Positions 1 through 64,000 of a stretch of 64,000 nucleotides of DNA are shown in pieces (position 1 is the first letter of the stretch; every line of letters begins with the position of its first letter). The notes below the pieces were generated by a model. That model made no database searches. It was given only the letters and a program-made list of their open reading frames with translations, and had not been told where the DNA came from. Made by a program: the position numbers and the translations under genes. This stretch comes from Demequina aurantiaca (GTDB lineage: Bacteria > Actinomycetota > Actinomycetes > Actinomycetales > Demequinaceae): positions 345,591-409,590 of the forward strand of contig NZ_BBRF01000001.1 of NCBI RefSeq assembly GCF_000975135.1, read 5' to 3'.

Positions 1-756
1 GACAACTCCGGTCCCGGCCTCATGGCCAGACTTGGCGCCGAGATCGCGGGAACCTTCATGCTGGTGGTGATGGGTGTGGGAACCGCCCTGTTCCTCTCCA
101 TCGGCAACAACGGAACGCTGACCGCTGGCCTCGCGTTCGGCGCGGCGGTCGTCATCGGCGCCACGGCGTTCGGTCACATCTCGGGTGCACACTTCAACTC
201 CGCCATCACCGTGGGCGTCTGGCTCTCGGGCCGATTCCCGGGACGCGACGTCGCGCCGTACATCTTGGCGCAGCTCGTTGGCGCCTCGCTCGCAGGTGGC
301 GCCCTGTACATCATCACGCTCGCCAACCCGCAGATCGTCGACTCCGAGAGCGCGCAGAGCGTCCTCGCCTCGGGCGCCAACATGTTCGGTGAGGGCACTG
401 CCGGCGGTTGGGGTGTTGGAGCCGCAATCCTCGTCGAGGTCATCGCCACCGGCATCCTGGTGCTCGCTGTGCTCGCCGCCACCTCCGTCCGCGGCGTGCG
501 CTCGCTGGCTCCGTTCATCATCGGCCTCACGCTGGCGTTCGTCCTCGTGCTCGCCATCCCCGTCACCAACGGCTCGGTCAACCCGGCCCGGTCTACCGGC
601 ATCGCGCTCTTCGCCGGCACCGATGCCCTGAGCCAGCTCTGGGTGTTCTGGGTCGCGCCGATCGTGGGAGCGGCAATCATCGGCCTGCTGTATCGCGCCT
701 TTGGCCGCGAGGACGAGATCGAGGAAGTAGAGACCATCGACTTCGTCACCGACTAG
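1..756 (+). CDS. MIP-family aquaporin, 5' end probably outside the window
   Basis: A channel of the major intrinsic protein family that passes water or small solutes across the cytoplasmic membrane. The reading frame is open to base 1, and the first ATG is at 22, where the translation already looks like family sequence (MARLGAEIAGTF), so the true start is probably upstream. Six hydrophobic segments are visible. The second pore box is canonical (NPAR, about residue 187 from the ATG at 22). The first box reads HFNSA instead of HFNPA, so the usual proline is serine. The motif GHISGAHFN is otherwise AqpZ-like. A strong hairpin follows the stop. Family assignment is secure; substrate (water or glycerol) cannot be told from this. 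Confidence 0.88.
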   Translation, partial: DNSGPGLMARLGAEIAGTFMLVVMGVGTALFLSIGNNGTLTAGLAFGAAVVIGATAFGHISGAHFNSAITVGVWLSGRFPGRDVAPYILAQLVGASLAGGALYIITLANPQIVDSESAQSVLASGANMFGEGTAGGWGVGAAILVEVIATGILVLAVLAATSVRGVRSLAPFIIGLTLAFVLVLAIPVTNGSVNPARSTGIALFAGTDALSQLWVFWVAPIVGAAIIGLLYRAFGREDEIEEVETIDFVTD

Positions 757-774
757 GTCCTTCAGTTCAACGAT

Positions 775-809
775 AAGCGGGGCCCGTCCACGGTGGACGG
801 GCCCCGCTT
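775..809. terminator. Bidirectional terminator hairpin
   Basis: Near-perfect inverted repeat of 17-base arms (775-791 and 793-809), G/C rich with AA and TT at the ends. It lies between the aquaporin gene (+) and the DUF3017 gene (-), which converge on it, so it probably stops transcription from both sides. Confidence 0.8.
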
Positions 810-858
810 GTCGTATGAGGAACGTCTTGCCGGCCGATGCTGCGGCTGGCTTTGGCTG

Positions 859-1278
859 CTACTCCAGCGGGGTAGCGAATGCCAAGAACAGCAACACGCC
901 ACCGAGTATCGCCAGCGTCGCGACGTCCACGGCACGGCGACGAATGGCGAAGGCCCTCTTGGCTGGCATGACGATGCGTGCGATTGCTCCGCCGATCGCC
1001 AACGCCGCGAACAGCACCAGCGCCAGCTGGACGCTCACCAGCCATGCCAGCGCGACAATCGTGAAGCACGCCACCAGCGCGCCCACGGCGAGCGGCAAGG
1101 GCACCAGCCGCAACTTGGGCAGGATCACGAGTTTGGGCACGGATCCGCTGTGAGTCGCGGCACCGGGCACGCCGTCGCCCGTAGTCCCGTCTCCCAACGT
1201 CTCCTCGCCGAGCGTAGCGTCGCCAGAGTCAGCGGCTTCAGGCGAAGCCGGCTCGGGTGCTGCTGCTTTGGGGGTCAC
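859..1278 (-). CDS. DUF3017 family membrane protein
   Basis: A small membrane protein of about 139 residues with unknown function. The N-terminal third is an acidic, low-complexity Ala/Pro/Glu/Gly segment. The rest has three hydrophobic helices (around VGALVACFTIVALAWL, LALVLFAALAIGGA and LAILGGVLLFLAFA) with a basic loop RRRAVD between the second and third. The frame is open far upstream inside purH, but that part is shadow sequence. The first plausible start in the intergenic zone is GTG at 1278, with AGGA overlapping the purH stop. Gene order purN-purH-DUF3017 is common in actinobacteria, and the spacing suggests one transcript. Confidence 0.72.
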   Translation of the reverse strand: MTPKAAAPEPASPEAADSGDATLGEETLGDGTTGDGVPGAATHSGSVPKLVILPKLRLVPLPLAVGALVACFTIVALAWLVSVQLALVLFAALAIGGAIARIVMPAKRAFAIRRRAVDVATLAILGGVLLFLAFATPLE

Positions 1279-1295
1279 GGAGGTCTCGACAGTTC

Positions 1296-2855
1296 CTAGT
1301 GAAAGAAGTGCCTGGTACCGGTGTGGTACAGGGTGATTCCGGCGTCCTGAGCGGCCTGGATGACCTCCGAGTCCCGCACCGATCCGCCGGGTGAGACCAC
1401 GGCCCGAACGCCAGCGTCGATCAGCACCTGGAGGCCGTCGGCGAACGGGAAGAACGCATCGGACGCGGCAACTGAACCGGTCGCGCGCTCGGCGCCCGCA
1501 CGCTGCACCGCAAGCCCGCACGAGTCCACGCGGTTTACCTGCCCCATGCCGATTCCCACTGCGGCGCCGTCCTTGGCCAGCAGAATGGCGTTCGACTTCA
1601 CCGAGCGGCATGCGCGCCAGGCGAAGTTGAGATCCGCGAGCAGGTCGTCATCTGCAGGCGAGCCGGCGACCAGCTGCCAATGCGACGTGTCGTCACCCGG
1701 TGCGTCGATGCGGTCCGCGACCTGCACCAGCAGGCCGCCGGTGATACGGCGCATCTCCGTGGCCATGGGGGCGGGATCGATCTGCAGAATCCGCAGGTTC
1801 TTCTTGCGGCTGAGCACCTCAACGGCCTCATCGTCAAAGCCGGGGGCCACGACCACCTCGGTGAAGATCTCCGCAATCTGCGCGGCTGCCTCGGAGGTGA
1901 TGTGACGGTTGGCCGCGATGACCCCGCCGAACGCGGAGATGGGGTCCGTGGAGTGGGCGCGAGCGTGCGCCTGCGCGATCGACTCCCCCACCGCGATGCC
2001 GCACGGGTTCGCGTGCTTGATCACCGCGACGGCGGGTCGCTTCTGGTCGTACGCGGCCCTGACCGCGGCATCGGCGTCGAGGTAGTTGTTGAACGACATC
2101 TCCTTGCCGTGCAACTGGCGCGCGTTCGCAATGCCGCCGGAGACCACCGGGTCCGTGTAGACGGCCGCAGGCTGGTGCGGGTTCTCGCCGTAACGCAGCG
2201 ACGCCTTGCGCTCAAACGACGCACCCATCCACTCGGGGAAACCATCACCGTCGTGGCTGGGGGCAACCACATTGCTCATCCACGAGGCCACGTTGAGGTC
2301 ATAGTCCGCGGTGTGGCGGAAGGCCGCCGCCGCGAGCTGCTGCCGCTCCTGCAGCGTGAAGCCGCCATCGGCCACAGCTCCCACCACGTCGCGGTAGGAG
2401 GCGGGGTCAACGACCACGGCGACCGAGGGGTGGTTCTTGGCTGCGGCACGGACCATCGAAGGCCCGCCAATGTCGATCTGCTCAACCGTGTCGTCCTGGC
2501 TAGCGCCGGAGGCGACGGTCTCCGCGAAGGGGTACAGGTTCACCACGACGAGGTCGAAGGCCTCAATGCCGAGCTCCTCGAGCTGCTCGACGTGGTCGGG
2601 CAGGCGGCGGTCAGCAAGGATGCCGGCGTGAATGCGGGGGTGCAGCGTCTTGACGCGACCATCGAGGCACTCCGGGAACCCGGTGACCTCCTCGACGCCG
2701 GTGACGGCAACCCCAGCATCGGCGATCCGAGCGGCCGTGGAACCGGTGGAGACCAACTCGACCCCGGCATCGGCGAGCCCGCGGGCCAGCTCCTCCAGTC
2801 CAGTCTTGTCATAGACGGAGATCAGTGCGCGGCGCACGGGTTGGCGGTTCGACAT
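1296..2855 (-). CDS. purH: Bifunctional AICAR formyltransferase / IMP cyclohydrolase PurH
   Basis: Catalyses the last two steps of de novo purine synthesis: formylation of AICAR with 10-formyl-THF, then ring closure to IMP. At 519 residues it has the usual full length. The N-terminal MGS-like cyclohydrolase domain (about 1-200) shows [21 protein letters not shown] and [15 protein letters not shown]. The C-terminal transformylase domain shows [12 protein letters not shown] and VIKHANPCG, which carries the catalytic Lys-His pair. The start ATG directly abuts the purN stop (TAGATG), indicating translational coupling. Assignment is secure. Confidence 0.98.
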
Positions 2856-3518
2856 CTAGCTACCTTCCTCGGTGTGGCCCACCCTCACGGTGCGCCCCTG
2901 AACTGTCCATCCCTCGCGCGCCATCCGGCCCACCGTCGTCACGACCAGGTCGCGCTCGATGTCCTTGATGCGCGCGTGAAGGGATTCCTCGGTGTCATTG
3001 TCCCAGACATCGAGTACCGCCTGAGCGACGATGGGGCCCGTATCCACGCCCGCGTCGACGACGATGACGGTGCAGCCCGTGACCTTGGCGCCACCCTCCA
3101 AGGCGTCTCTCACGCCGTGCGCGCCCGGGTAGGCGGGCAGCAGCGCGGGATGGGTGTTGACGATGCGCCCGCCAAACTGCGCCAGCGACGCGCCGCCCAG
3201 GATCTTCATAAATCCCGCGCACACCACTAAATCTGGGGAGAACGATGCAATGGTTCGGGCCACCGCATCGTCCCATGTGGCGCGGTCGGGAAAGTCTTTG
3301 AGGGACACCACGGCCGTAGGGATGCCGGCGGAGCGCGCGATCTCCAGACCGGTGGCGCTGGCGCGGTCGGCAATGACACCCACGATGCGCGCCCCGTAGC
3401 TCGCGTCGCGACTGGCCCGCTCGATGGCCTCCATGATGGATCCCGTGCCTGAGATCAGCACCACGAGGGACTGGGACGATGCTCGGGAGGGGCTGGGCGG
3501 CGCGTTCCGGTTTGTCAC
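2856..3518 (-). CDS. purN: Phosphoribosylglycinamide formyltransferase PurN
   Basis: Transfers a formyl group from 10-formyl-THF to GAR in purine synthesis. About 220 residues, with the GART signature: LVVLISGTGS near the N terminus, VVCAGFMKILG, and the catalytic block NTHPALLPAYPGAHG followed by TGCTVIVVDAGVDTGPI. I chose GTG at 3518, not the ATG at 3551, because a -10 box TATGCT ends six bases upstream of it, the layout of a leaderless transcript. It is the first gene of the purN-purH-DUF3017 operon and is divergent from the gene at 3569. Confidence 0.95.
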   Translation of the reverse strand: MTNRNAPPSPSRASSQSLVVLISGTGSIMEAIERASRDASYGARIVGVIADRASATGLEIARSAGIPTAVVSLKDFPDRATWDDAVARTIASFSPDLVVCAGFMKILGGASLAQFGGRIVNTHPALLPAYPGAHGVRDALEGGAKVTGCTVIVVDAGVDTGPIVAQAVLDVWDNDTEESLHARIKDIERDLVVTTVGRMAREGWTVQGRTVRVGHTEEGS

Positions 3519-3524
3519 AGGGCG

Positions 3525-3530
3525 AGCATA
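3525..3530 (-). promoter_or_regulatory. -10 box of a leaderless purN promoter
   Basis: TATGCT on the minus strand, with six bases between it and the GTG of purN. No Shine-Dalgarno sequence is visible, so the transcript probably begins at or within a base or two of the start codon. Confidence 0.5.
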
Positions 3531-3568
3531 TCGGCATGCTAGAGGCCACACCTAGTACAAGGAGTCGC

Positions 3569-4033
3569 GTGACCGACGACAAGCAGCCACCCTCGGGCGG
3601 CTCAGCGGGACCAAAGAACGCGGCACCATCCGAGGCGTCGGCCACGGAGTTGACGCCGCGCGCCCGCCTCTACACCCGGTTATTCATGGGTTCGCTGGTC
3701 GTGACGCTGCTGCTGTACTTCATGTCGATCCCGTTCATCTACTTCGCGTGGATCTCCGCGCCCGCGACCATCGTGTTCGCGATCCTCTCACTGGTGGCCT
3801 CACGAGCCCAGAAGAAGATCACGGGGCTGCGGCTGGGGCTGTCGATGGGAATCGTGCTCGCCGGGCTGTCGATGGTGCTGGCGCTGGGCGTGTGGGTCTT
3901 CCAGGACGCGATCATCGCACAGCGCGACTGCATGGCGCGGGCGCTCACGAACACCGCTCAAAAGCAGTGCGACGATGCATACGACGAGGCTTACCAGGCC
4001 GAGCTCGAGAAGTTCGGGCTCACTCTTCCGTAG
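3569..4033 (+). CDS. Small membrane protein of unknown function
   Basis: I do not recognise this 154-residue protein. Start GTG at 3569 is supported by AAGGAG at 3559-3564. Residues 1-30 are polar and low in complexity. Hydrophobic stretches follow: RLFMGSLVVTLLLYFMSIPFIYFAW, SAPATIVFAILSLVAS and LGLSMGIVLAGLSMVLALGVWVF, then a polar helical tail of about 45 residues with two cysteines (QRDC and KQC) some 15 residues apart. With three membrane segments the tail would lie on the opposite side from the N terminus, so the cysteines could form a disulphide if they are outside. The gene overlaps the 3' end of the convergent DUF6350 gene by 14 bases. Confidence 0.7.
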   Translation: MTDDKQPPSGGSAGPKNAAPSEASATELTPRARLYTRLFMGSLVVTLLLYFMSIPFIYFAWISAPATIVFAILSLVASRAQKKITGLRLGLSMGIVLAGLSMVLALGVWVFQDAIIAQRDCMARALTNTAQKQCDDAYDEAYQAELEKFGLTLP

Positions 4034-5363
4034 CCGTAGAGAGTGCGGCCGGGCTCTTGGTCTTTACCGCACTCTTGGTCGTGACCGTGCCGTGAGTTTT
4101 TACCGTGCCGGACACTGGCTTGTCAGGAGTGGCGGGCTTGGCAGCAGGGGCCGGTGTGGGCGTTTTTCCTTGTCCCACGCGGGGTACGAGGACGCGCCGA
4201 ATCAGAAACTCGAGCCCACCCACCACGGCGAACCCCGCCGCGACCAGCCCTGAGCTCACGAGTGCGACCGGCAGCCACGACACCCCCGCCTCACTCATAC
4301 GGCCGGGGCCCAACGAGCCGCTGGCGATGATGCCGAGTCCCGCGACGGACGCACCCACCACGACGACGGCGACCACGGAGGCCTTCACGTCCGCCCAGTG
4401 CAGGTCCAGGCGGCGGCGCATGGCGAAGCGGGCGATGGCCGCGACCACGATCAGCACGACGGGCGCCCACACCAAAACGCCGCCCGATGCAGAGGGTAGG
4501 GCTCCCAGGAGGGGGACGTTGGGCAGGGCGCCGACTTCCAGGGTCTGCGGAGAGTAGAGGCTGTTTCCTCCCACGATGAAGCCCTGTCCGGTGAGCCACG
4601 CGAGCATCCACACCACCATGACGGGGACGTAGAGGGTCTCGGTCACGGCGAGCAACGTGCCGCCCACCGCGTCGAGCCCCAGGGAGGACGACGAATCAGC
4701 AATGGCCTCGCGGCCCGTGAAAGCGAAAGCCGCGCCCACGAGTGCGGCGGCGAACAGCATCAGCATCAACGTCCCGGCCCCCAGGCGCACCCCGGTGCGC
4801 ACCCACAACGGGATGCGGTCAAGCCAGCCGAACTCGGCGCCGTGGGCGCGCCAAATACCCCAAGCAACCGACGGTGCCGCCATGAGGACCGCAACGACGG
4901 TGGCCGTGGTGACGGCCGTGACAGCATCGGCCGAGCGGGCGTACATGATGGAGGCGACGATCGCGACGGTGCCGGCGTACGAACCAACGGCGATGGCCCA
5001 ACTGCCCCAGGAGCGGGTTGCGAACCGGCGCGCGATGGCGACCAGCATCGCCATGGAGATGAGAGTCAGTCCCAGCGGCGCGATGGAGAACGTCGCCTGC
5101 GGGGTCACCAGGGCGACGCCGTGTGCGAGGAGCCAGAAGTGTGTCCCGAGGCTGGTGGCGCCCGCCCAGTCGACGTTGGTGGAACTGTCCGCCGTGGGAG
5201 CCGATGCGGCGATGGTCAAGGCGGGTGCGATCACCATGAGCAGCGACAGCAGCGCCGCCTGCGAACCCACCAGGATCCCGCCGAACCATTCCGGTACCCC
5301 GGTCAGCGACTCGCGTACGCGTTTGCGCGCACTGCTGAGGTCGCTGGTGAGGGATCGTGCCAT
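4020..5363 (-). CDS. DUF6350 family polytopic membrane protein
   Basis: A 447-residue integral membrane protein of the actinobacterial DUF6350 type, often found next to purN. Roughly ten hydrophobic segments are visible, from GILVGSQAALLSLLMVIAPAL near residue 30 to LVSSGLVAAGFAVVGGLEF near 380. The last 60 residues are a Thr/Pro/Lys/Ala tail with repeated KT and TK pairs, probably cytoplasmic. Function is unknown. The downstream end overlaps the convergent gene at 3569-4033. The family call rests on my recognition of the architecture and on gene context. Confidence 0.72.
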   Translation of the reverse strand: MARSLTSDLSSARKRVRESLTGVPEWFGGILVGSQAALLSLLMVIAPALTIAASAPTADSSTNVDWAGATSLGTHFWLLAHGVALVTPQATFSIAPLGLTLISMAMLVAIARRFATRSWGSWAIAVGSYAGTVAIVASIMYARSADAVTAVTTATVVAVLMAAPSVAWGIWRAHGAEFGWLDRIPLWVRTGVRLGAGTLMLMLFAAALVGAAFAFTGREAIADSSSSLGLDAVGGTLLAVTETLYVPVMVVWMLAWLTGQGFIVGGNSLYSPQTLEVGALPNVPLLGALPSASGGVLVWAPVVLIVVAAIARFAMRRRLDLHWADVKASVVAVVVVGASVAGLGIIASGSLGPGRMSEAGVSWLPVALVSSGLVAAGFAVVGGLEFLIRRVLVPRVGQGKTPTPAPAAKPATPDKPVSGTVKTHGTVTTKSAVKTKSPAALSTATEE

Positions 5364-5424
5364 GGGTCTATGGTCGCCCGTGGCCCACCAAAAACGACGG
5401 AACGGCTCGCGCCAAGGAGGGGTT

Positions 5425-6240
5425 CTACTTCTCGGCTCCGGCCACCATGCCCTTCATGAACCACTTCTGCAGGAAGAGATAGGCAATCAGCACCGGTGCC
5501 AAGGCCAGCAATGCCGCCGCCGCCGCCGCCCCAAGGTTGCTCGACTGCGTCGAGAAGAACGACGCGATTGCGGGGGCGATTGTCTGTACATCCGGCTTGG
5601 TGAGGATGTAGCTCGACAACGCATACTCATTCCACGTCGCAATTCCAGTGAGGATGATGACCGTAGCGGTCACTGGCTTGAGGAGGGGAAAGACCACATG
5701 AAACAGCACTTGGAAGAGGTTCGCTCCGTCAAGCCTGGCGGCCTCCTCTAGCGAGGTGGGAATAGTGCGAAGGAACGCCGCGTAGAGAAACACACTGAGC
5801 GATAGGTGCGTCGTCACCATCACCAGGATGATTCCCCAGTAGGTATTGATCGCGCCGAAGTCACTCATCATGGAGTACAACGGCACCAAGATGCTCAGCG
5901 GCGGAACCATGATCATACTGAGGATGAGGACCATGACGACCTTGTTGACCCAGGTCTTGCGGCGAGCGAGCGGGTAGGCGGCAAGCGCGCCCAGGACACA
6001 AACCAGCAGCGTGGAGACCCCGGTGACAACGATGCTGTTGAAGATCGCGCGGAGAATGTTCCCATCTCCAAGCGCGCTCGCGAAGTTTCCGAAATAGAAC
6101 TCGGTAGGTGGAAGCAACTGCGACGAGAGATCCGTCTTGGGCTTGAGCGAGGTGGTGAACGCGACGTAGAAGGGCAGCAGTTGCACAAAGCAAACGACGA
6201 TGAGTCCGACGGCAACGAGAGGTTTGGAGATTCTGGTCAT
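5425..6240 (-). CDS. Carbohydrate ABC transporter permease (MalG type)
   Basis: Inner-membrane permease of a CUT1-family sugar importer, 271 residues, with six hydrophobic segments. The cytoplasmic EAA loop that docks the ATPase is present as EEAARLDGANLFQVLFHVVFPLLKP at about residues 165-190. The C terminus LFLQKWFMKGMVAGAEK is typical of MalG-like permeases. It starts four bases after the upstream permease, so the two are co-translated. No ATPase gene follows; see the MsmK-like gene at 51145. The substrate is inferred from the neighbouring sulfatase and alpha-galactosidase. Confidence 0.93.
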   Translation of the reverse strand: MTRISKPLVAVGLIVVCFVQLLPFYVAFTTSLKPKTDLSSQLLPPTEFYFGNFASALGDGNILRAIFNSIVVTGVSTLLVCVLGALAAYPLARRKTWVNKVVMVLILSMIMVPPLSILVPLYSMMSDFGAINTYWGIILVMVTTHLSLSVFLYAAFLRTIPTSLEEAARLDGANLFQVLFHVVFPLLKPVTATVIILTGIATWNEYALSSYILTKPDVQTIAPAIASFFSTQSSNLGAAAAAALLALAPVLIAYLFLQKWFMKGMVAGAEK

Positions 6241-6244
6241 TGTT

Positions 6245-7168
6245 CTAGGCCTCCAGCTGCTTGCGACCGAGCATCTTGTTCATGACGAGAGTGACCGCGA
6301 GGATGATGACGAAGAGTGCGACGCCCATGGCGGATGCGTACCCAGCGTTCTGGTTGTCGAAGTAGGTGATGCTGATGAGCGTCGAGACGGAGTTGGTCGA
6401 ATAGCCGGGCCCGCCATTTGTCAAAATCTTGATGATGTCGAAGAGTTTGAGCCCACCGATGAGGTTGAGCACGATGCTCGTCGCGAATGCGGGCTGCAGG
6501 AGCGGCACCGTGACGTAGCGAAACTTGTGCCAGGTGGACGCACCGTCGAGGCTTGCCGCCTCGTAGTACATCTCGGGAATCGACTGCAGACCCGCCAAGT
6601 AGATGATCATCGAAATGCCCATGAACTGAAGGCTGTTGATGGCCACAATGATGGCGACGGCGTTCCCGGAGTCCGCGAACCAGGCGACCCTGTCGCCACC
6701 GAGCGCGACCACAATCTCGTTGAAGGCACCGTCGTTGTACTGAAGGAGCAGGTAATACATCGTGCCCATGATCACGGGCGAGACCAGGACCGGCAGATAG
6801 ACAATTGCACGGGCGGTCGTGCGGCCTCGGAACTTCCTGTCGAGTGCGAGCGCTAGCCCCAGCCCAAATATCTGCTGGAGGATCATGCTGCCCACCCCAT
6901 AAATGAAGGTGTTGACAAGCGACTGACCGAAGACTGGGTCAGTAAAGAGGCGGCTGAAGTTGTCGAAGCCCACAAAGCTACGCGCGGCGCTGTAGCCATT
7001 CCAGTCGGTAAACGCTAGTCCGATGCCGCTGACCAGCGGGTACACCATGAAAATCGCGAAAAGGATGAGCGCAGGAATGTAGAGCAGATTGATGAGACCA
7101 CTACCGCGGTGAGTCTTCGCGCGGTAGCCCCGGGTTCTCTGGGTGGTCTTGAGACGTGTGGTAGCCAT
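6245..7168 (-). CDS. Carbohydrate ABC transporter permease (MalF type)
   Basis: Partner permease of the CUT1 sugar importer, 307 residues. A basic cytoplasmic N terminus (residues 1-25) precedes six hydrophobic segments. The EAA loop reads YEAASLDGASTWHKFRYVTVPLLQP at about residues 205-230. It lies between the binding-protein gene and the MalG-type permease, the usual order. A stem-loop at 7196-7231 separates it from the binding-protein gene and may set the higher level of the latter. Confidence 0.93.
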   Translation of the reverse strand: MATTRLKTTQRTRGYRAKTHRGSGLINLLYIPALILFAIFMVYPLVSGIGLAFTDWNGYSAARSFVGFDNFSRLFTDPVFGQSLVNTFIYGVGSMILQQIFGLGLALALDRKFRGRTTARAIVYLPVLVSPVIMGTMYYLLLQYNDGAFNEIVVALGGDRVAWFADSGNAVAIIVAINSLQFMGISMIIYLAGLQSIPEMYYEAASLDGASTWHKFRYVTVPLLQPAFATSIVLNLIGGLKLFDIIKILTNGGPGYSTNSVSTLISITYFDNQNAGYASAMGVALFVIILAVTLVMNKMLGRKQLEA

Positions 7169-7195
7169 GGATTCGACTCCTTTGTCGAGAAGGGT

Positions 7196-7231
7196 GTGGG
7201 GCGGGCAACCTCAGCGGACTACCCGCCCCAC
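7196..7231 (-). terminator. Intra-operon stem-loop after the binding-protein gene
   Basis: Perfect 10-base arms (7196-7205 and 7222-7231) with a 16-base loop in the gap between the binding-protein stop and the first permease. No T tract follows. Such hairpins usually cause partial termination or protect the 3' end of the binding-protein mRNA; this role is inferred. Confidence 0.55.
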
Positions 7232-7244
7232 GACGACGATGAAC

Positions 7245-8534
7245 CTACTTGGTCTGTCCGTACAGGTTGTCGAACGTCGTCTTCATCTGTTCGGTCGCGT
7301 CCGCAGTGCTGGCCTGCTCGGTAATGACGCTGTCCGTGGTGACCTGCATCGCATCCCACGAGCCATTGGGGAGGTACACACGGTCGAAGTACGGCACCAC
7401 GGGCGTATTCGCTTCCGTGACCCACTCATCGAAGCTGGGCTGAATGGGACCGAGGTCCATCGTGCCGGTCGTGAGACCAGGAGGTGAACTTGAGGCAGCG
7501 GCGAGGTCGGTTACGTTCTCCGCGAGGAAGTTCACGAAGTCCGTCGCCACTTCCGTGTTCTCTGAACTCTTGGACACACCGAAGGCGGTGCGCTCTCCAC
7601 CCACAAGGTACTTGGGTCCACCCGTGTTTGAAGGCATCGGGATGAACCCCAGGTTCACATCGGGGTTAAAGCTCAACGCGTTGTCAAACAGCAGTGACGG
7701 ACCAAATTCGAAGGCGGCCTGGCCTTGAGCGAGGGCCTTCGCCATGTCGTCCCGCGAGGCGGACGAGTAGTCAGGGTTGATGTATCCCGCCTCACCCCAG
7801 CTGTGGATGATGTCGAGCATCTCCTGGTAAGCCGAGGAGACGAACGTGCCGTCCGTCATCTCGGTGAGCTGGTTGTCATTAAAGGTGCCACTCACCACGC
7901 GGTCGGCGACTGCGGCTGAAAGCGGCTTGCCGCCAATGTAGACGGGTGAGACGGTATCCGAGTTGACCTTGTCGGCAGCCGCCGCGAAATCGTCCCATGA
8001 GTCGATCCCTGCGGGATCAACGCCAGCGTCCTTCAGGACATCTGCGTTGTAGATGATGCCTGAGATGTCAATGTTGGTTGGCATCGCGAAGATCTCGCCA
8101 TCGGCGGTGACCATGGTGGTCTCGAGCGAAGGGATGACATCGTCGGCCCACGGCTGGTCCTGCAGGGGAAGCAGGAACTCGCCGTACCGCAGCACTGACC
8201 ACCCGTGGGTGTTCCAGATATCCGGGGCGTCGTCCGCGGCGAGACGTACCTTCATGTTCGCCTCGTAGTCCTCGCCTGCGGGCACCAGATCGATGGTGAC
8301 GCCCTCGTGGTCCGCTTCGTACTGGGCCGCGAGTTCCTTAAGTGCCTGGGCCTCGGTGTCATCGACCGCGAGTCCAGTTTGGAACTCGATCGTGGCATCG
8401 ACGCTGCCAGAACTCTCGCCACTGCCGCTGCCGGCGTCGCCGTCATCTGATGAGCATCCAGCGAGCGCGAGGGCACCCACGAGTGCGACAACAGATGCTG
8501 TCTTGACAGACCTCATTGTCTTGCCTGACTTCAT
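7245..8534 (-). CDS. Sugar ABC transporter substrate-binding lipoprotein
   Basis: Extracellular solute-binding protein of the CUT1 class (SBP family 1), 429 residues. It has a lipoprotein signal peptide with lipobox LALAGC about residue 26, then an acidic Ser/Gly linker and the fold start IEFQTGLAVDDTEAQALKEL. The motif YEADHEGVTIDLV and a C-terminal FDNLYGQTK fit the family. The start ATG at 8534 has GGAAAGG seven bases upstream. A second in-frame ATG six codons later lies in an 18-base tandem duplication. It is the first gene of the transporter operon and is divergent from the LacI gene. The ligand is not readable; a sulfated galactoside is inferred. Confidence 0.93.
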   Translation of the reverse strand: MKSGKTMRSVKTASVVALVGALALAGCSSDDGDAGSGSGESSGSVDATIEFQTGLAVDDTEAQALKELAAQYEADHEGVTIDLVPAGEDYEANMKVRLAADDAPDIWNTHGWSVLRYGEFLLPLQDQPWADDVIPSLETTMVTADGEIFAMPTNIDISGIIYNADVLKDAGVDPAGIDSWDDFAAAADKVNSDTVSPVYIGGKPLSAAVADRVVSGTFNDNQLTEMTDGTFVSSAYQEMLDIIHSWGEAGYINPDYSSASRDDMAKALAQGQAAFEFGPSLLFDNALSFNPDVNLGFIPMPSNTGGPKYLVGGERTAFGVSKSSENTEVATDFVNFLAENVTDLAAASSSPPGLTTGTMDLGPIQPSFDEWVTEANTPVVPYFDRVYLPNGSWDAMQVTTDSVITEQASTADATEQMKTTFDNLYGQTK

Positions 8535-8544
8535 TGTCTTGCCT
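8509..8544 (-). repeat. 18-base tandem duplication covering the start codon
   Basis: Two adjacent 18-base units (8509-8526 and 8527-8544) that differ at one base. Each carries an ATG preceded by AGGCAAGACA. The duplication is in frame and gives MKSGKT-MRSVKT at the N terminus of the binding protein, so two start sites with the same upstream context exist. Confidence 0.85.
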
Positions 8545-8631
8545 TTCCATTCATGTTCGGAAACTGACGGGACGAGACGTTACACGAATAACTATCTGAT
8601 TGGCAACACCAAGAAATTCAACCGATCCGTG

Positions 8632-8644
8632 CGTAAACGTTACG
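8632..8644. promoter_or_regulatory. Candidate LacI-family operator
   Basis: CGTAA-ACG-TTACG, an inverted repeat around an AACGTT core as in many LacI/GalR-type operators. It lies just upstream of the -35 box of the lacI promoter. A partial copy (ACGTTAC) occurs 60 bases away at 8577-8583, on the binding-protein side, so one repressor could hold both divergent promoters. Confidence 0.5.
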
Positions 8645-8646
8645 AT

Positions 8647-8676
8647 TTGACTGCAGTAACTTCCAGAGGGCATACT
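8647..8676 (+). promoter_or_regulatory. Promoter of the lacI-sulfatase-galactosidase operon
   Basis: TTGACT at 8647-8652 and CATACT at 8671-8676 with an 18-base spacer, directly after the candidate operator. It would start transcription near 8683, about 55 bases before the lacI start codon. Confidence 0.5.
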
Positions 8677-8738
8677 TTTTGACGTGCGACGACGACGTCG
8701 ACTCGATCTGCTCGATGAAGAAGGTGGACAAGCGAACG

Positions 8739-9770
8739 ATGAAGAGCTCAAATTCTTCTGCTCCCCGACGGCGAGCCACGCGAGCCGACGTTGCAAAACT
8801 CGCAAATGTGAGCACCGCCGTCGTCACCTATGTCACAAGCAATGGCCCTCAGTCGGTGGCTCCAGCGACCCGGCAGCGCGTTCTCGACGCGGCGGCAGCC
8901 CTGGGTTACAGTCCAAATGCTGCCGCGCGTAGCCTCAAGATGGGCGCCACTCATCTCCTTGGAATGGTCATCCCCGACGCGACCAACCTGTACTTTGCCG
9001 AACTTGCAGCAGCAATCGAACTAGCAGCCGAGGACCACGGCTTTGACTTGCTGGTCGCCCATTCGCACGGGAGTCGCTCTCGTGAGGTTCAACTACTGCA
9101 GAGCTTCACCTCGCGACAGGTCGACGGCATGATTCTTTTTACTGGCGTCACCGACAGAAGCGCGGCAGCACTCGGCGCCACCAACACTCCCTTCGTCACC
9201 ATTGGTCGAAATCTCGGGGTTTCAGATGCCCTTGCGTTCGCGGTCGATCACCGCGAGGGCGCTCGATCGGGAGTCGAGCACCTGATCGGCCACGGCCACA
9301 CGTCGATCGGTCTCGTCATTGGCGATGAGCCCGCGGAGGTCGCCCACTCACGAGAAGTCGGCTGGCTGGATGCGCTTGCCGATGCGGGTCTGCATCGTGG
9401 ACCCATTGTCCGCGCTCCGTATTCCCGCGCCGGCGGCCTCGAGGCTGGGCGCGAGCTTCTCAGAAGCGACCAGCAAGTATCGGCCGTGTTCGTCGCGTCC
9501 GATATTCAGGCGACCGGGGTGATTCGCGCGATGCACGAGGCCGCAGTACGGATGCCGGAAGACATGGCGATCGTCTCCTTTGACGCCTCCCCCGAGTCTG
9601 AATACACCTGGCCGCCACTGACATCCGTACAGCAGCCAGTCCAAGAGATCGCCAGCTGTGCCATCGAAGCGATTGTGAAGCGGCGACGTGGCGAGCCCGC
9701 GGAGTCACGCATGTTCGCCACGCGGCTGGTAACCCGCGCATCGTGCGGATGCGTGAACCCAGTCAACTGA
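8739..9770 (+). CDS. LacI-family transcriptional regulator
   Basis: Local regulator of the sugar locus. The N terminus holds the LacI helix-turn-helix and hinge (RADVAKLANVSTAVVTYVTSNG, then TRQRVLDAAAALGYSPNAAARSLK), followed by a periplasmic-binding-protein-like effector domain (GMVIPDATNLYFAELAAAIE to VTRASCG). The usual VSPATVS recognition helix reads VSTAVVT. Starts at 8715 (ATG) and 8724 (GTG) are also in frame; I prefer ATG 8739, but no strong ribosome site decides it. It is followed after 43 bases by the sulfatase gene, and divergent from the transporter genes, so it most likely represses both until the sugar binds. Confidence 0.9.
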   Translation: MKSSNSSAPRRRATRADVAKLANVSTAVVTYVTSNGPQSVAPATRQRVLDAAAALGYSPNAAARSLKMGATHLLGMVIPDATNLYFAELAAAIELAAEDHGFDLLVAHSHGSRSREVQLLQSFTSRQVDGMILFTGVTDRSAAALGATNTPFVTIGRNLGVSDALAFAVDHREGARSGVEHLIGHGHTSIGLVIGDEPAEVAHSREVGWLDALADAGLHRGPIVRAPYSRAGGLEAGRELLRSDQQVSAVFVASDIQATGVIRAMHEAAVRMPEDMAIVSFDASPESEYTWPPLTSVQQPVQEIASCAIEAIVKRRRGEPAESRMFATRLVTRASCGCVNPVN

Positions 9771-9813
9771 TGTTGCTCTCCATAGCAATCTCGACCTACC
9801 GAAAGGAATCCTG

Positions 9814-11319
9814 GTGACCGACAAGCCCAACATCCTGCTCATCACCACCGATCAGCAGCACTTCGACGCCCTCGGCAGCCGGACTCCTCTGCTGAAGACA
9901 CCCAATCTTGATCGCCTCGGTTCCGAGGGCATTGTGCTCGATCGCGCGTATTGCCCGAACCCACTGTGCTCCCCGTCGCGATCCTCGATCATCACAGGTC
10001 AGTACCCCTCGATTCATGGCTGTTGGACAATCGGCACAAAGCTCGACGAGGAGCACGAGACCCTCGGCGAGATCCTCGGCGATTCCGGCTACTCCACAAC
10101 TCTCATTGGCAAGGCTCACTTTCAACCGTTGGCGTCGCAGCCCGACCAGACATCACTCGAGGCGATGCCGACGTTGCGAGACTTGGACTTCTGGCGCGAG
10201 TTCACCGGCCCCTACTACGGCTTCGATCACATCGAGTTGGCGCGCAACCACGCAGACGAGCGCTGGGCGGGACAACACTATGCGCTCTGGATGGAAGAAA
10301 AGGGCCTCACCAACTGGCGGGACTATTTCCAGAATGAGGACGGGACCAACCCGCGCCGACACAGCTGGGATCTCCCTCAGGAGTTTCACTACACCAACTT
10401 TGTTCGTGAGCGCAGCGCGCACGCGCTCGACGTTGCTGCAGGCGACCAGAAGCCATTCTTTTTGTGGGCGAGTTTTCAGGACCCGCACCCGCCGTACGTC
10501 GTACCCGAACCGTGGGCGTCGATGTACGACCCTGCCGACGTTGATCCCGGCACCCTTACGCCCGGCGAACTCGACCGGATGCCCGTGTGGCACCGACTCA
10601 CGCAGGAGGAGAACCCTGATTACTCGCCGTGGCAGGAGACGCCGCACGAGAACCACGGCTTCGGCAGCCACCTCATCGACGACGAAGAGTTGCGCAAGAA
10701 CATAGCGATCTACTACGGGATGATGTCCTTCATCGACGATGCTGTAGGAACCTTGCTCGACCGACTCGACGAACTGGGCATGACGGAGAACACCCTGGTG
10801 GTGTTCACCACCGATCACGGACACTTCCTTGGTCAGCACGGACTCATTGCAAAGGGCGCGTTTCACTACGAGGACCTTTTGCGCGTGCCGATGCTGGCGC
10901 GCTTCCCCGGGCGTATCCCCGCGGGATCACAGACGGAATCCTTGCAGAGCCTGATCGATCTCGCGCCGACGTTCCTCGCTGCGGCTGGAATTCCCATCCC
11001 CCTTGCCATGCAGGGCGTCAACCAGCTTCCGGTCTGGGAGGGATCCGAGACCCGCGCGCGCGACCACGTCCTGATTGAGAACCGGCACCAACCTACTCGC
11101 GTGCACATCCGGACCTACGTGGACGATCGGTACAAGATCACTCTCTACCGCGACGAAAACTACGGCGAGATGTTTGATCTCCAGACCGACCCGGGCGAGG
11201 TTCACAACCTCTTCAACGAGCCCGAACACCGCGAGTTGAGGGCCGAACTTCTCGCGAAGTTCATGAATGCAGAAATGGTGCGTGAGACCAGCCGCTACGC
11301 GCGGATTGCCGTCGCATGA
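9814..11319 (+). CDS. Formylglycine-dependent sulfatase (type I)
   Basis: Hydrolyses a sulfate ester. 501 residues. The signature LCSPSRSSIITG places the cysteine to be converted to formylglycine at residue 52. The metal-binding aspartates sit in LLITTDQQ (near residue 12) and in TTDHGHFLGQHG (about residue 330). There is no signal peptide, so it acts in the cytoplasm, after uptake of the sulfated substrate. The start is GTG at 9814, with GAAAGGA seven bases upstream. The stop overlaps the start of the alpha-galactosidase gene by four bases, which ties the two activities together. It needs a formylglycine-generating enzyme or anaerobic maturase; none is in the window. The exact sulfated sugar is unknown. 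Confidence 0.93.
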   Translation: MTDKPNILLITTDQQHFDALGSRTPLLKTPNLDRLGSEGIVLDRAYCPNPLCSPSRSSIITGQYPSIHGCWTIGTKLDEEHETLGEILGDSGYSTTLIGKAHFQPLASQPDQTSLEAMPTLRDLDFWREFTGPYYGFDHIELARNHADERWAGQHYALWMEEKGLTNWRDYFQNEDGTNPRRHSWDLPQEFHYTNFVRERSAHALDVAAGDQKPFFLWASFQDPHPPYVVPEPWASMYDPADVDPGTLTPGELDRMPVWHRLTQEENPDYSPWQETPHENHGFGSHLIDDEELRKNIAIYYGMMSFIDDAVGTLLDRLDELGMTENTLVVFTTDHGHFLGQHGLIAKGAFHYEDLLRVPMLARFPGRIPAGSQTESLQSLIDLAPTFLAAAGIPIPLAMQGVNQLPVWEGSETRARDHVLIENRHQPTRVHIRTYVDDRYKITLYRDENYGEMFDLQTDPGEVHNLFNEPEHRELRAELLAKFMNAEMVRETSRYARIAVA

Positions 11320-13514
11320 CGGAGAACCCCGCGCCTCCAGTCGTCGTGCTGCGTGGGGGCGGAACAACCCTTGTGTTCGACTCCAGCAGCCGCTTGCCCT
11401 GCGTGATTCATTGGGGCGCAGATCTTGGCCCCCTTGGCTCCGATGACCTCCTGGAGCTGGCACACACCGCAATTCCATCGCAACTCAACGGCGCCCCTGA
11501 CGTTCCTCGGACTTTCCCGATTCTTGCTGGGGAGGACACCGGGTGGGTGGGTCGTCCTGGACTAGTCGTCTCGCGCGATGGCCATCAACTTGCCTGCCGA
11601 TTCGTTGTGGAATCGCAGCACCTAGCTGAGACTCACGACAGAGTCGCGTTCGTGCTTGCCGACAAGGCCAATGGGGTCCGCGTAGTTCTCTCCTATGCCC
11701 TGGACTCACACGGCGTAGTGACCGCCGATGCCACCGTCTCCTCCACCGGCGAGGGCTCCCTCGCGGTTGAGCACTTGGATCTTAGGCTCCCGCTTCCACA
11801 CCGCGCGGCGGAGATTCTCGACTTCAGTGGCAAGTGGGCGCGTGAGCGATCGCCGCAGCGGTTCCCAGTGGTGGACGGCGTTCATTCGCGTGAGGGTCGC
11901 CGCGGAAAGACCGGGCTTGACAGTCCCTACGTCATGTCGGTTGGGACAGAAAGCTTTACCCATCGCACCGGCGAGGTGTGGTCCATGCATGTGGCCTGGA
12001 GCGGAGACTCCTCGTGGCACGTCGAACGGCTCCCCGAAGGTGCCGGCTCCATGACGACCTCAATGGGTGGAGGCGAGCTTCTTCGCATCGGCGAAGTTCG
12101 CCTCGAGAACGGCGAAAGCTATACGTCTCCTCGCGTGTTCTTTGTCTGGTCACCCGACGGCCTCGACGGTGTCCGGAATCGCTTCCATAGCTACATGCGC
12201 GCGCGATCTAGCCACCCGTCGTCGCCAAGGCCCCTCACGCTGAACTCCTGGGAGGCGGTCTACTTCGACCACAACCACCAGAAGCTCGCAAAGCTCGTAG
12301 AACGGGCGTCCAGCATCGGTGTTGAACGATTCGTCCTGGACGACGGGTGGTTTCACGCCCGCCACGATGACACTGCCGGCCTTGGCGATTGGTGGGTCGA
12401 TGAGCAGACGTGGCCACATGGCCTCACCGAGTTGGCCAACCAGGTACACGGGCTCGGGATGGAGTTCGGGCTGTGGTTCGAACCAGAAATGATCAACCTC
12501 GACTCCGACACTGCGCGGGCACACCCCGAATGGCTGCTCGCTCCCAGCACCGGCGTAGGTTTACCCTCGCGGAATCAACACGTCCTCAACATCGCGAATC
12601 CCGAGGCTTGGGCGTCCGTGCTTGACCGCATCGATGCGCTGGTCACAGCGCATGCGATCGACTACATCAAGTGGGATCACAACCGAGACCTGCTCGAGGC
12701 CGCCCGCCGTGGCAGTCAGGCCGACCGCGTCGGCTCACGCGCGCAAACACACGCGACCTACGCACTGATGGACGAGTTGCGTCGTAGACATCCCCAACTT
12801 GAGATCGAGTCGTGTGCAGGCGGCGGCGGACGAATAGACCTAGGCGTGCTCGAGCGCACCGACAGGGTCTGGGGTTCAGACTGCATTGACCCGGTCGAAC
12901 GTCAGTCGATCCAACGATGGACGACGCTACTCATTCCGCCTGAGCTGATGGGCTCCCATGTGGGAGATCGCCGTTCACACACCACGAACCGGGAAGCCGA
13001 CCAACCGTTTCGCATGACAACCGCGCTCTTCGCCCACTCCGGCATCGAGAGCGACCTGACGTTGTGCTCCGACACGGAATTGGAGAGCTTCCAACGATGG
13101 GGCGCGCTGTACAAAGAGAAGCGGTCCCTCATCCACACCGGAACAGCCGTCACCGCCGACATGCCGGGCGTGGGCGTCATGTTGCACGGGGTCGTAGCCC
13201 AGGACGGCTCAAGTGCACTGTTCGAATGGGCTCAACTCGGCACCGAGGCAATCGGTCAATACGGACGCACCCCAATCCCGGGACTAAACCCCAACGCCCA
13301 CTATCGAATCCGGGTCAGGGAAGACGTCGGCACTCCCCGCTGGCAGGGCCATGCGCTGCCCGCTTGGGTAACCAAGGCAGCAGAGGACGGGCTTGTGGTT
13401 AGCGGCACCATCCTCACCGTAGTCGGGCTTCCGCTACCGGCACTCGACCCCCAGCAGTCGCTTCTTTTCGAGCTGGAGCGTGAACCCGTGGGCAGCCACA
13501 ACGACCAAAAGTAA
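11316..13514 (+). CDS. GH36 alpha-galactosidase
   Basis: Glycoside hydrolase family 36, removing terminal alpha-galactose by a retaining mechanism. 732 residues, the usual length. The catalytic nucleophile is Asp454 in YIKWDHNRD. The acid/base is Asp522 in VWGSDCIDPVERQ. The conserved block ESCAGGGGRIDLGVLERTD lies between them, and VLDDGWFHARHDD and GLWFEPEMINLDSD come earlier. No signal peptide is seen, so it is cytoplasmic and acts on imported oligosaccharides. Translation is coupled to the sulfatase (ATGA overlap). A few GH36 members have other specificities such as alpha-N-acetylgalactosaminidase; alpha-galactosidase is the most likely. Confidence 0.93.
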   Translation: MTENPAPPVVVLRGGGTTLVFDSSSRLPCVIHWGADLGPLGSDDLLELAHTAIPSQLNGAPDVPRTFPILAGEDTGWVGRPGLVVSRDGHQLACRFVVESQHLAETHDRVAFVLADKANGVRVVLSYALDSHGVVTADATVSSTGEGSLAVEHLDLRLPLPHRAAEILDFSGKWARERSPQRFPVVDGVHSREGRRGKTGLDSPYVMSVGTESFTHRTGEVWSMHVAWSGDSSWHVERLPEGAGSMTTSMGGGELLRIGEVRLENGESYTSPRVFFVWSPDGLDGVRNRFHSYMRARSSHPSSPRPLTLNSWEAVYFDHNHQKLAKLVERASSIGVERFVLDDGWFHARHDDTAGLGDWWVDEQTWPHGLTELANQVHGLGMEFGLWFEPEMINLDSDTARAHPEWLLAPSTGVGLPSRNQHVLNIANPEAWASVLDRIDALVTAHAIDYIKWDHNRDLLEAARRGSQADRVGSRAQTHATYALMDELRRRHPQLEIESCAGGGGRIDLGVLERTDRVWGSDCIDPVERQSIQRWTTLLIPPELMGSHVGDRRSHTTNREADQPFRMTTALFAHSGIESDLTLCSDTELESFQRWGALYKEKRSLIHTGTAVTADMPGVGVMLHGVVAQDGSSALFEWAQLGTEAIGQYGRTPIPGLNPNAHYRIRVREDVGTPRWQGHALPAWVTKAAEDGLVVSGTILTVVGLPLPALDPQQSLLFELEREPVGSHNDQK

Positions 13515-13583
13515 ACTCCAGGTTCCTTCTCGTCGGCCTCCTAGACGCGCGGTAGATCGCGCATCACCGGATGCTCACACACG

Positions 13584-13634
13584 CGAAACGGCTCGTGCCA
13601 ACCGAGGATGTCCTCGGCGGCACGAGCCGTTTCG
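13584..13634. terminator. Large bidirectional terminator hairpin
   Basis: Perfect 16-base arms (13584-13599 and 13619-13634) enclosing a smaller hairpin (CCGAGG/CCTCGG). It sits between the convergent alpha-galactosidase (+) and sucD (-) genes. Confidence 0.8.
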
Positions 13635-13650
13635 TGTTGACGTTGCTGCG

Positions 13651-14541
13651 TTATCCGTTCAGAATCGCGCGCATCAGGTCGGCCGTCTCGGTAGGAGTCT
13701 TGCCCACCTTGACGCCGGCGGCCTCGAGGGCCTCCTTCTTGGCCTGAGCGGTGCCCGCTGAGCCCGACACGATGGCGCCAGCGTGGCCCATGGTCTTGCC
13801 CTCGGGCGCCTCGAAGCCGGCCACGTAGCCCACGACGGGCTTGGTGACGTGCTCCTTGATGTACGCCGCTGCGCGCTCCTCGGCGTCGCCACCGATCTCG
13901 CCGATCATGACGATCGCTTCGGTCTCGGGGTCCTCCTGGAAGGCCTTGAGGCAGTCAATGTGCGTGGTGCCAATGACGGGGTCGCCACCGATTCCGACCG
14001 CGGTGGTGAAGCCGATGTCGCGAAGCTCGAACATCATCTGGTACGTCAGCGTGCCGGACTTGGACACGAGTCCGATCTTGCCCGCGCCGGTGATGTTCGC
14101 GGGAGTGATGCCCACGTTCGACTGGCCGGGGGTGATGAGTCCGGGGCAGTTGGGTCCGATGAGCTGCGTGCCCTTCTCGGTGGCGTAGGTGAAGAACTCG
14201 GCGGAGTCCTTGACCGGCACGCCCTCCGTGATGATCACGGCGAGTGGCATGCCCGCGTCGACAGCCTCGACGACTGCGGCCTTGGTGAAGGCCGGGGGGA
14301 CGAACAGAACCGAGACGTTGGCACCGGTGGCGGCCATAGCATCGGCGACCGTGCCGTAGACCTGAACCGAGACCGTCTCGCCGTTGACGTCGAAGTCAAC
14401 GGAGGTGCCGGCCTTGCGGGGGTTCACGCCGCCCACAATGTTGGTGCCCGAGGCGAGCATGCGAGCCGTGTGCTTCTGGCCCTCAGCGCCCGTCATGCCC
14501 TGGACGATGACCTTGGAGTCGGAATTAATGAAGATTGACAT
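13651..14541 (-). CDS. sucD: Succinyl-CoA synthetase alpha subunit
   Basis: Works with SucC in the TCA cycle to make ATP or GTP from succinyl-CoA. 296 residues. The CoA-binding Rossmann part shows [22 protein letters not shown] and PPAFTKAAV. The ligase domain shows [27 protein letters not shown] and the phospho-histidine motif [10 protein letters not shown] near residue 250. It follows sucC by 13 bases, the usual order. Assignment is secure. Confidence 0.98.
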
Positions 14542-14554
14542 TGCTAGACGTCCT

Positions 14555-15721
14555 TTACGCGTTGGCCAGCTCGGCGGCCTTGGCCGCTGCGCCGTCCATG
14601 GTCTCGATGATGGTCACGAGCGGGTGGTTGGCTGCAGCGAGAATCTCGCGCCCCTCCTCCACCGAGTTGCCGTCGAGGCGGACCACAAGCGGCTTCGTCG
14701 CGCTGTCGCCCAGCGTCTCGAGTGCGCCCACAATTCCGTTGGCCACCTCGATGCAGCTGGTGATGCCGCCGAACACGTTGACGAACACGCTCTTGACCTG
14801 CGGGTCATTCAGGATGACGTCCAAGCCATTGGCCATCACGGTGGCCGATGCGCCACCACCGATGTCCAGGAAGTTTGCGGGCTTCACATTGCCGTGGTTC
14901 TCGCCTGCGTAGGCGACAACGTCGAGGGTCGACATGACCAGACCGGCGCCATTACCGATGATGCCAACCGAACCATCGAGCTTCACGTAGTTGAGGTTCA
15001 GCGCCTTGGCCTTGGCCTCCAGCGGGTCCGCAGCGTCCTTGTCCTCAAGGGCAGCGTGACCCTCCTGGCGGAACGCGGCGTTCTCGTCGATGGTGACCTT
15101 GCCGTCCAGGGCGATGATCGTGCCATCCGCGGTCTTCACGAGGGGGTTGACCTCGACCAGCGTCGCGTCCTCCTCCTTGTAAACCGTCCAGAGCTTCTCG
15201 ATCGCATCCGCGACGGGACCCGCGAGGTCTGCGGGGAAGTTTGCCTCGGCCACAATCTCTGCGGCCTTTGCCGCGTCGATGCCAACGATGGGGTCAACGG
15301 CCACGCGGGCGAGTGCCTCGGGACGCTCGACGGCGAGCTGCTCGATCTCCACACCACCCTCGACGGAGCACATCGCGAGGTAGCGGCGCTCGGACCGGTC
15401 CAACAGCACGGAGAAGTAGAACTCCTGCTCGATCTGCGCACCCTGCGCGATCATCACACGGTGAACGGTGTGGCCCTTGATGTCCATGCCCAGGATCGCC
15501 TCGGCGTGCTGCTCGGCCTCCTCGGGAGACTTGGCCAGCTTGACGCCGCCGGCCTTGCCGCGGCCTCCAACCTTGACTTGAGCCTTGACGACGACAACGC
15601 CGCCGCCCAGCTTCTCTGCCGCGGCGCGTGCCTCGGCGGGGGTTGTGGCAACGATGCCGCCAAGCACGGGGACACCGTGCTTCTCGAACATGTCACGTGC
15701 CTGGTACTCGTACAGGTCCAT
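14555..15721 (-). CDS. sucC: Succinyl-CoA synthetase beta subunit
   Basis: ADP-forming (or GDP-forming) beta subunit, 388 residues. The ATP-grasp domain begins [19 protein letters not shown] and continues [21 protein letters not shown]; the C-terminal flavodoxin-like domain has [18 protein letters not shown] and NIFGG-like [10 protein letters not shown]. The frame continues upstream to 15889, but ATG 15721 matches the family N terminus and has AAGGA in front. A TTAAGGT sequence near 15780-15790 on the minus strand may be the -10 box. Transcribed with sucD. Confidence 0.97.
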
Positions 15722-15903
15722 GTGAGTCCTTCTCGCTGGCGCGCGCGGGGGTAGAGCGGGCGCAATGTTTGGTGGTGGTTCCACCTTAACGCGCGCGCAT
15801 GTGCACGGAGTCACGTTCGGCTCACGCGTGTCCCGCGACCTCGGTGAGGGCGACTCACTGTGGCCGGGGCGGAGGCCGCGAGCCGGCACCGCCCCACTGC
15901 TGG

Positions 15904-16860
15904 CTAGTTGACGCCGAACTTCTCCGCGGTCGCCCGGATGGAGCGCGCCGACTGGGCAAGAGCCTCGGTCTCCTGTGGGTCCAACGGCACCGGCACGGAG
16001 TGCTTAATGCCGGAGCGGCCCACCACGGTGGGTAGCGACATGCAGACCTCGCCGACCCCCGGAAAGTCGATGAGAGTGGAGACGGGCAGGACCCGGTTTT
16101 GGTCGCCCAGGATGGCCTCGACGATGCGGGCGCCCGCAATGCCGATCGCGTAGTTGGTCGCGCCCTTGCCCTCGATGATCTGGTAGGCGGACTGCACCAC
16201 GTCGTGGTGGATACGGTCGCGAATTTCGCGCGTCATGACGGGGCGCCCAGCATCGTCGTGCCAGTCACCCAGCGGCACGCCGCCGATGGTGGCGGAGGAC
16301 CACAGCGGTACCTCGGAGTCACCGTGCTCGCCGGCAATGTAAGCGTGGACGTTACTCACCGCAACCTGGCACTCTTTGGCAACCTGGTGGCGCAGGCGCG
16401 AACTATCCAGCACCGTGCCCGAGCCAAACATCTTGGCGGGGCTGACTCCGGATTTCTTGATGGCCGCATAGGTCACGACGTCGACGGGGTTGGTCACCAG
16501 CAGGTAGACGGCGTTCGGAGCGACCTCGAGCAGCGGCGGCAACACCTTGTCCATTAGCGAGATGGTGGCACCGGCCAGGTCCATACGGCTCTGTCCGGGC
16601 TGCTGCTTGGCGCCGGCGGTGATGACCACGACGTCGGCATCCGCACAGACGTCCACCTCCGAGGAACCGAGCACGGTCGCCTCGGGCATGAACTGAATCC
16701 CCTGCGCGAGATCGAGAGCCTCGGCCTCAACCTTGGCGGTGTTGATGTCGTACAGCGCCACCGTGCGCGCGAACCCGCGCATCAGTCCGGCGTAGGCGAG
16801 GGTGGATCCCACCGCGCCCGCACCAACAATCGCTACCTTTGACGTCTTGGCCTCGTACAT
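15904..16860 (-). CDS. ldh: L-lactate dehydrogenase
   Basis: NAD-dependent reduction of pyruvate to L-lactate, 318 residues. The nucleotide-binding motif is [16 protein letters not shown]. The specificity loop GQSRMDL keeps the glutamine typical of lactate (not malate) dehydrogenases, and its arginine. [15 protein letters not shown] and the catalytic histidine in GEHGDSE follow. It suggests fermentation under low oxygen. About 180 bases separate it from sucC, so it has its own transcript or reads through. Confidence 0.96.
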
Positions 16861-16951
16861 GGGTTGCCTCCAGGGGACATGGCTAGTGCAGACAGCCTAG
16901 CGAGATGGGGTGCGCGGGCGCCATTGGTTCACGGGTGGCGCAGGACAGCTA

Positions 16952-18040
16952 TTACGCGCTGGCCTGACGGCGCTTCGCGAGAATCGCGTCGAGCGCGCCG
17001 ACGGTCGACGCCTCGTCGTCACGCTGCGGAGCGAGAGGAGAGCTGTTCGCGGTCGATGCCGCGGGTACCACCACATTGGCGGTGGCCCGCGTCGCGGGGT
17101 CGCCTGCGGTGCGCTTGGCTGCACGGGCGTCGATGGCCCGTTCGGCGTTGCGCGCCGATGCTGCGAGGTCTTCGTCGGTGATCGGGCGGGCGACGGCACG
17201 ACGCACTGACGCCTTCAACGTGTAGGCGGGAGCCGGGACGCCACTGGGCGACCAGCTCTCGTTGGTCCGGATGGGCTCCTCGACATCGCCGATGACGTGG
17301 CTCGGTAGTTCGGGTGCCGGTACCGGAGCGGGGGCCGCCAGCGGGGCGAGATCCTCGGTGGTGACCACACGGATAGCCTGCGTCTCCACATCGGACGGCT
17401 GGGAGTCTCGTCCCTCGGAGCGTTCCCGAGCGACGCGGCGCAGCGCCTGCGTAGCAGTAGCGGCGGCCTCCACCTCGCGAGCGATCAGGCGCACGTTCCG
17501 GTCCGCCTTGCGCTGGGAAGCAGCGGTACGCGCTCCTGCAACCACTACACCACCGACGCTTGCCGTCGCGAGCGCTGCGATGAGAGTCGGGAATCCGGTG
17601 GTGGCGACAAGCACCCAGCCGATGGTTGCCAGCACCGCGGCAACTCCAGCCACCACACTGCGGCGGCGGGCGCGCTGGGCACGTTCGGCCAATACTGCGG
17701 CACGGTCCGAGCGAAGCGACAGTCGTTCGCGCTGCGCAGCGGTGGCGGCGCGGTCAAGCGGTCCCGACGGACGGGACATCTGCTCATCACCGAGCGCCGA
17801 AATTGAAGCCCGGGCTGCTCCGGTGACGAGCAGCGGCACCTCACCGGAGTCGGTCGAGGGGCGAGCCGCGGCCCGCTCGGCACGCTGGGCGGTGGACTTC
17901 ACCACACGCATCTCCGCCGAATAGCGATCCTCGGTGCGAACGAGGGCGTAGTCGGATCGTTCCTTGATGCGCTGCGGAAGCACATATGCGAGAACCATGC
18001 CTACGGCGATGATTACGAGCAATCCGGCTGGGGTGGTCAT
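16952..18040 (-). CDS. Three-TM protein resembling the GlpR/SepX cell-division membrane protein
   Basis: 362 residues. An N-terminal helix (about residues 5-22, GLLVIIAVGMVLAYVLPQ) leads into a basic cytoplasmic stretch (RIKERSDYALVRTEDRYSAEMRVV). Two further helices stand near residues 150-195 (SVVAGVAAVLATIGWVLVA and LIAALATASVGGVVVAG). A long, disordered, Ala/Arg/Pro-rich C-terminal region contains WSPSGVPAPAYTLKASVRRAVARPI. This layout, together with gene order galU-glp-rimJ-this gene, matches what I know of GlpR in Corynebacterium and SepX in Streptomyces, membrane proteins that bind the gephyrin-like Glp at the division site. The call is from topology, local motifs and synteny, without an alignment. 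Confidence 0.68.
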   Translation of the reverse strand: MTTPAGLLVIIAVGMVLAYVLPQRIKERSDYALVRTEDRYSAEMRVVKSTAQRAERAAARPSTDSGEVPLLVTGAARASISALGDEQMSRPSGPLDRAATAAQRERLSLRSDRAAVLAERAQRARRRSVVAGVAAVLATIGWVLVATTGFPTLIAALATASVGGVVVAGARTAASQRKADRNVRLIAREVEAAATATQALRRVARERSEGRDSQPSDVETQAIRVVTTEDLAPLAAPAPVPAPELPSHVIGDVEEPIRTNESWSPSGVPAPAYTLKASVRRAVARPITDEDLAASARNAERAIDARAAKRTAGDPATRATANVVVPAASTANSSPLAPQRDDEASTVGALDAILAKRRQASA

Positions 18041-18092
18041 GAGACGACGGTACGGGCGACCGGGCTCAAGGTACCGGAGCGTTATCGGCGTG

Positions 18093-18671
18093 TCAGAATG
18101 ATGGGTCCCAGAAGGGACCCTCGCGGGGCTCCTCCGCGGTCAGCGCGAAGACGGCGTGGTCGCGCCAAGCGCCGTCAATGTAGAGGTACTTCGCGCGCAG
18201 GCCCTCTGCTCGGAAGCCGAGTTTTTGCACCACCCGATGGCTCGCTGAGTTGTCGGGTCGCAATGCGATTTCCAGGCGGTGAAGGCCCTCGCCAAAGGCG
18301 TATTCGCTCATCATTGCGACTGACCGAGGGACGATGCCGCGGCCAGCGTGGTCCTCCGCAATCCAGTAGCCGATGGAGCCACCGCACTGCGCGCCCCACT
18401 CGATTGCATGGACGGACACTCGCCCCACCAAGGCACCCTCCCACTCAATGACCATCGAGAACGCGGTCCGGGCTTTCCATCTCCCCCGCTCACGTCGCAC
18501 ATAGGCCGGGAAACTAGCGGACACCTGCGGGCGACCGGGAGGCATGTTCGCCTCCCACGGACGCAGCCACGCGTAGTTCTTACTGCGCACCGCCATCCAC
18601 TCCGCCTCGTCACTACGCCGTAAGGGCCGAAGCGTCAGGGATCCTCGCCTCAGGACGACCTCACGAGACAT
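18093..18671 (-). CDS. GNAT acetyltransferase, RimJ/RimL type
   Basis: 192-residue acetyl-CoA-dependent N-acetyltransferase. The family N terminus is LTLRPLRRSDEAEWMAVR. The acetyl-CoA binding part reads GYWIAEDHAGRGIVPRSVAMMSEYAFGEGLHRLEIALRPDNSASHRVVQKLGFRAEG. RimJ acetylates a ribosomal protein in E. coli, but the true target here is unknown. It starts nine bases after glp and is part of the galU-glp-rimJ-glpR cluster. Confidence 0.88.
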   Translation of the reverse strand: MSREVVLRRGSLTLRPLRRSDEAEWMAVRSKNYAWLRPWEANMPPGRPQVSASFPAYVRRERGRWKARTAFSMVIEWEGALVGRVSVHAIEWGAQCGGSIGYWIAEDHAGRGIVPRSVAMMSEYAFGEGLHRLEIALRPDNSASHRVVQKLGFRAEGLRAKYLYIDGAWRDHAVFALTAEEPREGPFWDPSF

Positions 18672-18680
18672 GGTTTCCCG

Positions 18681-19928
18681 CTAGTCCCACAGGGTGCAAC
18701 GGAGCGAATCGCCGCGAGTGACGTTGGCAACGTCGGAATCGACCCATGCCAGAGCATCGGACGCCACCACGTTGGTCAGCGAAATCTCCCCTGGGATTCC
18801 CACGGGGGTGGCGAAGTGCTGACCTGAGCCTGTGGTCTCGATCGTGACGGGAACCGGCTGCACCTGTCCGTCAAGGGACCGCCAAGAAGCGATGGAGCGG
18901 GCGTGAATGGTGGGACGGTCCACTTCGGTGCGTCCGCTCATGAACCGCAGTGCGGGGCGCACGTAGGCCTCGAAGGCGATCAAGGCGGCCGTGGGACTAC
19001 CGGGCAGTGCGAGCACCGGGATGGGGTGCTCGCCATCGGCGCTCACCAGACCATAGCCGTGCCGCTTGCCCGGCCACAGCCCAACCTCGCCTACGCGCAC
19101 ATCTCCGAGGTCCTTCAATACAGCGGCCACGGTGTCATTGCGCGCCTCGGACAGGCCACCGGTGATGAGCACCACGTCGGCGCGCACCAGTTGGTCCTCG
19201 ATTGTTGCCCGCACGCTACCCCGGTCGTCGGGCACCACTCCCACCCGGTACGCATGTGCACCTGCCTCACGCACCAAGGCGCTCAACATGTAGGCGTTGG
19301 ACTCGGGCACCCGCGATCCGGGTCTACCTGCGCCAGGCTCCTCTAACTCGGAGCCGACGGAGATCACGACCACCCGGGGCACTGGGCTGACGGTGAGTCG
19401 GGCATTGCCGAGCGCAGCCGCGAGAGCGATGCGCCGCGCGTCCAGCCTCGATCCCTGGGGGATCGCCATGCTGCCGGAAGCCGCCTCATCACCCGCGGAG
19501 CGGATATGCGCCTGTGGGTGGGTGGGCGCCATAATCTTCACGCGCGCCACGCCGCCGTCGGTCATCGCTACGGGGACCACGGCATCGGCGCCGATGGGTA
19601 CGGGAGCGCCGGAGCTGATCCGTGCCGCGGCGCCGCGAATGTGACGACGCGGGGCCCGCGCGTCAAAGGATACGTCGTGGGACACCGTGAGCGAGACGGG
19701 ATTCTCGTCGCTCGCGTCGGCGATGTCCGCGGCCTGCACCGCATAGCCGTCACACATCGCAACGTCGGTCGCCGGGAGCGCATGCTGAGCGACAACATCG
19801 CCCACCAGCGTCGCACCGATGGCGTCCGCGACGAGCACGTCGAGCGGAGGCAGCGGCCGCAGCCCCGCGATCACCTCAGCGCGGTGCTGAACGAGGGTGC
19901 GCGGCTCCGCGTCGCTGCTGAGAATCAT
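18681..19928 (-). CDS. glp: Gephyrin-like protein Glp / MoeA family
   Basis: 415 residues of the MoeA/gephyrin family. The N terminus (MLxxAEPRTLVQHRAEVIAGL-like) leads into PATDVAMCDGYAVQAADI, then ISSGAPVPIGADAVVPV, GDEAASGSMAIPQGSRL and VISVGSEL. The molybdopterin-binding part has LITGGLSEARNDTV and PVLALPGSPTAALIAFEAYVRPAL. The start ATG directly abuts the galU stop (TAGATG). MoeA inserts molybdenum into molybdopterin, but no other molybdenum-cofactor gene is near. Synteny with galU and a GlpR/SepX-like gene favours the division-related Glp paralogue. Which role applies here is an inference. Confidence 0.88.
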   Translation of the reverse strand: MILSSDAEPRTLVQHRAEVIAGLRPLPPLDVLVADAIGATLVGDVVAQHALPATDVAMCDGYAVQAADIADASDENPVSLTVSHDVSFDARAPRRHIRGAAARISSGAPVPIGADAVVPVAMTDGGVARVKIMAPTHPQAHIRSAGDEAASGSMAIPQGSRLDARRIALAAALGNARLTVSPVPRVVVISVGSELEEPGAGRPGSRVPESNAYMLSALVREAGAHAYRVGVVPDDRGSVRATIEDQLVRADVVLITGGLSEARNDTVAAVLKDLGDVRVGEVGLWPGKRHGYGLVSADGEHPIPVLALPGSPTAALIAFEAYVRPALRFMSGRTEVDRPTIHARSIASWRSLDGQVQPVPVTIETTGSGQHFATPVGIPGEISLTNVVASDALAWVDSDVANVTRGDSLRCTLWD

Positions 19929-20867
19929 CTAGGCATTGTCGCGCGTGGACACGAAGCCCTGCAACCAGGTCGTAAAGTCCGGACCGAGGTCCGTGCGCTT
20001 GGCGGCGAGCTGGACCACGGCCTTGAGGTATTCCAACTTGTCGCCGGTGTCGTAACGGTGGCCGCGAAAGACGACGCCGTACACGCCGCCACCATCCTCA
20101 GCCGGCATTGACGCCAGCGTAGAGATCGCGTCGGTGAGCTGAATCTCACCGCCGCGTCCCGGCGGTGTGGTCTTCAGGACGTCAAGCACGGCCGGGTTGA
20201 AGACGTAGCGGCCAATCACGGCCAAGTTCGAGTACTCCTCGCCTGGTGCTGGCTTCTCGTTCAGTCGGGAGATGCGGTGGATCTCGAGTCCGTCCGGGAC
20301 CTCCCCCTCCCCCGGCAGGTCCACGGCGGCGACGGACGTGGGGTCCACCGAGCCGTACATCTGGATCATGTGGGGTGGAACCTCGAGCAGCAGGATAACC
20401 GAGCCGCCCGTGCGCTCCTGGATGCGGCACATCGCGTCCAGGATGTAGTCGTCAGCGTCCAGGAAGTCGTCGCCGAGCAGAACCGCAAACGGCTCCCCGT
20501 CAACCCATTCCTCGGCGCGGCCCACGGCATGACCGAGACCCTTGGGATCTCCCTGGTTCACAAACGCAATCTCACCTTTGGACGAGGTCTCACGGACCGC
20601 GTCGAGCCGTGCCTGATCGCCCTTGCGCTCGAGAGCGGCCTCCAAGTCCGGCGCCGGGGCGAAGTGACGCTCCATCGCCTCCTTGCCCGGGTTAGTAATC
20701 AGGCACACGTGATCGAGCCCGGCGGCGAGCGCCTCATCGACCACGTATTGGATCGCCGGCTTGTCGACCACCGGGATCATCTCTTTGGGAATCGCCTTCG
20801 ATGCTGGTAGAAAGCGAGTTCCTAGTCCCGCAGCGGGGACGACGGCCTTGCGAACGCGAGAAGTCAT
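19929..20867 (-). CDS. galU: UTP-glucose-1-phosphate uridylyltransferase
   Basis: Makes UDP-glucose for cell-envelope glycans, 312 residues. The nucleotidyltransferase start RKAVVPAAGLGTRFLPASKAIPKEMIPVVDKPAIQYVVDEA is diagnostic; AVLLGDDFLDA and LPGEGEVPDGLEIHRISRLNEKP follow. Its product could feed the UDP-glucose dehydrogenase encoded at 32905. First gene of the galU-glp-rimJ-glpR cluster, with a start-stop junction to glp. The gene is divergent from the cyclo-ligase gene. Confidence 0.97.
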   Translation of the reverse strand: MTSRVRKAVVPAAGLGTRFLPASKAIPKEMIPVVDKPAIQYVVDEALAAGLDHVCLITNPGKEAMERHFAPAPDLEAALERKGDQARLDAVRETSSKGEIAFVNQGDPKGLGHAVGRAEEWVDGEPFAVLLGDDFLDADDYILDAMCRIQERTGGSVILLLEVPPHMIQMYGSVDPTSVAAVDLPGEGEVPDGLEIHRISRLNEKPAPGEEYSNLAVIGRYVFNPAVLDVLKTTPPGRGGEIQLTDAISTLASMPAEDGGGVYGVVFRGHRYDTGDKLEYLKAVVQLAAKRTDLGPDFTTWLQGFVSTRDNA

Positions 20868-20934
20868 GGCACGAGACTAACGCGTGAGGTTAGTCACATC
20901 GGCCTGGCGAAACATTCTGTTTACCAAAATTTGG

Positions 20935-20940
20935 CACAAT
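20935..20940 (+). promoter_or_regulatory. -10 box of a leaderless cyclo-ligase promoter
   Basis: CACAAT with six bases between it and the ATG at 20947, and no ribosome-binding site. The palindrome CCAAAATTTGG lies just upstream at 20924-20934. Confidence 0.45.
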
Positions 20941-20946
20941 GGAACC

Positions 20947-21573
20947 ATGACACAGCAGTCGATGACCTCCCAGCGTGCAGTCGAACCGGCCGACTCAAAG
21001 GCGCTCTTGCGCTCCAGCATCCGCAAGGGACGCGCCGACCGCAGCGAGCGACGGCTCCAAGAGCACGCAGAAGCTCTCCGCGACCACGTCCTCGCCCTCC
21101 CCTCCGTCGGCAAGGCGAAGTGCGTTTCTGTCTACGCCTCACGAAGGTTTGAGCCCGGCACACTGCCGCTCATCGAAGCGCTGCACCAGCGCGGTGTCAA
21201 GGTGCTGATCCCCATGCTGGGCGATGGCCTCAAGCGTGGATGGGGTATTTATCAGGGCGCCGACGACCTCGTCGAGCGAGCACCTGGCCGCCCTCCGGAG
21301 CCGTCCGGGGAGTTCCTTGGCCAGGAAGCCCTGCACGAGGCCGAGGTGGTGGTGGTTCCTGCGCTTGCCGTCGACACCACTGGCAACCGCCTGGGCCAGG
21401 GCGGCGGTTGGTACGACCGTGCGTTGTGCGACGCAGCGCCCGATGCGCCGATCGTGGCGCTCACGTTTGCCGGCGAATTGCGCGACGAGGCGCATGCGCT
21501 TCCTCACGAGGAACACGACATCACCGTGCACGCCGTCATCACCCCGCAAGGAGTGACTCGGCTCCCGGCGTAA
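20947..21573 (+). CDS. 5-formyltetrahydrofolate cyclo-ligase
   Basis: Recycles 5-formyl-THF to 5,10-methenyl-THF with ATP, 208 residues. Family motifs are KALLRSSIRKGRADRS at the N terminus, SRRFEPGTLPLIEALHQRG and KVLIPMLG in the middle, and the signature VVVPALAVDTTGNRLGQGGGWYDRAL near residues 137-162. ATG 20947 was chosen over 20884 because the family N terminus begins there and a -10 box lies seven bases ahead. It is divergent from galU, a pairing widespread in actinobacteria. Confidence 0.95.
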   Translation: MTQQSMTSQRAVEPADSKALLRSSIRKGRADRSERRLQEHAEALRDHVLALPSVGKAKCVSVYASRRFEPGTLPLIEALHQRGVKVLIPMLGDGLKRGWGIYQGADDLVERAPGRPPEPSGEFLGQEALHEAEVVVVPALAVDTTGNRLGQGGGWYDRALCDAAPDAPIVALTFAGELRDEAHALPHEEHDITVHAVITPQGVTRLPA

Positions 21574-21582
21574 GATACGTGC

Positions 21583-21795
21583 ATGCCTACGTACACTTAC
21601 GCATGTTCCGCATGCCAGCACCGCTTCGATGAGGTGCAGTCAATTCACGATGACACCCTCGTTGCATGCCCCGAGTGTGGTGGAGCACTGCGCAAGGTTT
21701 TCGGCACCGTGGGCGTGACCTTCAAGGGCTCGGGTTTCTACCGCACCGACTCGCGCGAAACCAAGAAGTCGGCACCCAGCAGCAGCTCCACTTAG
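21583..21795 (+). CDS. FmdB-family zinc ribbon protein
   Basis: 70 residues. MPTYTYACSACQHRFDEVQSI and ACPECGG give the two CxxC knuckles of the FmdB regulatory-protein zinc ribbon, followed by KGSGFYRTD, the usual end of the domain, and a Ser-rich tail. Function is unknown; it commonly follows the cyclo-ligase gene, which ends nine bases upstream. Confidence 0.93.
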   Translation: MPTYTYACSACQHRFDEVQSIHDDTLVACPECGGALRKVFGTVGVTFKGSGFYRTDSRETKKSAPSSSST

Positions 21796-21928
21796 CCTGT
21801 GGGGCGCGGACTCTCCCCCGCGCCTCCGAACGCACCTGCAGGCTCTCCCACCACCTCCGCCCGGTATTGGTCCGATTTCGCACGCTCTGAGCGCTCGCTG
21901 CGCCCCATTGGTCCGCTACGGACCGGCC

Positions 21929-24900
21929 TCACCAATGCGGCGGCTTATCCCGCTTGATCTCGTCGTCCCGTGAGGACCCGCCGTGCGAGCCACCCCAGGC
22001 CTCGTCAACGTCCTCCCACGCACGAGTGGGAATCAGCGGCCGGTCCGCGCCGCGGTGTCGGGCCTTGACGTCCGGCTCGGGAGCCTTTGGCTTGGACGCT
22101 ACGTTCTTCGCGTCACCAACCTCATCTGAGGCGTCCTCGTTGGCATCAGCATCAGCATCAGCATCGACGTTAGCGAAGTTCGCGTCTTCGCCTTCAGTCG
22201 CCCCGTCGTCGTCAGTTCCCTGACTTGCCGCCACTGGCGGGGCAACCTTGGGCACACCAAAGCCCATGCTGAAACTGGGAACGGGCGTGGGGCCGGAGTC
22301 GGGCGCAAGTTTCGGCACCACGATCTCCCCGTCCGAACCGTCAGCTGCCGCGGGGCTCACGTGTTCTGCGTCCGCACCCTCGTCGACAACCCTGGTGACC
22401 TCGGCGGTGTCAGCCTTGTCGATGAGTTCTGGACCGTCATTGTGCCGCTCGGATTCAGCAGGCTCGCCACCAATCTGCTCGTCGATCAGCGCGGAGATTC
22501 CAAGCGTCTGGGGGTGAGGCTCGTCGCCCTCACCAGGCCCAGCATCGGCCTCATCATTTGCGCCAGAACCCGAGTCCTCCACGCGCAAGTCAGCGATGGC
22601 AAAGTCGTTGCCGTCCTCGCGCGCGGCCTCCAGCGCGTCGTCCTCGGACGGCAGCTCGATTCGCTCGACCTCGATGTCGAGAGCGGGCTGAGTGACCTCA
22701 CGCACAGTTCCGGTGCCCACCGTGGGAATCGCAGCGGTACCGATCGCGGCAGTGCCACCCGGGCCGTCCTCGGGGCGGGATTCGCCGAGTGCGTCGAGCA
22801 CCTGCTCAATTGCGGAGTCCGGATCCATAAACACATCGAGCGTCCACAGGGATACGACTGTCCACCCCAGTGCCTCGAGGGTCGAGTACTGCCAGCGCAT
22901 GCGGTCGCGCAGGCTGGCCGCGCCCACCGCCGCCGCCTCGTCAGTCACGACGGCTACCTGGTAATTGCGGTCGTGGCGGCCGCCCACGACCATCGCGATG
23001 GTGTCGGAACCCACGCCATAACGCAGCCGCACTGCGAGTCCATGCCGGCGCAGGCGACCCGCGATGTCCGCGAGCAACCAGTCGCTGGGGCCAGGATCCG
23101 GGCGCTCGGGAGTCACTGCAGGAAGATCGACCGAGGACAACAGGTCGCGGAAGTCGTCGATCCCATGACCCTCGTGCGCCCTGCTCGCCGCGCCCGAAAG
23201 CTGAGTCGGGTTGAGTGCCGTGAACACACTCACCCGCTCAATCGACACGACCAAGGCCTGAACCAGCGCCTGCTTTCCCCACGTCTCCGAGAGGGCGCCA
23301 AGTTTCGCAGGGGCCACGCCCCGCGCATCGGCCGCGTAGCCCAGGGTGACCACGACTTCGTCCGCCACTACGCCTGCGGAATCGCCAAGGGTCATGACAT
23401 GCACCGCATCGGCGAGCCTGGCATCGCGTTCACGCAACGCATCGACGATGCGCGAGCCATGAAGGTCGTTGCCGGCCACCACTGCTAGCGCGCGGCGCGG
23501 CAGCGAGTCACGCACCCGGGCGACGTGGTCGACGACCGCCGTCACCTCGGCCCGGGTCGATTCCACCTCAACCGCGCCCGCCACCGGGGCACCGACCGCC
23601 TCCAGTACCGTCACGTCGAGCCCGCCACGCTCCTCGGCAGCAGGGAGCGCGGACAGCGATCGCCCATAGGCGGCACTAGCGAGCACCGAGGTCACCCGCG
23701 GGTCGCGAGGCTGAGGAACGGCATGCATGACAATGTGCGGGAGGAGTCGCGCGAGCGCGGCCACGCCGGACCGGGTCGCCGTCTGCGCATCTCCCAGCAC
23801 CACCACCTGGCGCGCCCGGGCCAGCGTCGACACGAGCTCCGCAAGTGCGAGCGACTCCCCCGCCACGATGACCGCGAGGTCAATGCAGCGGCTGGCGGGA
23901 GCCATACGCGCCACCTGCTCGGCGCCAGCAACAACGACGGGGCGCAGCGCGGTGACGAGCGGCGCGTAGTCGCGCCAGAGTTCCTTGAGCGATCCGTCGC
24001 CGCCCTCGACCAGCGCGGCAAAGAGGTCGCGAGCGTGGTCGGGGTGACGCGCAATCGCTGTACGCCGGCGTTCCGCGACCGCGCGCATCAACGGACCCAC
24101 CCGCGACGCCCCGAAGGCGGTGTCGCGGTCAAGGAAGGCGTCGACGGCCCTGCCAAGCGCCCCTGTCTCGGTCAGGCGCACATCCGCCGCGACGATGGAG
24201 TCGAACGCAGCGGCCCACCACGAGAACTCGAGGTCACGCCGCACCTGTTCCGGCCCGGCCCCGCGCGCGTTGAGGTCCGCAAGAAGTTCGGCGAAGCCCA
24301 CTGCCTCGATGTCCGCCTCGATGGGCACGGCCTCGACGGCATCGAGCGATCCCGGGATGCCCTCCGCCAGCGTGCTGAGTACCGAGACCATGTGATCCCA
24401 GGGCTGCTCGGCCAGCTTTTCCTCGCCCGATGCCTGCTCGACGACGTCCACAATCAAGCCCCAGAGTTCGGCCGAGTTGTGCAGACGCTCGCTAAAGATG
24501 TCGAAGTCGTCGGGGACCACGGGCCACCCGCCGGAGGGGCTGTGGGCGCGCCACTTGAGCGCTTGCTCGTGGGCCTTGACGAGGTTCTCGTGGAGGTTCT
24601 CCTTGCCGCGCCCTGGGCGGAGCAGCTCGACGGCGCGGCGCACCATTCCGCGGCGATCGCGGCGGGGAACATCCTGGTAGCGAGGCGATGACGACGGTGC
24701 CGTCGCAGCAACTAGGTCGTGCAACGAGCGATGGAAGACCGCGGGTGAGAACACGTCCAGCGTGGCCCGGATATCGTCGAACATCGTGACCTGGTCCGCC
24801 CACACGGCGAGTGAGGGCGCCTGGTCGACTCCGGTCTCGTGCGCAGCCAACGCGGCTTCGGTGCGCATTTTGGGAATCTGGCGCACCAAGATCGTCGCGA

Positions 24901-26386
24901 GCGCCTCGTCGTACTTGGCGCCCACCTCGGCGTTATCCGTCGCCGCGGACCACCATGGCACCAGGTCCTCTGCCGGCGCGGAAGCCTCCGCAGCATCGGC
25001 GGCCTCGGCCTCTTGAACGGAACGGTCTTCGGCTGCAGCGGTCTCATCGAGGTGTGTCACCAACTCGGCTGCCACGGAGGCAAATCCGTGGTCGGCAACG
25101 ATCGCGCCTGCATCGGCTCCCAAACGAACCGTCGTCGCCGGGGCGGGGTCGCTGGACGTCAGCCTCACGACTGCTTGTACTGCCTCGAAGGCGCTCACGC
25201 CCCACGGACGGTGAGGACGGTGCAGGGAGTCGAAGCGCTGCTGGAGTCCGTGACGAGCTCGGAGCATGGCCTCGCCACCCTCGCGCAACTGGGCGTCGTT
25301 CACCTCGACCGCGCCCAGCGTAATGGCCGACAGCAGTCGCGCTCGCGCCTCCGCATTCCAGGCGCGCGAGTGCCCGTCGATGTACAGGTCGCCCGCGCCC
25401 AGATCGTCGAGGCGCCGTCCCACACCTGCGACCGCGCCGTCGCTTCCCGAGACCACGGCAACGACCTTGCCCGATGCTGCGGCATCGGCGGCCACCGCAG
25501 CGGCCATCGATAAGGCGTCGGCGCCGGGGGGTGCCTGCAGGAACACGCTGCGGCCCGTCGCGATCACGTCGAGCGCCGCGAACTGGTTGTCGTCTAGGTC
25601 GCCGATGCCACGCTCAGCGAACGGGTCACGGTCGCCCTTGGGAAAGGCCGGTAGTGGACTGGCGAGCAGTTGCGCCGCGTCCTGGTCGCCGGCGACGGCG
25701 GCAAGGATGTCCGATGCGCCGATGACAGCGTCGCAGTCGTCCAGGTCGTCGAGCAGGCGTTGCTCCGGGTCGTCATACGCACCCACCAGCAGGTTCTCGA
25801 CCACGGCAAAGTCCTCGCCAAAGAGCGCGCCGCGCTCGCGCAACGCATTCCAGATGGGGCGTGGGTCGAACGCCTTGCCGGCGCCCGGCGGTGGCACGAG
25901 GTCGGCGAGCGACGCGGTATCCCCACGCGTGCGCAGCTCCGTGGCGACGATGGGGTTGAGGCTCACTCCGTCCAGCAGCGTGAGGTAGAAGTCGCGGTCG
26001 TTGAAGGCCTCCACCAGCATGGGGCGCAGCAACACGGGAACCTCGCGGCGCGCTCCGTCCTGGGTCCACGTGGCGGTGCCGACGGACATCGCCGCGGTCC
26101 AGACGCCCGATGCCGCCTTGACCTGCGTGGCCTGGCGGTAGATGAGGCCGATGCGGTGAAGGGCTGCCGCCTGCGGCGCCTCATCGCGAATCAGCGCGGA
26201 GACAAGCGTGGGACGGCCGGCAAACAGCGGCGCGATGCCGGCGGGGTGCGCACCGCGCAGATCGACCACGTCCGCGCCTGCCGAGACTAGGTCTCGTAGC
26301 GGCGAGACGGTCGCCGATGTCGCGAGTTGCTCTCGCCATTCCTGAAGCGCCTCGGACACCAAGGCGCGGCCGATGTAGTCCACCAC
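21929..26386 (-). CDS. Giant DUF4011/superfamily I helicase-like protein with eroded catalytic motifs
   Basis: 1,485 residues from GTG 26386. The domain order resembles the large actinobacterial helicase-like proteins that end in an MTES_1575-type nuclease domain. The first RecA-like part has LDDNQFAALDVI, but the P-loop reads LQAPPGADALS, without the Gly-Lys-Ser/Thr core. The Walker B position reads CIDLAVIVAGES instead of a DEA(S) motif, followed by a normal-looking ARQVVVLGDAQ. The late helicase motif reads MTLGDSAGVVADEVVVTLGY, and the arginine-finger position reads ALVVSIERVSVF. The nuclease-like part (RHGLAVRLRYGVGSDTIAM to RDRMRWQYSTLEALGWTVVSLWTLDVF) lacks an evident acidic/lysine centre. 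About 220 residues of acidic low-complexity tail follow. The frame is intact, so it is not an obvious pseudogene. Confidence 0.8.
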   Translation of the reverse strand: MVDYIGRALVSEALQEWREQLATSATVSPLRDLVSAGADVVDLRGAHPAGIAPLFAGRPTLVSALIRDEAPQAAALHRIGLIYRQATQVKAASGVWTAAMSVGTATWTQDGARREVPVLLRPMLVEAFNDRDFYLTLLDGVSLNPIVATELRTRGDTASLADLVPPPGAGKAFDPRPIWNALRERGALFGEDFAVVENLLVGAYDDPEQRLLDDLDDCDAVIGASDILAAVAGDQDAAQLLASPLPAFPKGDRDPFAERGIGDLDDNQFAALDVIATGRSVFLQAPPGADALSMAAAVAADAAASGKVVAVVSGSDGAVAGVGRRLDDLGAGDLYIDGHSRAWNAEARARLLSAITLGAVEVNDAQLREGGEAMLRARHGLQQRFDSLHRPHRPWGVSAFEAVQAVVRLTSSDPAPATTVRLGADAGAIVADHGFASVAAELVTHLDETAAAEDRSVQEAEAADAAEASAPAEDLVPWWSAATDNAEVGAKYDEALATILVRQIPKMRTEAALAAHETGVDQAPSLAVWADQVTMFDDIRATLDVFSPAVFHRSLHDLVAATAPSSSPRYQDVPRRDRRGMVRRAVELLRPGRGKENLHENLVKAHEQALKWRAHSPSGGWPVVPDDFDIFSERLHNSAELWGLIVDVVEQASGEEKLAEQPWDHMVSVLSTLAEGIPGSLDAVEAVPIEADIEAVGFAELLADLNARGAGPEQVRRDLEFSWWAAAFDSIVAADVRLTETGALGRAVDAFLDRDTAFGASRVGPLMRAVAERRRTAIARHPDHARDLFAALVEGGDGSLKELWRDYAPLVTALRPVVVAGAEQVARMAPASRCIDLAVIVAGESLALAELVSTLARARQVVVLGDAQTATRSGVAALARLLPHIVMHAVPQPRDPRVTSVLASAAYGRSLSALPAAEERGGLDVTVLEAVGAPVAGAVEVESTRAEVTAVVDHVARVRDSLPRRALAVVAGNDLHGSRIVDALRERDARLADAVHVMTLGDSAGVVADEVVVTLGYAADARGVAPAKLGALSETWGKQALVQALVVSIERVSVFTALNPTQLSGAASRAHEGHGIDDFRDLLSSVDLPAVTPERPDPGPSDWLLADIAGRLRRHGLAVRLRYGVGSDTIAMVVGGRHDRNYQVAVVTDEAAAVGAASLRDRMRWQYSTLEALGWTVVSLWTLDVFMDPDSAIEQVLDALGESRPEDGPGGTAAIGTAAIPTVGTGTVREVTQPALDIEVERIELPSEDDALEAAREDGNDFAIADLRVEDSGSGANDEADAGPGEGDEPHPQTLGISALIDEQIGGEPAESERHNDGPELIDKADTAEVTRVVDEGADAEHVSPAAADGSDGEIVVPKLAPDSGPTPVPSFSMGFGVPKVAPPVAASQGTDDDGATEGEDANFANVDADADADANEDASDEVGDAKNVASKPKAPEPDVKARHRGADRPLIPTRAWEDVDEAWGGSHGGSSRDDEIKRDKPPHW
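22143..22166. repeat. Short GCATCA tandem repeat inside the acidic tail
   Basis: Three GCATCA hexamers and one variant encode an alternating Asp-Ala run in the C-terminal tail of the giant helicase-like protein. Length change by slippage would stay in frame. Confidence 0.8.
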
Positions 26387-26657
26387 TCCCCTACGGTAAC
26401 GAGCGCAACGAACTCCCGCGCGGCACCACGCCGCACCCAGTGCTGTGCTCTTGGACACACTCGCGGACCGCCAGCATTATTTGCCTGCGCCGAACGTACG
26501 TTGCGGGACCGCGAGGAGGAGTGCGGGGCCGCGCAAGAAAAGACAGTGCGCGCCGACTTATCCAGCCGACACGCACCGTTGGGGAAATTGTGGCCCCCCG
26601 GACCCCGCGCGTCAACTCGGACGCGCCAGTCCTCAGTGCGCGAGGTCGGTCACGTTC

Positions 26658-27089
26658 TTACAGCTCGACTGGCTCCACTCCGAGCTGACTGATGAGGGTC
26701 AACACGCGGCCGCGAATCTCATCGCGAATGGGGCGGACCGACTCGATGCCCTGACCGGCCGGGTCGTCGAGCTTCCAGTCCTCGTAGGTCTTGCCCGGGA
26801 AGTACGGGCAGACGTCGCCGCAGCCCATGGTGATGACCGCATCGGACGCCTGGACGGCCTCGGGGGTCAGGACCTTGGGCTGTTCCTCACGGATGTCGAT
26901 GCCGAGCTCGAGCATCGCCTCGACCGCAGTGGGGTTGATCTGGTCCGCGGGCATCGATCCGGCTGAGCGAACTTCAACGGCACCCCCGGAGAGCGCCCGC
27001 AGGAAGCCCGCGGCCATCTGTGAGCGGCCGGCGTTGTGTACACACACGAACAGGGCGGAGGGTCGTTGGTCAACAGATTCAGTGGTCAT
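26658..27089 (-). CDS. arsC: Arsenate reductase, low-molecular-weight phosphatase type
   Basis: Reduces arsenate to arsenite for export. 143 residues. The phosphatase-like P-loop FVCVHNAGRSQMAAGF gives nucleophile Cys16. MGCGDVCPYFPGKTYEDWKLDDP carries Cys90, Cys94 and the catalytic Asp near 108. This pattern is shared by actinobacterial enzymes that use thioredoxin or mycothiol/mycoredoxin; which partner applies here is not shown. The start overlaps the end of arsR by 11 bases. Last gene of acr3-arsR-arsC. Confidence 0.93.
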   Translation of the reverse strand: MTTESVDQRPSALFVCVHNAGRSQMAAGFLRALSGGAVEVRSAGSMPADQINPTAVEAMLELGIDIREEQPKVLTPEAVQASDAVITMGCGDVCPYFPGKTYEDWKLDDPAGQGIESVRPIRDEIRGRVLTLISQLGVEPVEL

Positions 27090-27519
27090 CGTTTTCTCCT
27101 GTGATGAGGGGTGTGGACTGAGGCGTGGAAATGGCGCCCAAGAGGGCCTCGACGGCCGGCTGATGGGCGGGCTCGAGCGAGTACCACACCCACGTTCCGC
27201 GGCGCTCCGAGGTAAGGATGCCGGCTTCGCGCAGCACCTTGAGGTGGTGCGAGACCGTGGGCTGCGACACGTCCGCGAGTTCAGCTAGGTCGCACACGCA
27301 GGCCTCCGCTTGGCCAGCCTGGGACAGGTATGACAGCATCCGCAGCCGCAGTGGGTCCGCGATGGCCTTGAGCAATCCAGCAGCATCGGCGGCGGCGACC
27401 GGTGACAGCGGCGCGACGCCAGGGGCTGGCGCACAAGCATCGGCTGTGATGGCGGAGCCCGCTACCGACACGGCGGTCACGTCCGTCAGCGGGAACGACT
27501 GGCGAGTGGGGGCGCTCAT
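27079..27519 (-). CDS. arsR: ArsR-family arsenite-responsive repressor
   Basis: 146 residues from ATG 27519, which overlaps the acr3 stop (ATGA). The winged helix reads LLKAIADPLRLRMLSYL and VSQPTVSHHLKVLREAGIL. EACVCDL supplies Cys74 and Cys76, the As(III)-binding thiols of the classical ArsR type. About 40 extra residues at the N terminus precede the family domain, with a further cysteine at position 29. It should leave the operator when arsenite binds. A longer start at 27594 is possible but would lie inside acr3. Confidence 0.92.
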   Translation of the reverse strand: MSAPTRQSFPLTDVTAVSVAGSAITADACAPAPGVAPLSPVAAADAAGLLKAIADPLRLRMLSYLSQAGQAEACVCDLAELADVSQPTVSHHLKVLREAGILTSERRGTWVWYSLEPAHQPAVEALLGAISTPQSTPLITGENDDH

Positions 27520-28634
27520 GTCGTGACCTTCGCACGGTCGTCCAGCGGCAGACCGGTGGACGGGTTGATGTGCCACCAGCGCCGGGCGAGCCACAGCGAG
27601 ACGTACACGAGAGCGACGAGTACGGGAACCTCGATCAGGGGACCAACGACCCCCGCGAGCGCCTGACCGGAGGTTGCGCCGAAGGTGCCAATCGCTACCG
27701 CGATAGCGAGCTCGAAGTTATTGCCAGCGGCGGTGAAGGCGAGCGTCGTGGACCGCGCATAGCCGAGTCGCAACTGGTGGCCCGTGACGATGCCAATTCC
27801 CCACATAAGCGCAAAGTAGACCAACAGCGGCAGCGCGATGCGGGCCACATCCCAGGGGTTCGAGGTCACTGCCTCCCCCTGCAGGGCGAACAGCAGCACG
27901 ATGGTGAACAGCAGGCCGTAGAGCGCCCACGGGCCGATGCGCGGCACGAACGTGCCCTCGTACCACTCGCGTCCCTTCGTGCGCTCACCCACGTAGCGCG
28001 ACGCGAAACCGGCCGCGAGGGGGATACCCAAGAACACCAGTACGTTGAGCGCGATTTGCCCCATGGACACCTCGAGGCCCTGCGTGTCCAGTCCCAGCCA
28101 GCCAGGCAGCACCGTCAGGTAGAAGTAGCCGAGCACTGCAAACGCCACCACCTGGAAGGCTGCGTTGACGGCGACGAGGACGGCCGCAGCCTCGCGGTCA
28201 CCGCACGCGAGGTCATTCCAGATGACCACCATCGCGATGCAACGGGCAAGGCCTACGATGATCAACCCGGTGCGGTATTCCGGCAGGTCGGCGAGGAAGA
28301 TCCACGCGAGCGCGAACATCAGCGCAGGTCCCACGACCCAGTTGAGCACGAGCGAGCTCACCAGTAGGCGCTTGTCCCCCGTCACCGCGGTCATCTTGTC
28401 GTAGCGAACCTTGGCGAGCACGGGGTACATCATGACCAGCAGGCCAATGCCGATCGGCACCGAGATTCCGCCTACCTCGAGCGAGACCAGCAGGTCCGAC
28501 AAACCCGGAATGAACCGGCCAAGCAGAATGCCACCGACCATGGCGAGACCGATCCACAGGGGTAGCCAGCGATCGAGAGTGGACAGCCGCGCGGGGGTTG
28601 CTGTGGGCTGGGAAGCGATCGCTTGATTAGACAT
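27516..28634 (-). CDS. acr3: ACR3-family arsenite efflux transporter
   Basis: 372 residues, ten hydrophobic segments. LARCIAMVVIWNDLACGD carries the conserved cysteine of the fourth helix, and FTAAGNNFELAIAVAIGTFG the conserved glutamate region of the ninth. It extrudes arsenite across the cytoplasmic membrane. First gene of the ars operon; the start codon lies inside a palindrome that could be the ArsR operator. Its gene order (transporter, repressor, reductase) puts the repressor in the middle, so the operon is autoregulated. Confidence 0.95.
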   Translation of the reverse strand: MSNQAIASQPTATPARLSTLDRWLPLWIGLAMVGGILLGRFIPGLSDLLVSLEVGGISVPIGIGLLVMMYPVLAKVRYDKMTAVTGDKRLLVSSLVLNWVVGPALMFALAWIFLADLPEYRTGLIIVGLARCIAMVVIWNDLACGDREAAAVLVAVNAAFQVVAFAVLGYFYLTVLPGWLGLDTQGLEVSMGQIALNVLVFLGIPLAAGFASRYVGERTKGREWYEGTFVPRIGPWALYGLLFTIVLLFALQGEAVTSNPWDVARIALPLLVYFALMWGIGIVTGHQLRLGYARSTTLAFTAAGNNFELAIAVAIGTFGATSGQALAGVVGPLIEVPVLVALVYVSLWLARRWWHINPSTGLPLDDRAKVTT

Positions 28635-28641
28635 GTGTCTA
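28628..28641. promoter_or_regulatory. Candidate ArsR operator overlapping the acr3 start
   Basis: Perfect palindrome TAGACA-TG-TGTCTA that contains the acr3 ATG. The promoter must lie just upstream in 28642-28700. Binding here would block elongation or translation; this is inferred from position and symmetry. Confidence 0.45.
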
Positions 28642-28729
28642 TATTGACGGTCATCGATTCATATCGCAAGGCCCGCCGCCGATGCTTGAGCTGGGGAGGC
28701 CCACGGCCCGCCTCACCGACCGTTGGCTG

Positions 28730-30055
28730 CTACTGCCCGCGCGACTGCCTTCTCAGAGTGTCGCGCACGCGTGGCACGTGGACTCCCGTCGATGCCATGT
28801 GTGCCCGGGTGCGCTTGCGGCTGCGGATCACCCCCACGAGGCCCACCGCCCACGGGATCACCAGCGCCGCGAACGCCAGCCGGAACTCATTCAGTGTGTA
28901 CTCGGTCGCCCCCGGTGGAGAGGTGAGCTGCAGCACCAGACCGATGAGCAGGACGGCGACGATGGTGGACAGGAACCCGCCGATGTTCACAAACCCGGTG
29001 GCTGTGCCCAGCCGCTCGGCCGGGGAGAAGGTACGCGCAAAGTCGATCCCGACCAGCGAGATGGGACCACCCACGCCGATGACGACGCAGAATAGGGCGA
29101 GCTGCCACATCGGCCGTGGCGTGTTGAACGACAGGAGAACCGCCCAGGCGACGGCCGATGCCGTGGCGGAGCCAAGCACGATCCAGGACCGCCGCATCGG
29201 GAACCGGGAGGTAAAGAATCCCGCCGCGGGTCCCGCGATCATTGCCGCCACGGTCAGCACCACGAGCAGGCTGCTCGCTTGCGCGGGCGTGAGGTCCTGC
29301 GCCATGACCAGGAATGGCACGCCCCACAGCAAGGCGAACGAGTTGGAGCCAAATGGCGCGAGAAAGTGGCTCCAGAAGCCCAATTGCGTGCCCGCAGGGG
29401 TGGTGGCTGCGCGCACCGACCTCCAGAACTTCTCTCGCTGCGCAATCACAGGCGACTCCGCGGCGCTGAGGGGCATGCGCACCCCAAAGAACGCCACCAT
29501 GGCCGCCACGACGCCAAAGCCGGCCAGGATGGAGAACGTCGCCGACCAGCCACGCGAGTGGAGCAGGAGCGCGACAGGCACTGCCGTGGCGAGCTGTCCG
29601 GCCTGGCCGATCAAGCCAGTGACCTGCACCAGGATGGGCACCCGACGGGGCGGGAACCACTCGGCCACTAGTCGGGCCGCGGCAATGAAAATGGGAGCAT
29701 CCCCAGCGCCAATCAGAACGCGCGCCACCAGGGCGAGGGACACATGATCGGTCACCGCGAGGAGCAACTGCCCGGACGCCATCACCAACGACCCCGCGAC
29801 CATCACAGCGCGCGGACCAAATCTGTCCAGCAAGTGACCTGCAGGTACCTGCATCATTGCGTAGGCACCCAGCTGCACGACGGTGAACAAGGCGAGCCCA
29901 GTGGCCTGAATACCGAAGCGGTCTACTGCCTCGACGCCCGCGACTCCCAGAGCCGTGCGGTGCACGACGGCCGTGAAGTAGACAAAGACGCCGGCCGCAA
30001 AAACTATCCACGCGACTCGAGCCGATGGTGCCCGCGCACTCACGCGTTCAACCAC
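28730..30055 (-). CDS. MFS transporter
   Basis: About 441 residues, twelve hydrophobic segments. The loop after helix 2 reads GHLLDRFGPRAVM, the MFS signature, and RFPMRRSWIVLG is the matching loop in the second half. RVLIGAGDAPIFIAAARLVAEWFPPRR resembles the phthalate/nitrate-sugar permease branches. The substrate is unknown. The frame extends upstream into the tRNA-Arg gene, which is coincidental; I placed the start at a GTG near 30055 (another GTG is four codons further in), with no good ribosome site to decide. It lies upstream of the ars operon, separated by about 95 bases. Confidence 0.85.
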   Translation of the reverse strand: MVERVSARAPSARVAWIVFAAGVFVYFTAVVHRTALGVAGVEAVDRFGIQATGLALFTVVQLGAYAMMQVPAGHLLDRFGPRAVMVAGSLVMASGQLLLAVTDHVSLALVARVLIGAGDAPIFIAAARLVAEWFPPRRVPILVQVTGLIGQAGQLATAVPVALLLHSRGWSATFSILAGFGVVAAMVAFFGVRMPLSAAESPVIAQREKFWRSVRAATTPAGTQLGFWSHFLAPFGSNSFALLWGVPFLVMAQDLTPAQASSLLVVLTVAAMIAGPAAGFFTSRFPMRRSWIVLGSATASAVAWAVLLSFNTPRPMWQLALFCVVIGVGGPISLVGIDFARTFSPAERLGTATGFVNIGGFLSTIVAVLLIGLVLQLTSPPGATEYTLNEFRLAFAALVIPWAVGLVGVIRSRKRTRAHMASTGVHVPRVRDTLRRQSRGQ

Positions 30056-30106
30056 TTGGCTACCAGGCTCATTTCGCCAGCGTACGCCGCCGTGCGACCC
30101 CAAGAG

Positions 30107-30179
30107 TGCGCCTGGGCAGATTCGAACTGCCGACACCCGCTTTAGGAGAGCGGTGCTCTATCCCCTGAGCTACAGGCGC
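30107..30179 (-). tRNA. tRNA-Arg (anticodon CCT)
   Basis: Full cloverleaf on the minus strand. The acceptor arm is GCGCCTG/CAGGCGC with discriminator A. The D arm has AGCTCAGGGGATAGAGC, the anticodon stem CCGCT/AGCGG encloses loop CTCCTAA, and the T arm has GTTCGAATC. CCT reads the AGG codon. CCA is not encoded. Confidence 0.95.
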
Positions 30180-30204
30180 TTTACGGAAAAGAGCCTACCC
30201 GGGG

Positions 30205-31191
30205 TTACCACCTGGCGTGAACGTGCTCGCGAATGTCGCGGTTGTAGATCTCGGCGAGCTTGGCCATGGTGGCATCGTCAAGCTGCGGGAAGTCACCGAC
30301 GGCGGAGTTGAGCCGCGCCTGCTCCGGTGTACGCGCGCCGGGAATCATGGTCGCAATGTTGAGGGACGCCAGCCAGGCCAGCGCGAGCTGCGACGTGGTC
30401 CAGCCCTCAGGGGTTAGCGCAGCCACCTCGCGTGCGGCCTTGACACCCACATCGAACGGCACACCGGCAAAGGTCTCGCCCACATCAAACGCCGAACCAT
30501 CACGGTTGTACGTGCGGTGATCGTTGTCAGCGAACGTGGTGGCCTCGTCGTACTTGCCGGACAGCAGGCCCGATGCGAGCGGTACGCGGGCGATGATTCC
30601 CACGCCGGCCTCGTCCGCCGCGCCCAGCACTCGCTCGAGCGGCTTGCGGCGGAACACGTTCACGATGATCTGAATGGTGGCAAGGTCGGGCTCGCCAAGA
30701 ACGCGCATGGCGTCGTCCACGAGTTCGACGGACACGCCCCACTTGTCGATGCGTCCCTCGTCGACGAGCGTGCGCAGGTCGTCGAAGGTCTGCGGGTCGT
30801 GCATGACCTCGGACGGCGGGCAGTGCAACTGCACGAGGTCGAGGCGGTCCACACCCAGGTTTTCGCGCGAGCGGTCGGTCCAGCGACGGTAGTTGTCGAG
30901 GTTGTACTCGGCAGCGACGTGCGGGTCGGCTCGCCGGCCCATCTTGGTCGCGACGGTAAAGAGTGCCTTATCTGGATGTGAGTTCACGAATGCACCCACG
31001 GCGCGCTCCGAGCGGCCGTCGCCGTAGACGTCCGCGGTGTCGAAGAAGGTTGTTCCGGACTCTGCGGCGGCCGCCAGAATCTGGTGCGACTGCTCGTCAC
31101 TCACGTCGCCCCAGTCGGCACCAAGTTGCCAGCAGCCCAGTCCCACCTGTGAGAGATCTCGTCCAAGGCGGGGAACACGATTACTCTTCAT
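30205..31191 (-). CDS. Aldo/keto reductase
   Basis: NADPH-dependent oxidoreductase of the AKR superfamily, 328 residues. The catalytic set is visible: Asp54 and Tyr56 in FDTADVYGDGRSE, Lys83 in TVATKMG, and the histidine in LVQLHCPP. The coenzyme-binding end reads ATMIPGARTPEQARLN. Substrate unknown. No operon partner; tRNA-Arg lies downstream. Confidence 0.93.
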   Translation of the reverse strand: MKSNRVPRLGRDLSQVGLGCWQLGADWGDVSDEQSHQILAAAAESGTTFFDTADVYGDGRSERAVGAFVNSHPDKALFTVATKMGRRADPHVAAEYNLDNYRRWTDRSRENLGVDRLDLVQLHCPPSEVMHDPQTFDDLRTLVDEGRIDKWGVSVELVDDAMRVLGEPDLATIQIIVNVFRRKPLERVLGAADEAGVGIIARVPLASGLLSGKYDEATTFADNDHRTYNRDGSAFDVGETFAGVPFDVGVKAAREVAALTPEGWTTSQLALAWLASLNIATMIPGARTPEQARLNSAVGDFPQLDDATMAKLAEIYNRDIREHVHARW

Positions 31192-31269
31192 GCCTCCACG
31201 CTAGAGCACATTCGCCGGTGCTCGCCACCACGTGGGGCACAGATCTCGTGCGCGAACTACCCATACACG

Positions 31270-31302
31270 ACAAAAGCCGCCACCCCTAGGTGACGGCTCT
31301 TG
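31270..31302 (-). terminator. Terminator after the NlpC/P60 gene
   Basis: Inverted repeat with ACAAAAGCCGCCACC on one side and GGTGACGGCTCTTGT on the other, a 14-15 base stem with two mismatches. It lies just downstream of the endopeptidase stop and upstream of the aldo/keto reductase gene. Confidence 0.65.
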
Positions 31303-31314
31303 TGCGACGCGTTC

Positions 31315-32073
31315 TTAGTTAACGCGAATGTACGTCGGGTTGTGCTGCCAGATCCCGCGGAACTGGATGGTCTTGCCGGGACGCGGAGCATCGATCTGCA
31401 GGTTGGGGCCTGCGTAGATGCCCACGTGACCTGGGGACACGATGATGTCGCCGGGCTGAGGCGAGGACACTCGCGTGCCCACGCCGTAGTAGGCGCCGGA
31501 TGAACGCGGGAGGCTGATGCCTAGCTTGCCGTAGACGTAAGACGTGAAACCGGAGCAGTCGAAGCCGCTCGGGCTGCTTCCGCCGCCCACGTAGGGGACG
31601 CCCACGTACTTCGAGGCCTCGGCGATGACAGCGCTTCCGCTGATCGCTGCCTTGACGTTGCTGGAGTTAGAGACCGGGCGGGCCGAGGACGTGCTCGAGC
31701 TCGAACTGTTGCTGGTCGAGGCCACGGGCGCCGGAGCGACCACTACAGGCTTGGGGTTTTCCTTGACCTTGATGTCAGGAGTGTCGAGGTCGAGCTCAAC
31801 GTCATCCTCAGCGGCGACAACGGCGGGAACCTCAGCGGTGACGTTGATGCCGGCGGAGGCCGCATCAGCAAGGGGTGCTGCGCCGGCCTCAACCGGGGCG
31901 ACCGCGTCTGCAAAGCTCAGTGACGAGTCCGCGCTCACCTGAACGGTGGCGGTGTCGGGCTCGGTGGCCACGAGGGCGACGGCCGCTGCTCCCGTAAGGG
32001 GAACCACCACGATGGCGGCGCCTGCTGCTGCAGCTACCGCTCGCGCTCTTGCGCGCATGTATCCGTGCGTCAA
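31315..32073 (-). CDS. Secreted NlpC/P60 peptidoglycan endopeptidase
   Basis: Cleaves peptide stems of peptidoglycan outside the cell. 252 residues. A signal sequence (RARARAVAAAAGAAIVVVPLTGAAAVALVA) leads to a Ser/Pro/Val-rich linker (about 40-145) and the C-terminal NlpC/P60 domain. The catalytic cysteine is Cys173 in GFDCSGFTSYVY, and the histidine is His216 in PGDIIVSPGHVGIYAG. I chose the TTG at 32073, which has GGAAGGA at seven bases; the ATG at 32058 is less well placed. It has a long structured leader (see 32113-32166). Confidence 0.93.
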   Translation of the reverse strand: MTHGYMRARARAVAAAAGAAIVVVPLTGAAAVALVATEPDTATVQVSADSSLSFADAVAPVEAGAAPLADAASAGINVTAEVPAVVAAEDDVELDLDTPDIKVKENPKPVVVAPAPVASTSNSSSSSTSSARPVSNSSNVKAAISGSAVIAEASKYVGVPYVGGGSSPSGFDCSGFTSYVYGKLGISLPRSSGAYYGVGTRVSSPQPGDIIVSPGHVGIYAGPNLQIDAPRPGKTIQFRGIWQHNPTYIRVN

Positions 32074-32112
32074 ATTTCAGTCCTTCCGCGCCACGTGCGC
32101 GTTTTCTTATCT

Positions 32113-32166
32113 TGATGCCCCGTGCTTCTCAGATGTGAAGCGGTCCCTCAGTCAAAACAGGCATCA
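32113..32166 (-). promoter_or_regulatory. Structured leader of the NlpC/P60 gene
   Basis: TGATGCC and GGCATCA (32113-32119 and 32160-32166) can pair across a 40-base loop within the roughly 150-base gap before the endopeptidase gene. Cell-wall hydrolase genes in actinobacteria often have riboswitch leaders, but I do not recognise a known class here. Confidence 0.3.
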
Positions 32167-32224
32167 GGAGGAAGTTCCTCAGGTCCTACGGTCACTCACC
32201 ATACATAACAATTTCGTGTCCTGC

Positions 32225-32908
32225 CTAATGGGCGCTGACGAAAACGTGCCGAGCAGCTTCGTGCGTGATCGTTACCGTACCGTTATCAGTCGTAACCAAA
32301 ACGTCATCATCGACGGCCTCGATCCGGAGCGTCGCCCCAGGTACGAGTCCTGCTTTGACCGACTCATCAAGGAACCCAAGTGCCGCCTGAGGGTTCTCCC
32401 CGATGCGCACCAGGGTGACATCCGTCACACCATCCAAAATAATTTGATTTAGCGACACGCCAGGGGCACTTTTGGCGGCTTCGTCGCTCATTCCTAGCTC
32501 CGCGAGGCCGGGAATGGGGTTCCCATATGGCGACACTTGGGGGTTGCCGAGGATCTCGAGGAGGCGCCGCTCGACGCGGTCGCTCATCACGTGCTCCCAC
32601 CGGCAGGCCTCCTCGTGCACGTAAGGCAGTTCGAGTCCCACCACGTCGGTCAGCAGCAGCTCTGCGAGCCGATGCTTGCGCATCACCCGCACCGCAATAG
32701 CCTCGCCTTCCGCGGTCAGTTCCAGGTGCCGGTCGCCAGACACGATCACCAGCCCGTCGCGCTCCATGCGTGCGATGGTTTGCGACACGGTGGGGCCCGC
32801 GTGGCCCAACTGCTCCGCGATGCGCGCGCGCATTGGCGTGACACCGTCTTCGATCAATTCATAAATGGTGCGGAGGTACATCTCCGTCGTGTCAATCAGG
32901 TCACTCAT
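32225..32908 (-). CDS. Iron-dependent regulator of the DtxR/IdeR family
   Basis: 227 residues. The N-terminal winged helix reads YLRTIYELIEDGVTPMRARIAEQLGHAGPTVSQTIARMERDGLV. Metal ligands fall at the same numbers as in DtxR: Met10, His79, Glu83, His98, Cys102, Glu105 and His106. A C-terminal SH3-like domain follows. It should repress iron-uptake genes when Fe(II) is plentiful. The start overlaps the ugd stop by the four bases ATGA, so it is transcribed after ugd. Confidence 0.95.
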   Translation of the reverse strand: MSDLIDTTEMYLRTIYELIEDGVTPMRARIAEQLGHAGPTVSQTIARMERDGLVIVSGDRHLELTAEGEAIAVRVMRKHRLAELLLTDVVGLELPYVHEEACRWEHVMSDRVERRLLEILGNPQVSPYGNPIPGLAELGMSDEAAKSAPGVSLNQIILDGVTDVTLVRIGENPQAALGFLDESVKAGLVPGATLRIEAVDDDVLVTTDNGTVTITHEAARHVFVSAH

Positions 32909-34239
32909 CCGCTGTGCCTACCCATTCCGTAGTAATCCCAACCCGCATCGATCCATTCTTGCGAGGGCAAACAGTTACGTCCATCGATGATGCGTGCGTG
33001 TCCGACCGTCGACGCGAGTGCCACGGGGTCCATGGTCTTGAACTCGCCCCATTCGGTCGCGACGATCACGAGGTCCGCGCCTCGACATGCACCGTCGATG
33101 CCGTCCGCGAACGTCAATGTCGGCCAGATGGCGGCCGCATTGCGCATGGCCTCCGGGTCGTACACCCGGACGTCCGCGCCACGCAGATGCAGGCTGCCGG
33201 CGACATCAAGGGCCGGCGAATCGCGGACATCGTCCGACTGGGGCTTAAAGGCCGCACCAAGAACCGCTACGTGGATACCCGACAAAGATCCACCCACGAC
33301 CCGAGTGGCCAGCTCCACGGCGTGTTCGCGGCGACGCATGTTCACGTTGTCGACTTCACGCAGGAAGGTCAAGGCTCGGTCAACTCCGAGCTCCCCGGCG
33401 CGAGCCATGAAAGCGCGGATGTCCTTAGGCAGGCAACCGCCCCCAAAACCCAGCCCGGCGCCCAGGAACTTGCGGCCGATGCGCTCGTCGTAACCAATCG
33501 CGTCGGCCAGGGCAATCACGTCTCCGCCCGAGGCCTCACACACCTCGGCGATCGCGTTGATGAAGGAGATCTTGGTGGCCAGGAACGCGTTGGCGCTCAC
33601 CTTGACCAGTTCGGCCGTCGCCAGGTCCGTGACAATAAACGGGGTGTCGCGCTCCAGCATCGTCGCGTAGACGCGCCGTGCGGCCTCCTCGATCCTGCCG
33701 GGGCGCTCGGGGTCTACCCCAATCACAAGGCGGTCGGGGAACAGCGTGTCCTGTACGGCGAAGCCCTCCCGCAGGAATTCGGGATTCCATCCCAACTGAG
33801 CCTCGTCGCCGACGGGAGCGATCTCGCGCAGCCGCTCAGCCAGGCGCGCCGAGGTACCCACCGGCACGGTCGACTTGCCGAGGATGACGGCAGGGCGCGT
33901 CAGGAGCGGGCCGAGGGTCTCGATCACGGCGTCGACGTAAGTCATGTCGGCCGCGTTCTCCCCCTTCTTCTGCGGGGTTCCCACGCCGATGAAGTGCACG
34001 TCGGCAAAGTCGGCGGCCTCCTGGGCGTCCGTGGTGAAGCGCAGACGCCCTGAATCGACATGGCGGCGAAGGACCTCGGACAGTCCCGGTTCGAAGAAGG
34101 GAACCTCACCGCGGCGGAGCAGGTCAATCTTGGCGGGATCGATGTCCACGCCGATGACCTCGTGGCCGAGCTCGGCCATGCCTGCGGCATGGGTGGCACC
34201 GAGGTATCCGGTACCGAAGACGGAGATGCGTTCTGGCAT
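32905..34239 (-). CDS. ugd: UDP-glucose 6-dehydrogenase
   Basis: Two-step NAD oxidation of UDP-glucose to UDP-glucuronate, 444 residues. The Rossmann start is ISVFGTGYLGATHAAGMAELGHEVIGVD. GKSTVPVGTS, the active-site cysteine in GFGGGCLPKDIRAF and the C-terminal VLGAAFKPQSDDVRDSPALDVA are present. ATG 34239 fits the family start; the open frame further upstream is manA shadow. UDP-glucose comes from GalU (19929). Confidence 0.95.
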   Translation of the reverse strand: MPERISVFGTGYLGATHAAGMAELGHEVIGVDIDPAKIDLLRRGEVPFFEPGLSEVLRRHVDSGRLRFTTDAQEAADFADVHFIGVGTPQKKGENAADMTYVDAVIETLGPLLTRPAVILGKSTVPVGTSARLAERLREIAPVGDEAQLGWNPEFLREGFAVQDTLFPDRLVIGVDPERPGRIEEAARRVYATMLERDTPFIVTDLATAELVKVSANAFLATKISFINAIAEVCEASGGDVIALADAIGYDERIGRKFLGAGLGFGGGCLPKDIRAFMARAGELGVDRALTFLREVDNVNMRRREHAVELATRVVGGSLSGIHVAVLGAAFKPQSDDVRDSPALDVAGSLHLRGADVRVYDPEAMRNAAAIWPTLTFADGIDGACRGADLVIVATEWGEFKTMDPVALASTVGHARIIDGRNCLPSQEWIDAGWDYYGMGRHSG

Positions 34240-34249
34240 GCCGCCAAGC

Positions 34250-35446
34250 CTAGTCGCCAGTGGAGGCGCCGGTTCCTCGTGCCGCTGAGAGCGGAACTGA
34301 AGCGATGACTGCGTGCCCGGGGGCGCGCACAGTAATCTCGCCGTCGCCGTAGGGAACGAACACCGCCTCGCCGCACGCGAGCTCGCGCTGCTCGTCGGCA
34401 CTGGTGACGGTGGTGGAGCCTTCTAGAGAGAGCACGATGCGCGGGCCCGCGGGGGCGGTCCAGTCGCCGCCGCTCACCGAGGCCAGTTCGAATTCCGCGA
34501 CGGGCGCTCTATATATAGTGACTGCACCCTCGGTCACCCGCTCGGGTCGATGAGCCGTTGCCGGTACCGCATTCATGAGGTCGAGTAGCAGTGGCACGTT
34601 GATGGGCTTAGGAGTGAGGCCGGCACGCACCACGTTGTCCGAGTTGGCCATGATCTCCACGCCCACACCCGACTGATAGCTGTGCACTGTGCCATCGCCT
34701 ACGAAGCAGGCTGAGCCAGGGCGCAGGTAGAGGACGTTCATCGCGAGCGCCACCAGTGCGCCAGGGTCGCCGGGGTGTGACGCGAGGGCGCTACAGGCCG
34801 CGCGCACCTGGGCGGAAGGCTCCGCACTGGAGTTCAGCGATGCAAGGGTGGTCACCACGTGGGCACCCCTCGGAAGCGCCAAAACACTCCTTATATATGC
34901 AGTCACCGCAGACGCGGTCGATTCGGCGTTCTCGACGAGCTCCAGCAGGGCCGCGCCGTCCTTACCCAGCAGGTGCAGATCACCGCGCAGGCCGGGCAAA
35001 TCGCGGAATCCGGCGAGCACCGTCATGGGAGTCAGAGCCACGATCATCTCGGGCTTGTGCGAGCGATCGCGAAAGGTGCGAGCAGGTGAGGTGGGCGGGA
35101 TTCCCGCGGCCTCCTCGATGTCGAATCCCTCGGCGGCCTGCTCCATGCTGGGGTGAACCTGGATCGATAGGGGGGCGTCGATCGCGAGCACCTTCAGGAG
35201 GAACGGCAGCCGTCCATCAAATTCGTGAGCGACATCTGCGCCCAGCGTGTGGTCCGGGTCGCGGTCGATCAGACCGTCGAGCCCCAGTGCCTCGCCGTCG
35301 CAGTCCACTGTCGCCGGGGACGCGGGGTGCGCGCCCCACCAGGCCTCGGCTACCGGGGTGTCGCTGGGCTCACGTCCGAGCAGCTCCGGGATGGAGTCGG
35401 TGCGACCCCAGGCGTAGTTCTGCAGGGATGGATTCAGCGAGTACAC
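34250..35446 (-). CDS. manA: Mannose-6-phosphate isomerase, class I
   Basis: Interconverts fructose-6-phosphate and mannose-6-phosphate. About 398 residues from GTG 35446. The N terminus YSLNPSLQNYAWGRTDSIPELLG is the family start. The zinc site is carried by SIQVHPSMEQA and HKPEMIVALTPMTVLAGFR, with GDGTVHSYQSGVGVEIMANSDNVVRAGLTPK further on. It is divergent from serC, with only 43 bases between the starts, so the promoters overlap. Confidence 0.93.
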   Translation of the reverse strand: MYSLNPSLQNYAWGRTDSIPELLGREPSDTPVAEAWWGAHPASPATVDCDGEALGLDGLIDRDPDHTLGADVAHEFDGRLPFLLKVLAIDAPLSIQVHPSMEQAAEGFDIEEAAGIPPTSPARTFRDRSHKPEMIVALTPMTVLAGFRDLPGLRGDLHLLGKDGAALLELVENAESTASAVTAYIRSVLALPRGAHVVTTLASLNSSAEPSAQVRAACSALASHPGDPGALVALAMNVLYLRPGSACFVGDGTVHSYQSGVGVEIMANSDNVVRAGLTPKPINVPLLLDLMNAVPATAHRPERVTEGAVTIYRAPVAEFELASVSGGDWTAPAGPRIVLSLEGSTTVTSADEQRELACGEAVFVPYGDGEITVRAPGHAVIASVPLSAARGTGASTGD

Positions 35447-35477
35447 CCAGCCATCATGCCACCCTCGCCGCGCCCAG

Positions 35478-35483
35478 TACGCT
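35478..35483 (+). promoter_or_regulatory. -10 box of a leaderless serC promoter
   Basis: TACGCT with six bases between it and the serC ATG at 35490. This is the same spacing as at purN and the cyclo-ligase gene, and again there is no ribosome-binding site. Confidence 0.5.
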
Positions 35484-35489
35484 GTTGCC

Positions 35490-36614
35490 ATGTTTGAACC
35501 GATCACGATCCCCGCCAATCTCCTGCCCACAGATGGCCGTTTCGGCTCAGGACCCTCAAAGGTTCGCGGCGAGCAGCTCGACGCGCTCGTTGCCGCGCAG
35601 CCCCTGGTGCTCGGCACCTCGCATCGCCAGGCCCCCGTCAAGGACCTCGTGGGCGACGTGCGCTCCATGCTGTCGACGTTCTTTAACGTGCCCGACGGCT
35701 ACGAGGTCATCCTCGGCAATGGCGGTTCCACCATGTTCTGGGATGCTGCCGCGTTCTCGCTGGTCGAGCGCAAGGCGCAGCACGCCGCATTCGGCGAGTT
35801 CGGCCAGAAGTTCGCCAAGGCAACCACGGCTGCGCCGCACCTCGAAGCATCGTCCGTCCGTACGGCCGAGCCCGGTACGGTCGTCCTGCCCGAGGCCGAG
35901 GACGGCATCGACACCTACGCGTGGCCCCACAACGAGACCTCCACCGGCGCGATGGTTCAGGTGGTGCGTCCACCCGCGATCGGAGACGCGCTCACCGTCG
36001 TGGACGGCACCTCGGCGGCAGGCGGGCTGTTCCTCGAGGCACGTCAAGCTGATGTCTATTACTTTGCGCCGCAGAAGAGCTTCGCCTCCGATGGCGGGAT
36101 CTGGTTTGCGCTGATCTCCCCCGCCGCTATCGAACGCATCGAGCGCATCGCGGCCTCCGGGCGCTATATCCCTGAGTCACTGTCGCTGGCCACGGCGCTG
36201 ACCAACTCACGCGTGAACCAAACTCTCAACACCCCCGCCGTCGCCACGCTGGTGCTCATGAGGGCGCAATTGGAGTGGATGCTGGCCGGCGGCGGGATGG
36301 ACTTTGTGACATACCGCACATCACAATCAGCGCGCTCCGTGTACGAATGGGCCGAGTCGCGTGCGTGGGCTGAGGCTTTTGTCACAGAACCTTCAAACCG
36401 TTCGACCGTCGTGGCTACCATCGGGCTCGCCGACAAGGTGGATTCGTCCCTTTTGCGCCAGCACCTCCGTGCAAATGGCGTCGTGGATGTCGATCCTTAC
36501 CGGAAGTTGGGCCGCAATCAGATCCGCATTGGGATGTATCCCGCGGTGGATCCAGAGGACGTCTCAGCTCTCACCCGCAGCATTGACTACTTAGTGGAGC
36601 GATTACTGACATGA
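35490..36614 (+). CDS. serC: Phosphoserine aminotransferase
   Basis: PLP enzyme of serine synthesis, converting 3-phosphohydroxypyruvate to phosphoserine. 374 residues. FGSGPSKVR near the start is typical of the actinobacterial type. HNETSTGAMV, VVDGTSAAGG and the PLP lysine, Lys196 in YFAPQKSFASDGG, follow. The end NQIRIGMYPAVDPEDVSALTRSIDYLVE is family sequence. It is followed by the CAP-domain gene with an ATGA overlap. Confidence 0.96.
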   Translation: MFEPITIPANLLPTDGRFGSGPSKVRGEQLDALVAAQPLVLGTSHRQAPVKDLVGDVRSMLSTFFNVPDGYEVILGNGGSTMFWDAAAFSLVERKAQHAAFGEFGQKFAKATTAAPHLEASSVRTAEPGTVVLPEAEDGIDTYAWPHNETSTGAMVQVVRPPAIGDALTVVDGTSAAGGLFLEARQADVYYFAPQKSFASDGGIWFALISPAAIERIERIAASGRYIPESLSLATALTNSRVNQTLNTPAVATLVLMRAQLEWMLAGGGMDFVTYRTSQSARSVYEWAESRAWAEAFVTEPSNRSTVVATIGLADKVDSSLLRQHLRANGVVDVDPYRKLGRNQIRIGMYPAVDPEDVSALTRSIDYLVERLLT

Positions 36615-37444
36615 CCGAACAGCAGGATGTCCTTAGCCCCAAGCGTCCCCGACGCCACGGCAACACCATCCTGCTAGGTTCGATCCCCGTCGCGGTGGCC
36701 ATCACCTCGCTGCTGACCGCGGGCACGTGGGCACCAGGGTCCGTCGCCACCGACCTCGCTGATAGCCCCACCACCGCACCAATCACCGCCCCCGCGCCGA
36801 TGCCCGAGATCGTCGCTCCCGGAACGCTCGCCGATGCGAAGGTCACGTTCCACGACGTCACCGTCACGCTGCCCCCGCCTCCTCCGCCCAAGCCCGTGGC
36901 GGCACCTCAGCCCGCCGTGGCATTGGCCGCGCAGAAATCGACGTCGACCAGAACCACTACCGCGGCGAGGACGAGCGCGGCCCAGCAGGCGCCTGCCACG
37001 AAGAAGGCCTCCGCGTCTGACTTCACCTCCTACTGCGCCAACCCCAAGGCTCCCTATACGGCGTCCGGTGGACCCCAAGCACTGCTCGCTGCAGCCAATC
37101 AGGAACGCGCACGCCTAGGCTTGGGCAAGCTGAGCTGGTCGTCCTCACTCGCCTCTGCGGCAACCAAGTGGTCAAAGGCGATGGCGGCCAAGGACTCCAC
37201 GACCGACGCCCCCTACGACGCGCTGGCCCACAACCCCAACCGTCCGGGCGCCGAGAACGTCGCGGTGGCGTACTCCAGCAACGGCATGGGCGAAGGCAAC
37301 GCGATCGCCCGCGCCCACAAGAACTGGATGTATTCCAACGGGCACTGCTTGAATCTGATGAACCCGTCGTACTCGACCATGGGTGCCGGCACTGCTCAGA
37401 CGTCGGACGGCACCACCTGGTACACCACGCAGAACTTCCGCTAG
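36611..37444 (+). CDS. CAP/SCP-domain secreted or anchored protein
   Basis: 277 residues. A hydrophobic helix (about 19-40, ILLGSIPVAVAITSLLTAGTW) works as signal or anchor. A Pro/Ala/Thr-rich stalk (about 50-135, with a run of prolines) leads to a C-terminal CAP domain. CAP histidine and glutamate appear in ALAHNPNRPGAENVAVAY, and the second histidine region in NGHCLNLMNPSYSTMGAG. Two cysteines (YCANP and GHCLN) may form a disulphide. Bacterial CAP proteins of this type have no agreed function. Translationally coupled to serC, which is a surprising partner. Confidence 0.88.
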   Translation: MTEQQDVLSPKRPRRHGNTILLGSIPVAVAITSLLTAGTWAPGSVATDLADSPTTAPITAPAPMPEIVAPGTLADAKVTFHDVTVTLPPPPPPKPVAAPQPAVALAAQKSTSTRTTTAARTSAAQQAPATKKASASDFTSYCANPKAPYTASGGPQALLAAANQERARLGLGKLSWSSSLASAATKWSKAMAAKDSTTDAPYDALAHNPNRPGAENVAVAYSSNGMGEGNAIARAHKNWMYSNGHCLNLMNPSYSTMGAGTAQTSDGTTWYTTQNFR

Positions 37445-38658
37445 AGATCGAGGGGCGTCGCCGGCTGCGGGTGCGAAGGGTTGCCTCGCCACGGCGGAAT
37501 CCAGCGATACATGCCGTAGGCCGTGGCGATGCCAACACCGCCCACCAGCCAGAATCCCACCGGAAGTGCGATGGCAGCGCCCACGGACACCGCCATCGGC
37601 CCAACGAAGCCACCCGCATCCTGCGCGATGCTCCACACCCCAGTGAAAACCGAGCGGGTGGCGCGCGGTGCGACGTCTGCGGCAAGGGTCATGATCAGGC
37701 CGGAGCCCCAACCGTTTCCGATTCCGAGCACGATGGCGGCCAGCGTCACGCCGAGCGCACCCGACGTCCAGGTCAGGGCGATGGTGCCGAGGCCCAGCAT
37801 CAGAGACGACGGGACCGCGGTCCACACGCGACCAAAGCGATCCATCACGACGCCCGCCGGGTAAAACAGCACCATGTCGACTGCGGCGTTGATCCCAAAG
37901 ATGAGGGTCGCGACCTGTGGGCTGAGGCCCACGTGCGTGGCCCACAGCGGCAGCACCACGAGGCGGGCGGCGCGCACTGCTCCCGTGAAGACGACAGCGA
38001 TACCTAGAGTACGGAACACCTTGGCGTTGTCCTTGACCACCGTGAACGGCGACACCTTCTGCTCCGGTTCGGCTCCGAGGCGGAGGTGCCACGCGGGAGA
38101 CAGGCGCAGCGCGACCATCGCGGCGACGGCGGCGATCACGGCGGCGACGTAGACGTAGTGGATGCCCCAGATCCCGATGATCGCAGCGCCCATGAGTGGC
38201 CCCACAAAGTTGGCGATGCGCCACACGCCGGCGAGAGTGGTGAGCGCACGAGCCCGATACTGGGCGCTGACGGCAGCATTCACCTGTCCCTGACGTGCGA
38301 TGTGATAGCCGGCATGGCCGACCCCTACGGTCAGCGCGCCCACCGCGAACGGCATGATCATCGGTGAAGCAGCGCAGATCGCCGCCCCGGCCGCCAGGAC
38401 GGCCAGCATGACCATCGCTGCGCGCGCAGGGCCAAGCCCGGCCGACAGTCGACCACCGAGGGCCGAGCCGACGATGCGACCTATCGAATACGCGGCCACC
38501 GCCAGCGAGGCAACGACCGAGTCGTAGTCGAACGACAGCACCGACAGCGCGAGTACGGGCAAGACCGCGCCAATGCCGATCTCGGCAAGGAACGTGGGGA
38601 TGTACGTCGACGTTGCGAGGTCACGCACCACCTCGCGGCGCGGCTCGCTTCTCGCCAT
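37441..38658 (-). CDS. MFS transporter
   Basis: 405 residues, about twelve hydrophobic helices. GSALGGRLSAGLGPARAAMVML and VVMDRFGRVWTAV are the two MFS loop motifs, one per half. Substrate unknown. The stop codon shares the palindrome CTAG with that of the convergent CAP-domain gene. It follows the DUF3027 gene by eight bases, giving the operon cold-shock protein, DUF3027, MFS. Confidence 0.9.
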   Translation of the reverse strand: MARSEPRREVVRDLATSTYIPTFLAEIGIGAVLPVLALSVLSFDYDSVVASLAVAAYSIGRIVGSALGGRLSAGLGPARAAMVMLAVLAAGAAICAASPMIMPFAVGALTVGVGHAGYHIARQGQVNAAVSAQYRARALTTLAGVWRIANFVGPLMGAAIIGIWGIHYVYVAAVIAAVAAMVALRLSPAWHLRLGAEPEQKVSPFTVVKDNAKVFRTLGIAVVFTGAVRAARLVVLPLWATHVGLSPQVATLIFGINAAVDMVLFYPAGVVMDRFGRVWTAVPSSLMLGLGTIALTWTSGALGVTLAAIVLGIGNGWGSGLIMTLAADVAPRATRSVFTGVWSIAQDAGGFVGPMAVSVGAAIALPVGFWLVGGVGIATAYGMYRWIPPWRGNPSHPQPATPLDL

Positions 38659-38666
38659 CGGCGGAC

Positions 38667-39641
38667 TTACCTCGCGTCGGGTTCGGCGCTGGTCTCTGGT
38701 GCGACCTCGGAGATGGCAGGTGTCGCGTCCGCGGGAGTCTCTGTGGCAGCGTCGGCGACCGTCTCTGCGACTGGCTCAGTTCCCGTGACGGCAACTGTCT
38801 CCGTTGCCGACTCGGCGGCATCCTGGGTGGCCTCCGCGGCCGGCTCAGCCACGGCATCGGCCGATGGCGCGTCGGTGGCGTCAGCCTTGGGCTCAGGGTC
38901 CGGCGTCGTCAGGTCAAATGCCACAGGCACGTCATTCTCGAAAACAGGGTCCGTCTCGGGCCACTGAGACTGCTGGCGCTCAACGTCGGTCTGCGAGTGC
39001 GCGCCACAGCCGTGATCGACCGCGACGACGCGGCCGTCGGACTGGGACCACTCGTTGGTGCAGGCGCCAAACGCCATCCGGAGCGAGCCGGTCAGCGGCA
39101 CAAAGAAGGCGCAGGTCGAGCATGGGGCGGCGGAGGCGATGGCGGAGGGGGCCGTCTTGCCATGCGAGCCACGGGCCCAGCGCTGCGCGACGTCCTCGCG
39201 GCCCTCGGGGCCAAGCACACGCTCGCGGCCCAGGCCAAACTCAAAGATGGCCAGTGCGTCGGCGTCGACGTCGCCCGTCGCTTCGTAACCGGGGACTAGT
39301 CGCGGGTCCTCCTTGACGAAGGGAAGCATCATGCTCGCGTCGAGGTCGCCGGGCTGCACGCGGTCGGCCCACGGGATCCACGCGGGCGCCAGTAGCGCGT
39401 CGTCGGTGGGAATCAGTTCGGACTCGCACACGGTGACCGTCTTGGCGCGCGGGGCGCGCGCCAGCGTGACCGACCACACCCAGCCGTGGTACCCCTGCAG
39501 GGTGCACGCGAAGAGGTGAGTGACCAACCGCTCGCCCGCCTTGGCGGAGCCTACGTGAACGCCCACTGCGGCGTCGTCGTTCGCGGTCTCGACGGCCGCC
39601 TCGCGGGCGATGTCGATTGCTTGGTCAAGAACGGTATCCAT
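38667..39641 (-). CDS. DUF3027 family protein
   Basis: 324 residues, function unknown. The family region covers about residues 1-225, with GVHVGSAKAGERLVTHLFACTLQGYHGWVWSVTLARAP and APAWIPWADRVQPGDLD. Four cysteines, in SAAPCSTCAFFVPL and later GACTNEW and DHGCGAHS, could bind a metal. The C-terminal 90 residues are an acidic Ala/Glu/Thr repeat-like tail. It stands six bases after the cold-shock gene, a pairing seen widely in actinobacteria. Confidence 0.88.
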   Translation of the reverse strand: MDTVLDQAIDIAREAAVETANDDAAVGVHVGSAKAGERLVTHLFACTLQGYHGWVWSVTLARAPRAKTVTVCESELIPTDDALLAPAWIPWADRVQPGDLDASMMLPFVKEDPRLVPGYEATGDVDADALAIFEFGLGRERVLGPEGREDVAQRWARGSHGKTAPSAIASAAPCSTCAFFVPLTGSLRMAFGACTNEWSQSDGRVVAVDHGCGAHSQTDVERQQSQWPETDPVFENDVPVAFDLTTPDPEPKADATDAPSADAVAEPAAEATQDAAESATETVAVTGTEPVAETVADAATETPADATPAISEVAPETSAEPDAR

Positions 39642-39647
39642 GGAGTC

Positions 39648-40031
39648 CTAAGCGTCTAGCTGCTCGGCGACGGCGCGCAATACGGCGGCGACCTGCTTGC
39701 CCTTGGCGGGCTCCGGGTAGCGGCCCTTGCGCAGCGTATTAGAGACGCCGTCGAGCATTTTGATGAGGTCCTCGACAATGACGGTCATGTCATCGGCGGG
39801 CTTACGAAGGTTCTGTGCAGTCGACTGCACGGGCTCGAGCATCGTGACGGATAGCGCCTGTGGGCCGCGACGGCCATCAGCGACGCTGTATTCGACCTTG
39901 GCGCCCTTGCGCGGGTTGGTGACATCGCCAGGAAGCGCGGAGGCGTGCAGAAACACTTCTTCACCTGCGTCGCTCTGGATGAAGCCAAACCCCTTGTCGG
40001 CGTCGTAGAACTTCACTTTTCCCGTGGGCAC
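39648..40031 (-). CDS. Cold-shock-domain protein with a C-terminal extension
   Basis: 127 residues. The first 67 form a cold-shock domain that binds single-stranded nucleic acid: GKVKFYDADKGFGFIQSDAGEEVFLHASAL holds RNP1-like KGFGFI and RNP2-like VFLH. The remaining 60 residues (about LRKPADDMTVIVEDLIKMLDGVSNTLRKGRYPEPAKGKQVAAVLRAVAEQL) are a helical extension not present in ordinary CspA. First gene of the operon with DUF3027 and MFS. Confidence 0.93.
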   Translation of the reverse strand: MPTGKVKFYDADKGFGFIQSDAGEEVFLHASALPGDVTNPRKGAKVEYSVADGRRGPQALSVTMLEPVQSTAQNLRKPADDMTVIVEDLIKMLDGVSNTLRKGRYPEPAKGKQVAAVLRAVAEQLDA

Positions 40032-40208
40032 ATTAACCTCGCGTCAATCAGCGCGCCGCTTGTTCGACGCCGTGCCCCAGTCTAGCCGGACGTTCCGAGA
40101 CGGGCCACGTTCCCGATGCGCGCGCCAACCGGGTAGTGTGCCCTGCGGCGTTGCATTTGGTGCCGCACTGTCTGCGGCGGCACACTGAAGGAGTACGCAA
40201 CGCCCTTG

Positions 40209-40934
40209 ATGACGTCTGAGGAGATCATGGCCCCGACCGCAACACCCACGTGGTTGCTACCCGTTTACGCCCGTGCGGCGACAGGGGCAGGGGCCACCGC
40301 ATCGGAAGACGAGATCCTGGCGGCGGCCAACCGTCTCCTCGCGCGCTGGGAGGAGCCCAGCCGGCACTTCCACAATGTGCGCCACCTGGTCGACCTTCTC
40401 CAGCACGTCGACGAGCTCCAGCAGGAGACGCACAAGCCACACGCCGTCCGCCTGGCGGCCTGGTATCACGGAGCGATCTTCTCCTCCGACGAGGAGGATG
40501 CATACGCGCACCGCGGCGGCGAGGATGAGGACGCGAGTGCCGAGTTCGCGCGCGAGGAACTTTCCGCGCTTGGCGTGCCACCCGAGTCGATCAATGACGT
40601 CACCACCATGGTCAAGGCGCTCGCCCGCCACACGCTCGATCCTTCGAGTTCGGACTGCGCCGTGCTGTGCGACGCCGACCTCGCCGTGCTTGCCTCCGAC
40701 CCCCAGCGATACAAGGAGTACCTGCGCGACGTGCGCGCGGAGTATTCACATATCCCCGACCGCAAGTTCCTCGAGGCGCGTCAGTCCATCGTCAAGAAGT
40801 TGCTCGCGCGTCAGCAGCTGTACGTCTCCCCGCTCGGCGGGACCTGGGAGCAACGCGCACGCCAGAACCTTGCCGGCGAGGCGTCGCGCATCGAGAAGGC
40901 CCTCGCTCGCATCGGCGCGTCCGACGCGACCTAG
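40209..40934 (+). CDS. HD-domain-like hydrolase family protein
   Basis: About 241 residues resembling the predicted metal-dependent HD phosphohydrolases. The helical core has RHFHNVRHLVDLL, AAWYHGAIFSSDEEDAYAHRGGEDEDASAEFAREEL and LCDADLAVLASDP. The classical HD pair is replaced by histidines in HFHNxxH and YHG, as in that subfamily. The substrate is unknown. TTG 40206 and ATG 40209 are adjacent; the ATG at 40227 has GAGGAG only three bases away, so I prefer 40209. Confidence 0.78.
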   Translation: MTSEEIMAPTATPTWLLPVYARAATGAGATASEDEILAAANRLLARWEEPSRHFHNVRHLVDLLQHVDELQQETHKPHAVRLAAWYHGAIFSSDEEDAYAHRGGEDEDASAEFAREELSALGVPPESINDVTTMVKALARHTLDPSSSDCAVLCDADLAVLASDPQRYKEYLRDVRAEYSHIPDRKFLEARQSIVKKLLARQQLYVSPLGGTWEQRARQNLAGEASRIEKALARIGASDAT

Positions 40935-41058
40935 CGACGACTCTGCACCTATGGGCCTTCTTATCCACAGATTGTTCTGGAGGCCGATGTGTGGGCCGGC
41001 TCCACTTCTAGCCTCAAGGGAGAGCCCGGAACCGGGTTCGGTACCTAGAGGAGGAGCA

Positions 41059-41349
41059 ATGACGCAATACAACGTGGACGCGGGAGAGATCTCGCGCGGG
41101 GCGCAGCGTGCAACGCAGTCCGGGGAGAACATCCGAGTGGAGGTCGCGGGGCTGATGAGCACCCTCAATGCCCTCGAGGGCACCTGGCAGGGTGGGGCTG
41201 CGACGGCCTTCAACGGCGTGCTCGAGCAGTGGCGCGCGGCACAAGCGCAGGTGGAGTCGGCCTTGGACTCCATGGGCGCTGCGCTGGGGCAGGCGGCAAC
41301 CGAATATGAGACCGCGGAGGCTCAGGCCTCGAGGCTGTTCGCCCGGTAG
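41059..41349 (+). CDS. WXG100-family (EsxA-like) protein
   Basis: 96 residues, two predicted helices joined by a turn TWQGGAA, the WXG motif at about residues 42-45. Such proteins are exported by the ESX/type VII system as dimers. The start has a perfect GAGGAGGAG ribosome site. No type VII machinery or second WXG100 gene is in the window. The C-terminal helix reads LGQAATEYETAEAQASRLFAR. Confidence 0.92.
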   Translation: MTQYNVDAGEISRGAQRATQSGENIRVEVAGLMSTLNALEGTWQGGAATAFNGVLEQWRAAQAQVESALDSMGAALGQAATEYETAEAQASRLFAR

Positions 41350-41383
41350 CGTGGCCGGTGGGCGCGTGACGTAGGCTCATCGC

Positions 41384-41659
41384 GTGAGCGTGCTGATCGA
41401 TCCCCCGCTGTGGCCAAACCATGGCACCGTCTGGGGACACCTGGTCTCGGACAGCTCACTCGACGAGTTGCACGCGTTCGCTCGCGCCGCCGGCATTCCT
41501 TTGCGAGGCTTTGACCTGGATCACTACGACGTTCCCGCGGAACGCTACGCACAGCTTCAGGCCCAGGGCGCGCAGCTAGTGGACGGACGCGAACTCGTGA
41601 AGCGCCTGCGTGCCTCCGGACTGCGAGTCACATCCGCCGCCCGACACGGCCGCACTTAG
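41384..41659 (+). CDS. DUF4031 domain protein
   Basis: 91 residues beginning at GTG 41384, with family start VLIDPPLWPNHGTVWGHLVSDSSLDELHAFARAAGIP and then FDLDHYDVPAERYAQLQAQGAQLVDGRELVKRLRASGLR. Function unknown. It starts 34 bases after the WXG100 gene. Confidence 0.9.
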   Translation: MSVLIDPPLWPNHGTVWGHLVSDSSLDELHAFARAAGIPLRGFDLDHYDVPAERYAQLQAQGAQLVDGRELVKRLRASGLRVTSAARHGRT

Positions 41660-41686
41660 GCCCTCGAAGGTTCCGGACATAGAAAA

Positions 41687-41756
41687 GGCGGGCGGCTGGT
41701 GCCGCTGCGAGGGGATCAAGCTTGATCGCCCCGAGCTGCGGCACCAGCCGCCCGCC
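41687..41756. terminator. Large bidirectional hairpin between DUF4031 and groEL
   Basis: 70-base structure. The outer arms of about 19 bases are perfect (GGCGGGCGGCTGGTGCCGC and its complement). An inner stem GGGGATCAAG/CTTGATCGCCCC with one bulge sits on top. Runs of A (41682-41686) flank it on the groEL side, giving a U tract for the minus-strand transcript. Confidence 0.82.
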
Positions 41757-41770
41757 GAACTACGTGTGGA

Positions 41771-43471
<1,701 letters not shown>

Positions 43472-43514
43472 TCACTCGCGGACACAGGCACCTCAACGAC
43501 ACAACCGAGGTCTA

Positions 43515-43541
43515 TTAGCACTCTCGGGTCGAGAGTGCTAA
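43515..43541. promoter_or_regulatory. CIRCE element, HrcA operator
   Basis: TTAGCACTC, nine bases, GAGTGCTAA: a perfect match to the CIRCE consensus. It stands upstream of groEL on the minus strand and predicts heat-shock control by HrcA. Confidence 0.95.
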
Positions 43542-43642
43542 GTCTGATTTTGGCACTCTGGACCGCCGAGTGCAAGCCACGAGCGCGCGTTCCGCCCACG
43601 GCGGATACCTGCCCGCCTCAGCATCGGCGTGAGTGACCGGTG

Positions 43643-44260
43643 TTAGGCGTCGGGGTCCGAGGCCAGCAGGACTTCAATCTCGGCGCCACCGGGGGTGCCA
43701 CCACCCTGGACCGCGTCGATACCGAGCGTCGTCGCGACGTCCTCGGCGGTGTCCTTGAGGCGGTCCTCGGTGTACGTCACCGTGTTCGTGCCATCTGGGA
43801 TGAGAGACGCGTTGATGTTATTGGCGGCAACTTCCGTGTAGTCGGCGGCCTCGAGCTTCTGCTCCTGCTTGCCAGCCAGGCCCGAGATGCCAGAACCATT
43901 GCGTACGTGGATCTGTGCGTTGTAGATGATGACGGGTTCGGGTTCGGCTGTCTCAGACGGGGAAGGCTCGGTCGTCTCGCTCGGTGTCACTGACGGCTCG
44001 GGTGAGGATGACGCCGTGGGGCTGGGCGCGACGCTCTCGGTTGCCGTCACGCTAGGTGAAGCCGACGCACCAGACTGGGGGTTGTTGTCCTGGTTCCAGA
44101 GGAAGGTCGCGAATAGGTACGCGATGAGCCCGGCAACGATGAAGACGACGAGTGCCGGCAGCAGGCGCACGTACCACTTGCGGGGTGCGCGATGCACGCC
44201 CACGGGTCCACCGGCTTGGGCGATCTTGTCGAATTCGTCAGGCTCGTAAGTTTCTGGCAC
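43643..44260 (-). CDS. LytR C-terminal (LytR_C) domain protein
   Basis: 205 residues. Cytoplasmic N terminus with RKWYVR, one membrane helix (about 33-53, LLPALVVFIVAGLIAYLFATF), a Ser/Pro/Thr/Glu stalk and an external LytR_C domain (IHVRNGSGISGLAGKQEQKLEAADYTE to GIDAVQGGG). Unlike LytR-CpsA-Psr proteins it lacks the catalytic domain. It is probably a cell-envelope protein; exact role unknown. Confidence 0.88.
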   Translation of the reverse strand: MPETYEPDEFDKIAQAGGPVGVHRAPRKWYVRLLPALVVFIVAGLIAYLFATFLWNQDNNPQSGASASPSVTATESVAPSPTASSSPEPSVTPSETTEPSPSETAEPEPVIIYNAQIHVRNGSGISGLAGKQEQKLEAADYTEVAANNINASLIPDGTNTVTYTEDRLKDTAEDVATTLGIDAVQGGGTPGGAEIEVLLASDPDA

Positions 44261-44269
44261 GTGAAAACC

Positions 44270-44575
44270 TTACCCGTGAGTCTCTGCGCCCCATGTACGC
44301 GTGACACGACCGCGTTGACGCGCCGCGCGCATCCTTCGCAGCCGCTTCACCAACATGGGGTCGTGGGCCAGTGCGGCCTCAGTGTCGATGAGTGCGTTGA
44401 GTACCTGGTAGTACTGGGTTCCAGACATAGAAAAGAGCGCCCGGATGGCGTCTTCCTTCGCGCCCGCGTACTTCCACCACTGGCGCTCGAAGGACAGAAT
44501 ATCGGCGTCGCGTTCGCTCAGCCGGGGGGCGGGATTGGGTTGGGCGTCGGAAATCCTGACGACGTTGTCGGTCAC
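44270..44575 (-). CDS. DUF3263 family protein
   Basis: 101 residues from GTG 44575, preceded by GAGAGGAA. The DUF3263 domain reads LSERDADILSFERQWWKYAGAKEDAIRALFSMSGTQYYQVLNALIDTEAALAHDPMLVKRLRRMR. Its helix-turn-helix-like pattern could bind DNA, but no function is established. It lies nine bases upstream of the LytR_C gene, a conserved actinobacterial pair. Confidence 0.9.
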   Translation of the reverse strand: MTDNVVRISDAQPNPAPRLSERDADILSFERQWWKYAGAKEDAIRALFSMSGTQYYQVLNALIDTEAALAHDPMLVKRLRRMRAARQRGRVTRTWGAETHG

Positions 44576-44813
44576 GACGCTTCCTCTCTCCAGACTCAGA
44601 TCGCCGCGTGTTCGCATAGCGATATCGTCCCCACCCTAGCGGCGAACTACACACATGTCATTCAGGCGCGGCTATATTTCCGTGTCGCACCCAACGCCCC
44701 GCGGAGGCTCCCCCGCAGTCAATGAGCGCCCGAACAGGCCGACTGCCAGCACGCTATGACTGCTCGAGAGCGTCAGGGTCCGGACAACTGCCTTACCGCT
44801 AGCGTGGGGCACT

Positions 44814-45479
44814 ATGACTGAGTGGTGGCGCGACGGTATGGCGCTCGATTGGGAGGCGGCGCTGGAACCCGTCGCGGAGCAACTCGCCGAGATTGGCCGG
44901 CAGTTGGACGACGAGCGCGCCGCCGGGGCCTCGATCTTGCCTCCAGCTCCACAAATCATGCGCGCCTTCCGGCAGCCGATGGCCGACGTCCGCGTGCTCG
45001 TCATCGGCCAGGATCCCTATCCCACCCCGGGTGACGCGGTGGGGCTCAGCTTCTCCGTCGCCCCCGGACGGCCGATGCCGCGGTCGCTGAAAAACATCGC
45101 GACCGAGTTGGCAGCGGACACCGGAGAGTTCCTGAGCGACGGCGATCTGTCTGGCTGGGCGGACCAGGGCGTGTTGCTACTCAACCGCGTGCTGAGCGTG
45201 CGCGCGGGTGGGGCAGGGTCGCATCGGCGCATCGGCTGGGAGGCCGTGACCGATCAGGCCATCCGAGCGCTTGTGGCCAGGGGCGGTCCGCTGGTAGCGG
45301 TGCTGTGGGGCCGGGACGCCCAGGCTGTCGCTCCGCTCTTAGAGGGCGTGCCGATGATCGCGAGCGCCCACCCGAGTCCGCTCAGCGCGAGGCGCGGGTT
45401 TTTTGAATCCCGGCCGTTCTCGCGCGCCAATTCCGCCTTGGTCGCGCAGTCGAGCGACTCCGTTGCCTGGCGAATCTAG
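44814..45479 (+). CDS. ung: Uracil-DNA glycosylase, family 1
   Basis: Removes uracil from DNA in base excision repair. 221 residues. The water-activating loop is [22 protein letters not shown], with the catalytic Asp67. [14 protein letters not shown] and the leucine-loop region [24 protein letters not shown] follow. A TAGCGT box eight bases upstream suggests a short or absent leader. Confidence 0.96.
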
Positions 45480-45505
45480 GCCCCGCGCTGCCGCGCTACG
45501 GGGCC
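45479..45505. terminator. Bidirectional hairpin between ung and the secreted-protein gene
   Basis: GGCCCCG and CGGGGCC arms (45479-45485 and 45499-45505) with a 13-base loop. It overlaps the last base of the ung stop codon and includes the stop of the convergent gene. Confidence 0.6.
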
Positions 45506-46281
45506 GGGCACAGTTGAGTGCCGTACGTCCCGGACATCCGGGCCTGGATGTACCCGTTGTTGCTGCTCCAGGTCGGATTCTTGAGTCCTGTGAAGGTCGA
45601 ACCAGTACATGATCCTGAAATGGGGTTTCCGTTGGTACCGACATAGTTGGGCGTCCAACCAGGCGATCCGTCTGAGGTGTTCGAAAAGTCGACGGTGAGG
45701 GCCCAGTTTGCCGCCGTGGTCTGCACCTCAAAGTTGATCCCGTACGCGGAGATGGTGGGATACGGGTCGTAGCTGACGACGTTCCACGAGTACGTCACGG
45801 TGCAACTGGCTGAGGAGGGCGAACCGTTGCTGTTCAGTGCATTGCACGACAGTGGGGTGGATGCCGCTGGCGGGGTCCACGTTGCGTCGATCCACCAGGT
45901 TCCGATGAAGACGGCGACTCGTGCCACGTTGGCGGTGTTGTGATTGCCCGTCGTTGTCACCACCACAGTCCCAGTGGCTGCAGACGATGTGCCTCGCGCG
46001 AGCACGTTGCCGGCCGTTCCGATAGCGACTACTTCCAACGTGAGGCCAGCGCACGCAGCAGGGATGTGGTTAACAGCCAACTTATTGTTCGTCGCAGACG
46101 ACGTTGGCGCAGTGGTCGCCACCGAGGCAGTCGTGCAACGTGCCGCGGTATCGGTCACGATACGGTTGGATTTCACGGTGAGTTGTGCGGCCGATGCGGG
46201 CGTCGCGACCGCGAGGGCCAAGAGAAAAATGACGAGCGCGGCGGCGCCAGCGGCGAGCGAGCAGCCCAGACGCCGGGTCAC
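45496..46281 (-). CDS. Secreted protein of the SipW cassette
   Basis: 261 residues, family not recognised. A signal peptide (about 1-32) ends in VATPASAAQLTVKS. The mature part is rich in Thr, Ser, Asn and Gly, with pairs of cysteines (RCTTAS, ACAGL, LSCNAL, SCTV, SCTGS, QLCPAP), typical of a beta-rich surface protein. The sequence AAQLTV at the cleavage site also appears in the small secreted protein at 46933. The start overlaps the signal-peptidase stop by four bases, so the peptidase and this putative substrate are co-translated. No sortase motif is seen. Confidence 0.8.
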   Translation of the reverse strand: MTRRLGCSLAAGAAALVIFLLALAVATPASAAQLTVKSNRIVTDTAARCTTASVATTAPTSSATNNKLAVNHIPAACAGLTLEVVAIGTAGNVLARGTSSAATGTVVVTTTGNHNTANVARVAVFIGTWWIDATWTPPAASTPLSCNALNSNGSPSSASCTVTYSWNVVSYDPYPTISAYGINFEVQTTAANWALTVDFSNTSDGSPGWTPNYVGTNGNPISGSCTGSTFTGLKNPTWSSNNGYIQARMSGTYGTQLCPAP

Positions 46282-46904
46282 TCGCGTACCTGACCTTGTT
46301 CTGGGGCGGGAGGGAGCGTGAAGTCCGCCGCGGCATCGGCTTCGTCATCCGAGAAGTCTGAATCCTGGGCCCCTGCCTCGGACTCGCGCTCGGGCAGCTC
46401 GGGGCATTCCTTGGACGGCCAAATGACCAGGCCGAACGCGATGAGCAGCATGCTGCCCCAGACGAGCGGGCTACCGAGAATGCCGACTACCAATCCCAAC
46501 TTGGGGATGTGAAACTTGGCGATGCCCAGTATCTCATCGTTGGTGGGGTGGAATGGGTCAACAAAGTCGTTGTTGTCGCCTTGGAGATCCCAGCCAGACT
46601 CGCCGTCACCACCGATGATGCGGTGCACGATCTTGCCGCCACCGAGATCGACGGTGGAGTACACCACGATGTCGCCGATCTGCGGGTCGCCCTCGCGGGC
46701 CACCACGATGTCGCCCGTGTAGTACGTGGGCTCCATCGAGTGGCCATTGACCACGATGGCAGTGGTGCCGCCGCCGAGGCTAGACGGCCAGATGAAGAAC
46801 GCCACGACAAGGAGAAGCCCCCACGCCAGCACCGACTTGAGTACGCGGAACCACCGGCGGCTAGTAAAGCCGTCGGTCTCCCGAGTCTCAAGGGTGGCGG
46901 TCAA
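46278..46904 (-). CDS. Signal peptidase I, SipW/ER type
   Basis: 208 residues. The N-terminal membrane helix (about 22-40) is followed by the catalytic Ser56 in VVNGHSMEPTYYTGDIVV. The second motif reads GKIVHRIIGGD, with His94 where most bacterial signal peptidases have lysine; this Ser-His(-Asp) type is found in SipW, archaea and the ER. DLQGDNNDFVDP carries candidate acidic residues. A second membrane helix (LVWGSMLLIAFGLVIW) and an acidic tail end the protein. It probably processes the two neighbouring secreted proteins. Confidence 0.92.
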   Translation of the reverse strand: MTATLETRETDGFTSRRWFRVLKSVLAWGLLLVVAFFIWPSSLGGGTTAIVVNGHSMEPTYYTGDIVVAREGDPQIGDIVVYSTVDLGGGKIVHRIIGGDGESGWDLQGDNNDFVDPFHPTNDEILGIAKFHIPKLGLVVGILGSPLVWGSMLLIAFGLVIWPSKECPELPERESEAGAQDSDFSDDEADAAADFTLPPAPEQGQVRE

Positions 46905-46932
46905 TGGGGGCCTCTCGCTTGCCTAAGTGCGA

Positions 46933-47343
46933 CTAGTTGATCGAGACAGCGGCGCCGTAAACGTTCGCGGGGTCAATCTTGGTCGCGGGCGACGTGGGCG
47001 TGGGGGTCAACGTGACGGACGCACCGGTGATGTTGCCGGCGGCGGTGCCGAGCGTCACGGGGGTAGCTGCGTTGTTCTGCACGTAGACGGTGACCGTCTT
47101 GCCGGAGCAGCTTGCGTCGATTCCGCTGACCTTGACCGAGTCGACCTTGAAAGCGTTGTTCGCGAAGGAGCTGGTGTAGCTCACGTCGACACCGTTGGTG
47201 TCGCAACCGTTGTCGGTGCCGATACCCACGAGCGGCGAGCTCTGGTTGACGGTGAGCTGCGCAGCGGAGGCGAGGCCCAGGCCGGCGATGCCGACGATGC
47301 CGAGTGCGATTGCCGCGTACTTGCGCTTGTTGTTCTTAGCCAT
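46933..47343 (-). CDS. SipW-dependent-type signal peptide protein
   Basis: 136 residues from ATG 47343, with AAAGGAC as ribosome site. N terminus MAKNNKRKYAAIALGIVGIAGLGLASAAQLTVNQ is a SipW-type signal. The mature part (about 100 residues, starting AQLTVNQ) has two cysteines, DNGCDTNG and DASCSGK, and a beta-rich pattern VSYTSSFANNAFKVDSVKVSGI and KTVTVYVQNNAATPVTLG. It resembles a small structural subunit such as the TasA/camelysin class in design, not in clear sequence. First gene of the three-gene cassette. Confidence 0.82.
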   Translation of the reverse strand: MAKNNKRKYAAIALGIVGIAGLGLASAAQLTVNQSSPLVGIGTDNGCDTNGVDVSYTSSFANNAFKVDSVKVSGIDASCSGKTVTVYVQNNAATPVTLGTAAGNITGASVTLTPTPTSPATKIDPANVYGAAVSIN

Positions 47344-47377
47344 GACTGTTTCTGTCCTTTGAGTGTGATGAGTTTGT

Positions 47378-47407
47378 GGCACGCGGCCGTTGCTAGCCGC
47401 GCGTGCC
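47378..47407 (-). promoter_or_regulatory. Leader hairpin of the SipW cassette
   Basis: GGCACGCGGC and GCCGCGCGTGCC can pair (one bulged pair) with an eight-base loop. It stands about 35 bases upstream of the ATG at 47343, just before the ribosome site, and could limit initiation. Confidence 0.45.
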
Positions 47408-47421
47408 CCCGTGGGTGAAGG

Positions 47422-47444
47422 TTGCGTAGTGAGGTACTACGCAA
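47422..47444. promoter_or_regulatory. Perfect 9-5-9 inverted repeat, candidate operator
   Basis: TTGCGTAGT-GAGGT-ACTACGCAA, about 80 bases upstream of the first gene of the SipW cassette. The symmetry and size fit a dimeric repressor site, though a transcript hairpin is also possible. No regulator gene is adjacent. Confidence 0.5.
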
Positions 47445-47648
47445 GGTCGTGCACCCATCATGGGAGGCACTTCCGCTACATGAGACCGGTGAGATCCACA
47501 GTTATGACGCATGTCACAGGGACTTTGTTCCCAACCGTGGTCCAAACCTGTGTAGGATGCGCCATTCCGTTGGCACACTGCGCCAATTACCAGGCATTCC
47601 GGTCAAATCGGACGTTGGCCTCCGCGAACAAATTTTTTGAAAAGTTAG
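47445..47648. other. Non-coding gap before the SipW cassette
   Basis: Together with the hairpin and inverted repeat this forms a gap of about 300 bases between the tRNA-Thr gene and the first SipW-cassette gene. It is less G/C rich than its neighbours. I see no gene in it, and no clear -35/-10 pair; the promoter of the cassette must lie here. Confidence 0.6.
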
Positions 47649-47721
47649 AGCTGGCAGTGGGACTTGAACCCACAACCTCCCGATTACAAGTCGGGTGCGC
47701 TACCAATTGCGCCATGCCAGC
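47649..47721 (-). tRNA. tRNA-Thr (anticodon TGT)
   Basis: Cloverleaf on the minus strand. The acceptor arm is GCTGGCA/TGCCAGC, the D arm GCGCAATTGGTAGCGC, and the anticodon stem CCCGA/TCGGG encloses loop CTTGTAA. The T arm is GTGGGTTCAAGTCCCAC. Discriminator is T. It reads ACA. Confidence 0.95.
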
Positions 47722-47789
47722 GGTGTGCACGATCGCGAGGATCGCGCGCCCATTCTCTCATTTGCGACGCTTCAACCAAAACACAGAAA

Positions 47790-47869
47790 CGTCCGCACCC
47801 TGAATGAGCAATCGTGGAGCGTTGCGGAGCGTGGAAGGCTCGGCATCACAGCGATCTAGGGTGCGGACG
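47790..47869 (-). terminator. Long-range stem after the DsbA-like gene
   Basis: CGTCCGCACCCT (47790-47801) and AGGGTGCGGACG (47858-47869) are exact complements, separated by 56 bases. It lies directly downstream of the DsbA-like stop, but the large loop makes a classical terminator less certain. Confidence 0.45.
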
Positions 47870-47884
47870 TAGCTGAGGTGAAGG

Positions 47885-48661
47885 CTAGAGCGACTCGAGG
47901 TATGCCTTGAGCGTGCCCGGGTTGAAGTAGCTCACCTCGGTCTGCTCCAGAATCTCGCGGTTGACCATGACGGTCGGCGTGCCGGACATGCCGTCCTGCG
48001 AGGCCTGATCCGTCGCTGCGGCAACCCACTTGCGGAAGTTACCGTCGGCGATCGAGTTCGCGACGTCCTGCGAGACTCCGACGGACACCGCGATGTCCGC
48101 CATGGTGGCGTCACTCAAGCCCTCGGTGTTTTCCTCGGGCTGGTTGGCGTAGAGCGCCTCGGCAAACTCGTGGAAGTGTTCCGGCGACTGGTCGGCGATC
48201 GTCGCCGCCGCGTTGGCGGCCCGCGTCGAGTAGTCGGTGCCGAGTGACACGCGGTCGAGAATCGATACCGGGTGGTAGTAAACCGAGATCTCCCCCGCTT
48301 CACGCAACGCATCGAGATCCGCAGCATTGGTCTGCTCGAACTGGTTGCAGATGGGGCACATGAAGTCTTCATAGATGTCGACGCGAGGCACGTCGTCTCC
48401 AGGCACGTCGACTCCCACGGTTCCGGTCGATCCCACGGGGATCCCGCCGGTCTCGTCTGAACCAGCGGGAAGGACTGCTCCCGCATCGGTCAGCGCGGGA
48501 ATCTTGGAGCTGTTAACGATGAAGAACACAATCCCGCCAAAGATCAGCAGGCCCACCACGGAGGCGGCAATGATGATCATCGTGGACTTGCGTTCCTTCT
48601 GGTGCACCTGCGCCTGCGCGAGGGCACGCGCCTGGGCTGCCTTTTCGTTCTTGCTTGCCAT
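47885..48661 (-). CDS. Membrane-anchored DsbA-like thioredoxin-fold protein
   Basis: 258 residues. The cytoplasmic N terminus is charged and Gln/Ala rich, followed by one helix (about 27-50, TMIIIAASVVGLLIFGGIVFFIV). The external thioredoxin fold has the CPIC active site (Cys102, Cys105) in IYEDFMCPICNQFEQ and the cis-proline loop MSGTPTVMVNREIL. It probably forms or reduces disulphides in exported proteins. It lies four bases after the MauE/DoxX-like gene, and both would be made together. Confidence 0.93.
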   Translation of the reverse strand: MASKNEKAAQARALAQAQVHQKERKSTMIIIAASVVGLLIFGGIVFFIVNSSKIPALTDAGAVLPAGSDETGGIPVGSTGTVGVDVPGDDVPRVDIYEDFMCPICNQFEQTNAADLDALREAGEISVYYHPVSILDRVSLGTDYSTRAANAAATIADQSPEHFHEFAEALYANQPEENTEGLSDATMADIAVSVGVSQDVANSIADGNFRKWVAAATDQASQDGMSGTPTVMVNREILEQTEVSYFNPGTLKAYLESL

Positions 48662-48664
48662 GTT

Positions 48665-49222
48665 TCAGGATCCTTCCGGGGTCTGAGCCACATCACTTTG
48701 AGCGACGCTGTCGTGGTCGCCGTTTTCTTGGTCAAAATTGTATGGGGTGGAGTTCATCCAGCCGTCGAGCGAGAATTTGCTGCGGGGGAAGATCAACAGG
48801 AACGCGCCTAGTGCGCTAAAGCCAAGTCTCTCCGCTAAATGGAACGGGTAGTTGGTGGTGCCCTCCGGCACGTCGCCACCACCACCAAAGCAGCCGCAAT
48901 CAATCGAATAGCCCTTGATCCATACCCAGATCACCCCAATAGTGAAGCCCACCATCATGAGCAACCACACGATCGAGGCGAGGCGCGTGAAAAGCCCAAG
49001 GATCAGAAAGACCGCGAGGAGCAGTTCAAAGAACGGGAGTAGATTGCCGACCGTCGGCACGACGGCCTCGGGTAGCAGGCGGTACGCGCGTACGGCACGC
49101 ACGGAAGCCGGTAGGTCCTCGAGCTTGGGAATGGCGGCGAAGATCAGGATTCCCGCCATCGAGAGGCGCACCACCAGACTCAACCACGGCTGGGCAGTCA
49201 ACCATCCTTGCTTGCCAGTCAC
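48665..49222 (-). CDS. MauE/DoxX-family redox membrane protein
   Basis: 185 residues, four membrane helices. LVVRLSMAGILIFAAIPKLED and GNLLPFFELLLAVFLILGLFTRLA fit the DoxX/MauE fold. The motif SIDCGCFGGGGDVPEG between helices 3 and 4 is the cysteine-containing loop of the MauE type. It probably passes electrons or thiol equivalents to the partner DsbA-like protein. The last 45 residues are polar. Proposed role rests on family and pairing. Confidence 0.88.
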   Translation of the reverse strand: MTGKQGWLTAQPWLSLVVRLSMAGILIFAAIPKLEDLPASVRAVRAYRLLPEAVVPTVGNLLPFFELLLAVFLILGLFTRLASIVWLLMMVGFTIGVIWVWIKGYSIDCGCFGGGGDVPEGTTNYPFHLAERLGFSALGAFLLIFPRSKFSLDGWMNSTPYNFDQENGDHDSVAQSDVAQTPEGS

Positions 49223-49366
49223 GTGCGGTCCTCTCAGCGATGTCTAACAGTCAACGCGCCAGGTAAACGGCTGCGCGCCGAACAACTATGGTGTGGCATC
49301 TCGGTTGTCGGCTCAACGTACAGTATTGCGCGCAAGTTCCCTCGGGCGCGAAACGAGGTCCTCCAG

Positions 49367-50977
49367 TTACGCGGAATCGGGAACCGGCGGCAGCGGCCAC
49401 CACCAAATGTCGGCCTGCAAATAGGTCGTCACGACGACTATTCCCACCGCCGCTAAGGCGACCACGACCCACAGTGTCGCGATCCCCCGGGTCGGCGCGA
49501 CCGCATACGCGATCCGATGCGCGCCCTCGCGGGTTCCGCCCGTCAGCGGACCCCAGGCGAGCACAATCATCGCGACCACAGCACCCAGGGCGAGTGCGAT
49601 CGCGTGGCCCCAGGACTGTCCCGCGCCGGTGCCGGTCGCGACGTGCTCCTCGCTCACCAGCCACCACCCCGCGGCGGCCGTACCGGCTCCCGCGGCCGCG
49701 GACAGCAGGAGTGACGGCACCAATTCCGCGGCAGAGCGCAGCAAGTACCACGGCAGGCCGATGGTGTGGACCACCGTGTCTCCCCGGCGCACCCCCTTGC
49801 GCGACCGGGTGGCACTCAGCGCCTGGTGACGACGGAACGCCGCCCTCGCAAAGATCGCGAGCACCGCCATCGCCCCAAAAGCGACCACCGGCGCCACGGC
49901 CGCCCCTGCCGCGAGCGCTCCTGCCCAGGCGAGCAGCATCGTGCGCCGCCGCGGAGCGACGCCGGCCGATGCATCTGCTGAGTTATCGTCCACGTCGTCG
50001 TCGGCATCGCGCGGGTAGTCGTCGCCCTCCCCAACCGTCAGCGACCCGCTGGTGGCGGTCTCCCAACTACCGGGAGCATCGGCCGCATCGGCGGTACCGC
50101 TGACGTCAATGAACTGGGTGCCGCTGGGCGCGGCGGCAGCCATGACTGAGGTGGCCGCTAGCGCGTGCTCGCCCCCGCCTCTCTCCATGACGGTGGTGGC
50201 ACCGCGCAAGGCCGCGACAACGTCCCGCATTCCGGGGCGGGCGCCAATGTCTCGGCCCAACGCTGCTGCGACCGCCTCCGCGCCGGGCACCTGCGCAACA
50301 GTCAGGTCACCATCGAGCGTGCGGCCAATGGACTTGGAACCCGAGCCAAAGGGAGCCGTCCCACTCATCGCAAAGGCAACAGTGGCGGCCCACGACCAGA
50401 TGTCGGCGATGGGGCCAGGGTCCGCACCGTCAATGACCTCCGGTGCGACGTAGCCGGCGGTACCGCTGACGAGACCGTCGCGGGTCAGCCGCTCGTCGTC
50501 CTGACGGTGCGAGAGCCCAAAGTCGATAAGCACCGGACCGTCGGGGCTCATCATGACGTTCGACGGGGTGACGTCGCGGTGCACCACGCCCGCCGCGTGC
50601 GCGGCCTCCAGGGCACTCGCCATGCGCTCAGCGAAGGACGCCAACTGCTCACCCTGCAGCGGTCCGTGTTCCTGCACGAAATGGAAGAGAGATTCGCCGG
50701 GGACCAGCTCGAACACGACGAAAGTTTCATCCGCGTCCAGCTCAGCGTCGATCACGCGTGGCACCGCCTCGTGACGCATCGACTGCAGCGCCGCGACCTC
50801 CCGCTCCAGGCGGGTGGCGGCCACGGCATCGGCCCTGGCATCGACGAGTTTGAGGGCTGCGGGCGTGCCGGCATCGTCCGTCACCCGGTAGACAGCTCCC
50901 GAGCCACCACGGCCCAAAACACCCGTCACTCGGTAGCCGCCGATGCTGTCGCCGACTCGTCGATCCACGCTTGCCAT
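49367..50977 (-). CDS. Serine/threonine protein kinase with polytopic C terminus
   Basis: 536 residues. The N-terminal kinase domain (about 13-265) has the Gly loop LGRGGSGAVY, Lys43, HRDVTPSN with catalytic Asp135, Asp152 of IDFGL, and GTAGYVAPEV. In HRDxTPSN threonine replaces the usual Lys, as seen in some actinobacterial kinases. An acidic linker (about 300-335) precedes four or five membrane helices from TMLLAWAGALAAGAAVAPVV to LWVVVALAAVGIVVV. No PASTA or other sensor domain is visible. Targets unknown; it is divergent from the ABC ATPase gene. Confidence 0.93.
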   Translation of the reverse strand: MASVDRRVGDSIGGYRVTGVLGRGGSGAVYRVTDDAGTPAALKLVDARADAVAATRLEREVAALQSMRHEAVPRVIDAELDADETFVVFELVPGESLFHFVQEHGPLQGEQLASFAERMASALEAAHAAGVVHRDVTPSNVMMSPDGPVLIDFGLSHRQDDERLTRDGLVSGTAGYVAPEVIDGADPGPIADIWSWAATVAFAMSGTAPFGSGSKSIGRTLDGDLTVAQVPGAEAVAAALGRDIGARPGMRDVVAALRGATTVMERGGGEHALAATSVMAAAAPSGTQFIDVSGTADAADAPGSWETATSGSLTVGEGDDYPRDADDDVDDNSADASAGVAPRRRTMLLAWAGALAAGAAVAPVVAFGAMAVLAIFARAAFRRHQALSATRSRKGVRRGDTVVHTIGLPWYLLRSAAELVPSLLLSAAAGAGTAAAGWWLVSEEHVATGTGAGQSWGHAIALALGAVVAMIVLAWGPLTGGTREGAHRIAYAVAPTRGIATLWVVVALAAVGIVVVTTYLQADIWWWPLPPVPDSA

Positions 50978-51144
50978 GCACTTACGCTACCGTTCACACG
51001 CTTTGCCGGAACCCATCCCTGTGGCAAGATGGTTCCACGGCCGCACCGATGCGACCGTAAGCAAGTGTCACAGTGGACACCACCTCGACACTCTTCACCA
51101 CGGATCGTCTGGCACGTACCTGCCAGTGAAGGGATTTATCAATC

Positions 51145-52302
51145 ATGGCTACAGTCACTTATGACGGCGCCTCGCGCATCTACCCCGGAACCGAGCGTCC
51201 CGCCGTAGACAAGCTCAACATCGAGATCGCTGACGGGGAATTCCTCGTCATGGTCGGCCCGTCCGGTTGCGGAAAGTCAACGTCGCTGCGCATGCTTGCC
51301 GGCCTCGAGGACATCGACGACGGCGCCATCTGGGTTGGCGACCGCGACGTCACCCACGTGCAGCCCAAGGACCGCGACATCGCGATGGTGTTCCAGTCCT
51401 ACGCGCTTTACCCCCACATGTCGGTGGCCGACAACATGGGCTTCGCCCTCAAGATCGCCAAGGTCGACAAGGCCGAGATCCGCAGCCGCGTTGAAGACGC
51501 CGCCAAGATCCTGGACCTCACCGAGTACCTAGACCGCAAGCCCAAGGCACTCTCGGGTGGTCAGCGCCAGCGCGTGGCCATGGGCCGTGCCATCGTCCGC
51601 CAGCCGCAGGTGTTCCTCATGGACGAGCCGCTGTCCAACCTTGACGCCAAGCTTCGTGTCCAGACGCGTACTCAGATTGCCGCTCTTCAGCGCCGTCTTG
51701 GTACCACCACGGTCTACGTCACGCACGACCAGACCGAGGCACTCACCATGGGCGACCGCATCGCGGTCCTCAAGGACGGCGTGCTTCAGCAGGTCGGCAC
51801 CCCGCGCGACATGTACGACACCCCCAAGAATGTGTTCGTTGCAGGCTTCATCGGCTCCCCCGCCATGAACCTCGGCACCTACCAGGTGTTCGACGGCCAG
51901 GCTCAGGTGGGCCGCGCGAAGGTCACCCTGTCGCGTGACGCCATCGCACAGCTCAAGGCCGACGACAAGAACCACGTCGTGCTGGGCTTCCGCCCCGAGT
52001 CGCTCGACCGTGCCGCCCCGAACGCCGAGGGTGCCATCCCGATCGAGGTCGACATCGTTGAGGAGCTCGGCTCCGACGCGTTCGTCTACGGCTCCATCCC
52101 CAACGAGTTTGGCGAGAGCAAGGACCTCCACTTTGCAGCCGGCGACTCGCAGGTTGTTGTCCGCATCGACCCGCGCGATGTTCCCGGCAAGGGCGACACC
52201 ATCTGGGTCACCATCCGTGGCGGCGAGCAGCACGTGTTCTCCGCAGCAACGGGTGACCGCCTGAACGCGGCGACCATCCACCAGGACGGCATCGTCAAGT
52301 AG
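51145..52302 (+). CDS. Sugar ABC transporter ATPase, MsmK/UgpC type
   Basis: 385 residues. The nucleotide-binding domain has Walker [10 protein letters not shown] (38-46), LSGGQRQRVAMGRAIVR, Walker B VFLMDEPLSNLDAK and H-loop VTHDQTEALTM. A C-terminal TOBE/OB region (VLGFRPESLD) is typical of CUT1 transporters. No permease gene is beside it. In actinobacteria one such ATPase (MsmK or MsiK) often serves several sugar importers, so it could power the permeases at 5425-7168. A strong terminator follows it, so it is monocistronic. Confidence 0.96.
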   Translation: MATVTYDGASRIYPGTERPAVDKLNIEIADGEFLVMVGPSGCGKSTSLRMLAGLEDIDDGAIWVGDRDVTHVQPKDRDIAMVFQSYALYPHMSVADNMGFALKIAKVDKAEIRSRVEDAAKILDLTEYLDRKPKALSGGQRQRVAMGRAIVRQPQVFLMDEPLSNLDAKLRVQTRTQIAALQRRLGTTTVYVTHDQTEALTMGDRIAVLKDGVLQQVGTPRDMYDTPKNVFVAGFIGSPAMNLGTYQVFDGQAQVGRAKVTLSRDAIAQLKADDKNHVVLGFRPESLDRAAPNAEGAIPIEVDIVEELGSDAFVYGSIPNEFGESKDLHFAAGDSQVVVRIDPRDVPGKGDTIWVTIRGGEQHVFSAATGDRLNAATIHQDGIVK

Positions 52303-52326
52303 CACTTCCGCTTCTCCGAAGCGACG

Positions 52327-52370
52327 CCTTGGGGCGGACAGTCATTCGCTGTCCGCCCCAAGGTTTTTTT
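52327..52370 (+). terminator. Rho-independent terminator of the ABC ATPase gene
   Basis: Perfect 15-base stem (CCTTGGGGCGGACAG and its complement), seven-base loop, then seven T at 52364-52370. The clearest terminator in the window. Confidence 0.95.
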
Positions 52371-52513
52371 ATGCCCGGTGGCCGCTGCTCGGTGCGTCCT
52401 GGCGGTACCTGAGTGTCGCTATCGAGTCGAAATCGGCACCCACGTACCGCCAGCACGCGGAGGCGAGGCGTGACCGGTGAGGTCGACAGGGCCGCCTTCG
52501 CTACGCTGACAGT

Positions 52514-53965
52514 ATGCCGCTACACATCAACGGAGCCGGTCACCCCGAGTTCATGACCCTGCCCTGGTCCTTGCCACTCGAGCAGTGGCCCACCGACCAG
52601 ATCGCGGCTCTGCCCCGCGGCATCTCGCGCCACGTGGTGCGCTTTGTGAAGTTGGCAGACAGAGTGGTCGCCATCAAGGAGACCAATGCGAGCATCGCCG
52701 AACGCGAATTCGTCATGCTGCGCGAGTTGCAGCGCCTGGGCGCGCCGGGCGTGGTGCCGCTGGCCGTCGTCTCTGGACGCACCAACGCACTGGGCGAACC
52801 ACTCGAGGCCGCCCTCATCACCGAGCATCTGCAGTTCTCGTTGCCGTACCGCTCGCTGTTCTCTCAGGCGCTGCGCGAGGAGACCACCACCCGCTTTGTG
52901 GACGCCCTCGCCGTGCTGCTAGTTCGCCTGCACCTGCTGGGCTTCTATTGGGGCGACGTGTCGCTGTCCAATGCGCTGTTTAGGCGTGACGCCGCCGAGT
53001 TCACGGCCTACCTGGTCGACGCGGAGACCGGCGACCTCCACGCGTCGCTGAGCGATGGGCAGCGGTCGTACGACACCGAGATCGCGCGCATGAACATCAT
53101 CGGCGAGCTCATGGACCTCGAGGCGCAGGGTCACCTCGAGGACACCGTGGACCCCATGGCGATTGCCGACCGTCTCCAGGAGCGCTACGACGAACTCTGG
53201 GAGGCCCTCACGCAGACCGCCACCTACACTTCAAACATCCCGCTGCGCATTGCGACCCGAGTCAAGGAGCTCAACGATCTGGGCTTCGACGTCAGTGAGA
53301 TGGACATGCGCGAGACCGAGAACGGCGACGCTCTCGTCATGCGCGCCAAGGTGGTCGACGCCGGCCACCACGCTCGCCGGCTCATGCGCCTCACCGGCCT
53401 CGACGTCCAGGAAAATCAGGCCCGGCGCCTGCTCAATGACTTGGACGAGTACCGCGTGCTGGTCTCGCACCCCTCGGAGGACGAGGGCTATTCCGCCCAC
53501 CAGTGGCTCATGAAGGTGTTCGAGCCCACGGTGCGTGCCGTGCCGCGCGAATTCCGCAAAAAGCTCGAGCCTGCGCAGGTGTTTCACGAGGTGCTCGACC
53601 ACCGCTGGTTCCTCGCCGAGGCCGCGGACCATGACGTGGCAATGCCCGTGGCCGTCGCGTCGTATGTCAAGAACGTGCTGCCTAATCGTCCCGACGAGCA
53701 GTCGGTGCTGGGCACCCCGGCATCCGAACTCAATGCCGCGGAGATGACCGCCGACCTTCCCGCGCTCACCGCCGAGGTTGAGGCGCGGTCACAAGAGACG
53801 CCCGTCTTTGAGGGCGACAACACCGGCGCCTGGGGCAGGGCCACGGAGGATGAGGCCGATGCCACGGCCCCTGACGACGAGCCGGCACCCCCGCCAACGG
53901 TCACCCGCCAGTCCACCAAGCGCGAGCCCCCGGCACACAAGGTGCCGGGCAGCGAGAGAGACTAG
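52514..53965 (+). CDS. DUF4032 / lipopolysaccharide-kinase-like protein
   Basis: 483 residues. The N-terminal half resembles the Kdo/WaaP kinase fold that precedes DUF4032: KLADRVVAIKETNASIAEREFVMLRELQRLG supplies a candidate lysine and glutamate, and LHLLGFYWGDVSLSNALFR a catalytic-loop-like GDVSLSN. AYLVDAETGDLH could be the DFG equivalent. The C-terminal DUF4032 part (ATRVKELNDLGFDVSEMDM to HRWFLAEAADHDV) follows, with a disordered tail. Substrate unknown. The stop shares CTAG with the convergent rlmB stop. Confidence 0.85.
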   Translation: MPLHINGAGHPEFMTLPWSLPLEQWPTDQIAALPRGISRHVVRFVKLADRVVAIKETNASIAEREFVMLRELQRLGAPGVVPLAVVSGRTNALGEPLEAALITEHLQFSLPYRSLFSQALREETTTRFVDALAVLLVRLHLLGFYWGDVSLSNALFRRDAAEFTAYLVDAETGDLHASLSDGQRSYDTEIARMNIIGELMDLEAQGHLEDTVDPMAIADRLQERYDELWEALTQTATYTSNIPLRIATRVKELNDLGFDVSEMDMRETENGDALVMRAKVVDAGHHARRLMRLTGLDVQENQARRLLNDLDEYRVLVSHPSEDEGYSAHQWLMKVFEPTVRAVPREFRKKLEPAQVFHEVLDHRWFLAEAADHDVAMPVAVASYVKNVLPNRPDEQSVLGTPASELNAAEMTADLPALTAEVEARSQETPVFEGDNTGAWGRATEDEADATAPDDEPAPPPTVTRQSTKREPPAHKVPGSERD

Positions 53966-54930
53966 GCCTGCAGTGCGCGCTTCGCCTCGTAGAGTGCGAT
54001 CGATGCGGCGACGGAGGCGTTGAGGCTCTCCGTGGTCGCCACGATGGGGATGGAGACGATCTGGTCGCAGGTCTCACGCACGAGGCGCGACAACCCGGCG
54101 CCCTCGGAGCCCACCACTATGACGAGGGGCCCGTCGAGGAGTTGGGACTCGTGCAGGTCGACCTCTCCCCCGGCATCGAGGCCCACCACAAAGAGTCCGG
54201 CCTTCTTGTACTCCTCAAGGGCGCGCACCAGGTTGACCGCGCGAGCCACGGGTAGGCGTGCGGCCGCTCCGGCGGACACCTTCCACGCCGCGACAGTCAC
54301 GCCAGCGGCGCGGCGCTCCGGGATGACGACTCCGGTCGCACCAAAGGCCGCGGCTGAACGCATGATGGCGCCGAGGTTGCGCGGGTCCTGGATCGAGTCC
54401 AGGGCGACGATGCGCGCCGGACCATCAGAATTGTCAAGCAGGTCCTGGTATTGCAGGTACTCGTAGGTGGGCACCTCGAGTGCGATGCCCTGGTGACGCG
54501 TGCCATCGGAGAGAAGGTCGAGCGAGCCCTTGGTGACCTCGCGCACCTCCACACCCTGCTCGACCGCGAGAGATACGATCTCGGTGACGCGGTCATCGGC
54601 GTCGATGCGGTTGAACACGTGCAGGACGTGCGCGGGCATTCCCATGCGCAATGCCTCGAGCGTGCTGTTGCGCCCGATCACGAGCTCGAGCGACCCGGAG
54701 GTGCGGTCGCGCGGTGCCGCCTTGGGAGCACGGTTCTGAGGGCGCTTGGCCTCCTCCTTCTCCGCCCGTACCTTGGCCTTGTAGGCCTTGTGGTTGGGGC
54801 GATCGGATGCCTTAGGAGTGGGGCCCTTGCCCTCGAGGGCGCGCCGCTGGTGGCCACCGGTGCCGACCTGCTGGCCCTTCTTGGAGCCCGACTTACGAAC
54901 TGCGCCCTTGCGCTGTGAGTTACCTGCCAT
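53962..54930 (-). CDS. rlmB: 23S rRNA 2'-O-methyltransferase, SpoU/TrmH family (RlmB type)
   Basis: 322 residues. A basic, disordered N terminus of about 75 residues precedes the substrate-binding domain (VIGRNSTLEALRMG) and the SPOUT catalytic domain. The three SpoU motifs are NLGAIMRSAAAFG, VVGSEGAGLS and IVATTESLNASVAASIALYE. RlmB methylates G2251 in E. coli 23S rRNA; the exact target here is by analogy. Follows cysS by 27 bases. Confidence 0.93.
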   Translation of the reverse strand: MAGNSQRKGAVRKSGSKKGQQVGTGGHQRRALEGKGPTPKASDRPNHKAYKAKVRAEKEEAKRPQNRAPKAAPRDRTSGSLELVIGRNSTLEALRMGMPAHVLHVFNRIDADDRVTEIVSLAVEQGVEVREVTKGSLDLLSDGTRHQGIALEVPTYEYLQYQDLLDNSDGPARIVALDSIQDPRNLGAIMRSAAAFGATGVVIPERRAAGVTVAAWKVSAGAAARLPVARAVNLVRALEEYKKAGLFVVGLDAGGEVDLHESQLLDGPLVIVVGSEGAGLSRLVRETCDQIVSIPIVATTESLNASVAASIALYEAKRALQA

Positions 54931-54956
54931 AGTGCGAAGCCTACCTAGCCAAAAGG

Positions 54957-56375
54957 CTAGTCGTCTGCCGCGAGCGACCAGCGCGCACCATCGGCGCTGT
55001 CCTCAATGACGATATTCGCGGCGGCGAGGCGATCGCGAATGGCGTCAGCCGCGGCCCAGTCCTTGTTCGCGCGCGCCTCGGATCGTGCCTCGATGTCCGC
55101 GCGTACCAGGGAGTCCAGCGCAATCAGGGCTCCGGAGGTCGACGAACCGTCGCGCCATTGGTCGGACGCGGGGTCGAGCCCCAGCACGTCCAGCATCGCG
55201 CGCACCGACAGCAGAGCCGCACGCGCGGCATCGTCATCCCCGGACGTCAGCGCCGCGTTTCCGGCCCGCACCGTCTCGTGAATGTGCGCAAACGCGCGCG
55301 GCACCGAGAGGTCATCGTCCATCGCGGTCACGAAGGCTTCAGGGAGCTCCGCGGCCCAGACCTGTTCCGCGGTGAGCGCGCCCACCCGGTCGCTGGCGCG
55401 CACCACAAAACCGGACAACCGCGCCCAGGTGGCCGTCGCGTCGTCGAGGGTGGAGTCCGCGTACTCGAGCATCGACCGGTAGTGAACGCTCGCCAGCGCC
55501 AACCGCAGCGCGGCAGGGTGGTACTGGTCGAGCACCTCGGATACCAGTAGGCCGTTGCCGAGCGACTTGGACATTTTTGCCCCGGACTGGGTCACCCACG
55601 CGGAGTGCATCCACAGCCGTGCAAAGCGATCTCCGGCCGCGCGCGACTGTGCGAGCTCATTCTCGTGGTGCGGGAAGCGCAGGTCGAGTCCGCCGCCGTG
55701 GATGTCGAACTCGTCTCCCAGGTAGCGCTTGGCCATGGCCGAGCACTCGATGTGCCACGCGGGACGTCCGGGGCCCCAGGGCGAATCCCAGGACGCCGTC
55801 TGGGGCTCGGAATCCTTGCGCGCCTTCCACAGCGCGAAGTCCCGCGGGTCGCGCTTGTGCTCGGCGGGCGAGTCCGTCGCGGGGGTCAGGTCATCGAGCG
55901 CCTGGTTAGTCAGCGAGCCGTAATCTGGCAGCGAGCGCACGTCGAAATAGACGGAGCCCTCGTGCTCGTAGCCGTGTCCGTTGTCGACGATGCGCTGAAT
56001 CAGCTGCACCATCTGCTGAATGTGGCCTGTCGCACGCGGCTCGGCAGCCGGATACTTGACCCCGAGGGCCGTGTAGGCGTGGGAAAACTCGCGCTCGTAC
56101 CGCAGTGCGCGCGCCCACCATTCCTCGTTATTCTCCGCCGCCTTGGCAAGGATCTTGTCGTCGATGTCGGTGACGTTGCGCACGAGGGTCACGTCGTTTC
56201 CACTGCGCTCGAGCCAGCGCTGAAGTACGTCGAGCGCCACCGCGGAGCGCATGTGCCCCACGTGAGGGGAACTCTGCACCGTCGCACCACAGAGGTAGAT
56301 GCCCACCTTGCCGTCAACCAGGGGCGTAAAGGCGCGCTCGGAACGCGTCGCGGTGTCATACAGATGCAAGGTCAC
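54957..56375 (-). CDS. cysS: Cysteinyl-tRNA synthetase
   Basis: Charges tRNA-Cys. About 472 residues from GTG 56375. The zinc and nucleotide region is [25 protein letters not shown] (HIGH box as HVGH), and [10 protein letters not shown] is the KMSKS loop. A -10 like box TAGCCT seven bases upstream of the GTG supports this start over ATG 56396. The mycothiol ligase MshC is similar, but the length and C-terminal helical domain ([24 protein letters not shown]) fit CysS. Confidence 0.96.
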
Positions 56376-56455
56376 GGGGTTCAGGCTACCGGTCATGCCC
56401 CGCCGGGCAAAGACCCGCAGCCGATGCTACGACGCGTCGCGCTAGCCGTTCGGGC

Positions 56456-56929
56456 CTAGCGTGGGAAGACGAGTGCGGTCGCGAAGGCCGCGAGCCCCTC
56501 GCCTCGGCCGGTCAGCCCAAGGCCGTCGGTGGTCGTGCCGGCGACGGATACGGGCGCGCCGATGCAGTCGCTGAGGACACGCTGGGCCTCGTCACGACGC
56601 GGCGAGAGCTTGGGTCGGTTGCCAATGACCTGGATGGCCACGTTGCCAATCTCGAGGCCGGACTCGCGCACTAGTCGGGCGCACTCCTCCAGCAACGCGA
56701 TGCCCTTGGCGCCCGCCCACTCGGGACGGTCGGTACCGAACGTGGAGCCAAGGTCGCCTAGGCCCGCAGCACTGAGCAGCGCGTCACATGCGGCATGAGC
56801 GGCGACGTCGGCGTCGCTGTGGCCCTCGAGAGCGCGCTCGTCCGGAAACTCCAGTCCCGCGAGCGAGAGGCCCTGCTGGTCACCATAGGCGTGAACGTCG
56901 ACGCCGATGCCCGTGCGGGGAATGGTCAT
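56456..56929 (-). CDS. ispF: 2-C-methyl-D-erythritol 2,4-cyclodiphosphate synthase
   Basis: MEP-pathway enzyme of isoprenoid synthesis, 157 residues. [10 protein letters not shown] and [26 protein letters not shown] hold the zinc ligands, and [14 protein letters not shown] is the family signature. The start overlaps the ispD stop by four bases. Confidence 0.97.
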
Positions 56930-57669
56930 GGCTTCTCCTCTACCGATAGTTCAGACGCAAGCAGTTCGGTCGCGCGCAGTTCGTTAGCGTAATGCTCTGC
57001 GAGCGGAAGGTCGCTGGGGCGCGTGACCTTGAAGCCGGACTCGTGGCCGTCGACGGCCACCACTCTGCAGCCCGATGCTCGCACTAGTTGGGCATCGTCC
57101 GTTGCCTGCGCGGTGGAATGGTCCCTATGGGCGGCGCGCAGTGCTTCTGCCCTAAAGACCTGCGGGGTCTGGACTGCACGCAGCCCGTCCCGGTCCACGG
57201 TTGCCCCGAGTTCGCCGGTCGCACCGGCTGCCTCGACCAGGGTATCGACCACCTCAAGCACCGGGATTGCCCCGTCCGCCCCCGCACGGACCGCCGCGAT
57301 GGCAGCATGTGTGACGTGTGGGTCTTGGAAAGCCCGGGCCGCATCGTGCACCAGGACGATGTCCGGTGGCGTGCGGTCGGCCGCGAAGAGCGCTTCGATG
57401 GCCACAGCCACGGACTGCTGGCGCTCGGCGCCGCCGGGGATCACCAGCATCGGCCGGCCTGCAAGTTCCGGCACTGCGGCGAGTGCCACCTCAATGTCTG
57501 CCACATGCGTGGCGGGCGCGGTGACGACAATCTCGTCGCACGCGTCGGCGACGCGCAAAACGGCCCACGCGACGAGGGCTCGCCCGGCGAGCGGAAACAG
57601 TGCCTTAGGTACGTCAGCACCCAGGCGTGAGCCCGAGCCGGCGGCGGTGACGACCGCCGCAGTGCTCAC
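56926..57669 (-). CDS. ispD: 2-C-methyl-D-erythritol 4-phosphate cytidylyltransferase
   Basis: MEP-pathway enzyme, about 247 residues. The nucleotide motif is [36 protein letters not shown] and [17 protein letters not shown] are also diagnostic. GTG 57669 overlaps the carD stop (GTGA) and gives the family N terminus. In the carD-ispD-ispF-cysS-rlmB order shared with many actinobacteria. Confidence 0.96.
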
Positions 57670-58148
57670 GACGCGAGAACCACGTCCAGGCGGGACTCCG
57701 CGGTCGGCTCGTCGCACTTCTCGGCAAGAGCCAGTTCGCTGACTAGAATCTGGCGTGCCTTGTGAAGCATGCGCTTCTCACCGGCACTGAGACCCTTGTC
57801 GGTGTCACGACGCGAAAGGTCGCGGACAACCTCGGCCACGCGGATGACATCGCCGGAGGCGAGCTTCTCGACGTTGGCCTTGTAGCGGCGCGACCAGTTG
57901 GTGGGCTCCTCGATGTACGGCTCACGCAGTACGTCAAACACCTTCTCGAGGCCTGCCTGGTCCACAACATCGCGGACGCCGACAAGGTCGACGTTCTCCG
58001 CGGGAACCTCAATAGTCAAGTCACCCTGTGCGACCTTGAGCTTGAGATAGATCTTCTCTTCGCCCCTGACCGTGCGCTTCTTGATGTCTTGAATCTTGGC
58101 GGCACCGTGGTGCGGGTAGACGACGGTTTCTCCGACGACAAAGTTCAT
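57666..58148 (-). CDS. carD: CarD-family RNA-polymerase-binding transcription factor
   Basis: 160 residues. The N-terminal RNA-polymerase-interacting domain reads [37 protein letters not shown]. The C-terminal DNA-binding helical domain includes [48 protein letters not shown], with the tryptophan that contacts the promoter bubble. It stabilises open complexes. First gene of the operon; a downstream AT-rich stretch (58180-58220) probably holds its promoter. Confidence 0.97.
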
Positions 58149-58309
58149 GGTGAAAGGTTCCCCTTCGTTGCGGATACCTATTCTACCACCGTAATAATTT
58201 GCAATAACAGGTGTGTGATTTCACTGACGGTAGCGACGCGCCGGTGGCATCGCATCCTCTAAAGCGACTATTCTGGTGACGCACTCAAGCCCTGGAAAGG
58301 ACTCCCCTC

Positions 58310-58807
58310 GTGAAGTTCATTGCGCCCGCCCGCGTCGCGGTCATCGCCATCGCTGGCGCCGTAGCCCTTGCCGGCTGCTCATACGTCAACCCCATCATCA
58401 CGCAGAAGCCCTATGCGGCAGCCGACGGCCTGCAGGCGCAAATTGGCGACGTGCACGCGAGCAATCTACTGATCGTCACGACGGCAGTGGATGAGCCGGC
58501 GTCGCTTACCGGGAGCCTATACAACGCGGGTGACGAGGACGCCACCATTGTCTTCGCGCTCGACGGCGCGCACGGCGTAGACGTATTGGTCCCCGCAAAG
58601 ACCCAGGTCTCCATGGCGGTCGACGGCGACGTGCCGGTCCTCGCCTACGCCCCAGTCGCTCCCGGCCTCATCGCCGATGTCGCGATTCAGTCGGAGGTCA
58701 CAGGCGTGATCACCACCCCCGTGCCGGTCGTGAACGGTGACCAGGAGGAGTTCCAGCCGGAGCTCGAAGCCCTCGCTGAGGCTGACGTGCCCGCCTACGA
58801 CGCGTAG
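58310..58807 (+). CDS. Putative lipoprotein of unknown function
   Basis: 165 residues from GTG 58310, with GGAAAGGA as ribosome site. Signal peptide with lipobox VALAGC near residue 23. The mature part reads as a beta-rich domain, HASNLLIVTTAVDEPASLTGSLYNAGDEDATIVFAL, then VLVPAKTQVSMAVDGDVPV, a pattern I know from actinobacterial lipoproteins beside carD and the pst locus. Function not known. Confidence 0.83.
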   Translation: MKFIAPARVAVIAIAGAVALAGCSYVNPIITQKPYAAADGLQAQIGDVHASNLLIVTTAVDEPASLTGSLYNAGDEDATIVFALDGAHGVDVLVPAKTQVSMAVDGDVPVLAYAPVAPGLIADVAIQSEVTGVITTPVPVVNGDQEEFQPELEALAEADVPAYDA

Positions 58808-58830
58808 CGACTCGAACACAGCTGACGAAC

Positions 58831-58872
58831 GAATGACGAAGGGCCCGGGGAAACCCGGGCCCTTCGTCATTC
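58831..58872. terminator. Perfect 19-base hairpin with GAAA tetraloop
   Basis: Arms 58831-58849 and 58854-58872 enclosing GAAA. It lies between the lipoprotein gene (+) and the pstB end (-), which converge, and should terminate both. Confidence 0.9.
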
Positions 58873-58945
58873 CCATACCCCAGCCACGCGCGTGGCAGTG
58901 GACGGGCGCGGCAGGGACTTCTCGCCCCCGCCGTAAGACAGCGGA

Positions 58946-59725
58946 TCAGCCGAAGCGACCCGAGATGTAGTCCTCAGTGGCCTTCTCAGAGGGCGTCGAG
59001 AACATCGTGGCCGTGTCATTCATCTCGATGAGCTTGCCCGGCTGTCCGGTGCCCGCGATGTTGAAGAATGCCGTTCGGTCCGCGACGCGCGCCGCCTGCT
59101 GCATGTTGTGCGTCACGATCACGATCGTGTACTCGTTCTTGAGTTCCTGCATGAGGTCCTCGATGGCCAGCGTAGAGATGGGGTCCAGCGCCGAGCACGG
59201 CTCGTCCATCAGCATGACGTCAGGCTTGATCGCGATCGCACGTGCGATGCATAGCCGCTGCTGCTGCCCACCGGAAAGCGAGGAGCCGGGCTTGTCGAGT
59301 CGGTCCTTGACCTCATTCCACAGGTTGGCGCCTCGTAGCGACCCCTCGACCAGCTCTTCCGCGTCGCTCTTGGAGATACGGCCGTTGTTGAGCTTGACGC
59401 CAGCAAGCACGTTCTCCGCGATCGACATGGTCGGGAAAGGGTTGGGGCGCTGGAACACCATGCCGACGTGCTTGCGCACGGCCACGGGGTCGATGTTCTT
59501 GGCGTAGAGGTTCTCGCCATCCATGAGCACCTCGCCCTCGACGCGAGCTCCGGGGATGACCTCGTGCATGCGGTTCAGCGTCCGCAAAAACGTGGACTTG
59601 CCGCAGCCGGACGGACCAATCAGGGCCGTGACGGAGTTCGGTTCGACCGCCAGCGAGACATCCTCTACGGCAAGGAACTTGCTGTAGTAGACGTTGAGGT
59701 TGTTGACGTCAATGCGCTTAGACAC
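58946..59725 (-). CDS. pstB: Phosphate ABC transporter ATPase PstB
   Basis: 259 residues. Walker A is GPSGCGKST (37-45), with [16 protein letters not shown] and [44 protein letters not shown] is typical of PstB. Supplies energy for phosphate import. Last pst gene; no phoU follows in the window. Confidence 0.97.
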
Positions 59726-59743
59726 GTGTGCTCCGGATCTCTT

Positions 59744-60709
59744 CTAACGGCCAGTCTTGGGCGAGAAGTACTTGGATATGAGGCGCGCAATGAGGTTGAG
59801 CGCCATGACTATGAGGATGAGAACGAGTGCGGCCGCCCACGCGCGCATCTCGGTGATCTCTGGGACACAGGGGATGCCCGGGTCGTTGCAGGGCTGCTCG
59901 CCCTTACGCCACTCGGCCACGATGTAGACGGGCAGGGTCATCATGCGGCCCTCGAACAAGTTCAGGTTCATCGAGTCGGCGGCACCCACGGCGATGAGTA
60001 GGGGGGCCGTCTCGCCAATGACGCGCGCGATGGCCAGCGTCACACCAGTGGTGATTCCCGCCATCGCGGTGCGCATGACGACCTTGACGATGGTGAGCCA
60101 TTTGGGAACGCCGAGTGCGTACGAGGCCTCGCGCAGCTCGTTTGGTACCAGACGCAGCATCTCCTCCGTGGCGCGCACCACGACGGGGATCATCAGCACG
60201 GACAACGCGACCGCACCGACGATGCCGAGCTTGGTACCGGGACCGACAACGATCGCGAAGACTGCGTAGGCGAAGAGACCGGCGACGATGGACGGGATGC
60301 CCGTCATGACGTCCACGAAGAACGTCACCATCTTCTTGAGGCGACCCTGTCCGTACTCGACCAGGTAAATCGAGGTCAGTAGGCCGATAGGCACCGAGAT
60401 GATGGTCGCCGCGAGTGTGATCAGGAGCGTGCCCCAAACGGCGTGAATAATCCCGCCCTCAGGCATGCCGCCAAAGACTCCACGCATGGACTGCTCGAGG
60501 AAGTCAAGGTTGAAGTTGTGGTTGCCGTCGGCATCCACAAAGAAACGCTGCATTCCTCGGGTCACCACGGTGACGGACAGCCATACCAGCGGGATGACGG
60601 CAATAGCGAATGACAGGTAGATGACTACCGACATTCCGTTGTTGGCGAACCGTCGGCGCGCGCTCAATTGTCCGAGGGTACTCACGGACTTTTCCATGGT
60701 CGTAGCCAT
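59744..60709 (-). CDS. pstA: Phosphate ABC transporter permease PstA
   Basis: 321 residues, six hydrophobic segments. The EAA-type loop reads LRLVPNELREASYALGVPKWLTIVKVVMRTA. GTLLITLAATIISVPIGLLTSIYLVEYG and GIPSIVAGLF are characteristic. It overlaps the pstC stop by one base. Confidence 0.96.
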   Translation of the reverse strand: MATTMEKSVSTLGQLSARRRFANNGMSVVIYLSFAIAVIPLVWLSVTVVTRGMQRFFVDADGNHNFNLDFLEQSMRGVFGGMPEGGIIHAVWGTLLITLAATIISVPIGLLTSIYLVEYGQGRLKKMVTFFVDVMTGIPSIVAGLFAYAVFAIVVGPGTKLGIVGAVALSVLMIPVVVRATEEMLRLVPNELREASYALGVPKWLTIVKVVMRTAMAGITTGVTLAIARVIGETAPLLIAVGAADSMNLNLFEGRMMTLPVYIVAEWRKGEQPCNDPGIPCVPEITEMRAWAAALVLILIVMALNLIARLISKYFSPKTGR

Positions 60710-61716
60710 CAGTTAGCTCCCGAGAATTCTGACCGGCGCGAGACTATCCACCGCGCGAGCATGTTGACGAGCAAGGTGATGACGAACAGCGCGAGACCCA
60801 TCGCGATGAGGGCGGAGACGCCCTCGGAGTTGGCCTCGGGGAACTTCAACGCAATGTTGGCGGCGATGGTGTTGTGGAGTCCGCCCTGCAGGATTGCGAA
60901 GGAGTAGGACAGCCCGGGCGACAGGATCATGTAGACCGCCATCGTCTCCCCGAGCGCGCGTCCAAGTCCCAGCATCGTCGCGCCAATCATTCCGGAACGC
61001 CCGAAGGGGAAGACCGCCATGCGGACCATCTCCCAGCGAGTGGCGCCCATGGCGAGTGCAGCCTCTTCGTGAAGGGTGGGGGTCTGCAGGAAAACCTCGC
61101 GGGTGACCGCAGTGATGATCGGGATGATCATGATGGCCAGCACGATGCCAGCAGACAATGCCACGCGACCCGTGTTCGACACGGTTCCGGTCAGCGGGTC
61201 GGGTGCGAAGAGCGGAATCCAGCCGAGGTTCTCCCCTAGCCAGTTATAGAATGGCTGCAGTACTGGCAACACCACGATCGCGCCCCAGAGCCCGTAGACC
61301 ACCGAGGGAATCGCAGCGAGTAGGTCGATCACGTATCCGAGCCCCGCAGCAAGCTTGCGCGGCGCGTAGTGAGAAATGAAGAGCGCGATGCCGATGGACA
61401 GCGGAGTGGCGATGAGTAGCGCTATGGTCGAGATGAGCACCGTGCCAAATACCAGGTAGCCCACGATCTGGATGAGGTCCTGCCCCATATCGGGGCGAAT
61501 CCAGTCCACCTTGGCGGCCAGTTCACCACTGGTGTCAGTAAGCGCGGGCCAGGCCTCGACCAGGAGGAAGGTCGCGACCGCCGCGAGCGTCGCCAGAATC
61601 AGAGAGGCCGAGACAAGCGAAACGCCGCCAAACACCTTGTTGGCGACGGATTCCTTGTGGGCGGTCAACGGCACCGCTGCTGCCTCGAAGGGCTTGTGCT
61701 CTTCAGTCGTTGTCAC
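60709..61716 (-). CDS. pstC: Phosphate ABC transporter permease PstC
   Basis: 335 residues, with a long cytoplasmic N terminus and six membrane helices. LIATPLSIGIALFISHYAPRKLAAGLGYVIDLLAAIPSVVYGLWG is a PstC signature, and the EAA loop reads LHEEAALAMGATRWEMVRMAVFPFGRSGM. Paired with PstA in one membrane channel. Confidence 0.96.
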   Translation of the reverse strand: MTTTEEHKPFEAAAVPLTAHKESVANKVFGGVSLVSASLILATLAAVATFLLVEAWPALTDTSGELAAKVDWIRPDMGQDLIQIVGYLVFGTVLISTIALLIATPLSIGIALFISHYAPRKLAAGLGYVIDLLAAIPSVVYGLWGAIVVLPVLQPFYNWLGENLGWIPLFAPDPLTGTVSNTGRVALSAGIVLAIMIIPIITAVTREVFLQTPTLHEEAALAMGATRWEMVRMAVFPFGRSGMIGATMLGLGRALGETMAVYMILSPGLSYSFAILQGGLHNTIAANIALKFPEANSEGVSALIAMGLALFVITLLVNMLARWIVSRRSEFSGAN

Positions 61717-61746
61717 GCGTGATCTCCATTAGAGGCTGACATGGGC

Positions 61747-61782
61747 GGTGGTGGACTCATCCTTGCGGACGAGCCCACCACC
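61747..61782 (-). terminator. Hairpin between pstS and pstC
   Basis: GGTGGTGG-A-CTC pairs with GAG-C-CCACCACC, twelve-base loop and one mismatch. There is no T tract. It may attenuate transcription so that PstS is made in excess of the permeases. Confidence 0.5.
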
Positions 61783-61799
61783 AGTCCAGTTGAGATGAA

Positions 61800-62945
61800 C
61801 TACTTGGTCGCGTCGATGGTGTCGAGGATCGACGTGATCTTCGACGACAGGTCGGCCGAGATGGGCGAGGAGCCCGCCGCTGATGCGGCAATCTGCTGAC
61901 CATCAGCCGACGCCACGTACTTGAGGAAGCCGGTCACGAGGTCGCGGTCGGCTGCATCATCGTACTGCTGGCAGAGGATGTGGTACGAAACGAGGACGAG
62001 CGGGTACGCGCCCGCAGCCGTCGTGGTGCGGTCGAGCTCGTAGGCGAGGTCGTTCTCACCGTTCGCACCCTCAGCGAGGGGCGAGGCGTCAACAACTTCC
62101 GCGGCCGCCTCGGCCGAGAACGGCACGTTCTCGTCACCAACCTTGAGCGCAACGCTTCCGAGCGATCCGGCGCGCGAAGCGTCGGCGTAGCCGATGGTGC
62201 CCTGCGTGTCCGTCACGATCTGAACGACTGCCGAGGTGCCGGGGCCCGACTCGCCGAGCGAGTTTGCCCACTCACCCGATGCCTCATACGGCCACGAGGT
62301 CGACGCCTTCTCGAGGTAGTCGGTGAAGTTCTTGGTGGTACCGGACTCGTCCGCGCGGTGAACCATCGTGATGGCGAGGTCAGGAAGCTCGACGCCCTCG
62401 TTCTGGCTGACGATGGCAGGGTCGTTCCACTCGGTGATCTTGCCGTCGAAGATCTGCGCGATGGTGTCAGCGTCCATGTTCAGAGACGTGATGCCGTCGA
62501 GGTTGAAGATGACCGCAATAGGCGAGATATACATCGGCAGGTGGATGGCACCCGACTCACCGTCACAACGGGTGACGGCCTGGGCGTACTCGTCTGAATC
62601 CATGAGCGAGTCCGAGCCGGCGAACAGCGTGCCGCCGTCGAGGAACTGCGTACGGCCACCGCCGGAACCAACGGGGTCGTAGTTCACGGTGACGTCAGGG
62701 TTGACCTGCTGAAAACCTGCGCGCCATGCCTCCATGGCGGACTCCTGCGACGAGGCGCCGGCGCCGTTGAGCGAGCCGCTCAGCGTCATTGCCTCGGCGG
62801 GCTCGGTGGCTGCGTCGGTCGCCGCCGTGGTGGTGGCTGCGTCGGTGGCTGCGGTGGGCTCCTCGTTCGAGGGCGAGCACGCGGCCAGTGCGAACGTCAG
62901 CACGGTCGCGGTGGCGATGACGCCGGTGCGAGTTGCAATCTTCAC
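61800..62945 (-). CDS. pstS: Phosphate-binding lipoprotein PstS
   Basis: 381 residues. The signal peptide has lipobox FALAACS near residue 23. A Thr/Ala-rich linker precedes the binding domain LSGSLNGAGASSQESAMEAWRAGFQQVNPDVTVNYDPVGSGGGRTQFLDG, with VHRADESGTTKNFTDYL and TQGTIGYADASRAGS further on. Captures phosphate outside the cell. Preceded by a PHO box. Confidence 0.96.
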   Translation of the reverse strand: MKIATRTGVIATATVLTFALAACSPSNEEPTAATDAATTTAATDAATEPAEAMTLSGSLNGAGASSQESAMEAWRAGFQQVNPDVTVNYDPVGSGGGRTQFLDGGTLFAGSDSLMDSDEYAQAVTRCDGESGAIHLPMYISPIAVIFNLDGITSLNMDADTIAQIFDGKITEWNDPAIVSQNEGVELPDLAITMVHRADESGTTKNFTDYLEKASTSWPYEASGEWANSLGESGPGTSAVVQIVTDTQGTIGYADASRAGSLGSVALKVGDENVPFSAEAAAEVVDASPLAEGANGENDLAYELDRTTTAAGAYPLVLVSYHILCQQYDDAADRDLVTGFLKYVASADGQQIAASAAGSSPISADLSSKITSILDTIDATK

Positions 62946-63030
62946 AGTCGAATTCCTAACTTACTTGGGACACCCGGCTCCTTGCCGGACAACATCCAAC
63001 GTAGGGAGCGAAGGTAACGAGACACCTGGG

Positions 63031-63063
63031 CAAATCTGAACTCTGGGTAAACGTTGGGTGAAC
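63031..63063 (-). promoter_or_regulatory. PHO box upstream of pstS
   Basis: Three contiguous 11-base direct repeats on the minus strand, GTTCACCCAAC, GTTTACCCAGA and GTTCAGATTTG, the layout of actinobacterial PHO boxes. They lie about 90 bases before the pstS start. They should bind the phosphorylated RegX3/PhoP-type regulator, encoded directly upstream. Confidence 0.8.
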
Positions 63064-63080
63064 GCACACGGGAGCGTCGA

Positions 63081-63776
63081 TCACGGCTCCAGCGTGTAGC
63101 CCACTCCCCGCACGGTTTGGATGATGACGGGCTCCGCAGGCACGGCCTCAATTCGGCTGCGAATGCGCTTGATGTGGACGTCCAGGGTCTTGGTGTCGCC
63201 AAAGTAGTCCGCACCCCACACGCGGTCGATGATGACCTGGCGCGGAAGCACTCGGCCGGCATTCTGTGCCAGGAGGAACAACAGGGCAAACTCCTTGGGC
63301 GGCACGGATTCGGACTCACCGTTGCGGGTGAGAGTGAGGCGCTCCGGGTCGAGCGTCATGCCCGCCACCGTGAGGCGCTCGGGCTCATCCGGGATCCCCT
63401 CGAGTCCGGTGGCGTGCCGGCGTAGCACGGCACGGATGCGCGCAACGAGCTCGCGTCCTGAGTACGGCTTGGTCACGTAGTCGTCGGCGCCCAACTCGAG
63501 TCCGATGATCTTGTCCACCTGGTCGTCCTTGGCGGTCACCATCAAAATGGGCACATCCGAGCGCTCCCGGATGGCATGGAAGACCTCGGTACCTGACATC
63601 CCCGGCAGCATCAGGTCCAGTAGGACCACGTCTGCGCCATCGCGGGCGAATGCCGCGACGCCCTGCGGCCCGGTCTCCGCGAGCATGACCTCGAACCCCT
63701 CGCGTCGCAACAGGAAGTTCAGAGAGTCGCGATACGACTCCTCGTCTTCCACCACAAGAATGCGTGCCTCGGTCAT
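63081..63776 (-). CDS. regX3: Phosphate-responsive response regulator (RegX3/PhoB type)
   Basis: 231 residues. Receiver domain with Asp54 as phosphorylation site (VLLDLMLPG), the TAKDD switch and Lys in VTKPYSG. The C-terminal OmpR-type winged helix has [30 protein letters not shown] and [10 protein letters not shown]. The ATG overlaps the kinase stop by three bases. Position before pstS and the PHO box support a role in the phosphate response. Confidence 0.93.
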
Positions 63777-64000
63777 TTTTCTCCCTGGATTTCCGGGTCG
63801 ACCCCGTGTTCTTGAAGCCTGAGTGTGAATGTTGAGCCCACGCCTCGCTGCGACCAGACGTCGACGGTTCCCGCGTGCTGCAATGCCACGTGCTTGACGA
63901 TGCTGAGGCCCAGCCCAGTGCCACCACTGTCCCGTGAGCGGGCGGGGTCCGTGCGGAAGAAGCGCTCGAAGATGCGTTCCTGGTCCTTGGGGTCGATGCC
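63773..64000 (-). CDS. senX3: Sensor histidine kinase, C-terminal fragment (SenX3/PhoR type)
   Basis: Only the last 75 residues lie in the window; the gene continues beyond base 64000. The visible part is the end of the ATP-binding domain: [47 protein letters not shown], with F and G2 boxes. The stop overlaps the response-regulator start (AATGA), which marks a two-component operon. Confidence 0.9.

Follow-up and report, generated by a model that had tools for sequence, protein, structure and literature searches.

At the locus analysed here, which lies in a 64,000-nucleotide stretch of Demequina aurantiaca DNA (the window), the minus strand carries a long open frame, intact from 26386 down to 21929, that encodes a protein built like a helicase-nuclease in which the residues expected of the motor have been replaced (Table 1). 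The plus-strand frame over the same positions is interrupted by stops, which rules out a gene on that strand. Homology among relatives begins at the same start codon (V/VxDYIGRAL), and a further in-frame GTG lies upstream, at 26458. The nearest copy of the protein, in genome G016, is 92% identical; a close paralogue in the window's own genome is rejected, since a search there returned one match to the window protein, at E 0.01, to which the ProA model adds two weak nuclease-end matches below 19 bits. Throughout the Demequinaceae the gene stands tail to tail with a zinc-ribbon gene, which is followed by genes for 5-formyltetrahydrofolate cyclo-ligase (5-FCL), galU, moeA and GNAT; the locus is mostly housekeeping and no typical defence island. 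The zinc-ribbon neighbour is presumably linked to Ruc/FmdB. Ruc (Mtb Rv0991c) is a zinc-ribbon chaperone (PMC7448276), and the convergent neighbour is likewise a small zinc-ribbon protein (Zn_ribbon_8), a likeness that concerns this neighbour gene alone and not the helicase. Elsewhere in the window, at 51083-51141 on the plus strand, an msiK cis-regulatory RNA (RF01747, 63.4 bits) lies just 5' of the frame 51145-52302.

Table 1. Features of the locus, in window coordinates
Feature	Position	Strand	Remark
Core pseudo-helicase/nuclease gene	21929..26386	-	1,485 codons plus stop, GTG start
Walker A remnant, residues 285-293, APPGADALS (orthologues GPPGTGKSQ)	25508..25534	-	alignment
Walker B remnant, residues 841-844, VAGE (orthologues DEAS)	23855..23866	-	alignment
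Late motif remnant, residues 1000-1009, LGDSAGVVAD	23360..23389	-	AGVVAD (1004-1009) pairs with QGDERD
Motif VI remnant, residues 1046-1051, VVSIER (orthologues TRSRRR)	23234..23251	-	alignment
MTES_1575 (Vsr-like) nuclease-fold domain, residues 1107-1200	22787..23068	-	Pfam PF18741, 49.2 bits
Disordered acidic linker, residues 1206-1440, 25% D/E	22067..22771	-	pLDDT mostly about 30
Fused PPHW microprotein peptide, residues 1441-1485, including stop codon	21929..22066	-	family alignment
Convergent neighbour, 70-aa zinc-ribbon protein (Zn_ribbon_8)	21583..21795	+	PF09723, 61.7 bits
5-Formyltetrahydrofolate cyclo-ligase (5-FCL), syntenic neighbour	20884..21573	+	
GNAT, moeA-like and galU-like genes of housekeeping cluster	18093..20867	-	

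An earlier note on this DNA had described an intact frame in which every catalytic motif of a helicase and nuclease was eroded, and the observation is borne out on the minus strand. All four strings that it quoted are present (AGES at residues 842-845, the others as in Table 1) and pair with the motifs of intact orthologues, with the key residues replaced; for Walker B the loss stands, the aligned remnant being VAGE, one residue before AGES. In the columns scored against intact orthologues, the window protein has A for the Walker Lys, L for Ser/Thr, V for Asp, A for Glu and A for Gln, V and I for the first and second Arg of motif VI, and V for the nuclease Glu, and a Walker A GK[S/T], a Walker B DE, a QGDE-type motif and the motif VI Arg are all missing. 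A usual-form P-loop at a shifted place is ruled out, the pattern [AG]xxxxGK[ST] being absent from the entire protein; the PPG of Walker A is still conserved. The word "every" holds for the six ATPase residues scored in this work (K, S/T, D, E, Q and the first Arg of motif VI) and for the nuclease Glu, but not for a second nuclease Asp, which is present in the window protein and in 75 of the 79 core rows of the first locus set. The missing glutamate, the E of VAVETDG in intact orthologues, is L in all four rows from ProA-like loci, and because these rows lack it too, its loss from the window protein speaks weakly for a dead nuclease. Judged from its sequence, the window protein would be catalytically inactive, the case being weaker for the nuclease than for the motor.

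The terminal domain, in which the earlier note saw a nuclease-like region with no clear acidic/lysine centre, is recognizable as MTES_1575, labelled Vsr-like in PMC3710099, at a score above the Pfam gathering score of 38.2 bits. DUF4011 reaches 11.6 bits in the window protein, below its Pfam cut-off of 22.2, and 28.8 and 29.3 bits in two intact orthologues. The predicted structure of residues 1-1200 (pLDDT 85.6, pTM 0.75) has Foldseek matches to the helicases UPF1, SETX, IGHMBP2 and Aquarius with E down to 1.2e-8, and aligns with SETX over 455 residues (Z 17.1, rmsd 6.1) and with UPF1 over 510 (Z 17.0, rmsd 6.3). An SF1B, UPF1/SETX-like fold with two RecA-like lobes is thus predicted to be retained. 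The likeness concerns the predicted fold of residues 1-1090, at 8-17% identity in the listed matches; unlike these helicases, the window protein is bacterial, is without ATPase motifs, and has a C-terminal nuclease domain and a PPHW tail. In a second AlphaFold model, of residues 286-1485, the linker is disordered and the tail undocked, with pLDDT about 40-48 at the end.

Among named bacterial families, the nearest are linked to defence. Two intact-motif orthologues (L151 and L165), which show AAA_11, AAA_12, DUF4011 and MTES_1575, score 830 and 803 bits against PDC-S37, which PADLOC lists as a candidate defence family; the window protein, in contrast, scores just 105.7 bits, with its best stretch at 1008-1206, has lost the motifs, and is core in its order. 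Similarity to ProA (NF058533) and Hhe (NF042953) is weak, at 153.8 and 35.6 bits, far under the curated cut-offs of 1500 and 2000, and its best stretches are the second helicase lobe and the nuclease; by whole-protein score, therefore, the window protein is not a ProA. ProA above the cut-off occurs as a separate gene in 2 of 19 relatives, including one Demequina, and one more Demequina match, at 1371 bits, falls under it. The two frames over the cut-off, of 2189 aa (L183, Demequina G034) and 2167 aa (L182, G051), have GKS, DEAS and QGDE motifs, and both genomes also carry an eroded core copy. A PPH[WYF] frame is found at the 3' end of none of the four ProA-like loci.

The gene was found in 44/44 genomes of the genus and 47/47 of the family and, with a mixed profile (A5), in 243 of the 248 genomes of the order (231 of the 233 of good quality); profile A1, from eroded Demequinaceae, under-detects distant orthologues and found 200 of the same 248. 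The first locus set leaned to eroded copies, and 40 loci were hand-picked from the A5 list for family coverage; together with 66 loci of the first set they make up the 106 loci read outside the Demequinaceae (f1), families f12, f16 and f18 not being among them. Four ProA-like loci (L182, L183, L188, L191) served as an outgroup and are not counted. With short flanks, a zinc ribbon or 5-FCL gene is seen in many loci of f13, f3, f4, f6 and f19 and in some of f9, f17, f7 and f8. With flanks of up to 10 kb, 14 of 18 loci show the zinc ribbon, among them all six intact f17 and f5 loci and two reduced genomes of 0.8 and 0.9 Mb (L162, L163), which retain the eroded helicase near it; it is missing within 10 kb in the other four, namely f45c (an intact copy), f15 and both f11 loci. 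Because the site is shared, the order appears to have a single core gene, intact in some copies and eroded in others, which in many families stands at the same chromosomal site. In L162 and L163 there is also a nearby ...LPPHF... frame that weakly resembles the microprotein end of their family.

Erosion of the motor is common to most of the families read. The Demequinaceae alignment, restricted to frames longer than 1,300 aa, covers 42 of the 47 genomes (G010, G022 and G037 have broken frames, G033 is split between two contigs, and G046 ends with its contig). The Walker lysine is absent from all 42 rows, its column varying among A, P, S, V, T, I and G; the P-loop mostly reads xPPG[A/S]D, and P287 and G288 are nearly invariant. 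The three broken Demequina copies (L036 in G022, L046 in G037, L047 in G010) are split over several frames, by indel errors or breakage. Outside the family, all six ATPase residues are kept in 14 of the 106 loci: 10 of 12 in f17, both in f5, and one each in f45c and f36c, which come from other orders, against none of the 90 other loci; by locus set, they are 10 among the first set's 79 core rows, of which 13 are Demequinaceae, and four of the 40 further loci. In 15 other families of the order, every copy that was read is eroded. The lysine is replaced mostly by Q in f6, mostly by A in f7 and by R in f38, and the nuclease Glu is kept despite the loss of ATPase residues in 7/11, 6/7 and 4/4 copies of these families, respectively; it is kept in none of the 13 Demequinaceae rows and in none from f4, f9, f13, f3 or f20. 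A stray K stands in the Walker column of L133, an eroded row from f3.

The direction of change was read from a quick LG+G4 tree of 83 rows, computed with no bootstrap, in which 13 of the 42 Demequinaceae are represented, the 40 later loci are not included, and the deep order is tentative. Rooted on the ProA-like rows, it places the intact rows near its base. If the Walker lysine is ancestral, the tree suggests at least three separate losses: one in f38, one in L153 and one at the root of a clade of 64 rows. The outgroup keeps the ATPase residues in 4/4 rows and has the nuclease Glu in none of the four, so the direction of change is less sure for that residue than for the ATPase residues.

Despite these losses, the protein is under strong constraint. 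Between the window and G016, omega (NG86) is 0.075 overall, with 0.010-0.046 for the folded domains, 0.209 for the linker and 0.025 for the tail, values that come from one close pair, a simple method and GC-rich DNA; for eight neighbour genes of the same species pair omega is 0.028-0.060. Among other Demequina copies, the 40 pairs with the lowest dS give 0.053-0.378, which is purifying but higher, and is read without a neighbour benchmark. The dN/dS comparison proposed in the earlier note thus shows purifying selection, similar in the folded domains to that on housekeeping neighbours, rather than neutrality. Its suggestion that the protein is a retained pseudoenzyme is well supported by this selection, by the uniform lack of the Walker lysine among full-length Demequinaceae copies, and by the predicted retention of the SF1 fold. 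The same note had held that relatives keeping GKS and DEA, with this copy decaying, would speak against a pseudoenzyme; f5 and most of f17 do keep these motifs, but the window copy is not decaying.

What the earlier note called an acidic tail, offering protein interaction through it as one possible role, consists of two parts, a linker (1206-1440) that is disordered and variable and a peptide at the very end (1441-1485) that is strongly conserved, and the suggested interaction can be narrowed to the latter, a PPHW peptide encoded elsewhere by a separate gene. Conservation across the family is 73% in the final 45 residues, as against 20-33% in linker columns (1216-1440), and the PPHW ending is found in 41 of 42 Demequinaceae rows. 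L042 is without the tail, and a few bases at most separate its frame from the end of its contig. A tail profile finds a single strong match (E <=1.4e-13), located at the helicase locus, in each of 13 out of 14 genomes, and in the fourteenth, G054, a weak match at the helicase locus. The bare PPHW DNA pattern was uninformative in the window's own genome (30 matches, against 16 for the reversed pattern), and protein profiles were used instead.

Outside the family, a PPH[WYF]-terminal frame lies at the 3' end of the helicase in 89 of the 106 loci, fused in 20 and split in 69. The split form, seen in most other families read, has the peptide as a separate short frame just downstream, often overlapping the helicase gene; its start codon is at exactly -4, the classical overlap of coupled genes, in 32 of the 69, at -1 in five and elsewhere nearby in 29, with neither in three, against a background of start codons at 3.3% of positions in these 3' ends. 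Two unexplained PPH[WYF]-ending frames lie elsewhere in the 1.18 Mb of strand sequence that the first 70 loci comprise. A strict rule finds no such frame in 17 of the 106 loci, including all six of f20, and counts as absent the variant or out-of-range ends of L132 (PPHA), L175 (PPHH) and L159 (PPHW too far from the stop) as well as displaced copies in L187 (at +821) and L138 (on the other strand). Helicase and PPHW-ending short protein thus form a gene pair, fused in five families (f1, f13, f6, f15 and f17), with at least seven changes between fused and split forms on the tree. The window has the arrangement proposed below as a helicase/PPHW module, a zinc ribbon/5-FCL locus with the PPHW peptide fused or in the next gene, in its fused form.

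The short protein also extends beyond the helicase. At E 1e-4 it is found in 139 of 296 genomes of the class, once each; outside the order it occurs in 127 of 269, and a helicase above 1000 bits in 25 of these 269. The peptide counts come from tail profile A3, which under-detects: within the order it found 12 of 27 genomes. Flanks were read for 20 class loci, and a zinc ribbon is present in 14 of them (in 13 on the opposite strand) and a helicase in two. These loci (L316-L335) encode a class-wide PPHW/PPHH microprotein, roughly of the form LPxxTxD[DE]...GWG[DE]...RLLxERPPH[W/H], mostly without a helicase. Three microprotein examples and the window tail match no Pfam or NCBIfam model. Because the peptide occurs where there is no helicase, it must there have another partner, and a class-wide partner for PPHW may be proposed.

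Taken together, the gene encodes a core SF1B-type helicase-nuclease of the PDC-S37/ProA/Hhe kind, by predicted fold, that has lost its ATPase residues and is strongly constrained. The reading preferred here, at slightly better than even odds (about 0.53), is that a defence-type helicase-nuclease was domesticated and may now serve, without catalysis, as a scaffold that PPHW tethers to a conserved partner. In such an arrangement the body, as a scaffold or clamp, would bind either nucleic acid or the surface of a protein and would do so without ATP cycling, the disordered acidic linker would act as the tether, and the PPHW peptide would dock on a partner present across the class. Candidate partners would be RNA polymerase, a repair or replication complex and the neighbouring zinc-ribbon protein, a nucleic-acid machine being no more than a guess. 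The protein probably arose when a defence-type enzyme was domesticated, as the two intact orthologues match PDC-S37 so well. A counterpoint is that the microprotein could be an ancient operon neighbour that makes no physical contact with the helicase.

Alternative explanations part from the domesticated scaffold at different points. The protein may still be an enzyme of a non-canonical kind, binding ATP without the lysine or cutting DNA without the scored glutamate, and the intact predicted fold, the conserved PPG and second nuclease Asp, and the lack of the same glutamate in 4/4 ProA-like rows all lend this some weight; it is nevertheless unlikely, given that substitutions in the window protein have removed Lys, Ser/Thr, Asp, Glu, Gln and the two Arg of motif VI, and that the Lys column varies freely in the Demequinaceae (A/P/S/V/T/I/G), with no other P-loop pattern. 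Rather unlikely is a present role in defence, as a core guard, decoy or regulator working with active anti-phage helicase-nucleases. ProA, Hhe and PDC-S37 are the nearest named families, and ProA stands over its cut-off in two relatives, one a Demequina, but the order-wide presence of the gene, the many loci beside housekeeping genes and its retention in genomes of 0.8-0.9 Mb point elsewhere, and 17 of the 19 genomes have no ProA over the cut-off (the Demequina match at 1371 bits being one of these). The decoy or scaffold in defence offered by the earlier note is therefore not supported; it is the distribution, as an order-wide core gene, that makes defence today less likely.

The helicase body might instead be mainly a carrier or stabilizer for the PPHW microprotein, with the latter doing the work. 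That the peptide is the wider of the two (127 against 25 of 269 class genomes outside the order) and has been fused repeatedly would suit such a role, which is quite unlikely in view of folded domains whose omega, at 0.010-0.046 against G016, implies more constraint than a carrier needs. A pseudogene in slow decay could be imagined from the lost catalytic residues and from the frames that are broken in three of the genus's 44 genomes (G010, G022 and G037, one of them a 50%-complete assembly), but the intact frame, the overall omega of 0.075 and a loss common to 15 families leave it almost no credence, and decay is refuted by selection and distribution.

A wider reading, put forward tentatively and at somewhat less than even odds, is that the locus belongs to an undescribed core module, in which a class-wide PPHW/PPHH microprotein would dock on a conserved cellular machine, one order and f38 would have attached an active helicase-nuclease of the defence type to it, and the motor would then have been lost in most families, leaving a dead scaffold that is indispensable even at 0.8 Mb. 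No earlier description was found in a literature search, which could not be made by sequence and had most subscription journals outside its reach.

Most descriptions of pseudoenzymes concern dead copies that coexist with living paralogues. Here a single orthologue can be traced from intact motifs (f5, most of f17), through copies in which the ATPase is lost and the nuclease Glu mostly kept (f6, f7, f38), to copies that have lost both (Demequinaceae and others), and the protein has been kept by selection through the series, which makes it a natural test of a role for a helicase-nuclease that does not unwind. It may also mark a path from phage defence to core cell biology. The short protein, widespread and unmodelled in Pfam and NCBIfam, belongs to a family whose repeated fusion to the helicase points to a functional partner, and the eroded protein itself probably has an important job that needs no motor function.
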